The notes under the pieces: model-generated | The model's database searches: none | The model's input: the letters and a program-made list of their open reading frames with translations, nothing else | Told to the model about the DNA's origin: nothing | Translations under genes and position numbers: made by a program | Assembly: GCA_019096065.1 (NCBI GenBank) | Contig: JAGUCH010000001.1 | Location: forward strand, 11,098,001 to 11,162,000 | DNA: 64,000 nt | Direction: 5' to 3' | DNA from: Paracyclopina nana | Taxonomy: Eukaryota > Arthropoda > Copepoda > Cyclopoida > Cyclopettidae | Shown: piece by piece, positions 1 to 64,000 of the stretch | Layout of the letters: each line of letters opens with the position of its first letter | Position numbering within the stretch: position 1 is the first letter of the stretch

Positions 1-3000
1 GCCAATCCTTCGAGCACTTGTATCAGTGAGGTATCTCCGAAAAGCTCGAATTCGTAGTCCTTCAACATCATGGCGGCTTCTTCAGGAAATCCAATAGCTC
101 GATCCAGTTTTCGCAGCAGAGGCCGCGTGTGCTCGGAATTGGCTGAAGGAAATGATTTTTATCCCATTTACGAGGGAGTAGCTGAATTTTGATACTCACT
201 CGATTTTGGCAGCAAAGTTGGAGTTTGTGCGAGGAGCCTATCCATCCAGTAGGAAGGAAAGTGTCTGTCAAAAGCTGGGTCTGGCATCACAGGATCCCAC
301 ATGCTTCCCAAAATCAGGTGGTTCGCAGGAAAGCAGGAATTCAAAAAGTACGACGGATCTCTATCATGAGACTCCAAGGGCGAACAAGGCCGGGGGACCT
401 GAAGCCAGGGATTGGCTGATGTAAGCTCGTAAAAGCCTAGCCATAATTGGGCCTGAAATTCGAAATTTTCTCGTGAATCACTGCAAAGCTTAGCCGTGGA
501 TGACTGGGCACGAAACAGTGAAACATCGTTAACTTCATCATCATCATCCTTGGTTCATAATTGGAGGAGCTCAGATACGAACTTTTTTAATAAAACTGAG
601 TAGTATGATTTTGCTCGTCCTTTTTTAAGCTTTCTTCAGAACCAACTTCAATGGAGTTGCTGCGGAGCTTGTCAAGTCACGTTTGGGCTCCATGAGCATT
701 TTAGAAAAGACAAATATGGCTGAACTTGGCTTGGAATGCGGAATATCCGCTTTTCTTAAAATTGGTGAACGTGTAACTAAGTAGCCATTTCAATTCGAAA
801 CGCGTGGAAAAGCTGTATTTCCTTATTCCTATGCAATACCTACAATTAACTTCTAGGAAAAGCCCTTTCAATGCCTCGTTGCAGTAAACCTTTCCTTAAA
901 AAACTGAAGTATTTTTGAAGAGCACGAAATATTGGTATTATGGAAAAGGTTGGAATATGCAATACGTTTGAAAGCATCCTTACATACCATTGTTCCTATT
1001 TTTGGCTGCCGCCACCGCATTTCACACGCAATTCGATAAAAGAGTCCCTTTTTCATGCTTTCTCACGTTTCAATAAACGGGAGATGGAAAGTTCAGTCTG
1101 ACTGATTTCCAGATTACGTGAAATCGAAATCGTATCGGCAAATTCGAAAATGGGTCGTCTACGTAACGCTGGGTGGCGCCACGAAATATTGGCTGCTTAT
1201 CCCTGATAATGGTGTTTTTTGTCACATATTTGGCATGACCTTTCGAGTAGTGCTGGGAGACTTTTTCAAAGCCTTTGGGAAAAGTTTTGATCAATATCGA
1301 CTACTAAGTTACTCTACTAGTGCTAGCAACGATGGTGGCGGAAAAGTCATGTTATTTTTACATACCTTGGCTGTTTTTGCGAGCAAGCCAGCAGCAACAA
1401 ATATTTCTTTTTTGCGGTCACTTTGAAGCACTTTGGAAGGCTGTTGACAATAACAGAGACCTCGAAGTTTCGAATAAGATATTCCAAATTGAGATGAGGA
1501 CTGCAAAGATAGTAAAGACTTTTTTTAGAATACTGCAAATACGGCAGAGACAAAAAATAGTGCCTCAGCATCATCTCATATTTGAGCTTTTACTTCAGTG
1601 GGTACGTGATGATATATACTATTGTTTGTATGGAAGGCAAACAACGTCGTTTGAGCTGCTCAATGAGGACAAGCTGCTATAAATTATTGTGATTACAGTG
1701 CGCAAGATAAGCACCTGATCCATGCACAGCGACACTGAAAGGTGAGACAGAAAGCCTGTCAGAAATGTGGAGGAAAATTCCCCAGGCAAGCCTTTTTTCC
1801 TACATTATGCATCACATCATCATGAGCCGTACAATAGAGTTGAGTTCTTGTCTTCATATTTGACTACTTTTGCATTTTCTCAACCAACAATTGTTTTTTC
1901 ACGAGGAATTGAATGCACATTTAGTGTGCGATCTTTTGCGGAAAAATATGGATTGATTTGTTGTTCACAGCTGCAGCAGGCCTAGTGCATTTTTGGCCCA
2001 GTTATCTGAATTGTGCTAGCGATCTGATTGCAAAGCAGTAGTGGTAGTTCTATTCTTGGCTTGCGTTATCGTCAGCTGAAAGGCAATTGTGCCACTTTTG
2101 TCTAAACATAGTGGTAGCCATGGCTGGCTTGCATAGGAAGGGTACACTCCTGGGATACCATATTATTGCCTCAATTAATTCGGGCAAAGAGCATTAAGAG
2201 CATGCGTCATCATTTCTGTCATTATATGACTGACTGAAAAAGTTAAGCCCCTTCTGGTAAAAAGAATCCTCACTCAAGATTTTGCTGCCATGACAGAAGC
2301 AGCTTGATTGCTTTTCAGCTGGTGGCAAAACAAGTCGAGCGAAGAAAAGTAGCGTTTCACCACTTTAGTCACAGATACTGTTCAGGCTTGCAGTCCACTG
2401 TATTTTTTCCAAGCATACTACCACTTTATTCTAATTTGCCGGCTGTCAATATGCAGCTTAGTTTGAAATATCAATGAAAGCGATTAAAAAGCTGTATTTC
2501 CTTGACATTTCATGCCGGCTTTCATGCATATAGCAGTTAGTCGTACCTTTCTGTTCGCTTTCATTGACCAGGTGTTTATCTTGCGCATTAATCATACTAA
2601 ATTATGGCTATCCTATCAATGCATGCTACTCAGTTGTTTACCTTTGTGCTGAGAATGTCCACATTTTTTCGAGGTGGTCTGCGAACGAAGTGACACTTCA
2701 ACGACTGATGCCTTCGACTGGGATAATCTTGAGCTGGTCCAAAATCCCTTCTTGGACTCAATTTGGGCTTGACGGACCCAGATCGGGCTACTTTATGATC
2801 ACTCATGGCATAGTGTCCGACCTCCTTGGAAACCAGAATTTGACTAGCAGTTGTAGTGGCAGAGGCTGCTGCTGCTGCTGCTTTTTCTCTTCGAGGTCGT
2901 TCTCTGCTGCAGCCTCTGCCGTTGAGGTTGCTGCTGTCTCTTCTGGCCTCGGAGTGAGGCCTCCAAGGCCAACCGGACTCAACTAGTAGTTGAAATAGAA

Positions 3001-3875
3001 AGCTAGCATGAAAATTTAAACTTCAAAGCCCCTCGTTTCCGTCCTCTCGAGTTTGCCAAATTCACTCAGAGTATCTACCATTGTGTTTATTGTGTGCGCA
3101 TGTGCGCGCGCGCGCAAAAACCTTTCATATTGTGTGCAACTTGGAAAGGTGAGGCCCAAATTACCTGCTCTCTTATCAGGGTTACTGAGGCAGAAAATAA
3201 TGATGATGCTGCAGTAGCTGCAGCTGGTATTATACTCCTGAACTAATCAGTCCACTCAAATTTGTAGACAACTATAGAACTCTCTACTTTATGTTCTCTA
3301 CAAATGGCTATGATGGTGCATCATGTCAGGAGGAATTCCCGTAAAGACAATGAGCCTAATGAGGCCAATGAATAATTCGTAAAATAACATAGGGTGCCAT
3401 CTAAGTGAGCTAGACAGCCTCAGCCACTAGTCCCTTGGGAGAGCAATAACATGAAAAGCCAATCTCAAGGGCTGATTTTCCCTTAATGGCACGTGCTGCT
3501 TTGTACAGCTATTATTTCTCATTATTATGAGTGGAAAATGACATTAGCATTTCACATTCTACTCGAGAGACAAATGGCGTGTGCTTCAATTTTTTCTATG
3601 GTACTAGAATAGTATTTACCTCTGGCAGTGATGTGGGCATATTTGCTCTTGCTACTGGGAGATGATGCATTTTTCTGCAGTATCGCGTCTGAGGATTTCA
3701 AGTGCCTTAATGGGCTGTTAGCTCTTGGTCCGAGGAGGAACGGTTTGCAACTAATTGATCTTGCTGAATTTGTGTGGGGAGTTTTCTTTGTTGTTGCTGC
3801 CGTTTCTCCCACTAATTTGGAATCGGCGGCTCGAGCAGCAGCAGCAGCAGTGTCGGAATTTGGGCTACTGCTCAT
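1..3875 (-). CDS. Unknown Ser/Arg/Ala-rich protein, 5' four exons, truncated by window edge
   Basis: Minus-strand gene built from four exons with agreeing phases: 3875-3620 (starts ATG, ends phase 1), 2982-2642 (ends phase 0), 398-200 (ends phase 1) and 142-1 (open at the edge). Introns are 637, 2243 and 57 bp, all GT-AG. About 312 residues are visible. Residues 1-85 are Ser/Ala-rich with an Ala run. Residues 86-199 are basic, with RRD, RPRRE and a second Ala run from a GCA repeat. The third and fourth exons look folded and more conserved, with motifs such as HDRDPSYFLNS, HFPSYWMDRL and GFPEEAAMMLKDYEFELFG. I recognise no domain, so no function is given. The basic disordered N-terminus would fit a nuclear or scaffold protein, but that is inference. 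Extra exons could lie in the 2.2-kb intron. The plus strand is also open over exons 1 and 2, but only the minus strand gives phase-consistent splicing. Confidence 0.62.
399..2641 (-). other. Large intron of the first gene
   Basis: Intron 2 of the minus-strand gene. The donor reads AAG|GTAAAC and the acceptor CTTCAG|GTC. Short open frames inside it (for example around 868-1056 minus and 1320-1682 plus) show no family resemblance and no matching splice pair. I see no repeat in it that I can name. Confidence 0.45.
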
Positions 3876-6800
3876 ATTTCACACTTAAACACATAATTTT
3901 TTCACATTCACGATTTCACAGCAACAGGTGCTCAGCTGAGCATAATAGAAGTTACAGGGTGCCACTTTGACCTGGAAAAGGGAGAGAAAAAAATGATTTC
4001 TTCAGCGACATTGTAGGCATTTTGGTACTTGGAGCTGCGAACGAGATTGAGGAAAGGACGCGTTTTGTCTGTGTTGTATATTGCTATTCTTCTAAAGGTC
4101 ATGTTTTTGGCCATGTTATTTTCAACATCACCCGGTGTTAATTGGGTGCTGGCAGCTCTGCAACGCCCCTAATATTGTTCAAAATTCAAGTCTTGCTCAC
4201 ATTTCGCGAGCTAGCGGTGTAAAATTACCAGCTCAACTGAGGTCAAAGAGTGAAAAACAAAACCCGAGAAATCAGAGCCACAAATATAACAACTCTATTC
4301 AAAAAGTGGCGATCCGAGGCTTAGTCTCTTCACTGTGCTACTATGCCCTCTTGTAGTGAAATCCTTGAGTTGAGGCGCTTTTTTTAAATCCTGATGTTGA
4401 GATAGCGATCTTTTTGGCTTGATAAAGCGTGGGCTTATTATCTAAATGGGAGCTTAGAATGGAAAAAAACTGTACTAAGGCTCATCATGTGAGCTGGGCA
4501 ATTTGAAATTAATTAAGCCACTTCTCAAAATTCAAGTTTAGAGCCTAAGCCCTGGATTTACAGGAGCATTTTAAAGCTGGATGCAAGCAGCTTTGCATAT
4601 TTGGTTCCCTCACAATTTCGAGGGCCGTGTAGTAAATCTTGCGTCAACTTTGATAGTCCAGTTCGTTTTTATGGGTAAAAAACCTTGAATGCGCCACTTG
4701 AGCCTCAGTTTGTCCATGTTTTGTAATGAATGGATGCTGAAGGAAAACTTGTTTTTTTTTTTTTCAATACAAACAAGGCTTGACCTGAATTAACCTAATC
4801 CGAAAAAGAGCTGAGGAAAAAGCTGAAAATTTTTTAATTTAGCATTTTTTCAATTAAGCCCCCCAAAATTGAATAAATCCATTGCATGAATGAATTTGAT
4901 CGTAATTGAAGTGCTATTTTGAGACTCTGCTTGAAAATAAGCCTTGGTTTTGCTTCGCGCAAGTTCCGTAAATCTAAAAAGAATGATTGTGGTCACGTGA
5001 TGATTTTGCTGAAAGCGAAAAGAAGTGTTAATAATAATAGCAGCAGCACGTAACTTTTCGACAAAATTGCCATTGTTGACTTCCTTTTTCTCATGCCTTG
5101 CTGGCTGCTTTACTAGTAATTTTGCCACAGCTGAATATTAATTCAATCAAGGACAAAAATGCAGCTGATAAAAAGCTGCTTCTGCTATTCCTGGTAATGC
5201 GTTGCATTTTTGGCTCAGCCTTACACAGTGTTCAAGACTCTTGCGCTCATGGATTATTATTAATTATTTTTCACTTAAGAATCGTGCTAGATTAAGCTAT
5301 AGGGCTTGAAATAGGGTGAGTGCGGTATATTGTCTTCGAGTTTTTCTTTACGCGTGATGGATGATTGCTGAATATTAAAAAGGTATGATGAAACAAGACA
5401 GAACACCGCAATCTCCCGCGGCGAGGGTGGAGCAAAAAATAAAACAACAAAAAACAAGGCTCAGATCGAGTGCTTAAAATAATGACAATAAATAGATTCA
5501 GGGTTGGTTCACTTGCGCCAAAATAGCAGGTTACACAAGCCATGTTACATAAATTCCTTGTCAAGCTACGATATTGATATGAGCACCAAAAATCTAACAT
5601 CGTTGATGAAAACATGAACAATTAATTAGGCCGTCAATAAGCCATTGGAGGGACAAACTTTTTCGCTAGATGGCGCTTTTTGGGCAAGTATATTTGGAAA
5701 AACTGTCGCGCGCGAAACTTGTCACGTGATCACGAGCGGCGATTTGATTGGTTGATCCGCGGAGCTAGGTTAGCAAAAATTGGTTTCAGGAATGAAAAGC
5801 TTGGAAATTTGCGTGAGTTGCATATGGTTTTATGGCTTGAAAGGGTGCCATTTTATCCGTAGACTATGTCATATTAATAAAGTTTTTAGAATTAGGGCAC
5901 CAAAAGCCAAAAAATAGCTCATTAGTGGTCGCCTATGTAGTGTAGCCATGTCAAATGTACTGGGCAAAGTTGCCGGGCTAGATGGCGCTGCGAATCTAGC
6001 GACTTCACGCCATAGGCTTATTTTGGGCACAGATTTTGTAACACAGTCAGCTGCTAGGAAAACAGAAGCTTTATTACTCTCAAGATTCAATTCTCTTTCA
6101 TACAGTATTTTTGCTCCTTGATTAATATCCTAATAGAGCTTTTACATTTATCATCTTTTAGCCGATGTCAACATTGCTCAAATCGGCTAATGAACCAAGC
6201 CTTTTAGATGTAGCCACGATTAACCCCAAAATCTACTTTGCAGTACTTTGGCTGTGGTTACCACTTTTTTCAGTCAACCTTGATCGTGTGTGGCTTTGTA
6301 AGAGGTATTTTACACCTACTCTGATTTCAAAGACATGCAGCATAGGGTTTTCTACCACGAAACAGTTGAGCCGAATGAGTGTTAGTTAAGTTTCAGAACT
6401 GCTGTGATTTTTCGAGTTATGGCCAATCAATCAATCACATGCTAGCGCTGAAATTAGGTCTCATTATCACCTACTAATTTGAAGGTCAGTTTCGAGCTCA
6501 GCGTCATAAGAGGAAATATTAATTTTAATCATGATGCGAGATAACTATTTTATTATTCTGCCCTCAGGCGAAAACCATGATATTTTTATTGTCCTGCTTG
6601 GAAATTAGGCCTCATTACCGCATGAAGGTCAAATCGGCGCAGAGCGATACGAAAATTCAGGCCTAGCATTTGACGGATCAATCGAACATTATTATCTCTT
6701 AGCACGCCAATCTTTTAGGGCAATGAAGTGTGTAATTGCACTCACATGATTGAGGCCTTAATTCCAAGACAGGTTCCTTTTTTTAAGTGCTTGACCCAGA

Positions 6801-8909
6801 AATCCGACGAGACAGATTTGCTTTTAATTGGATGTCCCAGGAATTTTCATGTAAAGTGGTCAACTCCAATCATGTAAATAGACTTGTTGGAAAAATTCAA
6901 TTAAGGCTGTCTGCTTTGTTTTGTCGTGCACTCCTGATTTATGAGTTTGTTCATAGAATGTAGTATGACCCATGTGCATCCATCAGCAGTTTATTTGGCT
7001 TCACTCAGTATTTGTGCTTCCATAAAACGAATCTGTTTTAATTGGCTCACTGTGAATCCACTTGCTTAATTGGATATCCATAGGAATTTTTTGTAAAGTG
7101 ATCACGGCCATTAAACTCCCACTGTGGTTTATCTTTAAAAATGTCAAGCCATATTTGGACTTTTTCCCATAAAATTAGCTGCCCCATTTTTCTCAATTAG
7201 TCCGATCAACTGTCATGCTTTTCGGACACCATAAAATTAATAGTTGATTTTTTATTACTATGGCGTAATGACTTTAAGTAAAAATTAAAAGTAGGATTAT
7301 TTTTCAAAAGCTTTTAATCTTGTTATTTTATAATGCTATTTTCAAGCTCGGATCACAAATACAAAAGAGACCAGTAGTGCTGTTAAAAAACCTCAAGTCA
7401 TTCGGGACTAGTGAGACGTTACTTGTCTCTATTGTGCCCTGAATGTGAGCCTGGTAAACGAAAGATAATCAGATTGGAAGACCTCGAGGCACAAACTTGT
7501 GGTGCTAAAAAAATATTTTTGAGTGCATTGCTAAGTTGGCTTGTTATTGTTGATTTGCTGAAAATCCTGTGGTTTTTTCCCAATACCTAGCCTTGAATTG
7601 TTGTTTATTAGTATCGAATTCGGATCATGACGTGCAAAGATTTTTATCGTACGCTGCTTTTCCTCATTATTTATACACTTATTGCGTGATTATTTGCTAT
7701 GAGTTCACATATGTTGAGGATAAACAGCCATTACAATTCATGTAAGACCTGCTGGCCTAACTTTCAATCAGCATTATCAAGCAGCCATCTTAGGGTTCAC
7801 TGAGCTTGTTCACACCTTCAAGGCTAGGGAATGAGCCTCAATTTCGGTTGCAGTTCTTTATAGCTCATCGGAGAAAGAAAAATAATATCAATTGACGCCA
7901 ATGTTGCCTCAGCTAATTTAAATACTATTTCTGGTAGCATTACTTCATTATCATTTTACGAGCCTTTGCAGCCTACGCTAATTAAGATGCTATTGATAAT
8001 TTTTTCAGCCTGAAAATGATACTAATTGTACACGCTGAGTCCTCGTTTGGAAACGTTTCATATTTCGGTCCAAGGTTCTCAAGATGAAAAGATGGGGTAG
8101 GGTGCCAGAATGAGGCTAAATATGCAAATCTTCAGCACCATTCATAAAAAGTGTCTCAATGCGTCAAAAAAAGAATAGAGGCAAAATTCTATCGGTAACC
8201 TACGTTTAATTGGGGAAAGTCTTCTTACCTAATAGAATTCCAAATAATTAGGAAGTTTTTTCACACTTGGCTGCAGTAAACGTTTGACAAATGATGCACT
8301 GCAACTATTTGTATGGCAAGACCTCGTTTTGTAAACTGACGCATTTTGACGCGTAACTTCCGACGATGACCGACCACCGTGACGCGCTTTTCTCAATTCA
8401 GGGCGTCTTACGCACCATCGCGTACGTACGCATCATGTACGACGCTAAGGCAAAAAATCTTTTATATCCTTTATAATGGCTTCGGCTTTGGCAAGAAGAA
8501 AAAAAAGACCCGAATCATGTGTACAATGCACAATATAAGCGGTCGTTCTCATGTTGTCAGATCTCAACGGAATGAAAGGATAGCTTTGCACAGCCCGCCA
8601 ACCATCACAAATTGAGGACGACCCAAAGATGATTTTGAGGGTCATCGTATTATTTTTGCAATAATTGCCTTCAAAATACTACATGCATGATTTTGTACAG
8701 CCACCATACTAGAATTGACCGTTGAACTCTTGAAATAAGGCATTGCACAGAAAAAATAGGCCTCGCACACTTTATAAGTGCAAAATTCAAATACTGCATG
8801 CATTTTCAAAGTGTGGGTGAGATGGCATGGCAACAGTGGGCGGAGCTTTCAGTGACTGGATAATGCTTAACAAACAAAAGCACAATGCCACTTAGGTATA
8901 ATAATACTC
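3876..8909. other. Gene-poor intergenic DNA
   Basis: About 5 kb with only short, unrelated open frames. A long T tract lies at 4750-4765. Two diverged direct-repeat segments sit near 6813-6875 and 7025-7115; both contain AATTGGAT, AGGAATTTT and GTAAAGTG. I see no gene, RNA or terminal inverted repeat that I could defend. Confidence 0.4.
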
Positions 8910-8915
8910 TTTATT
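8910..8915 (-). terminator. Poly(A) signal of the XKR-like gene
   Basis: AATAAA on the minus strand, about 40 nt downstream of the XKR-like stop codon at 8955, the only canonical signal I see in that stretch. Confidence 0.6.
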
Positions 8916-8954
8916 AGGCTAAGCGTGAGGTATATCTTATGGCAACTTGTTTTC

Positions 8955-10658
8955 TCATGACTCAAACTGGTCAATGGCCACGCTGGCAACTTTCCAGATG
9001 AGGCTCCAAAAAAGGGCTGGAATCAGTGACCCGTAGGCTATGAGTGCGAAAATGGTGGCCAGCACTATTTTCGTCCCTTTCCACACCTTGTCATGGCAGA
9101 CTGCGGGTTTTTCGTCGTCCAAGAGCAAGACTGATCTTGCCAAGGTGAAAAAGCAGCCAGGAATGACAGCCAAGACTTGCGGGAAGATCAAAGCGTCATT
9201 AGCTTCCATTGATAGGTCTCTGGTGAGTGAAATGTAGACGGCACAAGAGGATAGGAATATCGTGTTGATCACTGTGTGCATAATCAAAAATAAGCCACTT
9301 CTCATCTTATTATGAGCTGTTTCTTCTGTATTAGCTTCCTCTGGAAAAAGAGACGATCTCGTTACCCATAGTTGCCACTCATGACTCTAGAACACGGAAA
9401 GGAGTCTGTACCTGAGTCACGATTGTTTTCTGGTGAAATTGAGTAATTGCTCCTCTCCACCAAAGGCTGGTGAGGACATTGGTAATAGTAGAGATCATTG
9501 TTGTACCCTGCAGGAATGAGAGAGGAGGAGAGGCCAAAAACGAGGCTCCTCACCCAATCTTGGCCCAGCAGCTTGAAAATGACCACATTTGAGGCGATGT
9601 AGACAATCAGCACCAAAAGTCCCCCAATCCACTCTGATTTGTTGTCTAATGTTTCCTGGAAGTGGAAGAAATTCCTAAGCTCTTCCCATTAAATGGCAAT
9701 TGGATGGCAATTTGAAAGCAAGCAGTTTACAGGCAATTTCACTTTTTTTCTAATTGAGATGGCCCTAGAAGCAGCTCATTCTTTCTGCTGCTTGTTTTAC
9801 GTAGCTTAACAGTATTTGACTGCCTCAAGCATCTCTCAAAATACTGGACCGATCCATCTATTGGTATAGTGAGAAAGAGACAGAGGCCTTTTGACATTTC
9901 CCAAATTGGCACTTGCCTTGAGGAAAACTGCCAATGTAAATCCTCTTGAGGCCACCGAGGCCGCAAACATGGGAAAAGCTACTAGCCATTTGACAATTCC
10001 ATGAGTTGTCCTTTCATTAAAGCGAAGGCCAAAATACACTAGAGCTCCAAAGCTCGTGATCATGGACATAATAAAGATGACGTCATCTGAAAATATAATA
10101 GTAGGCTTAGCTCTCAAAGCTTTCTTAGCCTTTTTTGCAAAATGAGCTCACGTTTTTCATGGCCTATGCCAATTCCGAAGAGGACGACAACCACCAGCCT
10201 CAAAACGAATTGGGGGCCATCGTCCAGAAAGCCTTCAAACAACTTTGATAAGGCTGCTTCTTGCTCATTTTTCCCAGTTATGAGAGTATACAGGCACCTG
10301 TAATTGAGTACTCTCATTATACTTCATCACTTCGAGCTAATTTCAGCGCTCACAGTATAATGGGAACTACTGGGTAAAAGAGTAGCAGTGAAATGAAATA
10401 GACCAGAACAGAAATGGGAGGAATTCTGCCTATTTTCCTGTGGCCAGCCCAGTGAAGTACCAGAAATCCAACTGAGGTAACAATTCCAGGAAAGAGGAGG
10501 AAGAAAATGGTCAACCCTCCTGCGACGGAGTAGCCTGTTTCAAGCAGCACTTTTGCATTCAGAATTGTGGAGATGTTGTTGAAAAGGCCAAAAATGACAC
10601 TGCTAAATAGCAACTCCACTTTCTTCACCCACGACATTTCACTGTTGCTTGAGCACAT
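8955..10658 (-). CDS. XKR: XK-related membrane protein (XKR/CED-8 family)
   Basis: Five exons: 10658-10354, 10297-10152, 10086-9917, 9655-9412 and 9340-8955. All junction phases agree (2, 1, 0, 1) and give 416 residues, a normal XKR length. The protein is multi-spanning, with about 8-10 hydrophobic segments. The family hallmark is in exon 2, LSKLFEGFLDDGPQFVLRL, the counterpart of the FE-x-FLE-x-xPQL-x-LQL segment of XK proteins. Family members sit in the plasma membrane, and several act in phospholipid scrambling, for example on apoptotic cells; which role applies here cannot be read from the sequence. I chose the ATG at 10658 (context AAAAATG); a methionine 7 codons later is possible. Introns are short (56, 65, 261 and 71 bp). 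The 261-bp intron starts with GC (AAG|GCAAGT) rather than GT, and this join is needed to keep the frame. A TMEM254-like gene lies just upstream in the same direction. Confidence 0.82.
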
Positions 10659-11100
10659 TTTTCTGGCTTGTGTTTTGTCAGCTGATGCATGCCAGCTAGT
10701 AGTGCATACTGCTGAAAATGAGACCTTGACTTTCCGTCTTTGCTTGCTCCTTGGTGCATGCCACACTGATTTTGTTAGAAGGAATACGATTGGAACTCAA
10801 TCCAATATTTATAGAAATTCTGGCCAGGGCATGTTGCCTTCGACTTTTAATTATCTGACTTGCCTAATTTATTCTTTAAAGATCCTTCCCCAACTGAATT
10901 TGATGGTATTCATCAAGTTCAGCTGCTGAAATGGTATGAAAATGTTCTCCAACACACTCAGATGAATCACTAGTTTAGAAAATGTTTAAGGGCAATTTTG
11001 TTGCTCAGACCACTTATCCTGCTTTTATTTGCTAAAGGGCTAAAATTAACCTCTTTTTACTGAAATTGCTTAAAAGATGAACGCATACTAATCTTTTCTG

Positions 11101-11106
11101 TTTATT
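11101..11106 (-). terminator. Poly(A) signal of the TMEM254-like gene
   Basis: AATAAA on the minus strand, 12 nt after the TAA stop at 11119. This tight spacing separates the gene from the XKR-like gene downstream. Confidence 0.6.
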
Positions 11107-11118
11107 GCTACAATTCTT

Positions 11119-11559
11119 TTAAGCTATCTTCTTGTAAAACTTCTCAGGCTCATGCAGCATCTTCAGAGCAAAAACTCCATTAAGTGAAACATTGATGAGC
11201 CATTTTATGGTGGCAGAAGTGTCCAGTTGCAAAGCATAGCATCTGTAGGCAGCATAGACCAGCTCAAACCCATGCACAACCAAGACAGTCTTTAGGAAAA
11301 GTCCCGCAGGCCACTAAAAAAAGATATTTTGAAAATATGTACTAGAGTAACAAAAAGCTGGATTTTACTTCACCTGAATTGCCAGGATCAGGGAGAAAAT
11401 GGCTGAGTGAACATGGGGTTCAAATAGCCCAGGATGAAATGCAATTACTGGCATTAGCACCCATGTCATTGGGATGAATACAATCGCCAGAAGTTCTGGG
11501 TAGATGAAGAAATCTGGAGGAATTCTGGATCCTTGCTTAATTTTCTTGCTTGATGCCAT
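11119..11559 (-). CDS. TMEM254: Small multi-pass membrane protein, TMEM254-like
   Basis: Two exons, 11559-11374 (62 codons, phase 0) and 11313-11119 (64 codons plus TAA), separated by a 59-bp GT-AG intron. The product is 126 residues with about three to four hydrophobic segments (residues 21-40, 49-62, 65-85 and about 98-110). In exon 2, the order hydrophobic stretch, VVHGFELVYAAYRC, and a short C-terminal tail matches my memory of the TMEM254/DUF4499 family, whose human member is about the same length. The function of that family is not established. The poly(A) signal is 12 nt past the stop, and the XKR-like gene follows on the same strand. Family assignment is moderate; the gene model itself is firmer. 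Confidence 0.62.
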
Positions 11560-12281
11560 GATGAAGCCAGCTACCTTAATTCAATAATCATGCCATTCTG
11601 AACATTTGAGTTTACACAATGATATAGCCTCAAGAGCGCAACTTTTGCCCATGGTGCTCATGCAACCTCGCTACTTTTGTCGTTCGAAGCTTTGCTTGTA
11701 ATAAGGCCAAAATTGTCAAAATAACCGTTGACTGCAATGCTGGAAACAAAAGTTTCAACGAATTTCACTTTAATAATGTCTTCCTGAGAATCACAAATTT
11801 GCGCAAGAACAAGCCCCAAACTTGGGCTTGAAAAATGCATTTATTCGCAACATGAACTTCAAACTTTCCACAACAGCTACAGCAGCAGTAGAAGTAGCCT
11901 TGTTACTAACTTTGCCTAACGGATTTTTCCATGCTGCTGGCTTTTTTCCAGCCAAATTTGGCCGCCATTGGATCAACAAGGCCTACTGCGTTCTCCAACT
12001 GGTTCCTCAGCAAAATCAACGTGCCTGAATGAGTAAAGGCATGTAAAAAGAGGATGAAACATTTATTACTTTTCTTATTTATGACATCCTTAAAACGAGG
12101 AGGCTAAATATTGAAGACATCAACAAATATAGATTGATTGAGGGAAGAAATGTTGCTCGATTTGAAGAAATCTCTCGTTGCATAGCAGCTGGATTCTCAT
12201 CTGAAAGCAGAAAAGGTACCTTCAGCATAGCGCATTATATCGTCTGTGATTGGCTGAATCAGGGCTGGAGAAGGCCTGACT

Positions 12282-12287
12282 TTTATT
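12282..12287 (-). terminator. Poly(A) signal of the Dpr-like gene
   Basis: AATAAA on the minus strand only 6 nt past the TGA stop of the Dpr-like gene. If used, the 3' UTR is unusually short; a further downstream signal may be used instead. Confidence 0.4.
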
Positions 12288-12293
12288 GACTGA

Positions 12294-14706
12294 TCATGGC
12301 CAGTCACGTTTTCGAGCGAAAAGAGGCAGTTTGCATGCAGCCGAACTGATAATCAATATCATCGTCGTACCTAATATAACATGAACCTTGATGGAAGTTG
12401 GTCTCAGATTGTCAGGCACGCACGAATATTTGCCCGATAATTTCTCGCTCGCTTCCTGCACAGTCAGAATTGAATGGATTGGTTGAAAGTCTTCTTTTCG
12501 GTCATGAACGATCGTGTCCTTGATGGTGACTCCGGGGGTGAAGTCGCTGATTAACCGGTTGTTGTTGTGGTACCAGTTGATGTACGTCGGACGGGTTATG
12601 TAGTTGTACACTGTGCATTTCAGCTCTAGGCTCGAGCCGGATTTCACGTGGAGCTCTTTGTCATCGCTGATCCTCACCGAGGGGACTGAAAACGAGGATT
12701 TTGTTTTCCGTTGCTCATTTCTCAATTGAGAATCACTTGACATTAATGATGCGAGCCAAGACAGCTCAATTCCCTCTGAGAAAATGAGGCAAAGTTCAGC
12801 AGCATCTGCTCATGATATGGGCTCAGTCTCCCAGAAGGAATTGGGCTGTCACGGCTCACATCATTATTGACCATTGATTTCGAGCCGAGGAGAAAGCAAA
12901 CTTTTATGATACGTTGGCAAACTTGGGATTATTTTCGCTGCTCATCCATTACTACGCGCGCGCGCGCTTGGGAATCGAGCCATAACAATTACAGCAAAGC
13001 TCTTATGATAATGAGTGCTACAATGCAGCAATGTTCATAATTTATTTTTTTCCTTCACCGAATTAACGTTCGAAGGGTAGAAACACGTCTTACATGTTAA
13101 GCTAAGCATACCGAGCCGGAAATTGCTCCTTTCCGTGGCACTCTGCTGATATAAGAAAGGGAAAACTGCCTTAGTGCGACTAGGCGCGCAACATTTGTTA
13201 ATATATAACACACAAAGGGAGAGCTGCATTCTTTAGTTTTAGTAGCGGATATATCCTTCAAAAGAAAATACTTACTGACAACCTTCAGCTCGAAAGTTTG
13301 GCTGAGCTTGGGTGAGGTTGAAATTTGGCATTCGTAGCTGCCAGCATCAGCCTCCCGGATGAACCGGAAGCGAATGGACCAGTCTCCATATCCGTTTCCG
13401 GGCAGGAGGTCAAACCGGTCGTCATCCACGAATTTCACATCCCCAATAAATAAGATGTGAGAGTCTCGACTGCGGATCCAAGACACCTGAAAGACCCCGA
13501 AGAAATGACAATCGCAAGCAATATCGTTTCCTCATAACACTTTGCATAGTAACTGTCTCATTATCTATCATAAAAACTACGGCAACTTAAAGCGGCTAGC
13601 TCTCATTGCCATAGCGAGAACTGCAGAAGCAATTGAGAAAATGAGCCAAAGTAAGCGAGGCCACGAGGGATGCCAAAATACGATACATACTTCGTAAATA
13701 ATGCCCTGGGGCTAAATCGGTGATTCCCCTTTTTTCCAAAGCCAAATGGGCTATTTTTGAGCGAATACATTTCCCCCTTTTAATCTTCCGGCCCATTGAT
13801 TTGTGCGCGTGTGTTTTGTGGTCAGCCTCGAAATTAGGCCTTTGAAGTCTACTCACCGTTTGGTTGTACAGGTTTTCCACTTTACAGATGAAGAAAGCAT
13901 GGCCGCCCTCTTGGACCGTCACTACCTTCGCTGCGGGCAAAAAGTAGGGTCGCTTTTCAATTTCATCAGCCCAGATGGCGGCGGCGGCCGAGGAGGAAAT
14001 CGACCTTGCTACTGACCCTTTATTGTTGATGTTGTTGTTGTTCTGACCTAATTCGAGTAATAAAGGAAATTAATAGACCTCTTTCCTCACCTTGGCACGC
14101 CTTCGTGGCTTAACAGCTACTGCTACTACTACAACAGCAGGCATCACATCATGGCTTTGAGGTTATTGTTTAGTCGACAACAAAGAGAATTCTTAGGCAA
14201 TCATCATTGTGCCAGTAGATGTGCTGCATGCAGCGAATTTTGCCAGCTAACGCAGTTGTCACCACCACCACTGAGGTGGCCTTGCAAAACTTTGTGTGTG
14301 TGTGTGTGTGTGGTTAATCCTCTAGAATGTCGATCCATTACTTGAAAGCACTTTCATCAAAGCTTTACAAATGAGGCGACTACAGAGCAGATTTTGCCAC
14401 CACACACTCACACACAAATATTTGTGGTACAGTCTGCCCAGGGAATTCACAAAATGTCAGCAAAAAAGGAATGATCGGTGGTGGCGACCTCCTAAAGATT
14501 GGCAATCTTGTGGCAAAAAAAGTTGCCAACAACCAAAGTTGGGGAAATCAATTTGGCCTCTTTCTCTCTGCGTTGACCTGCTTATGCAATGCTTGTTCTG
14601 TGCTAGCTCAGGCATAATCAGAATAATAGAAAGTCTTCTTACCTGAAGAAACAAAGGTAGAGGTAAAAAATATAAGTAAGGCCACGCTACTGCAGTTAAT
14701 CTTCAT
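12294..14706 (-). CDS. dpr: Dpr-family cell-surface protein with two Ig domains
   Basis: Four exons, 14706-14643, 14047-13857, 13486-13276 and 12685-12294, with phases 1, 0 and 1 at the junctions; 285 residues. Exon 1 encodes a signal peptide (MKINCSSVALLIFF...). The first Ig domain (about residues 60-155) has its first Cys in FFICKV, the family hallmark VSWIRSRDSHIL, and GSYECQISTSPK around the second Cys. The second Ig domain (about 160-260) starts IPSVRI and carries LKCTVYN, INWYHNN and YSCVPDN. Dpr proteins bind DIP partners on neuron surfaces and help specify synaptic partners. The C-terminus is a short hydrophobic stretch (ILGTTMILIISSAACKLPLF) then a basic tail, so either a GPI signal or a membrane anchor is possible. 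A putative 25-bp intron near this end was rejected as too short. One N-glycosylation site (NQT) precedes the WIRSRD motif. Confidence 0.9.
13098..13110. other. Intron sequence between Ig exons
   Basis: Part of the 590-bp intron 12686-13275 of the Dpr-like gene. A (CG)n tract, CGCGCGCGCGC, lies nearby at about 12956-12967. No other structure was seen. Confidence 0.3.
14293..14312. repeat. (TG)n microsatellite
   Basis: A run of ten TG units inside the first intron of the Dpr-like gene (14048-14642). The complementary (CA) stretch at 14402-14414 is shorter and interrupted. Confidence 0.85.
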
Positions 14707-17640
14707 GGTTGTTCTGATGATTGTGGTGGAAAGCACTCATTACATTGACTTTTTGGGAGAATACAATCGAATACATCTGCGAATAACTATGAGAAATTGC
14801 ATTTAAAAACTAGGCTTTTTAAAAGTATGCGAGCTACGTACGCGTAGAACGAGTACTGTTTCCTTTCAACCTTATTATTAAATATTTAGCTTAGGTGTGA
14901 TACTACATTATTTTGACTTGCTGTTTGCTCAACAGTGAAGAATGGTGTGACCCACCTACTAATATTTCATAAGTTAGGCAAAATGAAAAATACCCCTTTT
15001 AATCAACGTTTTTCGTCTTACACATTTTTTGTACAGAGTGGGCCTCTTTTTCAAGCATGGCAGTTTGTAATCACAACACAGCTTAAAAGGGTTTTGATGT
15101 ATTTATCTTTTTGCCAAAAAGAAGTAGTGAAAATCAGCCTCCATTTACTTTACAGCAGTACTAATTACGGGAACTTTGATGACGTTAATTACATTTGAGA
15201 TAATTCAATGGAAAAAGTTCTATTCATAAAAAGAGCTTTCATCATCATTTACCTTCTAAATGCAATTTCTCTCTGCGTCTGCTTTTACATATTTTCTCTC
15301 TTATTTGCTGTTTGCAGAAAGGCACCTCTTTTCTTGATTACTCATTTGTGAGAAAGGGAGGAAAATCTCTTGACACTTTTTTCAGAACTTGACATTGTCG
15401 TCGGTGAGCTCTGGCCGTAAACTGCGAGCTGGGACCGACGAAAGTAGCTGACTTTCCAGAGAGAAAGTACTAAACGCTGTGAGCCTTTCACCACACTGTG
15501 CAGCTGTTGACAGAATTTAGCTCAGCAGCAGAGATACCAGATTCTCCTCGCGGACCCTCATCCGGGTTTACACTGTTTCATCACGTCAATTTCATGCTGG
15601 AGGGTAGCTCTAATCAGGAATTTTCACCTCTGAGGTTATGCGAATTTGATCCTAAAAATATTTCCCGCTCAATAAGGATCAGTTGAAGAAAAATAACCGC
15701 CAAATACAGGACTGGTTAAACCCTTGGCCCTTTGTGATAAATGAATTTGTCTCATTAGAAAAGTTTTGATAAAGTTAGACAGCCTCGTTTATAAATCCTA
15801 AATGAAGGCTCCTTTAGCCTAACCATGATGAATCGACTTTTGGCCCAATTTTTAACCTTCCCCCATATTAGCGACGAAAAGTTATGCGCCACAGTTTTGC
15901 ACACTCAATACTTTTATGCGCAACCCACAGTTGACAACCTGAAAAATTCCCATTATCGAAAATGTGTTCGCGACATATATTCTTGAATCCAATAAAAATC
16001 TAAACTGATGATTTTACCATTTTCTTGGTAAAAAAAGGACTGCGTTGAGACTGAGCTTTGCTTCGAAAGTTATGTTCGCCCAAAAAAATATGACGTCAAA
16101 ACATTCAAGAGCCAAGTTGGTGCCCTTACAAGGTGATAATTAACAGGCTGTCAGTCGCAGCAGAATTTGCTTTCACTTACTCCTCCTCATGATATTTAAA
16201 AACTCGAAAGCATTGCAGATGTCGCTTTGCAATTGTGCACAAGATTATATTGCGGACACGACTCGTCATTGCAGCAATTTGGTCCCTCTACCTACTTGCA
16301 AACAGAATTCATGCCTGCTAAGCTCAGCAAAAATGTCTGCACAAAATGACCCCAATAAAGGCGGCAAAAAATAATCTAATATGGTCGCGGGTGGGTAAAA
16401 AGCGGCCTTATTTTATGCAAACTGTGAGCTAGTGAGCAAAAGCACAAAAATTCGAGCAAACTTTATACGCGAGCTCAGCTTGACTGAGAGCTACGAAAAT
16501 TTTTCCACAACCAAGTTTAATGATCCTCTGGCCATGGCCTTTTTTCAAAAGACATGTCAGCCTTAATCTTGGGATTTATAAGTACGGTCTCTTCTTGCAG
16601 CAAAGCCACTTTTGGCCTTTTGGCCCCTCCAACACCACGACCATTTCTCTGGCTTAAAACACACACTGAGCTCTGATGACCTTTTTTGTGGCCTGAGGCA
16701 ATTATCTGGAAAATGCAACCTCACCATTATTATCTTGAGGACAATTCGAGTTTTTGCTCTCGCTCCTGTTTTATTTTGAAAATTCCCTCTTTATTGCTGA
16801 TCTATGTCGTTCCAATTTTAGAAAGCAGATTTGCGAGAAGAGAAATGTCAAGGCTTGTAATAATGCACATGTGCCTCGCGGAAAATGTGGAATAGGAGAT
16901 TCAATTATTCTAGAGCAGTAGTCTATCTATGTTGAATATTTATTGAGCGAGCCAGCTTTTCTAGGGAAAATAACAGTGTGCAGTTGATTAGAATGAACTA
17001 GTACGTACACGAGCGTCGACATTTGATGGCTTTTTGATTACAGATAATCCGAAGACGCCAGCGATTATACGGTCTCTTTTAGCTCTTTCGTGCATTTCTT
17101 CTGTTGGGCGGTGGGGGACGCACTCGTGCAGTGCATTTTGTATAATTGATAAGGAAAATCCATAAATGAAAATAAACGACATGCATTTTTAAAACGAGAA
17201 TTGTAACAATTGGGAAAACTTATAATAATTGTGGTTTTTTGCAAAATGAGTTTTTGGAAAGTTTGGGGTGCGGCTTCTTAGTACAAAAGACTATATAATA
17301 TCCTTTTTTTGTGAGTGAGCACTATAAGAATATCTGATCACTTCAATTCGGGATGAAAAATAGTGGGAACTTGGACAGCTCACATCTATGGTGTTAATCG
17401 ATTGAACGTCGTCGTCGTGAGGTGGAAAAAAGGAGAAGCCAGCTAACACAATCGAGTTGACCACCATCAACACCAAGATGTAATCTGTTATCAATTATCC
17501 TATCCCCAAAATCTTGACCTGCACGCTAGCCGCTGCAACATCGCGATACAACAACGCGCGGAGATGAAATAATCCTTATTCCTTTGAGATTTACCACGAG
17601 GATGTTGTATTTAAGGTAAACGAGTTCAGTTGCTGTCAAA
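14707..17640. other. Intergenic DNA between Dpr-like gene and membrane-protein gene
   Basis: It should hold the upstream regions of two divergently placed genes. I find no recognisable coding exon. Two weak minus-strand frames starting with hydrophobic residues (17182-17005 and about 17465-17390) end at plausible donor sites but have no visible partner exons, so they are not called. Confidence 0.35.
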
Positions 17641-18914
17641 ATGTTGTGGCAAGAAGTCGTGCTCGTTGTCCTCCTCCTTCTGTCGAATTTCACGAAGTAT
17701 TGCTTTGCGCAAACGATCATGAAAACCGAGAAAGGATTGTACTTTAGTGAGCACACCACCGAATACATCACCAGAGAGGAGCTCTTCCGCGATGTGTCCT
17801 ACTTCAAGGCCTCGCATCTTCACTTGTCTGCTGACCTTAGCGACATGTATGCTCACTTCAAATTGGTCAAGGGTGGTGATCCATGTAAGTATCGTTTTGT
17901 TCAACCATTCAGAAAGTTTGAGGCATTTTTTAAATATATTGAGAATAACGGGCGAATTATTCTATTGCAGATATTCCTCAGAAACCGGGGATGGAAGATA
18001 GGCTTGTAGATCATATGCACCGTTACCTTGGGGAATTTAATAGCACTCTCACCTATTTCAACCATACACTGTTCACCCTGATTGATTCACCATATTATCG
18101 CACTCCTGTCCCCTACACCGATCCGGATAAGGTGAAGGAGATTCGCGATACTGTCGGACAACTCAACGCAACCCTGTATCAAATCAACTTCCTCAAATAC
18201 GACTTTAGGGAATATTACAACGAGTACAAGGCCAAAGAAAAACATTGTCCAGCTTTCACCAACAACACAGCCTGGTTCTTCATCGAGGAGTTCTTCGATG
18301 AGCTGGTGATTAACTACAAGACCTTCAGGTCCGTCCCACACAAGAACTTTATCAAAAACGGGGGGTGCAACATTGACCACGAAATCGCCCTCCTCACCAA
18401 AATGAGGGCCCTTTTCAACCAGACCCTCAAGCATCGCACCAACCTCGAGGACAAGACTTTCAATTCGACCGAGGAGGAGGCCGCCGAGTTGGACCTGATG
18501 TACAAGAACTTGCTGGAGCTCAAGTCTTACTTGCTGTATGACACGAGCTTGCGCAACAACACGCAGCGCAACGCTATCCTCAACTCCACGGTTCACTCCT
18601 TCGAGAAGTTCCTCTTTGACTACGGACTCAATCTGGATGAACAGATGGAAATGGAGGAGCCGTTCAGGCTTCCGTTGCCTCTGAGGTTCTTCATAAGCCT
18701 ATTCTCGGTTCCACTTCTGTTTGCCATTTGTTTTATTGTCGCCCGGATTCTCCGCTGTCGCAAGGAGGCGAAGGCCTCGGCTTTCCGGAGGCTCCGCGAG
18801 GAAACTGCCGTGGAGCTGGATTTGACGAGGGATCCAATTCCCTTCTTCACCGCAGATAAGGATTCATCCGGAGAGGCCGCGAGATCCGGATCGAATAATC
18901 CAGCTTTCGTCTAA
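17641..18914 (+). CDS. Uncharacterised type I membrane glycoprotein
   Basis: Two exons, 17641-17884 and 17971-18914, joined in phase 1 across an 86-bp intron with donor GTAAGT and acceptor TTGCAG; 395 residues. There is an N-terminal signal peptide (about residues 1-23, hydrophobic VVLVVLLLL core). The long ectodomain (about 24-310) has at least eight N-x-S/T sites, few cysteines and helix-prone acidic/basic stretches. One transmembrane helix follows at about 313-334 (FFISLFSVPLLFAICFIVA), then a basic stop-transfer (RCRKEAK) and a cytoplasmic tail of about 60 residues. The tail ends NNPAFV, a possible class II PDZ ligand. I recognise no family. The GC-rich codon use is unlike the surrounding DNA, which supports real coding. 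Function: none assigned; a surface receptor or adhesion role is only inference from topology. Confidence 0.88.
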
Positions 18915-19184
18915 CCACCGCTCAACTATATAGCAACGCATCATTCTATGTACATAAAACGCAACCTTTCTACACAAATGTATACATGCTTACTGTAAAC
19001 AAGCTCTTTTTCGCAATAATTTGCATCATGAACATTTCTTTCCATCAATAGCTTATACAATATAGCATTACTTTCTACCATTAATTTGAATTTCCTCCAA
19101 TGAATTGCCAGTGTAATAGCATCGCATCCACGAAATGATTTGTAACATTGCATCTCCTTCTCTCAATATTTTGTGTATATAAGC

Positions 19185-19190
19185 AATAAA
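19185..19190 (+). terminator. Poly(A) signal of the type I membrane protein gene
   Basis: AATAAA about 270 nt downstream of the stop at 18914, the clearest canonical signal after the gene. Confidence 0.5.
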
Positions 19191-21595
19191 TGAACATCGC
19201 ATTAAAGGCTCTCTCGGGTCAAGTATTTTTTTATATGGACTCGTTTTATGGGGAACGGTTTTTATGATATGGCGACAAATTCCGATCATCTTTGAAGGGT
19301 TAGCCAACATTTTTTTATGGACCGACCATTCTTTATGCTCTTTGGTACGTCCTTTTTTCCTTATATTAACTTGGAAAAGATTGCTAAAGAAATTGCTTGG
19401 AGAGCCCAAATGAATGCACTTTTAGGAGTCTTGCAAACGGTACAAAAACCAGTAGTACACTTTGCCAGCAGCAAAAAATCTGCATAATCCAGAGCTCCTG
19501 CGAGGACAAACCAGGTCAGAACAGCTCCAATTTATGACATAACCATAAAAATGGGGGCAGATAGGGGATTCCCATTTTACACAGAGGTCGTTCTCACTTT
19601 TTATTTTTGGGCTAAAGAAAGGTAGATTTTTCGAAAAGAATGCTGAAGTTGCGAGATAATTTGTAGGAAAAGTTCCCGTAGCTCACTAGCTGCGGGGCTC
19701 GAAAAATGAAGCCAGAAATTGCCAGAAAGCCAGCAAAAATGTGTAGAATGGCCCATTTCTCACGGATATTCTGAGCTAACTCAAGGATCAAATGACTTTG
19801 GGCAAAAAATGACCAATACCACCGGCAGAGGCCTAAAAGTGTTCCTACACGAAAGTAACTGTCATGCTGGGGTCGAGCTGTGTTATCAGTTCATCTCATT
19901 GACAAAGGAACACTTTTTGCCCTTTCACCTATGCTGTACTATACGACAAGGAGCTTTCTCTCACTTTGCTAAATCACTGCAGCTCGCAGATACTCATTAC
20001 CTTTGACTCTAACAACAATTCTTCATGATCATTTACAAAATAAGTCATGGAAGAATTCCCTGATAAGATACAAATGGAAAGGGGGACAAGATATGGTCAA
20101 GCTAAACTCTCTCATATTCTGTGACAAATTACATGAAAATCTGCAGTAGCCTTGCTTGGAAAAAATTTAAATAAGCAGTTCTTCTGACTTTTTTCTGTAC
20201 TCCCTATCTAGTAGTCTTAGTAATCTCATTACATACTTGATCATTTTTACGTCAAAGGGCTATAGATAAATCAGCTTGAGGCTAGTACAATGGCATAGCT
20301 CAGTACCTACTCTAATGCATCCAAGATCTCATCAAGTATTTACCCGTTCACAAGAAAGCTTGCGCTCCAGACTGAGGAAATTAATGACTCATGAGTTCAC
20401 ATGAAATGAGGCAAATTCTGCTGCGACTATTTTCATGGTGTCCATGGCATGGAGCAGTTGGAAGAAAGCATGTAACAACTCTTTCCATTCTTTTTTTGAA
20501 TTCCCCTCCTGCTTTCTTGGCTTTTTTGCTATTGCAGTAGGTCAACAATGATGGATTTCTTTCCGGCAAAGACTCTCCTGCTCAGATTTGCAGCTAGTCG
20601 TTCTGAGGACAATTTTTGCTGCCCAGATTTGCGTAGCAGAGCACTCTTAGATGCCTGCCTTGGAGAGAACGGCCATTTGAGGGGAGGGAAGCCAAGATTG
20701 AGGCTGCTACTGTGTCCACTCTCTGCTGTTGAGAGACTATAAAGAACTATGCGGTTGCCAAGAAAAGTAGAACATACACCGGCATAGTACTTTATACTCG
20801 AGCATATTTTAAAATGACTTCACCTGCAGAGTCGAAAGTTTTCTTTACCCACCATGGAAGTCATGCGCTACTTTTATTAATATTTTCTAATTGTTATGGC
20901 CTCTGCCTCGCCTAATTTTAAACACTGCTGCTATGGTACATATTTGGTGAAAAGTGGGTCAATTTTTTTCCTCCAGCTCTTTTTTATGATCACATGTCTG
21001 ACACACATGATATCCCACTGTGTGAACACAAAGTTCTCACCATTTCCAGGGATGTTATGCCTCATTACAACCCCTTCTTTCCATGGGCACAATAAAAGTG
21101 AAAATCCGACTGAATAGACTGAATTTCCCTAAATTTTGCTAAACAATGTTTTGAAAAGGAAAGCATCAAGAGCAGCCACAAGTTTCTCAAGTAAATACAC
21201 GGCTGCACAGTGGGGCGTGAGGGCGATATCCGGTATAGCCAAAAAATCCAATACATAACAAAAATGCATTTACTCAAGTGGAAATTAGGAGCAGACTTTG
21301 AGACTTGAGCTGTGGAAGAAGAAAGCTTTCAAACTGAAGCCTAAAATAAACACCAGTCAAATTAGCCATGACTAAGTTATTTTTTGCATAGTGAACCAGA
21401 TAAAATGGGTACAGGTATGCTTTCAATTTGTGGGTAGAGGGGATCAAGTCAACTCCCCTAGAAACGCGTTCTTTTAAAGCTTTTTGAACATGTCAGTTAA
21501 TAGATGTGAAAGCCAAGGAGGCAAGCAAGTAAAGCTGCAAGCTTCTGAGTATAGAAGCAGTAGATGTGAAAATGGCCTGAAAAGTGAACTTCACC
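19191..21595. other. Intergenic region upstream of the first neuroligin-like gene
   Basis: No exon or repeat recognised. It presumably contains the promoter and any 5' untranslated exon of the neuroligin-like gene, but I see no diagnostic element. Confidence 0.35.
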
Positions 21596-24500
21596 ATGCT
21601 GCTCTATTTCGTCTGTGTCCTTTTGGCCTCTGCGAGGCCTTCCGAGGCCGCAGAGGCCACCCGGCTTGTGTTCACGAGGCAAGGCCCCGTGAGAGGCCTG
21701 AGGATCAATGTGAGGCCTGATTTGGGCCTCAGCAAGGTGGATGCCTTTTATGGATTGCCCTATGCCAGCCCTCCAACTGGGCAGTTCAGGTTCATGCCAC
21801 CAATGTCTCCCCAATCCTGGTCTCCAGGGGTGAGAGAGGCTGTTGAGATGCCCCCAGTGTGCCCTCAAGTGATTCCAGATCTCAGTGACAAGGCAAAAGC
21901 CTTGAGGTACATGGCTGTGGGGAGGTATGACTACCTCACCAAGTTGTTCCAGCACCTCAAATATCAGAGCGAAGATTGCCTCTATTTGAATATCTACACT
22001 CCAACAGACAGTGCTTTTGGTAAGAAATGAACACCATGCCTGGTTTTCTTATTAGCTTCTGGGCTTGTGGGTGTCTAAAAGTGCATCTGTCTATCTAACT
22101 TGCAAGATAAATGGATGCCAACATGGTGGTAGAAAAAATTACGACTATTGAGACCTTGCACACACCTTTTTCCAATTCAACAGCTGAATACAATGCAAGG
22201 CTCAAGAAAAGTGCAGAAATGGCTTGCGAAATTACGTCAAGGTTTCTTCAACTGAGCTGTCAGATCAGAAGGAAACTTTGAGCTGAACTCGTCAGCCATT
22301 TTGAAGTTTTGCCCCCTTGGGTACGATGACATGAGCCAACAGAGGGATTTGTTATGCTTTTAAATAATACATAGTACGCAAGAAGCAAGGCCCAGAGTGG
22401 GAAGCGAAAATGTTCTAAATATAGCTGAATGTCTCGTAGCATTTCCTCTCAGTCGCAAAAGAAGCTAAAAACTAACTTTTGCCAACACAACTACAAGATG
22501 TCTTAAGCTGGAACTTGGGAGTGTAAAATTAACTCCAGGGAATTTCTCCTCGTGTTCTTGAGCAGGCTCGAAACTTTTTACTGACAGCACAGGCTCTTTT
22601 TTATCTAGATTTGAATTTTGGCGCACTTAATACATGTATTTCTTAAGTTAATGCAAGTGCAGTAGACCAGCTTGTCTGTTTCCACTCTTTTGTATGCGAT
22701 GAAGGCCTCGTTCATCTGAATCACACTTGCGCATTAGTACAAAAAGTATGGATTGGGGTCGCTTGAAAAATGGCAGGCAGTCCCATCGATGTAGGGGCTT
22801 ACTCTGTGTAGCTAAGTGAAGCTAATATGAGATGCATTTGGGGCTCTTATAGCGTGGAGAGATGCACACACATCAATCAAGTTTGGCGATTTCTTAACCT
22901 AGTTCCGCCGGCTTAAAGCGAAATATTGTGCATCATCTTATTATGCAGCCAGGTGAACCGGGCCATAAATCCTGCTGTCGTCGTCTTACTCATACCCGCT
23001 GCTGAGGAGGAGAGTAAGGTCGAATTCTGCAAACGAGATGCATTTAATGTGCAACCACCGTCAAAGCTCCCGAAGTTGGGTTGAATTTGTGTGGTCAGGG
23101 CATCATCATCAATCTTGGAGGAAGAAAAGAAGCTTTAACGGGGCAAAGTTGGCCTCATCTTTTGAGGCCATGGCTGATAATTCGATTTTTAATCGGAACG
23201 TGCTACTCCTGCAAATTCTCCAGTTATTCATGCATGGAAAGTAGCAAGATAAAGTAGTAGAAAGCCGTGCAATTTCTTTCTACACTTTTTGCCTATTTTT
23301 ACTACTACTGTACGCGGATGCATTTATTCGCTTGAAAGTTCCTTTTAATTGCCTGCTTCAGAATTTGCCGAGGAAAAAACCAACTTTTCAGATAAAAATG
23401 CATCGTAGAAGCAGCCAGCGCGCGGCCACTGACACCACTATGCGCTATATTTTGAGTACTGCCACTGCGTCCTGGTCATGTGCAAAGAATTTCTAGTTGG
23501 TGGACTCTCAACTAGCTAATCTGAGACGAAGCATCATTAAAATTGGCTAAAAACAACTGATTATACGACTTGGTTGGTCCAATCTTAGGGCTAATCATTA
23601 TGTTTAGTTTAGGAAATTAATGCATCTGAGTGAGTCTCTTCTGTATGCAAATTGAAGCCAAGAAAAGTTTTGGGTTGTTGACTTGTGCATGCTCATAAAT
23701 ATTGCTGCTGTTGCTATTTTTGAAGGGGAATTTGATTTTACATAGCCACTTTGACGACATGTGCAACTTTCTTTGGCGGTGCACATTTTATCAAGATTTT
23801 TTCATCGTCTAGACATAAAGCAGGAGCTGGGGCTAAAAAAGGGAAGCGCACTTCTGTCCATCCGCATAAGATGGCAGGTCCAATAAAGTAGTTCTGGGTG
23901 GTTTCTACCACTGTAATGACCACTAAAATATACAGTATTGGCTGACAAGCTGGAGGCTGTGCTGCTCTAGCACTATTTACAGCCTGATACTGTTCATCCA
24001 CCCGACAACTACATTGCAAAAATGGAATCTATATATATTGGCCCCCACATTTTTTGACAAGCATAAAAAGGCATGTATATATGGCTCAAATTGCAGGGTT
24101 TTTGCGTTGCTCAGACGAACGCACTTTGCGGTTTTTGTGCTGGTGCTGCTACAAGCTGTATTTTGTGCAATTCTGGTAACTCAATGAGATTGAAGAAAGT
24201 CACTGATGCTTGACTGGGCTCAAAAGCCTTTTATACTGAGAGAAACTGCCATAAGAAATCTACTCAGCCATTTAAAGAGCTGAAGGAAACCTCAAAAATC
24301 GTTCCCTTACATTTTTTGACAAAACTTGCTTGCAACCTTGGCGTAGTTTGAAAAAGAGCCTCTGTTGGTGGTGAAATATGAATTATGAAATGGTTTCCTT
24401 CCCTACGGAACTTTGCATATGTTAAACAGCAATTTTTCACATAAATGTTGGCAAAAAGATTCTCGCAACATGACTCGCCGAAAAATAATGGTGCTTAGCA

Positions 24501-27500
24501 CTATTTGACAATATATGGCTTTTTTCAATGCATTTTGTCCATAAAGAGAGACGTTGAGCTGAGCACCTTCGCCAGCGAGTAAAATGCGCAAAAACAAAAA
24601 CAAATAATCGACTTTGCTTGCAGCTTCAGCGATTGGTGGAGGCCAAAATGGTCAAAATGTGGGCTTACCCGTCTTCGTATTCATCCATGGAGAATCTTAT
24701 GAATGGAACTCAGGAAATCCTTATGATGGCTCAGTTCTGGCTGCTTATGCTAATGCGGTTGTGGTCACATTAAACTACAGACTGGGCATATTAGGTATAC
24801 TTAAAGCTCATTTCCAAATCAGCAAAATTAAATGAAGACTCAGCCCCTCACTACTCATATTCTAGCTGGAACAATTTAACCACTTGTTTTTATTCTTTTT
24901 TGCTTTGCTGCAATAACTGCAAAAACTCCATAACATTCTTTTTCTCACATCCACATAGTGTAGTATATACTTCGCATGAAAAAAAATCTGCTGAGGATAA
25001 ATCAAGCTATGGATTTGTCTGCCTGCAAAAGAAGGAGTATTGAGGCAAAAATCCAATGCCATCCATTTCCCATATTACACTGCTTGCTCAAAAACGTCAT
25101 AGGGCTCAAATAAGGCTTCATTTGAACTGTGTTTTAGGATTTCTTCGGCCAGGCCTTGAGAGAGATGTTGTGAGCAATTTTGGCCTTCTGGATCAGATTG
25201 CAGCCTTGCATTGGCTGCGAGAAAACGTGGGAGCCTTTGGAGGAAATCCAGATTCGGTGACCTTGGTGGGCCATGGCAGTGGGGCAGCTTTGGCTTCTTT
25301 TCTCATGACCTCACCCGTGGCAAAAGCTTATAACAGGGAGTTGTTCCAAAGGTCGATCCTCATGTCTGGCAGCTCATTGTCACCTATGGCTGTCAGCAAG
25401 GACCCCAAAGACATAACTATGCAGGTATAGACATGAATGATTGCAACCATTACTAATTTGTCATCATGTTGACATACGTACGTGGAAGCTTTTTTGTCAA
25501 GGCCCCTAAACGTATCACTAAGCATTCGTGGCTGCCTTTAAAGGCCTGACTTGCTGTCAATGGAATTATTGCGATAAGTGACTTCGTAGCACGACAAAAA
25601 TGAGAATTTTTTAGCTGTCACAAATATTGCAAGTGACCTCGGTATGAGTGTGGAAAGGATCTGGGCTGGCCTTGAGCCTTTTCGACGACGGTCTTTTCAG
25701 AAGCTTGCTAGCAGTCTAATCTGGCATGAATAGAGCCGGGATTGAGGTATAATTAAGAGGCGTCCTCCGAAGATGCCACACGAGTGGGAATAGCAACAAC
25801 AGCGTAGCACACCAATATTTGCGTTTATTACCCATCCACCACTGTATTCTACGCGTCCCAATACGTGTTACAGTCAATCGGTTTTCCCTTAGGTGTTCCG
25901 CAACCTCAATTGCAGCAGCAGCTACTCTGGTCGATCTGGCGGCCTCGTGAGTGATGTGACAATCTCCCGATGTCTAAAGGAGGCCTCATTGGACGACCTC
26001 TTAACTGTCAAGGTTCGTAAATCTTTTCTACGCACATGTTATACTATACTATGAGCCAACTTTCCAACTTTCTTCTTCACAGCTCAATGTGCCCATGTAC
26101 ACAACTCCCTTTGGACCCATTGTGGATGGGGTTGTGGTACCAGATGAGCCTCTGGCCTCTCTCAGCTTAAAGGGTGGGCGTGGCCTTGGGGGAAACACTT
26201 TTGCCAAGTACGATGTCATGTTCGGCCTCACTGAGTCTGAGGCCTTCCATCTGTTTCCAGCCTCCCTAGGTGAGTAGAGTCTAGTGATGGAACGAGTTTC
26301 AGCTTGGCTTGAAAGCTTGAAGCTGAAACCCAGCTTGAGCTACATAAGCAAAAAGCTTGGGATCGCTCGAACCAAATTTTGAAAAGCTTGAAAAAGCTTG
26401 AAACCAAAAATGCAAAGCTTGAAAAAGCTTGACACCCAAAAAAAAAACTTAATCCATTTTTAATCAAAACAAAAAGGGCTGATTTTAAAATTAACTAATA
26501 CTTGAGGGAGAACTTAAATCTTAAATCTAAGTTTAAGCTATATCTGTCATTATTTGCGCTTTTTGGGTAGTTTTTTCAAATCTGGTGACTAATTGCCATT
26601 TTTTATGTTAAAATTCTAAAAAAGTGAAAAGCTTGAAAAAAGCTTGAAATGTGAAATTTTGAGCTTGAAAAAGCTTGATAATAATTTTCAAAAGCTTGGG
26701 ATCGCTCGAACACTTTTCAAAAAGCTTGAAGCTTGATCAAGCTGAAAATTTCCGGCTCGTTCCATCACTAGTAGAGTCGCATGCGTACCTTGGCTGCTCC
26801 ACTTTTGATGAATATGAGAATGTAGGCATTTAGGGGACTCACTCCTTTTGCCAAGCTGGCAACTTCAAACGTTTTCTGACCTCTGTCAAAAATGCCATTT
26901 TTCATAAGACAGCCATAATTGGATTCAGGGTGACAAGGATTTTGTTAGTAAGCCATATTTTCAAATAACTGCCAAGTGGCGCCTACTATTATATTCTTAA
27001 ACCATCTCAATTGGTCAATCAGCTTATCAAATATCTGCTCAATTTTGTGCTCATACTTTCCATTTGAAAGAAATGAAAGTTTCCCATCTGATTGCTTTGT
27101 TGAATCTCTTTTGATGCATACTGGGTGCACTAAGTTAGTTATGTTTTGTTTTGCAAGGGGAAAAAATGGGCCCTTTGAAAGTAGGGAAAAAGTCGTAGGT
27201 TTCTATTGAAAGTCAGACTCCTTTCTTCTATCTTTTTGATGAAGATTGGAAGTGAATTTTCCATCCATTCCAATGCAAAATATGCAGAAGGCCAACTTGA
27301 AATAGCCGTTATTTTCTATGGAAAAGTTTGCATTTTCCCACAATAGGAGGAAAAAATTATATGATACCAAAATATTTTGAGTTTAATTATACATGGTTTT
27401 AGCTCATTGGTTGCGAAGTGTGATGGCTATTATTTGTTTCCTTTTAAAATGAGCCTGAAAGTCACACAGAATCAGACTGGCTTTCAAAGTGGTTGACAAG

Positions 27501-30500
27501 TCCCAAAGGCCAAAAATGCCTTTGAACTTGCATGCCTTGCAAAAGTGAGTGACAAAAAAGGAGAAAATTGGTGAAATTCATCCACCTCAGGAAGCAATTC
27601 TGCAGATCCATCATATTTGAAAAGATCTTGAAGTTGGCACTTTTTCCTGCTGATGCTTGGATTTTCATAAATCCATTATGCTCACACAAATCTGAGTCCC
27701 AGATCAGTCAAGTAACTTAGGAAGAAGAAAAATTAGACCCAACGATTGTGGCACATTTATAGCTAAACCTTTTTATTACTATATATATTTAATTTTTTTC
27801 AGTTACTTATGGTGTTAACAGCAAGGAACAAAGAGGAATTGTAAAGTCATTCCTCCATAATACCTACAATGTGAATGTGGATCAGGTTTTGACAGCTGTC
27901 ATGAATGAATACACAGATTACAGGCACACCGGGGAGAACAAAATGGTCAACAGAGACACATTGTTGGCTATTTTTAGTGATGCTCGGGTCGCGGCACCAC
28001 TTGTCAGAGCTGCTAGCCTTCATTGTGAAGCCAAAGAATCAAGCCAGGCATTTTTGTATGTTTTCAAACATGTGACAAAGAAAGGTTACTATCCAGAGGT
28101 AAGATTTGTTGAACCTTGAAAATGGAAAGATCTGCTGTATTTTGTGAAGAAGCGGCTTATCTGTCCTTATTATTGCAGCAAAAAGTTTTTTAAGATGATG
28201 TAGTAGTTTGTACTCAGCAGTCTGGGGCAAATCTTGCCAAATTTCCGGTCTTTAGCTACATTATTCCAAGTTTTACTGCAGTCATCAAAGCTGGCAAGTT
28301 GGGTGGTGAACATTACATTGGGACATAAAAGCTGAATTTTGTAAGCTGTACATGGTGTATTCAGCCATCTTCCACTTCAATTTGAAAGTTTCCCTGGTCG
28401 CGGCACCATTTCTTAATTTAGCCTCAGCATTTGATTGACATAATGCACAGTTTGAATTATGAATGCTTTGAGCTTCAAAACTGCATTTTTCCTCGTTCTG
28501 TTCTAAAAGCCTTGCTACAAAGATTGGTTTTCCCTGGCTTTTGCACCAATCAATCGCGGAACAATTGAAACAGCTTTTATGTAGAAATCACATACATTAA
28601 TTTTACTTTCTTAGTTCGTTGATTGATTTTGGGTCTGAAAACCAATTTACTGAACGATATAATGCATCCACTTCTAATGAGGCAATTTAAACTTTGAATA
28701 GGTTTTTGGTTCGCTTCATGGTGAGGAGTTGGCCTATGCTCTTGGAATGCCTCTAACGGGTGGCTCAAATCATTTGCAACAAAATTACACCTTTCAAGAG
28801 CAGGTGCTGTCTGAAGTAATGATGCACTATTGGGCAAACTTTGCAAGAACAGGGTAAGAAATGCATCTAACAAATCAGGACTTCTACCTTTTTTCTGCTG
28901 TGGAATAGCGCAGAGCAGTATGAGAGTATCTGTTGCTGACAATAGCTGACCTTTTTCTGGAAAAAATTTACTTAGGTAGAGCTCAAAGTACTGCTTAAAT
29001 CGAAGCGAAAACTTGAGAACTACCAAATTAAATAAAGCATGTCATAATTTTCGAACAGTGGGATAAAAATGGGCGTATGTTTGCTTATAATTGCTCATAG
29101 TTATAAAAAAATCTCCATTTAACTCAAGCCAAGCTACTTTTGACTATGCCGGTCTTGAATTTTCTTGTAAAAGAAACTCAGCACATATCTAGCCTTTCTT
29201 TATATATGGGCACAAATTGGAGAAGAAAGCAGTTATAGATAGTGGTAACTTTCCTGCTGGTGTATCCATTCTGCATGCAGATGACACTCAATATCAACTT
29301 TTTCCCATCATCCCAGCTTCTAACAAAGTAAATACTGGCTTACGGGCTACACAACTCAGTTGACAATATTTGCCTCAATTTGAGCATTCAGCCTGCGAAA
29401 ATACTAATCGGAAGGAAGCTAAATTCAGCTTCGCCCAAGAAGATTTTTTTATTACTTGAGCCCGGTTCCAACAATGAAAATTAGCATAGTTAGGAGAAGT
29501 AATTTGACTTTTTTAGCATAGTCAGGTCACAGCTAGCTCGCGCGCTTTGCTCGACCTGACTTTTCTGGTTTATCTAACTATACTATGCTGATATCCCTTG
29601 TTGGAACCAGGCTTTGGCCTATGTAGCAATTGGGTAGAATGAGTTTCAATTCCACTTGTAGGTGAAGCTGCCTTTCTTTTCTACAATTTTATCTTCCTCT
29701 TCCTTCCTTCTCCTCATTCTTTTCTTGCTCCCTTGGGAAACCCGTCCTTCTTGACGGTTCATTGCAAACAAATCATTCTCTTGAGATTGGACCCTCTTCG
29801 AACTTGTTATAATAACTTAATCATCTGGAACTTTTCTTACTTAACCCTTACCCTCGTGACAACGCAGTCATTGAATAAAAGAAAAAAAGGAAGAAATGTA
29901 TCGCTTTCTTTTTGTGCTCTTATTTGTTCATGGTTGCATAGACACCCTTGTAGCATGCAGTAAGGTCTGTGGGAGTGTGTAAACATTTTCACTCTCTATT
30001 GAACACTTTTCAATTTGCAGCTTTTTACCTGTCAATCGCACATGGTTCCCCTCCGAAAGTGGTCGTTTTTTAAGACGGAGTGGAAGTCACACATTTGACC
30101 TGCAAAATGTCTCCAGTAAAGTGAAAGTTGGCTTTTTTTGCATTTATTTGATAAATCTATGTTGACATCTCACTTGTTTAGTGGGTCATTTTTTTCAAAA
30201 AAGGAGTCATCTTTCAAAAAGGTTGGGAATTTCCCTTAAAATAATGCAAGCCCTGTGTTCTAGCTCTCCTTCTCTTCTCTGGTACAATACAGCAGCTTGG
30301 GGAGCATGCAGAGATGAGAAAAAGTTTGGTAGCTCCCATTCCATTGCTAATACAATGCCCATAGGCCTCAAAAGTGTAAAAAGTTGGCTTTGGCTACTTT
30401 TTTCTAGTCAGATTTACTTTTTATAGTTGGGGAAGCATAAGCCCATGGCATGAAAAAATGCAATAATTCCTGCCCCCAATTAACTTGTTTTCTTTTTCAG

Positions 30501-33500
30501 GCGTCCCTCTGAAGGTGAAAGAGTGGATCTTAATGACGTGATGATGTCAAGGTTTTCAAGGCCCAAAAAGGTTCTCACATCTCCTTTTGCCCAGACTTTA
30601 GAGCAGATTGCACCCACTTGGCCGCCTTTCAATCCGCAATCTCAGAAATATATGGCTCTCGGTAAGAACTACGTCTTTTTATCCCCTGGATTTGCAATTA
30701 CAGATCGCTTAATTCGCTCTGCGTCTGCAGAACATAAATCAGCAGTGAGTGGTTAAGTGTTCCTATAAACTATGAGGTTGCAGTAAAGATTCAGCAATAT
30801 TTTTTGGAAAAATAAGTTTTTCTGTTGCTGAAAAAAATCTGATCCTTCCAATGATAGCGCGGATTCCATTTTTAAGTTAGACCAAACGCCTTAAGAAAAT
30901 GCTTGTTCAATTAAATGAGTAGCATTAGCACCATCACACTAATGTCGAAAGAACTAAAAAAGTTTGGTGAATGAATTTGGATATTTCCGCATAGAATTGT
31001 TAGTGAGGATGGCCTTGGTTGACGTATATGCACCGCTGATAATCACTTATAATTAAGTTCTTTAGCCAACGAACGTATGAAGGAGGCAAGCTACGTTGGA
31101 AAACTATGATTAGCGATAACCCCACTAAGTGTTCAGATTGCTCATCAGTTGGTGTGCAGGGGTCTATCAGTTTCTGATTTTGACTCCAAAATACTGCTCA
31201 TGCCACTGCTGCAAGACTGCCCATTGTAACAAAAATGTGACATTTCAGTGGTACAAAAATCTGTTGTGCAGTATTTTTGATTGTTGAAATAAATGATTCG
31301 AAAATACTGATAAACGTGTTTTGCAACATATTATTTCATTTTTTGCAGTATTCGCAAAAATAATTTTTAAATATTGTGCAGTCACTGTGCAGTATTTATT
31401 TTTACAAAAATAAATTGCTTCTGCAGTATTGCGCAACGAAATAGTCTTTTTCATTTTTTTTCTTTTTCAAGTATACTAACTGAGCCTGAATTTTGTAGGC
31501 TCACTCCTAACTCATTTCTTATTTCAGTCATAAATAATTATGACTTAAGAAAAATAGAGTAGATTATATTGATTGTGGTACATTGAATAAAATATTGAAA
31601 TATTCTAAAAAATCTCAGTTTTTGTTTAAAAATAAGAAGCATGATACTTTCTAACTCAGTTTTCATGTTGTTCTTAGCAATATCTATTAATGATGATTTT
31701 GGAAATCTTAAAACCATTAAAAGTTATTGATAAGAACAATTTCACAAATTATTGAATTGCTAGCAGAGCCATCTCTGAACAGTTTACTAAGTTCAAGAAT
31801 TAATTAATTTGATGAGCAGCAATTCAGTTGCAAACTGCTAAATGGATTATTTGAAATACTGAAAAACATGTGCAAAATTAGTTTTAGTGAGCAAAAAATA
31901 AAAAAAATTTAAGCATGGCTGATAAATGCTTGCTTAATAACATTTTTGTATAAGAAAATAATTACTGCACAGCAGTACTGGAGCAGTTATCTTACTTTTT
32001 GAAAAAATTATGAAGTTAAACAAAAATGACTGATGCAGTCATACAGAAATACTGCTATTCTAATTTTTGGACGACAGTCCGACAGCAGTCTCGGAGCAGT
32101 ATTGCACTTAAGAACGAAACACTTAGTGGGGAAGGAAAAATGCCATTTCCCTATGGAAACCCTGCTCTACCTTAAGCTGAGCTTTTTGAGGTCCAGTCAG
32201 CAGCAGATTCAGTTTAGCTTAAGACACTTTATACCGCATGCACCTCTAGGCATGAAAAGGGCATTATGGAACTCTCATAATAAGAAGGAAAGATTATTTT
32301 TTAAATTGGCATGATTGGAGCTGGTGAATTATTTTTTGGCTACAGAAATCCTCCTCTATCACGATAAGTTGAATAAATCACTATGTGAATTGACTTTGAT
32401 TTCTTGCTATACTTCTGGATTTCCGGCAAAGTAGGCCATTCAGAAAAGCTCGAGGCTACTTTTAACATTCACGCAAGATTAAATCTGACTTGAGCTTAAA
32501 CTTTCGGCTTTTTTTCTTTCAGATTTGGAATCTTCCGTGAACTCATTTTACAGGCCTCACAAAATGGCCCTGTGGAACCATTTGGTACCAGATTTGGTAG
32601 AGCTGAGTGTTAAAGAACGAGATATGGACAAACTGCCCCACTCTAGATATCCCTCTTCGCTTCCTGAAAGCGAAGAGGAAGAAGAAGAAGAAGTGGTCGA
32701 CAATCAACCTCCCCTACAACCAGAGAAAAATCCAGGAAGTAATGACCACATTACCAAAATCACAAATACCAAAGACTTTCCTGCCAGCTCACCTCCACAG
32801 AGGACTCCGACTTATGGAAGGGACTCCAGGATAGCGGAGGTAATTTGGGCCCTAATTGTTGGAAAATCTCATTAATAAGGCAGGTTTTTTCCTCGTCGTT
32901 CCTCCACCTTGACAATCCATTATATGCTGCATTAGGTTTTTGCTCCTGTTTTCATAACAATTGGAAGAAGGACCAGGACCACAAAATATGGGAAAAAACG
33001 GCTAGCTTTTGGTCGCCTAATGGGATTAACATGTCTTAGCTAGGATGTGATAAAAAGTTGTGGCTAACAATGGGACTAACAGAATAAGTTGAGTCAGCCC
33101 AGAAAAAATAGCATCTTCAAAATCTTTTTGGATTTTGTCATCAAGACGAAGAAGGAGAAGAAGGATTATTAAGTTATTCTTGTCACGAGAGTTGTGAAGA
33201 AAAAGTCGTGGCTAAACTAAAGATGGCAAAAACAGACATCTCTAGTAAAAAAGCATAGCTTGTTGCAAGTAACCATTCATCGCACATCTACAAGCCTCAG
33301 TTGCAGAGATTGGCCTTGCTGAATTGCAGTGCAAATCATATTTTAGCAATTTCACTATGGAGCTATTTTTGGCAGGCTAAGGCTGTATTGGAAGCAGAAA
33401 CCAGCCTTTCTGTCATTTTGCTAATGTGGCATCATAAGAAGATTGATGTATCGTACTTTTTTCTGCTAGCTCCAAGACTTGGATACTTCTTAGCTACGTA

Positions 33501-35621
33501 ATTCCCTGATGCTTGGGAAGGACCAATAAATTCTTGTTTGTCCATGGTAAAATAGGATTTGCACGAAAATGTGTATAGCATGGCTTTTCCCATAGTTTTT
33601 TCGTATGCAGAGATTGGTGTGCCTCTTTGAAGTGCCCAAAACTTGGCCAGTCTCTCTTGCAAGGTATGTTGACATTGCTGTTCATGTTGTACCTATCTAA
33701 CTTTGTGGCAAACAAAGAACAATTTTAATATCTTAAGAGCTCAAAAAACCTCCTGGTTGCCTTGGAGAAGACTTTCTAGATGAGCAAAAATATGTGAGTG
33801 CTGGTGCATGAGCTCAGCTAAGAGAGAAAGTACACACGAAAGGAGGATTTCGTATTCCTATATCTTGATGTTTAGATAAGGTATGGATGGGACTGTAAGC
33901 CCCTTTAACACCGATTGAGAATCCAAATGTAGGGAGCATACAAAGCAGCTTCACTTTTCTTGACCAATCGGCTCAACTTTTGCACTTTAGATGGGACACA
34001 TTTCGTAGCAGCATGCGTCTAAAATCAAAGCAAACTGGTTCTTTGATATAATGATAAAATAAGCGCAACAGCAGGTGCTATTGGTATATGCATGTGCATG
34101 GACATCATAAAAGCTTTCATTTTAAAATCACTTTCATGTCATAACATCATAGAGAATTATTTGTAGCAGAGTAGAAGCAGCTTCAAAATTGGATGGAAAA
34201 AATGTAGGAAGCAGAAATGACCGAAAATTTCACCGTGAAAGGCCCATTAGTAGTTGCAGAGGGCCCACCAATTACCAACCCCATTACAGTTTCAATTTTT
34301 CTGCTTCGTTGATCTACTGCTGTGCCTCTTACCCGTGCTTGGAGAGAAACGGTGTGATGCTCTTTTTTTTGCAGGAGAGCATGCCGGTCATCATTGTTGT
34401 GCTGATCGGCATAGTGCTGCTGATGCTGAACGTGTGCGCCTGCGCAGCTGTTGTGTACCAAAAGCACCGAGTTCGACAAAGGGAAGACAACCTACGGAGG
34501 CGAATAAAGAGGCTGTCTGATGCAGGCATGATCAGGGAATGTAATGACCTCGAACAACAGCAGCAGCCTCGAACCTACTGTGTGTCCTCAAGCCACGATA
34601 ATGGGTGCAATAATGAGGAATCGACAGCTGACGATGAGGAAGAGTCCGATAATGACAACAACACCCACGTGGCTCATGACAGCAGCAGCGTTTACGTAAT
34701 CACACGTCCCTCTCAGATGATGGATGTCACCTACGAGGAATTTAGAAATAATTCATTAAGGTATGCTTTGCTTTATGTCGAGTCCGATCTCTCTCATGAA
34801 GTCCTTTCAGGTATTCACGTTCCATGGGCAATAACATCAATGCAATCAGCTCGCCTCAAAATGCATCGAAAAATATTGCAGCCTTGGACGTGCTGCCACC
34901 TAGTGCCACTCAAAACAACCATGTGATATACAACAACAAACGGCCTCAGAGGCCGCCAACGGACTCTGTGTGCTACTCGCTCAAGTCGAGGTTTGCTAAT
35001 GACACGGCCTCGTCCTCAGCCTCAGGGTCGAGGCCGCCCTCACCCATCATTGAGGTCATCCCAGTGTCAGACTATGAAAGCATGTATGGCAAGCTCAGGC
35101 CGATTCACCACCACCAACCTCATTTCGGGGTGGTGTATCCGAGGTACAACAATGCTGCGACAGCCTCAACCTTGCCTATGGCCTCGAGGCCGTTTGATTA
35201 CGCTCCACGTGGTAATTTTGCTCAACAAATGCAGCTGCCGAGGCCAGCGGCGGCGCAGACTTTAGGTTGTTCTCATATTCACTTACAAGTCTAGTCTTAC
35301 AATTTAAATTAGCTAGCATGCACAATTTTCGCGAATATGCTTCTTACAGCAATTTTGTCGTCATGTGCAACGCCATCAATCTTACGGAAGAGCTGCTGTT
35401 AATTTACGTAGTGCTTACCTAGGCTTTAACTTGTTAGCGAATATGAAAACAACCTTTCGACGACAGCCTTTGCTCATCACCATCAACCTCCGAGGCCACC
35501 AAACAACCATTGGGGAACACTGCAGCATCCTCCGAGGCCATCGTCCGGAATAATGCAGCCTCAGATGAATTTGCACCCGGCTTATCCTCACAGACAGCCT
35601 CAAGGACAGGGTCAGGCATAA
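21596..35621 (+). CDS. Nlg: Neuroligin-like adhesion protein (copy 1)
   Basis: Exons: 21596-22019, 24624-24794, 25138-25424, 25893-26012, 26083-26269, 27803-28098, 28702-28853, 30501-30661, 32523-32839, 34208-34288 (less certain), 34375-34760, 34811-35265 and 35438-35621. The product is about 1,070 residues: signal peptide, esterase-like fold, acidic stalk (residues about 650-690, a Glu run), one transmembrane helix (VIIVVLIGIVLLMLNVCACA, about 735-755) and a long cytoplasmic tail rich in Pro, His and Gln. Esterase-fold landmarks are [57 protein letters not shown] and YWANFARTG. The nucleophile elbow reads GHGSG where active esterases have G-x-S-x-G, so Gly replaces the catalytic Ser; neuroligins bind presynaptic partners instead. 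Phases agree at all joins except the last, where 35265 (phase 1) does not fit 35438 (phase 2); a microexon or other donor is missing. The tail ends GQGQA with no vertebrate-type PDZ ligand. Confidence 0.88.
22020..24623 (+). other. First intron of neuroligin-like copy 1
   Basis: A 2.6-kb intron with donor G|GTAAGA and acceptor TTGCAG, phase 1. Only short random open frames are present; no transposon ends were recognised. Confidence 0.6.
26274..26778 (+). mobile_element. hAT-type MITE with perfect 8-bp target duplication
   Basis: The element spans 26282-26770 (489 bp). It is bounded by 15-bp perfect terminal inverted repeats TAGTGATGGAACGAG / CTCGTTCCATCACTA and flanked by the direct repeat GTAGAGTC at 26274-26281 and 26771-26778. 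An 8-bp target duplication and a YAGNG-like terminus are standard for hAT transposons. The interior is non-coding and built from irregular copies of AAGCTTGA and its complement, so it could fold back. It sits 4 bp inside an intron of the neuroligin-like gene, directly after the donor of the exon ending at 26269. Confidence 0.9.
29459..29613 (+). mobile_element. Family A palindromic MITE, copy 1
   Basis: A 155-bp element starting AGCCCGGTTCCAACA and ending with the inverted form (GTTGGAACCAGGCT). Its inner inverted repeat is GTCAGGTC ... GACCTGAC around a GC-rich core with CGCGCG. It lies in a neuroligin intron. Other copies are at 40738, 41622, 47495 and 49265. Confidence 0.8.
31185..32106. 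repeat. Possible inverted-repeat element rich in ACTGC motifs
   Basis: Within intron 30662-32522. The left end reads AAATACTGCTC and the right end GAGCAGTATT, which are inverted. The interior is AT-rich and scattered with CAGTATT and TACTGC words. I could not find a target duplication, so the boundaries and even the identity as one element are uncertain. Confidence 0.35.
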
Positions 35622-36265
35622 TATATCTTAAGAGCTTTCCGCATTAGGTGCAAAAGATGGTGGTTTCTCAAAGTTTGTGGCTTCTTAAAGCTACTGCCAG
35701 ACTTTGCTAAAAAATGAACTATTTGACTACCATATGACCCAAACCAGCTCAGCACTGTGTGGGTGTTCCTGGGATAGGCTTTGGCATTGACATTTTCCAG
35801 CATTTTTTGGCCCCCTTATTACACCTTCGTAGCTTGGCATGATTTGTCTCCAAGGGGATCAACCAATTTGTTAGCGCTTTAAATGCTGCCAGCAAGATCC
35901 TGACCTTAATTTGTTTTGTCAACAATTGAGATTGCCTTCTGTAAAAAAGAAAGCCCCTGAGGACAGTTATGAGGTCTAACGTGAGGCAAAATGGCCCTAG
36001 GCCCATTTTCTGTCATTTTTGCAATAATTCTTCGTAAATATCATAAACACAGGTCAACCCTCACTCTAAACATAAGATCTGCTTCGCTTTTGTGACCACT
36101 CGACTCTTTAAAAATGCTTTAGAACGGTTTTTTGCACGTTATTCCAATTATCGGACAACTTTTTTTTAGTGGCGAGCAATGAGCCCTTATCGGTATAGGT
36201 GAGTGATTTAAAGGTCTTAGCACAGACTCCATGGTTCTCACACCTATATGCGCGGTATATATAAC
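35622..36265. other. 3' flank of neuroligin-like copy 1
   Basis: Presumed 3' UTR and intergenic DNA. No clear canonical poly(A) signal lies close after the stop and no other feature was recognised. Confidence 0.35.
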
Positions 36266-36666
36266 GTTACTGGGACATAGAATTGCACACCCGGGCTATT
36301 GGGACCCGAATGAACACGATCAATTTTAAGGCCCTTAGGCCTAGAAATTTCAACTTTTTAAATTTTTTTCATAAAATATAGGCCTTCAGGCCCCTCTGGG
36401 CCAAATTTCATAAAAATCCAAGGCCTTCATTTTTTCCATGTTTTATTGGGACATGAGCATGTGCAAATTGCTATTGGGACATCAATCCACATGCACTGTT
36501 GGGACAAAAATGTACAAATTGCTATTGGGACATATATGAACATGCACTATTGGGACCAAAATGTGCAAATTGCTATTGGGACATCAATCCACATGCACTA
36601 TTGAGACCAACATTATAAAATGCTATTGGGACTGAAATGAACATGCACTATTGTGATATAAATTAA

Positions 36667-36901
36667 CACTTTGGGCCAATACACTTTGGGCCAGTAGACT
36701 TTGGGCCAATAGACTTTGGGCCAGTAGACTTTGGGCCAGTAGACTTTGGGTCAGTAGACTTTGGGCCAGTAGACTTTGGGCCAGTAGACTTTGGGCCAGT
36801 AGACTTTGGGCCAGTAGACTTTGGGCCAGTAGACTTTGGGCCAGTAGACTTTGGGCCAGTAGACTTTGGGCCAGTAGACTTTGGGCCAGTAGACTTTGGG
36901 C
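36667..36901. repeat. 15-bp minisatellite
   Basis: About 15-16 tandem copies of a unit close to AGACTTTGGGCCAGT, with a few single-base variants (CCAAT, GTCAG). The period is a multiple of three, so long frames open on the minus strand; they are simple-repeat artefacts. Confidence 0.95.
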
Positions 36902-36942
36902 AAACAAGCTTAAAGGAGCTGAATATAACTGAACAGTGCATT

Positions 36943-37092
36943 TTTGTCCCAATAGAAAGAGTGCTTTTCTCCCAATAGAAAGAGTGCTTTTGTCCCAATA
37001 AAAAGTGTGCTTTTGTCCCAATAAAAAGTGTGCTTTTGTCCCAATAAAAAGTGTGCTTTTGTCCCAATAAAAAGTGTGCTTTTGTCCCAATA
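36943..37092. repeat. 23-bp minisatellite
   Basis: About six to seven tandem copies of a unit like GTGCTTTTGTCCCAATAAAAA plus two bases. The CCCAATA word links it to the element's termini. Confidence 0.9.
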
Positions 37093-37179
37093 AGAAAAGC
37101 TTTAGAAATTAAGGAGGAGCCATAAATAGCCAATCATTTAATTACCTCAACAAATCCCCACAATATGGGGTAAAACGAT

Positions 37180-37985
37180 TTACTTTGCCTCACACTAGAA
37201 GTCAAGCTGCCTCAAATTAGCAGCCACAACTGACATTTTGACTCAAAATTGACCTTATCAGGGATTTCGCGTTTTCTTAGCAGTACATTAGTAGAATTAC
37301 ACGATGCGCAAGTTTTGGCTCTAGCAAAATCAGAATGTGTCAAAAGTATGACTTTGCCTCACATTTTGGGTCCAATTGCCTCAAATTATCAGCCACTACT
37401 GACATTTTGACTCAAAATTGACCTTATCAGGGATTTCGCGTTTTCGTAGAAGGACATTAGTAGAATTACGCGATTCGCCAGTTTTCGATCTAACAAAATC
37501 AGAATGTGTCAAAAGTATGACTTTGCCTCACATTTTGGGTCCAATTGCCTCAAATTAGCAGCCACTACTGACATTTTGGCTCAAAATTGACCTTATCAGG
37601 GATTTCGCGTTTTCTTAGCAGTACATTAGTAGAATTACTCGATGCGCAAGTTTTTGCTCTTGCAAAATAATAATGTGTCAAAAGTATGACTTTGACTCAC
37701 ATTTTGCGTCCAATTGCCTCAAATTAGCATCCACTACTGACATTTTGACTCAAAATTGACCTTATCAGGGATTTCGCGTTTTCTTAGCAGTACATTAGTA
37801 GAATTACTCGATGCGCAAGTTTTCGCTCTTGCGAACCAATCATGAGTCAAAAGTTTGACTTTGCCTCACATTTTGGGTCCAATTGCCTCAAATTAGCAGC
37901 CACTACTGACATTTTGACTCAAAATTGACCTTATCATGGATTTCGCGTTTTCTTAGCAGTACATTAGTAGAATTACGCGATGACA
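37180..37985. repeat. 169-bp tandem array
   Basis: The word CTCAAAATTGACC recurs with starts spaced exactly 169 bp apart (near 37241, 37410, 37579, 37748, 37917), giving about five copies with high identity. Each unit contains TTGCCTCACATTTTG and GGGATTTCGCGTTTTC. The period is not a multiple of three. Confidence 0.93.
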
Positions 37986-37999
37986 TAATGTTAAAAGAT

Positions 38000-39260
38000 G
38001 GTCACAAATGGTCCCTTACGACATTCCTTCAAAGAGCCTTTTTGCCTCAAGTGGACTTGACATTAAGTTCAAAGATGGTCCAAAATGGTCCCTGAGTCAT
38101 AAAATGAGTCATTGATGGTCAAAGTTTTCAATTTGAGTCATTTAGACAAACTTGACTCATGTACCAGAATCATTTCTGAAGTTTGAGTTGCTAGCTTGGC
38201 CAAGTAGAAAAATGCACACTCTTTGTTGGACCATTCTTTCAAAGAGCCTTTTTGCCTCAAGTAGACTTGACATTATGTTAAAAGATAATTCAAAATGGTC
38301 TCTGAGTCATAAAATGAGTCATTGATGGTCAAAGTTTTCAATTTGAGTCATTTAGACAAACTTGACTCATGTACCAGAATCATTTCTGAAGTTTGAGTTG
38401 CTAGCTTGGCCAAGTAGAAAAATGCACACTCTTTGTTGGGACATTCCTTCAAAGAGCCTTTTTGCCTCAAGTGGACTTGACATTAAGTTCAAAGATGGTC
38501 CAAAATGGTCCCTGAGTCATAAAATGAGTCATTGATGGTCAAAGTTTTCAATTTGAGTCATTTAGACAAACTTGACTCATGTACCAGAATCATTTCTGAA
38601 GTTTGAGTTGCTAGCTTGGCCAAGTAGAAAAATGCACACTCTTTGTTGGGACATTCTTTCAAAGAGCCTTTTTGCCTCAAGTGGACTTAACATAGTGTTA
38701 AAAGATGGCCTAAAATGGTCCCTGAGTCATAAAATGAGTCATAGATGGTCAAAGTCTTCAATTTGAGTCATTTAGACAAACTTGACTCATGTACTAGAAT
38801 CATTTCTGAAGTTTGAGTTGCTAGCTTGGCCAAGTAGAAAAATGCACACTCTTTGTTGGACCATTCTTTCAAAGAGCCTTTTTGCCTCAAGTAGACTTGA
38901 CATTATGTTAAAAGATAATTCAAAATGGTCTCTGAGTCATAAAATGTGTCATAGATGGTCAAAGTTTTCAATTTGAGTCATTTAGACAAACTTGACTCAT
39001 GTACCAGAATCATTTCTGAAGTTTGAGTTGCTAGCTTGGCCAAGTAGAAAAATGCACACTCTTTGTTGGGACATTCTTTCAAAGAGCCTTTTTGCCTCAA
39101 GTAGACTTAACATAATGTTAAAAGATGGTCACAAATGGTCCCTGAGTCAAAAAATAAGTCACAAAAAGTTACTGAGTGTAATCTGTGTCATTTCTGCTAT
39201 GTCAGCTGTATGGCTTGAGTAACTTGTTCAAGGCAAATAATGCACACTCCTTGTTGGGAC
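38000..39260. repeat. 210-bp tandem array
   Basis: The segment GTACCAGAATCATTTCTGAAG (one base variant in copy four) starts at 38161, 38371, 38581, 38791 and 39001, an exact 210-bp period; edge copies make about six units. Each unit carries CATTCTTTCAAAGAGCC and several GAGTCA words. The repeated 64-residue plus-strand frames here arise from the array. Confidence 0.95.
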
Positions 39261-39674
39261 ATTTTAAAAATTCCAGTTATTATAAAGCTTTAAGACTTTT
39301 TAATTAATAAACCTATGTTTTAGTGAGCTTATTTGTCCCTTTTATCCTAAATACTTAATTTGACTTATTTTCATGAGTCTACATTAAGTCCTAATAATAC
39401 ATGTTTATTTTCAAAAATGCACATGCTTTATTGGGACAAATGCACACGTTTTAGTGGGAAAGGTTGCGTGATAATCAAAAATTAAAAATAGAGCATGTGC
39501 ATTTTTTGCAATTTTCATGACACTATTGGGACATTTTAGTTTTAAGTTTAAATTAATCAGGGGGGTCCAAATAGCCAGAAAAACACGTTTTTAGAAAATG
39601 TCCCAATAGCCCGTCCCAATAGCCCAAGATCGCATTTTTTATGTAGCGCTATTAGGACGCCATGTCCCAGTAAC

Positions 39675-40130
39675 CGTCATATGAGGAACACCTTGGGTAA
39701 ATAAACAAGCCTGGCTCATTTTTTATCTGAGCACAATAGGGGTTTGGCCAGTAGCATCAGCAGCATGAGCAGAAAGGGAAATTCAATATTTTGAGGAGGG
39801 CCTCACTATTTATGATATTGCAGGCCTCTCTTTGTGTGAAGGCTGTGAAATGCCTGAAGAACCATCAGTTATGGCTAAATTGCTCCAGCTAAAGTCCAAT
39901 TAACCAAGTATCTGAGTCTCACAAGAGGACTTTTTAATTTTGCAGGCCGTGCTGCTTGGCCTTCAACAAAGGCCATTTGCAGATTAAGCCTTTATATTGT
40001 CTGAGACATTCCCAGACGAGAACGTTTATGGTGCTTTTGATGTGCCAATTTTTACGAGGCCCCCTTCTCTTGCTGGGGATTATTTATCCTAGAGAAGGCT
40101 CTTTATTTTCGAAATATTTTGCTTCTTCAG
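39675..40130. other. Short spacer between array element and coding exon
   Basis: Ordinary AT-rich DNA. An acceptor-like AG occurs at about 39945 (TTTTGCAG), and an open frame runs from there into the exon called at 40131, but no partner exon is evident. Confidence 0.3.
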
Positions 40131-40372
40131 GAGTGGTGAGCCTAGATGCCAGACCTGCTGTGGCAAGAAAAAGGATCGATTTCAACTTGAATTCTGGCCT
40201 TGAAGTGGTGGCCAACTCAAGCTATCATCATCCCCTTGAAGTTGAGGACAATAACAAGCAGCCATTAAGCCTTTCCACAAATAAATTAGCAGACTGTGAG
40301 CAAGAAGAAGGAGAAGAAGCAAAAAGTAGGAAAAAAATGCCATCTTGTTTAATGCCCAAAGCCAAGGAATGA
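40131..40372 (+). CDS. Probable coding exon of unknown protein
   Basis: Acceptor CTTCTTCAG precedes 40131 in phase 1. The open frame begins GVVSLDARPAVARK and runs through an acidic stretch (EQEEGEEA) to a TGA at 40370-40372. A donor-like A|GTAGGA at 40326 would end the exon earlier in phase 1. Composition looks coding: mixed hydrophobic, charged and polar residues. It may be an upstream exon of the NPF-motif gene that follows on the same strand, but the phase-0 start of the next recognised exon (42441) means at least one exon would be missing. No family recognised. Confidence 0.38.
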
Positions 40373-40737
40373 GGAGGTTCTTACTCCTTTTTTGCCACCT
40401 ACCTACAAAGCTGAATTGGCTTTCATGTTGTAGTCAGCAAAAAGGAATTATGTAGTGCTGAGAGCATTTTGTTCATTAACTACACTTTCCACCATTTTCA
40501 GAGACTCCCCTTGACTAACTTGGGAATATAATTTGCTCTTTTATCTTGTCACTTTTTTCAGTTTGATGAAACACCCAAAACGTCAGACTTGGCAAAGTAA
40601 AATTGACCATTGTTGAAAAAGAAGACCATTGAATTGGGGAGAGCTAGGTGATTATTTAAAAGTTGCTGTATGTATGAGCGTAGCCTCATTTACATAAACA
40701 AGGCAAAAATGGCTTCTTACCACAAATTTGCAATTTT

Positions 40738-41052
40738 AGCCCGGTTCCAACAAGGAAAATCAGCATAGTCAGGAGACGTAGCTGGACTAATTGGCAAAAG
40801 CCCGGTTCCAACACGGGATATCAGCCTAGTATAGTACGGTAAACCAGTTAAGTCAGGTTGAGCTGAGCGCGCGAGCTAGCTGTGACCTGACTATGCTAAA
40901 AAGTCAAGTTACGTCTCCTGACTATGCTGATTTTCCTTGTTGGAACCGGGCTAAAGTCAGGTCAAAGCTGGCTCGCGCGCTCAGCTCAACCTGACTTAAC
41001 TGGTTTACCGTACGTACTATACTATGCTGATATTCCGTGTTGGAACCGGGCT
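40738..41052. mobile_element. Family A MITE nested in a reversed family A MITE (copies 2a/2b)
   Basis: The outer element begins AGCCCGGTTCCAACAAGGAAAATC at 40738 (given here only to its subterminal part) and ends GGAACCGGGCT at 41052. A complete 154-bp copy, 40799-40952, sits inside it. The subterminal words show the inner copy is in the opposite orientation: ACACGGGATATCAG is at the left end of the inner copy, and its complement is at the right end of the outer copy. Confidence 0.85.
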
Positions 41053-41621
41053 GTTATTTAGGTATGCAACACGCGTCACCATAAAATTTAATTAATTAGC
41101 ATAATGGCAGAGGGAAAGAAAGTAAGACTGAATTCTTACGCTATTTCCAGCAGATGGAAAGGGCTCTATAATGGCTTGAAATTTGATGCATCTGTGTCTA
41201 CTTCAGAGAGCATTAATTTTTCATCATCATCTTGAGCAGCTATTAAATTCGGAAACTTTTCTTACTAAGGAAATTATAAGATTTATGAAGATGTTCTAAA
41301 TGTTGGAAAAGGTGTATTCGAAGGCCTCATATTCAGTCCAGTAACGTTCACTCGTTTACCAAAAGAACCGGAAATAGTGTATCTTGCCTCTTTCTTCTTT
41401 ATTCCCCTTGGGCTGAAAATAATCAAATCAACTCAATTGTCAATTAGGTTTGGTGGCGTTCTGAATTTCCCCTATTATTTTCACGTTTCTTTCTTTGGTA
41501 AAAACAGGAAGTTCCTCCTCAAAGAAGAGTGAAAGTTTGCTGCTTCCAAAGGGGGAAAATCTTTTGATGTAATCCATGCAGTATTGAAATGAAAGCAAAA
41601 TTGCTGTCGTGGTATGTCATG

Positions 41622-41775
41622 AGCCCGGTTCCAACACGGGATATCAGCATAGAATGGTGCGGTAAGCCAGTTAAGCCAGGTCGAGCTGAACGCGCGAGCT
41701 AGCTGTGACCTGACTATGCTAATAAATCAAGTTACGTCTACTGACTTAGCTGATTATCATTGTTGGAACCGGGCT
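41622..41775 (+). mobile_element. Family A palindromic MITE, copy 3
   Basis: A complete 154-bp copy: AGCCCGGTTCCAACA at the left end, TGTTGGAACCGGGCT at the right end, and the inner palindrome AGGTCGAGCTGAACGCGCGA followed by CTAGCTGTGACCTGAC. It is close to the inner copy at 40799. Confidence 0.88.
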
Positions 41776-42440
41776 TGTACTGCTTCGATTTTCTGCTTTT
41801 TGCCTATTCATTTTATTGCACCTTGTTGGACCATAATAACTTTTTTAAAAAATACCTAAAAAATGTCGAACGGACTTTCACTGCTATGGTGGCATGAATA
41901 TCGACGATCCTGGCCTAATTTCATCTTTTAGCGAATGTTTTCAAGATGGCTAGACTTGATAATAGTACTGAAGATCCGGCAATTATGAGAGGCCCCTGCC
42001 AGATCAGCTTCAGGCTCTGCCCATGTGCAATGAGCCCAAGGGAATGTCAGTAGTGCAGGAAATAAGCATGATTGGCTCGAAGTGTAGTGCAATTTTTGCT
42101 AATTTTTTGGTAGATGGCCCAGGCCGGAGACTAGTAATTGGCTCAGAGATACAGAAAGTTTCTTAGACACTTTTTGTCCTTCTCTTTCTCCTCCTTCTCC
42201 CCACTCCTTTTTATAGCAGATACTATAATTTTATGCTCTGTATCGGGATACAGTGACATCAAAGTTGGCTGCTATAAAAGCCTAGCTTTTTTGACCTGAA
42301 ATTCTTTTTCTTCCTGGGCACGTACCACATGTCCGGGCAATTTTGTCAATCAACTCTCGTAACAAATGAACATGTGAGAAATTACAACCTAGCTAACAAC
42401 TGGTTGTTCTTTTATATGTTTTTGGCCTTGTAGCTTACAG

Positions 42441-45177
42441 CTGGTGTTACTTAATTACGTTGAGTTGGAGAAACCAGTAGAAGTTCTATCAATGATATGC
42501 AAACCAACTACATGTGATATTCATTTCAAAAGTTTGAAAGGCTTCATCTTTACAGTAAGATCAACAAACTACCAGAAGGCAAGGGTATTTCTCCATTTTT
42601 TGGGTCATCATCGTCCACATAAGTTTGCACCTGAATTGATTTCAGCATAAAAACGTCTTGGGGGCAATTAAGCACAGCTATATGTACCCAAAAGAGCCAT
42701 TTCTGCCAAAACGTTAAATTGATTGAAATGACATGGTTAGTCCTTTAGGATGCTTAAAATGAGTAAGAACCTCATCCCTATTTAGACTCCCCCACCGAAT
42801 ACAGAAGACAATAAAGATAGTAGTGCCACTGTGCCAAAAGTGAGTAGACCAGTTTGGCAAGCATTTGTCGCAGCATCTTCCACAAAAAAACTTCCCACAT
42901 CAACAACAACAGACACTAGTGGTAATTTGCCAGCTCTTGATCAGCAAAAAACTGGAGATCGCTTGAGGCAGCTCAAAAATGCTGAGTTTAGAGACTCAGC
43001 AAACCCTGAAATTTGGGTCAAGAGAACGGAGAATGACTTGAAGAACCCATTTTATAGGTCAAGTACATCACTGGATCTTTGTGAGGCAAACCCCTTTGAA
43101 GCCTCTTTGGACTCAAGTTTCTCAGTTGCTGAGCCTAAGCCTTACTTTATTACCTCTAAGATTCAAGACAAGTATGATGATGGAGTGTTGACAAACTGTA
43201 AAGTGAATTCACCATTCATTCCTAATGGGTCAACGATGGGTGAAGATGTGTGGGTGCCTATCTCAAATCCTTCTATGCATAACCACCAAGAGAAGCCTAA
43301 AAGTGTTCCTAAGCCTGTATCATCAATGGAATCTACAATTGCCCTGCCATGTGACCTGTCTGATCCTCCTAAAAAGTTACATGCCTCTCCTGAAGCTGAC
43401 TCACAGCCTCTGTTGCAAGCTGTCTGTGAGCCCCCTACTCTAAAAACTACTGTTCCAGCCACTTGTACTCTATCTAGTACTCCAGTTACCTCTGGAGAAG
43501 CATCACAACATTTGCCATCACCTGTATCACAAACTACCTCTGAGTCAACAAAACCTTCTCTCTCACCTACTGAGTCACAACTCTGTATTACACCACCAGC
43601 GTCAAAACCCTCAACAAAAGATGAGGCACGACCCAATACACTAGACTCTCCATCTAGTCCTTCTCTGTCGAGAACTGCTATACCAAGTCCAGTTTTATCA
43701 GCTGACTCAATTTTAAAATCAGCTAGCACGCAGCCTATGCTATCAGTTGATAATCAACCAACTTACACAGATGAAATGGTATTAGCTGATACAGAATCCA
43801 TTTTAACAGCTGACTCTCGACCAGCTTCAGCAGCTGACTCTCAGCCAGCTTCAAGAGCTGACTCATCGTCCATCTCATCAGCTGAAGCAAAACTGGCAGC
43901 ACCAGCTGACTCGAAAACCTCAACGTTTGAAAATGCACAACCTGGCTCACCTATGCAAGAAGAATCTCCAAATCAAAAGGCTCCAGAGAAGAACGGATCT
44001 CAGTTGAAATTCCTCAGTAGTTTTAAGCCGTACACAGTCTCTCCCTGGCGTTCAGCCTCATCTGCCACTTACAAGCCTTGGACCTCCTCATCGTCTCCAT
44101 GGAAATCAAACATTGCCAGTTCTTGGAAAACTGCAACTCTGCCATGGAGGTCAGCTGCTAATACTGTTAAGCCCGCCAAAGATGTGGAGGATATAGTTGT
44201 TGGGAAAGACAAGACTCCAATTGTCCATGGTGAAAAAGACAAGAATCCCTTCTTGGCCTCTAGCTCCTCTCCAACTCGTGTAGAAGAAGAGGCAGCTGTT
44301 CCAGCGGACAAAATGGTGCCCGTTTCAGCTCCTTTGGCCAGTAAGGAGTCTGAGAGTGAAGCTGAGGAACAGAATAATAGCACAGGGTCAGTCATAACTC
44401 ATGTAAATTAACATCTCAAGTCGACAATTTGTCTTCATTCCTTAATAGCCCTTGGGATTAACATGTGCCCAGATTTTCTGAACTGAACCTGCTTTACGCA
44501 ATAATGTCACTGTCAGAATAGCAGTTTGTATGGGAAGAGCTAAGATTTTCAAATGAAACGGCAGAAAGTCTGTGTAAATTGGGATTATCAGTGATAAAAA
44601 AACTCTCTCTGAAGAGGCTGCTGTCTAGAAAATGTAATTCTACCAACAACTAACTCTGAGCTAGGAAAAAGAAATTGACATTAAGCACTCTAAGCAAAAA
44701 GCCAGACCTGCGAAGAAAGCAGAAGCAATTTTGCCTCAAAATCATTTCTCATGTTGAAACGCGTTGTATTTTCTAGCTTTTCCTTGATACATGATGATAA
44801 TACATGGGCTGTATCTTGATACTGCTACCCATAACAACATTACCCCCAATTGATTCATCCCTGTTTTCATCTATTGCAGAAGTGATCGATCAACCCCAAA
44901 ACCCACATGCTTAACTGCAGAAGATGAGAAGGAGGTGGTGAATTCGCTGAGCATTAAAGATGCTAATGAGAATCTGGGACTTCCTAAGACCCCCATCTTG
45001 CGAAAAGTTGGCGAGAAAACTCCTACGGGGACTCTAAAAAAGTCCAAAGATAGGCCCACTTCAAGCTGCAAATCCTGGTGTGAACAATACAGCCAGACAT
45101 TCCTGGCCAAAACCATTGACACACCACTACCAGATCCGGGGCCTTATCCTGACGATGAAGAGCTCACCTGGGGGTAA
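42441..45177 (+). CDS. NPF-motif, Ser/Pro/Thr-rich protein (3' exons)
   Basis: Three phase-consistent exons: 42441-42561 (begins phase 0 after TTACAG; donor GTAAGA), 42786-44386 (1601 bp) and 44880-45177 ending TAA. The donor of the middle exon is GG|GTCAGT, uncommon but it matches the phase-2 acceptor. The visible protein is about 672 residues and lacks its N-terminus. The first 40 residues look folded (LNYVELEKPVEVLSMICKP). The rest is disordered and has three NPF motifs (KNPFYR, EANPFE, KNPFLA), the short ligand bound by EH domains of endocytic proteins. Further along are degenerate repeats of the type ADSxPAS near residues 350-390 and a cluster of PW[RK]S motifs (SPWRSA, SPWKSN, LPWRSA). 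It ends DDEELTWG. NPF motifs suggest an EH-domain partner in membrane traffic, as in MICAL-L, EHBP1 or Numb-type proteins, but I cannot place it in any of these families. Confidence 0.72.
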
Positions 45178-45304
45178 ATCGACTGCTAAAAGATAATACC
45201 CAGAGTGTCATACTTGCGTCAAAATTTACTCCTGCCTAGAATTAATTTTTGGCACTTTTTTAAAAAAATCTGGAGATTTTTCATTTACCATATGGATGAA
45301 TAAA
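45178..45304 (+). terminator. 3' UTR and poly(A) signal of the NPF-motif gene
   Basis: AATAAA at 45299-45304, about 120 nt past the TAA stop, supports 45177 as the real end of the coding region. Confidence 0.55.
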
Positions 45305-45622
45305 AAACAGCTTAATTTTCCAGTATGTAATTATTTGGCAGGTATTCAATTGCTAACTTGGCCAGACACCAAAATATGCTAAACGATGCACTCAACCTAA
45401 TTACATAGATACATTTCGGCTTAAAGCGATGTTTTCTGGCAGCTGTTCGCGTGAGCGCTGATGACCCTTGCCCCAGGATTACAAGAAGGCAGGCAAGATA
45501 CAGGCTTACAATGATTCCGGCAGAATTATGCATTTTTGTCAACTTGGCGGTGGGTTCACTATATACGGCAGTGAAGCGAAAATCCTCGTATTTTGCTGAG
45601 ATTTGGCGTGCGCTCGCATCTA

Positions 45623-45682
45623 CCGTACAATAATGACCTATTTTTCATCACATGTGAAGAAATAATATCCATTATTGTACGG
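45623..45682. repeat. 60-bp palindrome
   Basis: A near-perfect inverted repeat: CCGTACAATAATG on the left arm and CATTATTGTACGG on the right, with the CACATGTG palindrome at the centre. It would form a long hairpin. It lies 37 bp from the tRNA-like sequence. Confidence 0.85.
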
Positions 45683-45718
45683 TTGACAACTTGAGAATTC
45701 GTCTTCAATTAAAAAAAA

Positions 45719-45788
45719 GACATCACCAGGATTCGAACCTGGGTCTGCTGAGTGAAAGGCCTGTACACTACCACTATGCCACCAGAGC
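45719..45788 (-). tRNA. tRNA-Glu(TTC)-like sequence, degenerate (pseudogene or SINE head)
   Basis: On the minus strand: box A TGGCATAGTGG, an anticodon-loop-like CTTTCAC (anticodon TTC, Glu), a perfect T arm CCAGG-TTCGAAT-CCTGG with box B GGTTCGAATCC, and a run of eight T just after the 3' end. The acceptor arms (GCTCTGG and TGATGTC) pair poorly and the anticodon stem is broken, so it is unlikely to be a working tRNA. It could be a tRNA pseudogene or the polymerase III head of a SINE. Confidence 0.65.
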
Positions 45789-46053
45789 ACATTTGAAAGC
45801 TAGCTCTGATGTGTGATTTAAAATTGCATGTAAAAGCGCCATCTATTGAAATGACTCCGCATTTAGCAGTGACTGTTGACTGCTGAGCTTTTGTGTTGCT
45901 AACCTGAATATACGCGCGCGCGATTGACCGCAAAGTTTTACCTGCAAACGAGCTATCTGTTTTAAGGCCTATTTAATTGTTAAATTAATCTATTTTTTGC
46001 CTTTAAAAGTACTATTGGGACTTTTGACCCTCACGAAGCTGACAAAAATGTCA

Positions 46054-46205
46054 ATACTGTCCTGATGACTCGTCCATATAGGGTTTTTCGCTCATTCGTA
46101 GTAAAATTCCAGATCACTCGTGGCTTCGCCACTCGATGATCTTTCATTTGACTACTCATGAGCGAAAAACCCTATATGGACTCGTCATCAGGACAGTATT
46201 GTTAC
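46054..46205. mobile_element. 152-bp fold-back element
   Basis: Terminal inverted arms of about 45 bp: ACTGTCCTGATGACTCGTCC... at the left and its complement with one small offset (CGAGTCC versus TCGTCC) at the right. The shared core is CATATAGGGTTTTTCGCTCA. A second small inverted repeat, CGAGTGG/CCACTCG type, lies at the centre (about 46117-46136). This is MITE-like, with no coding capacity. Flanks read TCAAT and TTGTT, so the target duplication is unresolved. Confidence 0.82.
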
Positions 46206-47458
46206 ATTTTTTCCCAAAATGCTAACCTTGCAAAAAAGCTATGAGATTGCGAATACCTATATCATCATGAGGTCGAAAATTCTTTTACAGAATTTGATTG
46301 AAAACCTTAAGGCCAAATATGCCCTACTTTGACAACTTTTTCTCTCTTCGTTCAAACTCTCTACCAACTTTTATGATATGGCTATTTCGTTATCTTTTCA
46401 TTCACGATCTGAGAATCCAGCTCCAATTTAAGAGAGTCTGTTTCGAATTTCAATTTAGCGCGTCGAGAACTAACGAAATTCTCTTTTCAATAACAGATAC
46501 AGCTAGCACATTTTTTTACCGATACCAAGCGTACACTTTTACAACATGCCCTTTCCAGTTTACTAATATTACAGAATTGCCAAAAATACATCCCCATAAG
46601 CACAAAAGATTGTTCTATTGATACACTGAAATGTACATAAGTACATGTATGTACTACAACATTAACCACAATCTTCTTGACCTCATAAAGAAAAAGAGTA
46701 GAAAGGAAAGTTCTATTTGTATTTGAGTTGAGTACCACTTGAAGGAAAATGGACAATTTCTGTTCAAATTCACTCAAGTAGCTAAGTCACAGTGTGGAAA
46801 CGAGCAGCATAAAAAATTTGAGCTGCTTTTGCTAGCCCTATTTTCTTTTCGATCGTCGTCAGCTTCTAGCTTTTTAGTACTTTAGCAGTTTGATGGGTAT
46901 ATTCTCCTCAGTGAATTTTCTAGTCTGCGACAACTATGTCCAATTTTTCACGCTGCTACAGTTTTCTTCTCCTTTTTGTAAGCATTTCCTCTCTCTTTGG
47001 ACGTTATTCACTCCTTATAAGTTGAAAAGCTTTTATTAAAGGGACAAATGGAAGGCAATGTTGAGTACTGGATCTTGATTGAAATGTTAGAGTAAGCTAA
47101 CAAGTGGCAATTAGATTTCAGCTTCGATTACTTTTTCAAGCCTACATAGCATGCTGTGTATTTTCACAATACTGCTAATTTCAAATCGTTTTTTTCAAAT
47201 CGTTTTTCCACTGTGGATTTTTAGTGAGCGACAACAAGGCCCAATTTTTCACGCTGCCACAGTTTTCTTCCACTTTTTTGCAGACTTTTTCTTCTCGTGA
47301 ACAGAGGAGAGACGCGGCGTTTCTTGTTCGAAAGTCGAAAGTGTGCCAAGCCACAACAACCAACCAACCTTCTTCACTCCTCTTCCTGAGTACTAATGGA
47401 AATGTGGCCTTCACATCAGATACTTTACCCGTTTTGCTTTTGACCTAAATAAGTCTTT
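46206..47458. other. AT-rich DNA without recognised feature
   Basis: Only short open frames. The words GACAACAAGGCCCAATTTTTCACGC (near 47229) and GACAACTATGTCCAATTTTTCACGC (near 46928; both cited for position only) mark a diverged direct repeat of roughly 60 bp that includes the following CTGC-ACAGTTTTCTTC. Otherwise nothing seen. Confidence 0.35.
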
Positions 47459-47494
47459 GCCCGATTCCAGCAAGGGATATATAATCATACTACT
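47459..47494 (+). mobile_element. Family A MITE, left-end fragment
   Basis: The left end of a family A element (GCCCGATTCCAGCAAGGGATAT) directly precedes the composite copy at 47495; the remainder is lost. Confidence 0.55.
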
Positions 47495-47547
47495 AGCCCG
47501 GTTCCAACACGGGATATCAGCATAGTGTAGTACGGTAAACCAGTTAA

Positions 47548-48510
47548 GGCCTGGATCAGCTGGTTAATTCACCGCAATTTTGAGCTCCGTAATTGCGGTG
47601 CAATTGTCAACGTAACAGCGATCAGCTGGTAATTGTAATCCAATTTTTGCTATGTGCAAAAATTACTTCTTTAGCGGGTTTATAGTAAAACTTTAAGACC
47701 AAAATTCAAAAATGGGATCATTAGAGCTGAAACTATCAAAACCAGCTTCTGTTATGAGAAATAAGGCCAACAATTAGGCCAACTTAAATTGCAAAGGTTT
47801 GTTAGACTTTACTCTTAAAGTTCCGCCGCTGCTTTGCTCGCCGAAATTGCACTGCAATTATCTGTGGAAGCTGATCCACTTAAATTGGGCTTTGCTCACG
47901 GAGGCTCTGGTAGTAATGATTTTTGCCGCCAGGAGGAGCTAATGATACCCCAGCTAATAGCAGCGTAAGCTAAGCGGGCAGAAAATTGAATTTCGATCTG
48001 TTTCTGTTTCCACCCGCCCCGCTACTAGCCCCGATCTAAAACTATTGAACCTCCGATCAATTTTAAAAGCATCCAGATTTGATATATTTCAACTACTTCA
48101 CTAATATTTCAGTCTTCTAATTTTTGAAAAGCAAGTTTTAATCTTGTTTTGTAGTCATTTTAAGGGCAAATTCAGTTATAATTGCATGCTTTGTAGGACA
48201 ATTTGCCCAAGAAAATCAGCTTGATACACGGTGGAGCTTTCTTGAAAAGGCAGAAAATCTCTACTTTCTTGACAAAAACGCCAAATATTTCATTTTTTAA
48301 AGTCAAAAAGCCAAATGATAACGATTATGCGACGAACTAGTTTAAGCGACTTTGAAAAAGAATCGGAGGTTACTTCTAATGCCATCTTTTTTACATTATT
48401 CGGAAAAATGTAACTACACCGTGAGCAAAGCCCAATTGTAGCCCAATTACAAACTGCAGCTGAAATTATAAACGAAATTGCGCTGCAATCAGGACCAGCT
48501 GATCCAGGCC
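47548..48510 (+). mobile_element. Family B MITE copy 1, itself interrupted
   Basis: 963 bp with 17-bp terminal inverted repeats GGCCTGGATCAGCTGGT. It is inserted in family A with flanks TAA and CAA, a possible 3-bp duplication. GGCC ends and 3-bp duplications recall PIF/Harbinger elements. A related 412-bp copy is at 52423. Its extra length is due to the family D insertion. Confidence 0.82.
47887..48433 (+). mobile_element. Family D inverted-repeat element inside family B
   Basis: 547 bp bounded by GGGCTTTGCTCACGG and its exact complement CCGTGAGCAAAGCCC. The uninterrupted family B copy at 52423 continues across this point, which shows D arrived after B. The flanking AATTG on both sides may be part of the ends or a target duplication. 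No coding capacity seen. Confidence 0.78.
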
Positions 48511-48563
48511 CAAGTCAGGTCGAGCTGAGCGCACGAGCTAGCTGTGACCTGACTGTGCTAAAA

Positions 48564-48772
48564 GGCCGTTCTCATATTGCCGGAAAAAGCTAAGCTAAGG
48601 TGAAAATAGCTAAGCTAAGGTAAAAATAGCTAAGCAAACGCTCAACATTTCAAGCAAAGTAGCTGCTTTTTGTGAATGTTGAGCGAAATAACCGGTTTTC
48701 GTTGCATAATTTTTACCTTAGCTTAGCTAATTTTACCTTAGCTTAGCTTTTTCCGGCAATATGAGAACGGCC
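48564..48772 (+). mobile_element. Family C fold-back element inside family A
   Basis: 209 bp with long (about 70 bp) inverted arms beginning GGCCGTTCTCATATTGCCGG, followed by repeated AGCTAAGCTAAGGT words. The host element shows the direct repeat TAAAA on both sides, a likely 5-bp target duplication. Confidence 0.88.
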
Positions 48773-48830
48773 TAAAATGTCTTAAGTTACGTCTCTAGAC
48801 TATGCTGATTTTCCTTGTTGGAACCGGGCT

Positions 48831-49264
48831 GATGTGTAGTAAAGTAAACAAATTAATGTCCTGTTCATGTACGCCCCAAACTCCTTAGGCAAATGCACGA
48901 AAAACACCTCAAGGAAAGGAGAAAAATTGTCTTATGACAAGCGCCAGCTAATACTAAAAAAATCAGATCGACTTTAAGCCACCTTGAAAGTAAACAAATC
49001 TAAAATTGGCTATTAAGTGCTCCACATTTTAGACCTTTTGAGCAAATCAATAGTCAAATTCCATCTGTTATCAAAGAAACGTGATGAAAGATAGTTTGTT
49101 TTCAAATATGCTGAAAACTATGAGACAAAATTGCAAAAATTGCCATTAAAAATTCTGCTCGGCCCCAAGCTGAACTCGTAGAGTGGCAGTCAGCAACAGA
49201 TTCACTTTTCCTTAGGAAAATTTTTTCCTTACCTTAAGGTATTCTTAATACACGAACAAGGCAT
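48831..49264. other. Unannotated spacer
   Basis: AT-rich sequence between two family A remnants; nothing recognised. Confidence 0.35.
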
Positions 49265-49367
49265 AAGTCAGGTCGAGCTGAGAGCGCGAGCTTGCTGCGA
49301 CCTGACAATCCTAAAAAGTCAAGTGACGTCTCCTAACTCTGCTGATTTACCTAGTTGGAACCGGGCT
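49265..49367 (+). mobile_element. Family A MITE, right-half fragment
   Basis: Begins at the inner AAGTCAGGTCGAGCTGAGAG and runs to the right end GGAACCGGGCT; the left third is missing. Confidence 0.75.
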
Positions 49368-49951
49368 TTTATGTATAACGTTTGAAATTATGGTGAATAC
49401 TGCCACACATCCCTTGATTTTGCGAGCTAAATGCGGGAACAAAAGTAGCTGGATTTTTACTTGAATTGTTATCCTGAAGCAAGTGTCTATTTTAAAAGAG
49501 GCCTCTTTATAGAAAAGCTGCAATGGCAAGAGTTGCAGTTATCTAAATTGCCTTAGCTTTATCCCTAATGAACTAATTTTCTCGGTATATGGCTGCATCT
49601 TGATCCCCAGGAAGAAAAATTAGAGCAAGCTTTGCCAAATGTATTCACCTGCAGACTGAATACAACCACAATGGTCTTGATTTTCGTGGCAGAGTTTGTT
49701 ACGTATCATAATAACAAGGTATTGTATATTGCTCGTGATGAATGCAAGTGCACAAGTACGACCAACCTTTGCAAAAGGTGTTTTGCCATGCTGCAGTTAC
49801 TAATGCCCTTCTTCGGCTATAGTTTCCGGTTCGTGGCACCATCAATGATGAATGAAGCAATTTCACAAAAGCATATTGATGACATGTGATACATATAAAA
49901 TTGGAAGTACCATTTTGGCGATGCACGGCCATCATATTCAGCCCTAATCAC

Positions 49952-50240
49952 CGCCCAACCAGAAATTCTGAGCCCTCATACGGCAAAAAAACACTCAGTG
50001 AAACATATACGTTTTATCAACATTGAGTTTTAGTCATTATGTAACATTAACTGCCTTGCCACCTAGGTAAAATCAAAAGCACCCACTTTCCATGTCACAT
50101 TCGATTTTTTCCAAATATTTTACATAGGTGTCATGGAAGTTAATGTTACATAACGACATAAACTCAACCTGGGTAAAACGAAGGAGTGCTAACACGTTAC
50201 AATAACTTTCAGAAAACTGGGGAAAATTTCTGGTTGGGCG
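49952..50240. mobile_element. 289-bp inverted-repeat element
   Basis: The outer ends CGCCCAACCAGAAATT and AATTTCTGGTTGGGCG are exact complements. A second inner inverted pair of about 30 bp (TTGAGTTTTAGTCATTATG at 50022, and its near-complement ending CAACC near 50169) sits inside. This is MITE-like and non-coding. Target duplication not resolved. Confidence 0.75.
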
Positions 50241-52422
50241 TACAGCAATAATGCAACTCACTTTACAATTTTACTTGTATTGCAAAATCGCTTTAAACGC
50301 ATGGAAGCCAACTACTGTTGCAGTTGCTATTTTTCTGTGCAACACAACAATGCACCTCCATAAGCTCTAAGGTCCTCCCATCATCAATGATGAATGAAGC
50401 AATATCATAAAAAAGAAGAAGATCTCTCGAATCTCTGGTGGCGAAAAGAAAGTTCTCCAGAGCAATTAGGAAGTATATCACCAAGGTGCAGCTGGAAGGA
50501 GGTCTACTGCAACCAATACTTATCTCACCAGCAACAGACAGAAGAAGTAGCTGTTCTGTTCTATTCAACATAGACAGAATTGGAATATCAAATGAGCAGA
50601 AGCACAATTACAAACAAATACTGATTACCTTACAAGCTGTGACTTTCTATGATGCTCCTTTATGATATGTATTGGTATATTTTTTAGCCCGAAAGTATAG
50701 TGATTTACTGTAATGTTGGCCAGACATTGTGTATAATAAGGCCATTTGTTAAAAACTCCTCCTCGCTGCTACTTCTGCTACAGCTATTACTGCTGGTCCA
50801 AAAGGGCAACTGTTATCAGAGGAGTACAGATTTAGAAAGCCTAAGCCATTTTTTACTTTAAGGGAGGAGGATTCAAAATGGAGCTGCAGTTAAGATTGCA
50901 GAGAACGATTCCACTTGTATCTCAAGTCCATTTGGAAAATTCTGCCATTTGCTTAAAGTGTTTTATGATTACAGAAATAAACTTAATCAGGGAGCTTCTT
51001 CAGCTTTGGGGCTTTCTCTAGCCTAAATTGAACTTCAAAGACAGCTTAAAAGGGCTTCTGTCAAAATTGAGTAATATTAATTCTTGTGCGGGCATTTTGC
51101 AAACTCGCACAGATGAAGCTGTTCTCCACTATTTTACAACGGTATTTTCTACGAAAAATTATTGGCCTACATGTAAAAATTGGGTGGAGAAAAAGAAGAA
51201 GCCCGTCAATTGGGTGCAGTACAGTAGTGTCCTATAGCAGTACAAGCGAGCTGCGCTCATAAATGAAGATCCTCTTGCACTGCTACTTTATCATGGTCGC
51301 AATTTTCCTCTCAGCACACATATCCAATACATTTATGGCTCTATTTTCACATTGCATTGGAAATATGTAGGAAGGTGAACATTTAGAAAGCGTGTAGCTG
51401 GTGAGTCACTTTCGAGCTTCCAGTTATAAGTATTTTTCGTTCCAAACAAAGGCTTGAACCACTAGTACAAAGATGGAACATCATTTATCGATCTTTCAGA
51501 CAAGATTTTTTTCGTGGAAGATTCTTGGCATTAATGGTAAACTATGGAGAGTGCAAAAAGAGAAAATTATCATGAGCTGCCAAGGCTTGAAGCACAATAA
51601 GAGAGCACAAATCTGAGACATGTGAAGTGCAAAGCTTTTTTTGGTGGCAAATCCTCAAAACCTCACCACTATACTATATAGCTGGCTAGCGTAGAAGCAA
51701 GAAAAAGTTGGGGAAATAACTGGGTCAAAAGCAAAGCTTAAAAAGAACCATCTGAGTATGAAGAAAAAGATTATTATGATATGGTGTGAAGAAAGAAAAA
51801 TGTTGTTTTCAAGTTGTCTGCAGTCATTTTTCAGATTGGTTGCAATAACAGGAAGAAGATGTCAACCTGCCCCAACAGCTGAACTCCAACTCTTAATAAA
51901 AAGGTCGTTCCTAAAAAGGCTTTTTTCTTCAGCTAATACTGCGCTACAAAAGTTTTAGCAATGAATTGAATATTTTTAAAGCAATTGTGTTTACGTACGA
52001 ACTACTTTGACTTCTTGCCAACTGTGAAGCAAGTGACTGAAATGCCTTGTTTTGTCCGGGAATAATTGCCATGTTGAACCTGTGCAATTAAGTTGGAGTT
52101 GAGCTTTTGATGCAGCCAAAACTGGCACATATCTTTAGGAGACATATGGCAGTGGTGCCAAGGCAAGAAATATGATCCAACTTCTGCAGACTTTCAGTAT
52201 ATAGCACGAGTGAAGGAAGAGAAGAAGGGAGATCCTGCTCGCAGATTCAAACTACAAATGAGACATTTCCGCGAATACTTTTGGCGCCAGGCCCAGACCT
52301 ATTCTTTTCTGTCCAAAGTCCTTTCATCGACATTGAATTCCAGACATTTGCTTAACAAATGGCTAGAATGCTAAAGGTGCAATGAGGCTCACATCTCTCT
52401 CGAAATGAGCACGTAAACTTAT
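50241..52422. other. Gene-free stretch
   Basis: Only unrelated short frames. The sequence CATCAATGATGAATGAAGCAA at 50380 also occurs at 49840 (written here to about its length limit), so the two sides of the 289-bp element carry a diverged direct repeat. Confidence 0.35.
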
Positions 52423-52834
52423 GGCCTGGATCAGCTGGTCCTGATTGCAGCGCAATTTCGGTCATAATTTCAGCTGCTGTTTGTAATTGCGCTGCAATTT
52501 AAGTGGATCAGCTACTACAGATAATTGCAGCGCAATTTCGGCGAGCAAAGCAGCGGCGGAACTTTAACAGTAAAGTCAACCAAACCTTTGCAATTTAAGT
52601 TGGCCTAACTTTTGGCCTTATTTGCCATAACAGAGGCTGTTTTTGATAGTTTAAGCTCTAATGATCCCATTTTTGAATTTTGGTCTTAAAGTTTGAATAT
52701 AAACCCAATATAGAAGTAATTTTTGAGCATGGCAAAAATTGGATTACAATTACCAGCTGATCGCTGTTATGTTGACAATTGCATCGCAATTACGGCGCTC
52801 AAAATTGCGGTGAAATAACCAGCTGATCCAGGCC
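52423..52834 (+). mobile_element. Family B MITE, copy 2
   Basis: A 412-bp copy with ends GGCCTGGATCAGCTGGT and its complement ACCAGCTGATCCAGGCC, flanked on both sides by TAT (3-bp target duplication). Several inner GATCAGCT and TGCAGCGCAATT words repeat in both orientations. Its uninterrupted interior shows where family D inserted in copy 1. Confidence 0.88.
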
Positions 52835-53007
52835 TATAACTTGCATATCTAACAAAAATACTTACAGCATTGGAAAGTACTTATAAGTGGAATTGTGTCA
52901 CACGCTTACTATACTTTCACTGATGGCACACTAGAAGCAATTCTTGGCAAGAAGAGCCAAGTTGTATTTGAAAGTTGGCATGCTTTTCCTGATTTTTGAT
53001 TAATTTT

Positions 53008-53055
53008 AGATGGGCAGGACCCAACTTCCAGGGTTGGGTCTCCCCATCTGATTAT
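53008..53055. repeat. Short hairpin palindrome
   Basis: Arms AGATGGGCAGGACCCAAC and GTTGGGTCTCCCCATCT flank a 7-nt loop (TTCCAGG). The loop is too short for a usual microRNA precursor; it is probably a small fold-back remnant. Confidence 0.6.
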
Positions 53056-55662
53056 CTACTGCCATTGCAGCAAAAAATCTGGCATTTTTCTGGAGCTATA
53101 TGCGCAAAAGCTGAAGCTTAGCTTAGTAATTAGTTGCAACCACGCTAAGATATGTGACATCGGCTGAGAAAGTGCTGAGTCGCAGTGCATATTAAAAGAT
53201 AGATGAGCGCGTTCTTGAGGTCCACTAGGCTGGCAGTCAAGCAGGGAATGGGGCGAAAAGTTTCAAGAACTGAGTCAAACTTTTACAATGAGAATCGGAG
53301 AGCAATAAAGGTTGAGATATTGGACTCGGCCATGTTTTGTCATCGCAGAAGCAGCGAGCGCCGCGTCCTTCAGCCGAAACTTGAGCAAACTTTGCAGTAG
53401 TAATTCAAAAGTAGCGCAACTGTCGCAGAAACATCCAATTTCTGCTCATCAAACCCTCAGCTTTTGTACTTTATTGCACTGGAAAACACAACAGCACAAT
53501 TTGCTGCCACAATGCATCATCACATGTATAGTATCGCTTCAGTACATTGCGGTAAGCCGAAAATGGAGGCTTGAATTTTTAACCAAAATTGTGGCGTATT
53601 CACTCCTCATTTACGCTGGCCACATCCTTGCTGCTGAGATGATGCATCAGCATATTCCACCACTCATTGGCCTCGACTTTGAGGAAATAAGAAGAGAATG
53701 ATAAATTGTGATAAAACAAGACACTGTATTCTTATTTCTGCCCAGTTATCATATCATTTTTCCTCATTGAGGTCATCAAGTCAACGAATTTTTTCCTTTT
53801 TAGGGCTGGCCTTTACTTGGGATTCATGGTTGACTGGCTTTTTGACCTCAAATGGGTTTGCACTCCCATGAGCAGCAGTAGTCGTTTCGTGTACACACAT
53901 GAGGGCTCGACACCAACTTACTACGCCTGGGCTTTTTCCAATAGGGGTAAATTGTTTCTGCCTCTTCACCAACCCAATCTGAAACAGTGAATGCTTTTGA
54001 AACCTGTCAAATCCACACTGCTGTTGTTAATTTACTCAGCAGTTCCATCAACATGATGGCAGCTGCCGACGAGAGGAAAGTTTTGCAAATGGCTTTCTAA
54101 ACTTGACCCTTGACGTAATTGCAACATGAAAAAGAACGCAGGTTGGTTGTTGAACTAGTTGCTGTTGTTGTTGGGGTGGAGCTGCATGTTGTAGTAGGTT
54201 TACTTGGAAATATTAGGAAGCAATGAGAAAGTCAGGACAATTACAAGTCCCAGCTGACATTTTGCAAGATTAAACACTCCTGACCACAAAAGTGAAAGCA
54301 ATGTTAAGAAAGTAGTACTTTGCTGTATAGTCTTTCTCGTGCAATTACCAATTTGCGAGCTGATGATTCGTTTTATGCTACTATATCATAGATGAGAACT
54401 TTTCACCTCGGCATTCTTGAGATGGAAGCTCCTTGGTAGCATAATTTTGCAAATATTTGGTGGAAAGACAAAAGGTGTGCTTATAAGTTTCAGCCTGCTG
54501 AAAGTGCTCTCAGATTTCGATTGTATTTGATCTTCGTAAAGGCAATTCTACATGGCTTTGTTTTCGCTCATGTAGTATTTGAGATTGGGCTCCTGGCTTT
54601 CATATCATCTTACTGCAGATGTGGAATACACGAGTGTAAGGTTATTTCACATTCTATTTAATATGCAGGTTCAGAACTCAACCCTTTGGACCCCCGAGTG
54701 TAGTTTGGCGGATCCTAGATTTGTTTGCGCATAAACAAATTGCTCAATCTTTGCTTACTGCACAAAGTTGCATGCATCAATCAATAGCAGCTAGCAGACC
54801 CAAAAAAACAAGCTGGAGGAAAAAATCATGACTCTTTGATAAGAAATGAAGAGATGGAAGAAGAAGGAGAGGACAACAACTTCTTCTTCTCCATCTACTG
54901 TTTGTCGAAAGGCATACCAAGACGAGGAGGAACTTTTAGAGAGCTAACCAAACAAAGAATAGACATTTTTTGGTGGTTCTACCAACTCTTCAGTCAAACG
55001 CCCCATGCGCAATTTCAATCCATTTGCAGCACTCCCTCGTACATAAAATGGCATTGAATGACTCTGGTTGCATGCTAGATCAGTTACATATCATCAGAGG
55101 AGCTTTTCGAAGTTTCCTGCTGGCACGTTGTAAAAAGTGGTAACCACTGCACTGTACACTCTTGCTGCCATTCTCAGCGGATGAAAGAAAACGCAATTTG
55201 CCAAGAAAATGACAAATTGTACGTGCGATGGCGAAAACAGGTCGGAGAAACCTAATTTTCTTTACAACACCCAGTGCTGTACAGCTTGTAAAGTACTTTC
55301 TAATCAACTCCTCTTGGGTGTGGTCATTTATCTCACAAAATAGACGAACTTACCTCCAAATTGACCTCTTGGCCACCCAGCGACACTTTGCCAGCAGCTT
55401 CAAACATGTTCTGTGAAATAATGCAGCTTTTTAAATGTTTGCCCAATCAGCTGAATTATCTATCATGAGCTTACAAGGAAATGAGTTACAAGCATTTGTC
55501 GCCTAAAGAAAATCGTAAAAATTACTATTGGATGCACTAATCTAAGTGTTAATTTTAGTTATAGCCTGAAAGTGAAAGCCGCTATAGTAGCGCAGGTTTT
55601 TTCACAGAAATACATGAAAACATTGATTCAAATGTAGCTTGCTTGAATTTAGGCTCAACTTC

Positions 55663-55789
55663 AGTACGTCTCTGCAAAATGGGGTGAAAACATCCAGTGT
55701 GCAACATTTCTCTCTCTCTCTTTGGAGGCCGCTTCTTCTTGCTTGGAGGCCGCGTCCTCTCTGGTAGCCTCAGAGGACGGCCTCGAAAC
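55663..55789 (-). CDS. Possible isolated coding exon
   Basis: On the minus strand a phase-1 acceptor (CTAACTAAG) is followed by a frame reading SRPSSEATREDAASKQEE and on to FSPHFAET, with a weak donor GTACTG. The segment is rich in the AGGCC words that mark confirmed exons in this window. The plus strand is open too (LEAASSCLEAASS frame), so strand and reality are unsure. No partner exon found. Confidence 0.28.
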
Positions 55790-57588
55790 TTAGTTAGGTA
55801 TTGCCTATCTTACCAACCACGTTCTGATTGCATTATTGTGGCATTTAAACAAAGTGACACAAATATCAACACCACTAATATCAAGGGCAGCCAAGAGCAA
55901 GCAATCTTTTGTCCAAGATGATCTATAGTAATAAGGTGAGTTCTTGTCGCTGCTTTACTATAGCACACAGTCTGACTGAGCTGTGGTAGGCTTCAAGACA
56001 AAATTTCAATAGAATTCTGTGGATTTCACTTTCAAAAATTTCCATAACCAGCCTTAAATTATCAAAAAGTGCCCAAATTGCATACTTTTTTAAAAAAGAC
56101 AGAACTTATCTAGGAGCTCTGTTGAAGACGCGTGAGATTAGCCTGCTTGCCTCCATGACTGACACGTCACTTGAGCTCACGCGCTATGTAGTAAGAACTA
56201 CTAGCGCCACCTAGGCTAAGACAAACAGATTTGGTGATTTTAGCATGCAAAACTTGCGTCAAGAACTCACTTACGAGACCCCCCTGCTTTTGTCAAGTAA
56301 GTTGAATTCTTGAATTTTAACCAAAGTTTTGGTTCTAGCTATTACTCAATTCTTTGCATAGAAAATAAATATTTTGATATTACTTCACTTAACATGAAAA
56401 AAACTACCTTTATTGTAATGAACTTGCTTTGGGCAAGCCTTTTAAGTTGTGATCATAGGCTAGTTTAACAAGTCGAAGCTCTATGTGTCTGTTCTCGTGT
56501 AATTATACCATTCTTCAGATGAAGAGATCATTACTACTCCACGAGGGTTGTTGTTGTTGTTTTCCTTGCCTTACTTAGCTTTGTTTCTGTCTTTCATTGG
56601 ATGCTGCAATGTTGCCTCTGGCCTGTTAATGGTTATAGATGCATAAAAGACAATGCTTGCCTCAATTTTTTTTGATTATCATCATGAGGACTCTGTACAA
56701 TAGCCTTACGAGATGCAAAAGGCTTATTGTTCTTTAGGATAAAATAATCATGAAAGGCAAATGTCGTTAAAGCATAAAAAATACTTTTTTAATAAATAAA
56801 TATTGCATAGCTATCATTATTCAGATTATAGTGCATTATTATGAGAAAAGAGTGCAGCTACGTTTGAGAATATTCTTCTTATCTCCATTACAGTGATTAA
56901 CCAGGAGTAAAAGAGGATTGAGGTTGACCTCAGGTGCATCAAGAAATGTGGCTACAAGGACTGGTTTATTTGCCTAAGGAGAAGAAGTGCTTTTTTTGTT
57001 GCTAGTAGAATGACTAATATAAGTGGCTGAACAACTTCTCCTTGGTATCAAGATGAGAAGGAGCAATTAGACACTACTTGTGCACTAATACTACCACTAC
57101 TACTTTTGTGCCACCAACAAATACAATTAGGGAAAGTTGTGTGTTTACATGACTGCTACACAAATTGGCCCTGAAAAGCAATCAAGGGCTACTGCAAGAC
57201 CACTGAATTCTACTTTGTACAGTGAGGATCAATCGTTCAATGGACTTGCACTGAATGCTAGTAAGTAGTACATTCCTGAGAAGGTTCTTGAAGCAATGCT
57301 CACGTTATACATTGAAAATAAGAAAGAGGTGAAAGCAGCAAGACTTCAATGAAGAAAAAATGATGATGAAACTGCTCCTAAAGACACTGAGAAAAGTCTA
57401 GTTAACTTTGAGCCCTCACCACGTCACATAGTCTCATTTCATTGAACTTCACTGATCCATAAAATCTTCAGACGTCGCTCTTCTCTGTAAACTACTTTGA
57501 CAGAAAGCAGTCAAAACCAATTGACTCCACAGAATCAAAAATGCATTGAGTGTTCTGACAAAAAACCAGAGGCATAACCAAGTAAAAG

Positions 57589-60500
57589 ATGAAGAAGAAC
57601 CACTGCCACTGCAAATCTCCACCAGCCTTTTTGTTTGGCACCATTTTCTTCTTTAGCCTCTTGGCTACAGGAAGTTCAAGATATCGATATGAAAGACCCT
57701 CCAGAGTGGTTGAAATCAAACAAGGAAGGCTGCAAGGAACTCTGGTGGAAGTGCCATTGATCTCACCATTTGGAGGACCAGATAAGAATCAGGTCAGCAA
57801 CCTTATAAACCTTTAATTACATTGCTGAGCACAGGGTGAGGAGAAAAGTAGATAAACTGGCTAAGGTCAGCGCAAGTTCTGCTCCACATATTTTTCTGCA
57901 TCACCTTCTTCTCCTCTGCAAAAGTAGAACATGGCCTTTCTCTCCACCTGAGCCCATTTCTGGGGGAGGCATCATCATGTGTTGACATCAGAAAAATGAG
58001 ACTGAAGGGGGAGATCCTTCATTAATGTAATTACTGCATAAAACATAATAATGTCATTACTTTATAAGAGCCTTTTACTATGAGGAGAGACTAGGCCAAG
58101 TTAGTCCGCACATTATGCTTTTGTTGGAAGCTGTTTATGATGCTTCCAATAATGAGAAATCGTTTTCTCTCTCAAGAAACCTTGCTTCTTTTTTGCTTTT
58201 GAATTTGATTAGGTGAAGCACACAGCTATGAAATGCTCTTTCCCAAAGCTTTCTTTGTGCGCAGTGGATTATTTCTCAACTTTTTCACGCTTTGGTGAGT
58301 TAATTCAGCAATTTTGAGGCTTCCAACTTTTTCCCCTACACCATCACCAAGCAAGAGAAGATTGGTGGATGCAAAAGTTCAAACAGTTTGTATTAACAAC
58401 AAAACTTGTTTACACTGGATGATGAGGCGATAACATTACAGAAGCATTAAATTGACAAAGCCAAAAGCAATCAAATCACCCAGGAACAAATTAAAACTCT
58501 CTCAACAGGCAGATTTAATTTGACAGCCTAAATCGAAATGGAAATCCCATTCATCTTGGAACAATCAAAAGCAATCAAAATAGAAAAATTGAAAGGATGA
58601 AGCAATCCAAGGCCTAGCTTAGAAGGTCAATCTGAGAACATTCTTCTTGAAATTGATTTTGTAGCCAGCATATCTAGTTTATGGAACCACTTTGGCAGCC
58701 TTTCCTCATTAGAACTTCTGCCAATCTCTGCAATTGCCACACTGGGTTACAGACTTGATGAAAGCATGAACCCAGATTGCTTTTAGTGGAGATCATTTTT
58801 GCCCTCCCTCCCTATGTGCAATGGTGGAACGTATAAAAATCATCTTTATAAGAATGAAGCTTTTTCATCTGATTTTTTTCTGTGGGGTGAATATTTTACA
58901 GAGCTTTCAAGACAATTTACATACTTCTACACACTAGTGCACACACACAAATGAAAGTTTTGCATCCAATTTTCTACCAACTATCCGCAAGTTTACTTTA
59001 AGTTTCTACTTACCCTCCGTGCTCCATAGAAGAACTTCAAAAGAGAGGAAAAATTTAAAATTCAAAAGTGAAACATGCAGCTTCACCTGGCAGAAGGCAC
59101 TTTGCGTGAATTAGGTGGTGACCACAAGCACTGGCACATTTTTTCGCAAAATTGGAAGAAATTAAATTTCGAGAACGTCTCAATGTTTTCAACACAGAAC
59201 GCTGAGCCGGTCAGTCGGTCACGCAGCCTAGCGAGCGGGCGCGCGCGCTGTGTATTTCGCTTTAGCAGCGCGAGCGACAAGCCAAAACAAAACATTGCAG
59301 CTTTTTTCGGAACAAAAAAGCTGCGCTTTGTTTCTGTGCTGTGTTCACTTTCCCAGTGGCAGCCAGTTTTATAATGGAGTTGAAAAATGAGGTGGCAGCC
59401 AACAGTAGAGTGGCAAACTAACTTCTTTTGGGCTGCCATTTAAAATTTCCGTCAAATGACAGCTAGCAAGGCCGTCAGCATCCACCAGCCACGAAAAAAG
59501 CTGGGGCATGAAATATTCCCGACTGCCGCAATCTTGAGCACATTGGGATTAAATCACCCCATTTAAAAGGTATAGTTTTAACCCCGATTTTTTCTGGAAG
59601 CAAGGCCTTAATTTGCAAATGAGGCGAGATCTGGTAATTTTGTCATCTGTCTTTATGCAAAGAAGACATTTTGGGCTTGAAATCGCATGTCTGGTGCTTA
59701 AAAAGGCCATTAAATACTGAGCTTTACTTTTTTACGAGCTATAAAATTGAATTTGCTTGGTAACGACTTAATTTTATGCTGGCTGCAGCAGCTGCAGTTA
59801 AAATTATGAAAAATGAATCCCCTCACTCAAACTGATGCATTAATGCTATTCTTCTGCACTTTTTCGTAGGTGGAGATTTTCCGTGGGATTCCATTTGCAG
59901 CGCCACCTATCGGCTCTCTGCGTTTCATGCCCCCAGTGACTGTGACTCCTTGGCGGGAAATTCGAAGTTCCACGCATTTTGGGCCGGTGTGTCCCCAAAT
60001 GATGCCGTATACGCGCAACGAGACCGAAGCCTTGTCACGGATGAGCCAAGGTCGACTCAAGGCCATTCGAGATATGAAGCCTTTGTTGGCCAATCAAACT
60101 GAAGATTGCCTTTATCTCAATGTTTATAGCCCGCTATTACCACCAGTTTCTTCCACCTCCGGTAAGAGAAGTATTCCGTTGTACATTAAGGGCTAGGACC
60201 TTTAATCCAATATTTGAAACAGACAAATTATGCAAAGGCCAATTCATCTTGTTGATTTTCGTGGGAAGCTGCCCTAGTATAATTGTGCTCTCTTGGACTT
60301 TTTCCTGCTTTAGTGCATAAATGGAAACTTGGAAAAATGGCAGTTGTTTTGCGCAACTTTTGCTAAGGCTCTTAGGGTAACCAACTTGGTTTTTTGGGAG
60401 GGAAAGCACAAATCCAAATTTAAGCCAAGGCAATTCAGTAAATTTCTTCCCACCTCAAGATGTCAACAGGGAGCCTCCACAGAGGGGGTCATAATGAGTG

Positions 60501-62924
60501 GGAATTTTTTTGGGAGCAATCTATACCATGTGAGGAGCAGGAGCGTGTGGCTGGATTAGGCAATTTAAAGCTAATTTGGCCGATTTTGCCGCGTTTTAGT
60601 CAAAAGTCCCCATTGTGCCAGGAAGGCTTAGGAGCCAAGTTTTGCAACCCGAAATGTGACTTCATTTCCATTGCATCTGTTTGGCCTTGATGGCCTTCTT
60701 ATCTTGAGTTCTGGATTTATTGCTTGGCTAATTTCAATAGAGGCAGTAATTTTTTAAGTGCATTTCCATGCAATTTTCTTTGAGGAAGATGAAAGAAAGG
60801 GCAGCCCTTTGTTTGATGAAATTCCACTTTTTTCCTGCTGCATCTCTGAAGTACAACAGCTAATTTTATTGCTCTATAAAATGGCTTTCTCTGAGAGGCC
60901 CAGCCGTTTGTTGAGGCAATCATTTTGGCACACTCACCTCTCCTCAGTCTTATTCTGATCCTTGGATACTGACATCCACATTAAATTCAAAGAGAATGTT
61001 TTTGAGTGCGGCTTTCAAATAGCGTAATTTTTCCTGGCTTCTGTGTTATAGTAGAAGCAAAAAAGCCATTCATCTTGACGTATTTCTTTTTTGCAAAAGA
61101 GCACGTGATCCGGATACGAATAGCCCTTCTAGTACATGTTGTTCAATTTTAGCCTTTTCAAGTATTACAAGGAATTGGGATGGCTCTTTTTCTGTGCATG
61201 TAAGATTTTTCTGTGGTGCCCTCTTGTCAAAAAATTCAGTGGCTTTGTGGAACAAATCACCATGAACAAAAGTTTTGGGCAGAATTTATGGCTGAAGTTG
61301 GCCTTAAAGTTGAACAGAAGCAATTTTTCGATTTTTTATTGCCAAACATTTAGACAAGTTAACGTTAAGCAAACACTTGCAAAATATCTCCCAAAAGCCA
61401 ACGACAGTAGACCTGAATTAGCTAGCTGAATCTGCAGCCATGTAACAATTTTTTTCTGAAAGCAAATCTCTGGCCTTAATTGGGGTTATACACAATTGTG
61501 TGCATTGTGCTCTCAAATTGGTTTTCATTTTTTTGCCCTCCGCTCATGTTGTGGGTGAAGCTCATTCCATTTGCAAAATGCATTTTTGAGCTGGAGAGCA
61601 CATTGGAGGCCACAAAAGAGACCAATTGTGGGCTAGTGTGTCTTCGTCTGAGGCATCAACTTTTATTTTGGTAGCATAGCTTGCATCAAAATATCTCATT
61701 TTCACAGATTCTTCGTCTGGATTTTTCCATCTCTTCTGAATGAGGCCACTTTTGTAATTAAAAAACTACCTGTTTTTGTAGCGAATTTTGTTTTTAGGAA
61801 AATGCGGCACCTTGCTTGTCAACGAAACTTTTAGGTTAAAAGCACTGCAGCATGCAGCAATAATTGCTCAAAAGTGGAATAAAACTACGCATTGTTTAGT
61901 ACTCTTTTTTATTAAAATTATTTAAAAGGAATAAGTTGAAGCTTTTTCGAGTTGACTAACGAGCATATCTCTAACTTCTGTCATTCATTCTATGGCATGG
62001 GTTGTATTGCTTACATTGGACGCAATTTTCTACACAGCTTGAAGACCAATGCAAATTAATTTCGTATTGGTACATATACTAGCAATTATCGTTTTTTAAA
62101 AGGTTGACACTTTGATTGTTTATGGGGATATTTGATTCATTTTTAAAGCAAACCTTTGCGACATTCTTTACCCTAACGTAATTTTACCTAAAAGGTTCTG
62201 AAGGCCAGCATGTAACAAGTCAAACTTACGGCGACAACTTATAGCTTTCTTGATTCCATAATCTTCAATCAAGCTCAGAAATGAGATTTTCCTCTCGGGA
62301 AAATTTCCATTATTTTGGTGCAGAAGCTGTGGAAATGAGATGATGAGGAAGGAGGGCCGGGCCTTCTTCGGATCTATTTGTGGTGTAATTTTGCCAAAAA
62401 GGGCTGGAAGGTCTAGAAAAGTATGTCAGACTTACTGTAGTAGCAACTTTCTTGTTGAGATAAGCTTTTGTGATCTGTTCCCACTTTGAAGTGGATCTTG
62501 TTGTTGGCCTTGAGCTGAAAAGCTTCTGCTGGCTCCTTCTGCTCGGAGAAAAGAAGGATACAAAATTGAATTGACATCTTTGCAAATGACATGCTGATGA
62601 GTCGAGTCATTTCACGCGTCAATAACTTTCAATTTACACACACATCCACAATATATTCTAGTCGCTCTGCCTTGATGTGTATGCACACCTAAAAACCTGG
62701 GGATTTTGGTGCAGCAATATGTGATGCTGCAAGACAACTCATTAGCTGTGACATTGCTTCTTTCTAATTATCAGGCTTGGATGAACCTGGATTGAACCCT
62801 GTCATCGTTTTCATCCATGGCGACAGCTACGAATGGGGCAGTGGTAACTTGTATGATGCCTCAGTACTGGCAGCTGTTGGAAAAGTGGTTGTGGTCACCC
62901 TCAATTACAGACTTGGCATTCTGG
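57589..62924 (+). CDS. Nlg: Neuroligin-like adhesion protein (copy 2), 5' part
   Basis: Exons 57589-57792 (phase 0 end), 59870-60161 (phase 1 end) and 62775-62924 (phase 1 end); the gene continues past the window. About 215 residues are visible: a signal peptide with a long basic lead (hydrophobic [15 protein letters not shown]), then [19 protein letters not shown], a Cys in [36 protein letters not shown] and [11 protein letters not shown], all neuroligin/carboxylesterase-fold landmarks. Exon 3 matches copy 1 exon 2 in length class, both phase-1 ends and sequence (GDSYEW/GESYEW). Copy 2 has an extra intron splitting the first esterase segment, since copy 1 encodes signal peptide to DCLYLN in one exon. 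The nucleophile elbow lies beyond the window, so catalytic status is unknown. The first donor (CAG|GTCAGC) is uncommon. Confidence 0.82.
57793..59869 (+). other. First intron of neuroligin-like copy 2
   Basis: A 2.1-kb phase-0 intron ending TTTTTCGTAG. A GC-rich patch with GCGCGCGC lies at 59237-59250. An open minus-strand frame over 59083-59439 shows no family resemblance. Confidence 0.5.
60162..62774 (+). other. Second intron of neuroligin-like copy 2
   Basis: A 2.6-kb phase-1 intron (G|GTAAGA to TTATCAG), like the first intron of copy 1. No recognisable repeat or gene inside. Confidence 0.5.
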
Positions 62925-64000
62925 GTAAGTGCTCTTTTTGATCTGGTCACGCTGTGCCAATATCACATTGAGGTGAGCAGCAAAGTGGCTTTTATATGAT
63001 CTCATTTGATCAATCTGGAATTGAGTTGACCTGTACAGGAGCTGAAGTGGCCCTCTAGCTTCTAGTATTTGAGGAAAATGAGCGATTGCCTGGGCTGGGA
63101 GTGAAAAAACCCTCTTTGAAGCCCTGTTAATCTCTAATCATTAGTTTCCTCTTTGCTTGTGATCAAAAGGCTTTCCTTTGAGCATGCTTCCCAAATGAGG
63201 AAGAGGAAAGGGCTCACCAAGAAGACTTTGGGTGGCCTTAAAGAAACAATATTATTGCCTCATTACCTAAACATAGTAGACAGCCAGTGCTGGAGCACAG
63301 TTTTTTCCACGAAATGTTGCTGCAATTCACTACTTTGGTCATTTACAAAATACTGTAGAACCAGCGTCTTGTTACCAAAATTACATGGAAATGCTCGAAT
63401 TTTCTATTCGCAACGAAATGTCTTCATAGTAGCAAGGCCAGGTTGAAAACAATGCATGAAAGAAGAAGGAGTTGGAGAAGAAGTTGTTGCATTAACAATG
63501 AAGTCTTGACTTGCTTTCAGACTAATTTATGAAGTGCTTTTTCCATTTTTCAACACTTCTACGGCTGGATCAATACTCAGCACAACCTCTTTCTGAAGCT
63601 ATGTACGAAATGAAAAGATAGCCCTCATTTCTTAAGAATTTTCCTGAGATCCCAGTTTTTGAGGCCCCCGAAAAAATAATATAATGCGAGCTAGATATTG
63701 CATCACAAGGACATAATAATAATGGCAAGGACACAATGTGCGCGCACCGGTTGTCGGAAAATCACAACAACGGATGTGAATGACTTATTATGGCGACATG
63801 TGCGTTGCAAGACAAAGTCTCTTTATTATTACACATTTTTTCCCTCTTTATCATCCAACTGCATCATGAGCCATTTGTACTGTCACCATGTAAATAACCA
63901 ACCCACAGGAAATTCATTTTGCGCTGAGCCTAAACAGCAGCCTCCGTGCGCCAAACTTTTGACACTAAAGGACCACATTTCCCATTCATATTCAAGCTGT
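62925..64000 (+). other. Start of the third intron of neuroligin-like copy 2
   Basis: Follows donor G|GTAAGT. No exon matching copy 1 exon 3 (nucleophile-elbow region) appears before the window ends. Confidence 0.5.

Follow-up and report, generated by a model that had tools for sequence, protein, structure and literature searches.

Nested MITEs and the closest described systems

The nesting of non-autonomous cut-and-paste DNA transposons (MITEs) in clusters is already a well-known behaviour, and Jiang and Wessler reportedly described nested and clustered MITEs in maize and rice in 2001. Among the carrot DcSto elements, MITEs lie inside MITEs of their own and of other families, with repeated insertions near one place, according to excerpts of the report on them (PMC3695323). 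The Tourist-like MITEs of PIF/Harbinger, which belong with the PHIS elements, are short, non-coding elements with inverted ends; the excerpted text of one survey gives PIF/Harbinger a TWA duplication and ends that usually, but not always, start with A or G (PMC4482050). The same excerpts list TWA, AT, AAATTT, ANT, CWG and C-TNA-G as PHIS target types, and give Pangu, a PIF/Harbinger relative, ends that start with AG or GG and an ANT duplication (PMC4482050). Spy inserts in AAATTT without duplication, as the available portions of two sources describe it (PMC4482050, PMC11304231), and Zator, with its ISAzo13-like transposase, duplicates 3 bp according to part of a third (PMC10045372).

The locus described here lies in a window of 64,000 nucleotides from the copepod Paracyclopina nana, the whole stretch that was analysed, and coordinates are those of the window unless a locus is named. 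Six insertions of five families (A0, A1, B, C, D and E, the first two being copies of family A) are stacked at 47458-49367, about 1.9 kb. The locus resembles the nested plant clusters of carrot DcSto in its nesting, but the host and the families are others and the insertions number six. We read the stack as successive MITE insertions of the five families, a reading that we put at roughly 88% probability. The boundaries, the empty sites, the target duplications (except that of A1 in A0), the recurrence of every family and the nesting order can all be observed directly. The original prediction had placed four families in 1.4 kb with A outermost; the four families stand, while the depth was underestimated, an older A copy (A0) and the fifth family (E) having been missed.

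Structure of the stack

The younger outer element, A1, lies on the plus strand in three pieces. Its first piece (47495-47547; A positions 1-54, 93% identical to the A consensus) ends in the TAA duplicated by B, its middle piece (48511-48562; positions 52-101, 94%) runs from the B duplication to the AAA duplicated by C, and its last piece (48774-48830; positions 98-154, 88%) completes the element. B is inserted in A1 at TTAA on the minus strand and is itself split, into a first piece at 47548-47886 (96% to B consensus positions 73-412) and a second at 48434-48510 (positions 1-77, 95%). Between these lies a complete D of 547 bp (47887-48433, minus strand, 96% to the D consensus), in B at AATT. 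C is complete at 211 bp (48563-48773, AGGCC...GGCCT), sits in A1 at AAA, and matches at every base the consensus built from eight copies of 211 bp; its long inverted repeats are built of 20-bp units. D has AATT and C has AAA on both sides, and B is flanked by TAA on its left and by CAA on its right, one duplicate having changed.

Three intact copies in the same window serve as references. The A copy at 41622-41775 (plus strand) is uninterrupted and supplies the empty site for A, and the B copy at 52423-52834 (plus strand, TAT on both sides, 97% to the B consensus) has the D site uninterrupted; both do the service expected of them when they were put forward as proof of the boundaries. A further intact A at 40799-40952 (plus strand, 95% to the A consensus) lies, with an AAA duplication, inside another A (40738-41052), a second A-in-A nest in which the two copies have opposite orientations. 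The end pairs predicted for A (47495-47509 and 48816-48830), B (47548-47564 and 48494-48510), C (48564-48583 and 48753-48772) and D (47887-47901 and 48419-48433) were found at exactly those positions, and the intact copies together with the target duplications prove the predicted nesting of D in B in A, with C also in A.

Around A1 lies the older copy, A0, also on the plus strand, which two insertions interrupt: A1 with all that it contains, and E. Its 5' piece (47458-47494) forms the start of the oldest A copy, as seen in the alignment of the joined A0 pieces to an intact A; its middle piece (48831-48856, 18 of 23 bases matching A up to TTAA) ends in the TAA duplicated by E; and its 3' piece (49264-49367; A positions 52-154) is 87% identical to the A consensus. 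Joined as 47457-47494, 48831-48856 and 49267-49367, the three pieces cover an intact A from end to end; of 154 aligned bases 22 are mismatched (14.3%), and three gaps account for 11 extra bases. On its own the 5' piece reaches a score of 29; 2000 block shuffles never exceeded 24, and 3055 other places in the window never exceeded 23. E is complete at 407 bp (48857-49263), in A0 at TTAA, with inverted ends TGYCYTGTTCRTGTA and TAA on both sides. No duplication can be recognised where A1 entered A0, the flanks reading ACT and GAT.

Genome-wide recurrence and target duplications

The end patterns of each family were searched in the whole genome (92 Mb, 10 contigs), with the reversed patterns as controls. 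Exact ends numbered 357 + 363 = 720 for A, 79 + 76 = 155 for B, 86 + 93 = 179 for C and 73 + 69 = 142 for D, with no control match for any of these, while the E ends gave 321 + 306 = 627 against 2 + 1 = 3 in the control. In shuffled windows, A-D end matches averaged 0.01-0.14. Loci were cut out around the first ends listed for each family, namely 8 of the 720 A ends, 30 of the 155 B ends, 30 of the 179 C ends and 30 of the 142 D ends, together with two longer B copies. Statements about duplications rest on these loci and the window, whereas counts of the bases that precede ends cover the whole genome. As had been predicted, the ends of all four families A-D recur across the genome as independent insertions.

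Among copies with both ends, A has a 3-bp duplication of no fixed sequence in nine of 14 (the other five lack a clean one), and B has one in 16 of 18 (TAA or TTA in 14 of them), the other two copies being unclean. E, with both ends present in the window and in loci L001, L051 and L078, has a TWA duplication in four of four. For D, AATT stands on both sides in 17 of 20 copies, with three unclean. C had been predicted to duplicate TAAAA, which fits only five of 18 copies; with ends taken as AGGCC...GGCCT, a 3-bp duplication is found in 15 of 18 (three unclean), and we reject the 5-bp version as a chance extension of the 3-bp duplication. Genome-wide, TWA precedes 116 of 155 B ends, A precedes 173 of 179 C ends, and AATT precedes 131 of 142 D ends. 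C copies come in lengths about 20 bp apart, which matches the tandem unit in their inverted arms: among 34 copies paired by hand, 20 measure 211 bp, four 191, three 231, one 171 and two 170, the remaining four being 206, 226, 314 and 605 bp.

Coding content and likely source of the enzymes

No reading frame in the window copies is longer than 52 amino acids, so the elements look non-coding, and in length (154-548 bp), inverted ends, copy number (142-720 exact ends) and target duplications they have the features of MITEs. Neither a frame through D nor one near an A copy matched a Pfam family. Rfam gave no match in the window, and ARAGORN reported no gene in the window or in loci L083, L099 and L100; two stretches of the insert in the B copy of L100 (L100:480-700) look tRNA-like by eye, and ARAGORN found no gene there either. 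DNA folding over most of two A copies gave z scores of -1.64 and -1.43, which are not notable. Elsewhere in the window, a minus-strand frame at 12294-12809 carries an immunoglobulin domain (PF13927), and immunoglobulin, P450 and tyrosine-phosphatase domains, which suggest animal DNA, were found in frames of the window and the cut-out loci. Adjoining tandem-repeat arrays with periods of 15, 23, 25, 51, 169 and 210 bp occupy 36459-39161.

Each copy would owe its movement to a DDE transposase from a different element. Since both B and E duplicate TWA (14 of 18 B copies and four of four E copies), an enzyme of PIF/Harbinger type seems most likely for these two. The two families share with Tourist-like PIF/Harbinger MITEs their short, non-coding form and inverted ends, but differ in that no partner transposase was found, and E differs further in that its ends start with T. 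The Harbinger-type transposase domain PF13359 had 25 matches genome-wide, several of which are paired pieces of a single place; none was tied to the ends of the stack families, and none of the 23 in the range listed lay within 100 kb of exact B ends among the matches listed. The two longest B copies cut out (L099 and L100), read for transposase remnants, proved to be B copies that other elements had interrupted.

A and C may have been moved by a related enzyme duplicating 3 bp. Among exact duplications, TAA or TTA accounts for only one of nine in A and none of 15 in C, which places neither family with PIF/Harbinger by its TWA target. All the same, the duplication is preceded by a pyrimidine and followed by a purine in A (15 of 18 flanks, both sides counted), B (30 of 32), C (28 of 30) and E (six of six), and this, with the 3-bp duplication that the four families have in common, suggests, though it does not prove, related enzymes. 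That A, B, C and E were all moved by PHIS-type enzymes (PIF/Harbinger and relatives such as Pangu), and not B and E alone, accordingly has a chance that we would place just short of even. In its favour, beyond the shared duplication and flanks, is the resemblance of C to Pangu, as far as the excerpted survey describes it (PMC4482050), in ends that start with AG, in the 3-bp duplication and in being AT-rich. Weighing on the other side, ANT is found in only seven of 15 exact C duplications and two of nine in A, the A sites are few, and a 3-bp duplication, as seen in A, is also given for Zator in the part of the source available (PMC10045372). The Zator domain PF07592 had no match in the genome, and the same search was silent in the control genomes too.

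Like Spy, D has a strict palindromic target made of A and T only, but at 17 sites AATT alone is constant and the outer bases are mixed, so that the AAATTT of Spy was not found. Insertion between AA and TT without duplication is possible; it is not separable from a duplication because AATT is its own complement. The AATT rule is absent from the PHIS target types in the excerpts of one survey (PMC4482050), and AATT combined with target-site terms had no match in the open-licence papers searched. It is conceivable, though rather unlikely, that D belongs to a group of transposons with an enzyme specific for precisely AATT, acting either by duplication or by a cut between AA and TT. When the end sequences were searched in these papers, seven papers matched; the six listed all contain the D 15-mer, and none of them concerns transposons by title; the families may already be described, since repeat databases and most subscription journals lie outside that search.

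Order of insertion and divergence

Since an element that interrupts another must be the younger, A1 and E arrived after A0, B and C after A1, and D after B. The stack would thus have begun with the arrival of A0. E would have entered a TTAA of A0, and A1 would have entered A0 about 30-36 bases from its start. After A1, B would have inserted into A1 at the TTAA position equivalent to that of E in A0, C into an AAA of A1, and D into an AATT of B. The nesting leaves the relative order of E and A1, and of B and C, undecided. The interruptions bear out the order given in the original prediction (A, then B and C, with D after B), and the divergences do not contradict it.

A0 is 14.3% diverged from the intact A copy at 40799, and A1 5.2% from the same copy and 7.8% from the consensus, while the other stack copies differ from their consensus sequences by 4.4% in B (18 of 412), 3.8% in D (21 of 547) and 0% in C (0 of 211). 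Divergence agrees with the nesting, but A1, B and D differ little and the families may run on different clocks, which leaves only the extremes, an old A0 and a young C, as informative. Within families, divergence among selected uninterrupted copies was 4.5-19.0% for 10 copies of A, reflecting more than one subfamily, 1.2-5.1% for 13 of B, 0-1.4% for eight of C in the 211-bp form and 3.8-8.8% for 14 of D; the selection omits 5 of 15 end pairs for A, 3 of 16 for B, 10 of 18 for C and 6 of 20 for D. By a naive family clock the D family looks older than B, yet this copy of D sits in B, so that D must have remained active after this B arrived.

Reused sites and other nests

B in A1 and E in A0 occupy the same TTAA of A (positions 51-54), and A positions 94-101 received both C (in A1) and the A copy at 40799 (in the A copy at 40738-41052). 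Two internal sites of A, the TTAA and the A-run near positions 94-101, have thus each been struck twice independently.

Nesting is frequent among the copies examined. Among the B matches listed, 82 of 100 ends paired into 41 copies, of which 34 measure 411-413 bp and seven are longer. One of the longer copies (C3:9978836-9979461, 626 bp) contains a C end pair and exceeds 412 bp by exactly 214, as predicted for a C of 211 bp with its 3-bp duplication. Several other nests were seen in the cut-out loci. B is nested with C in L023, and in L022 (1585-2296) B holds an insert with ends CCCAACCAG...CTGGTTGGG and an apparent TA duplication. In L099 (105-1540) an element whose inverted arms are 94 bases long and whose ends are GAGTCTATGCAGG lies in B with TTAA on both sides, and in L100 B is interrupted by a complex insert. 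L083 (988-2386) is a three-level stack, in which A contains an element whose long inverted ends are full of TCCG repeats and which in turn holds D at AATT.

Copies of A, B, C and E are dense in this region and A0 and A1 belong to one family, as might be expected if the stack arose by local duplication, rearrangement or an assembly error rather than by independent insertion. We consider such an origin highly improbable: every inner element ends exactly as its family does and, A1 aside, is flanked by a target duplication, and the interrupted copies become continuous once the inserts are removed. A single composite element moving as a unit between the outer A ends is more improbable still, for although A ends can still be made out at either side of A0 and A1, the copies of all five families cut out elsewhere have separate flanks and duplications of their own, divergence spans 14.3% (A0) to 0% (C), and no second example of the whole arrangement was seen among the cut-out loci, a small part of all copies.

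Implications

Read as successive insertions, these are ordinary, well-preserved nested MITEs. Their least ordinary part is the strict AATT target of D, a rule worth tying to an enzyme. The stack fixes the relative order in which several MITE families arrived in one genome, and it yields clean boundaries and target rules for five families that are of use in annotating the genome of Paracyclopina nana.
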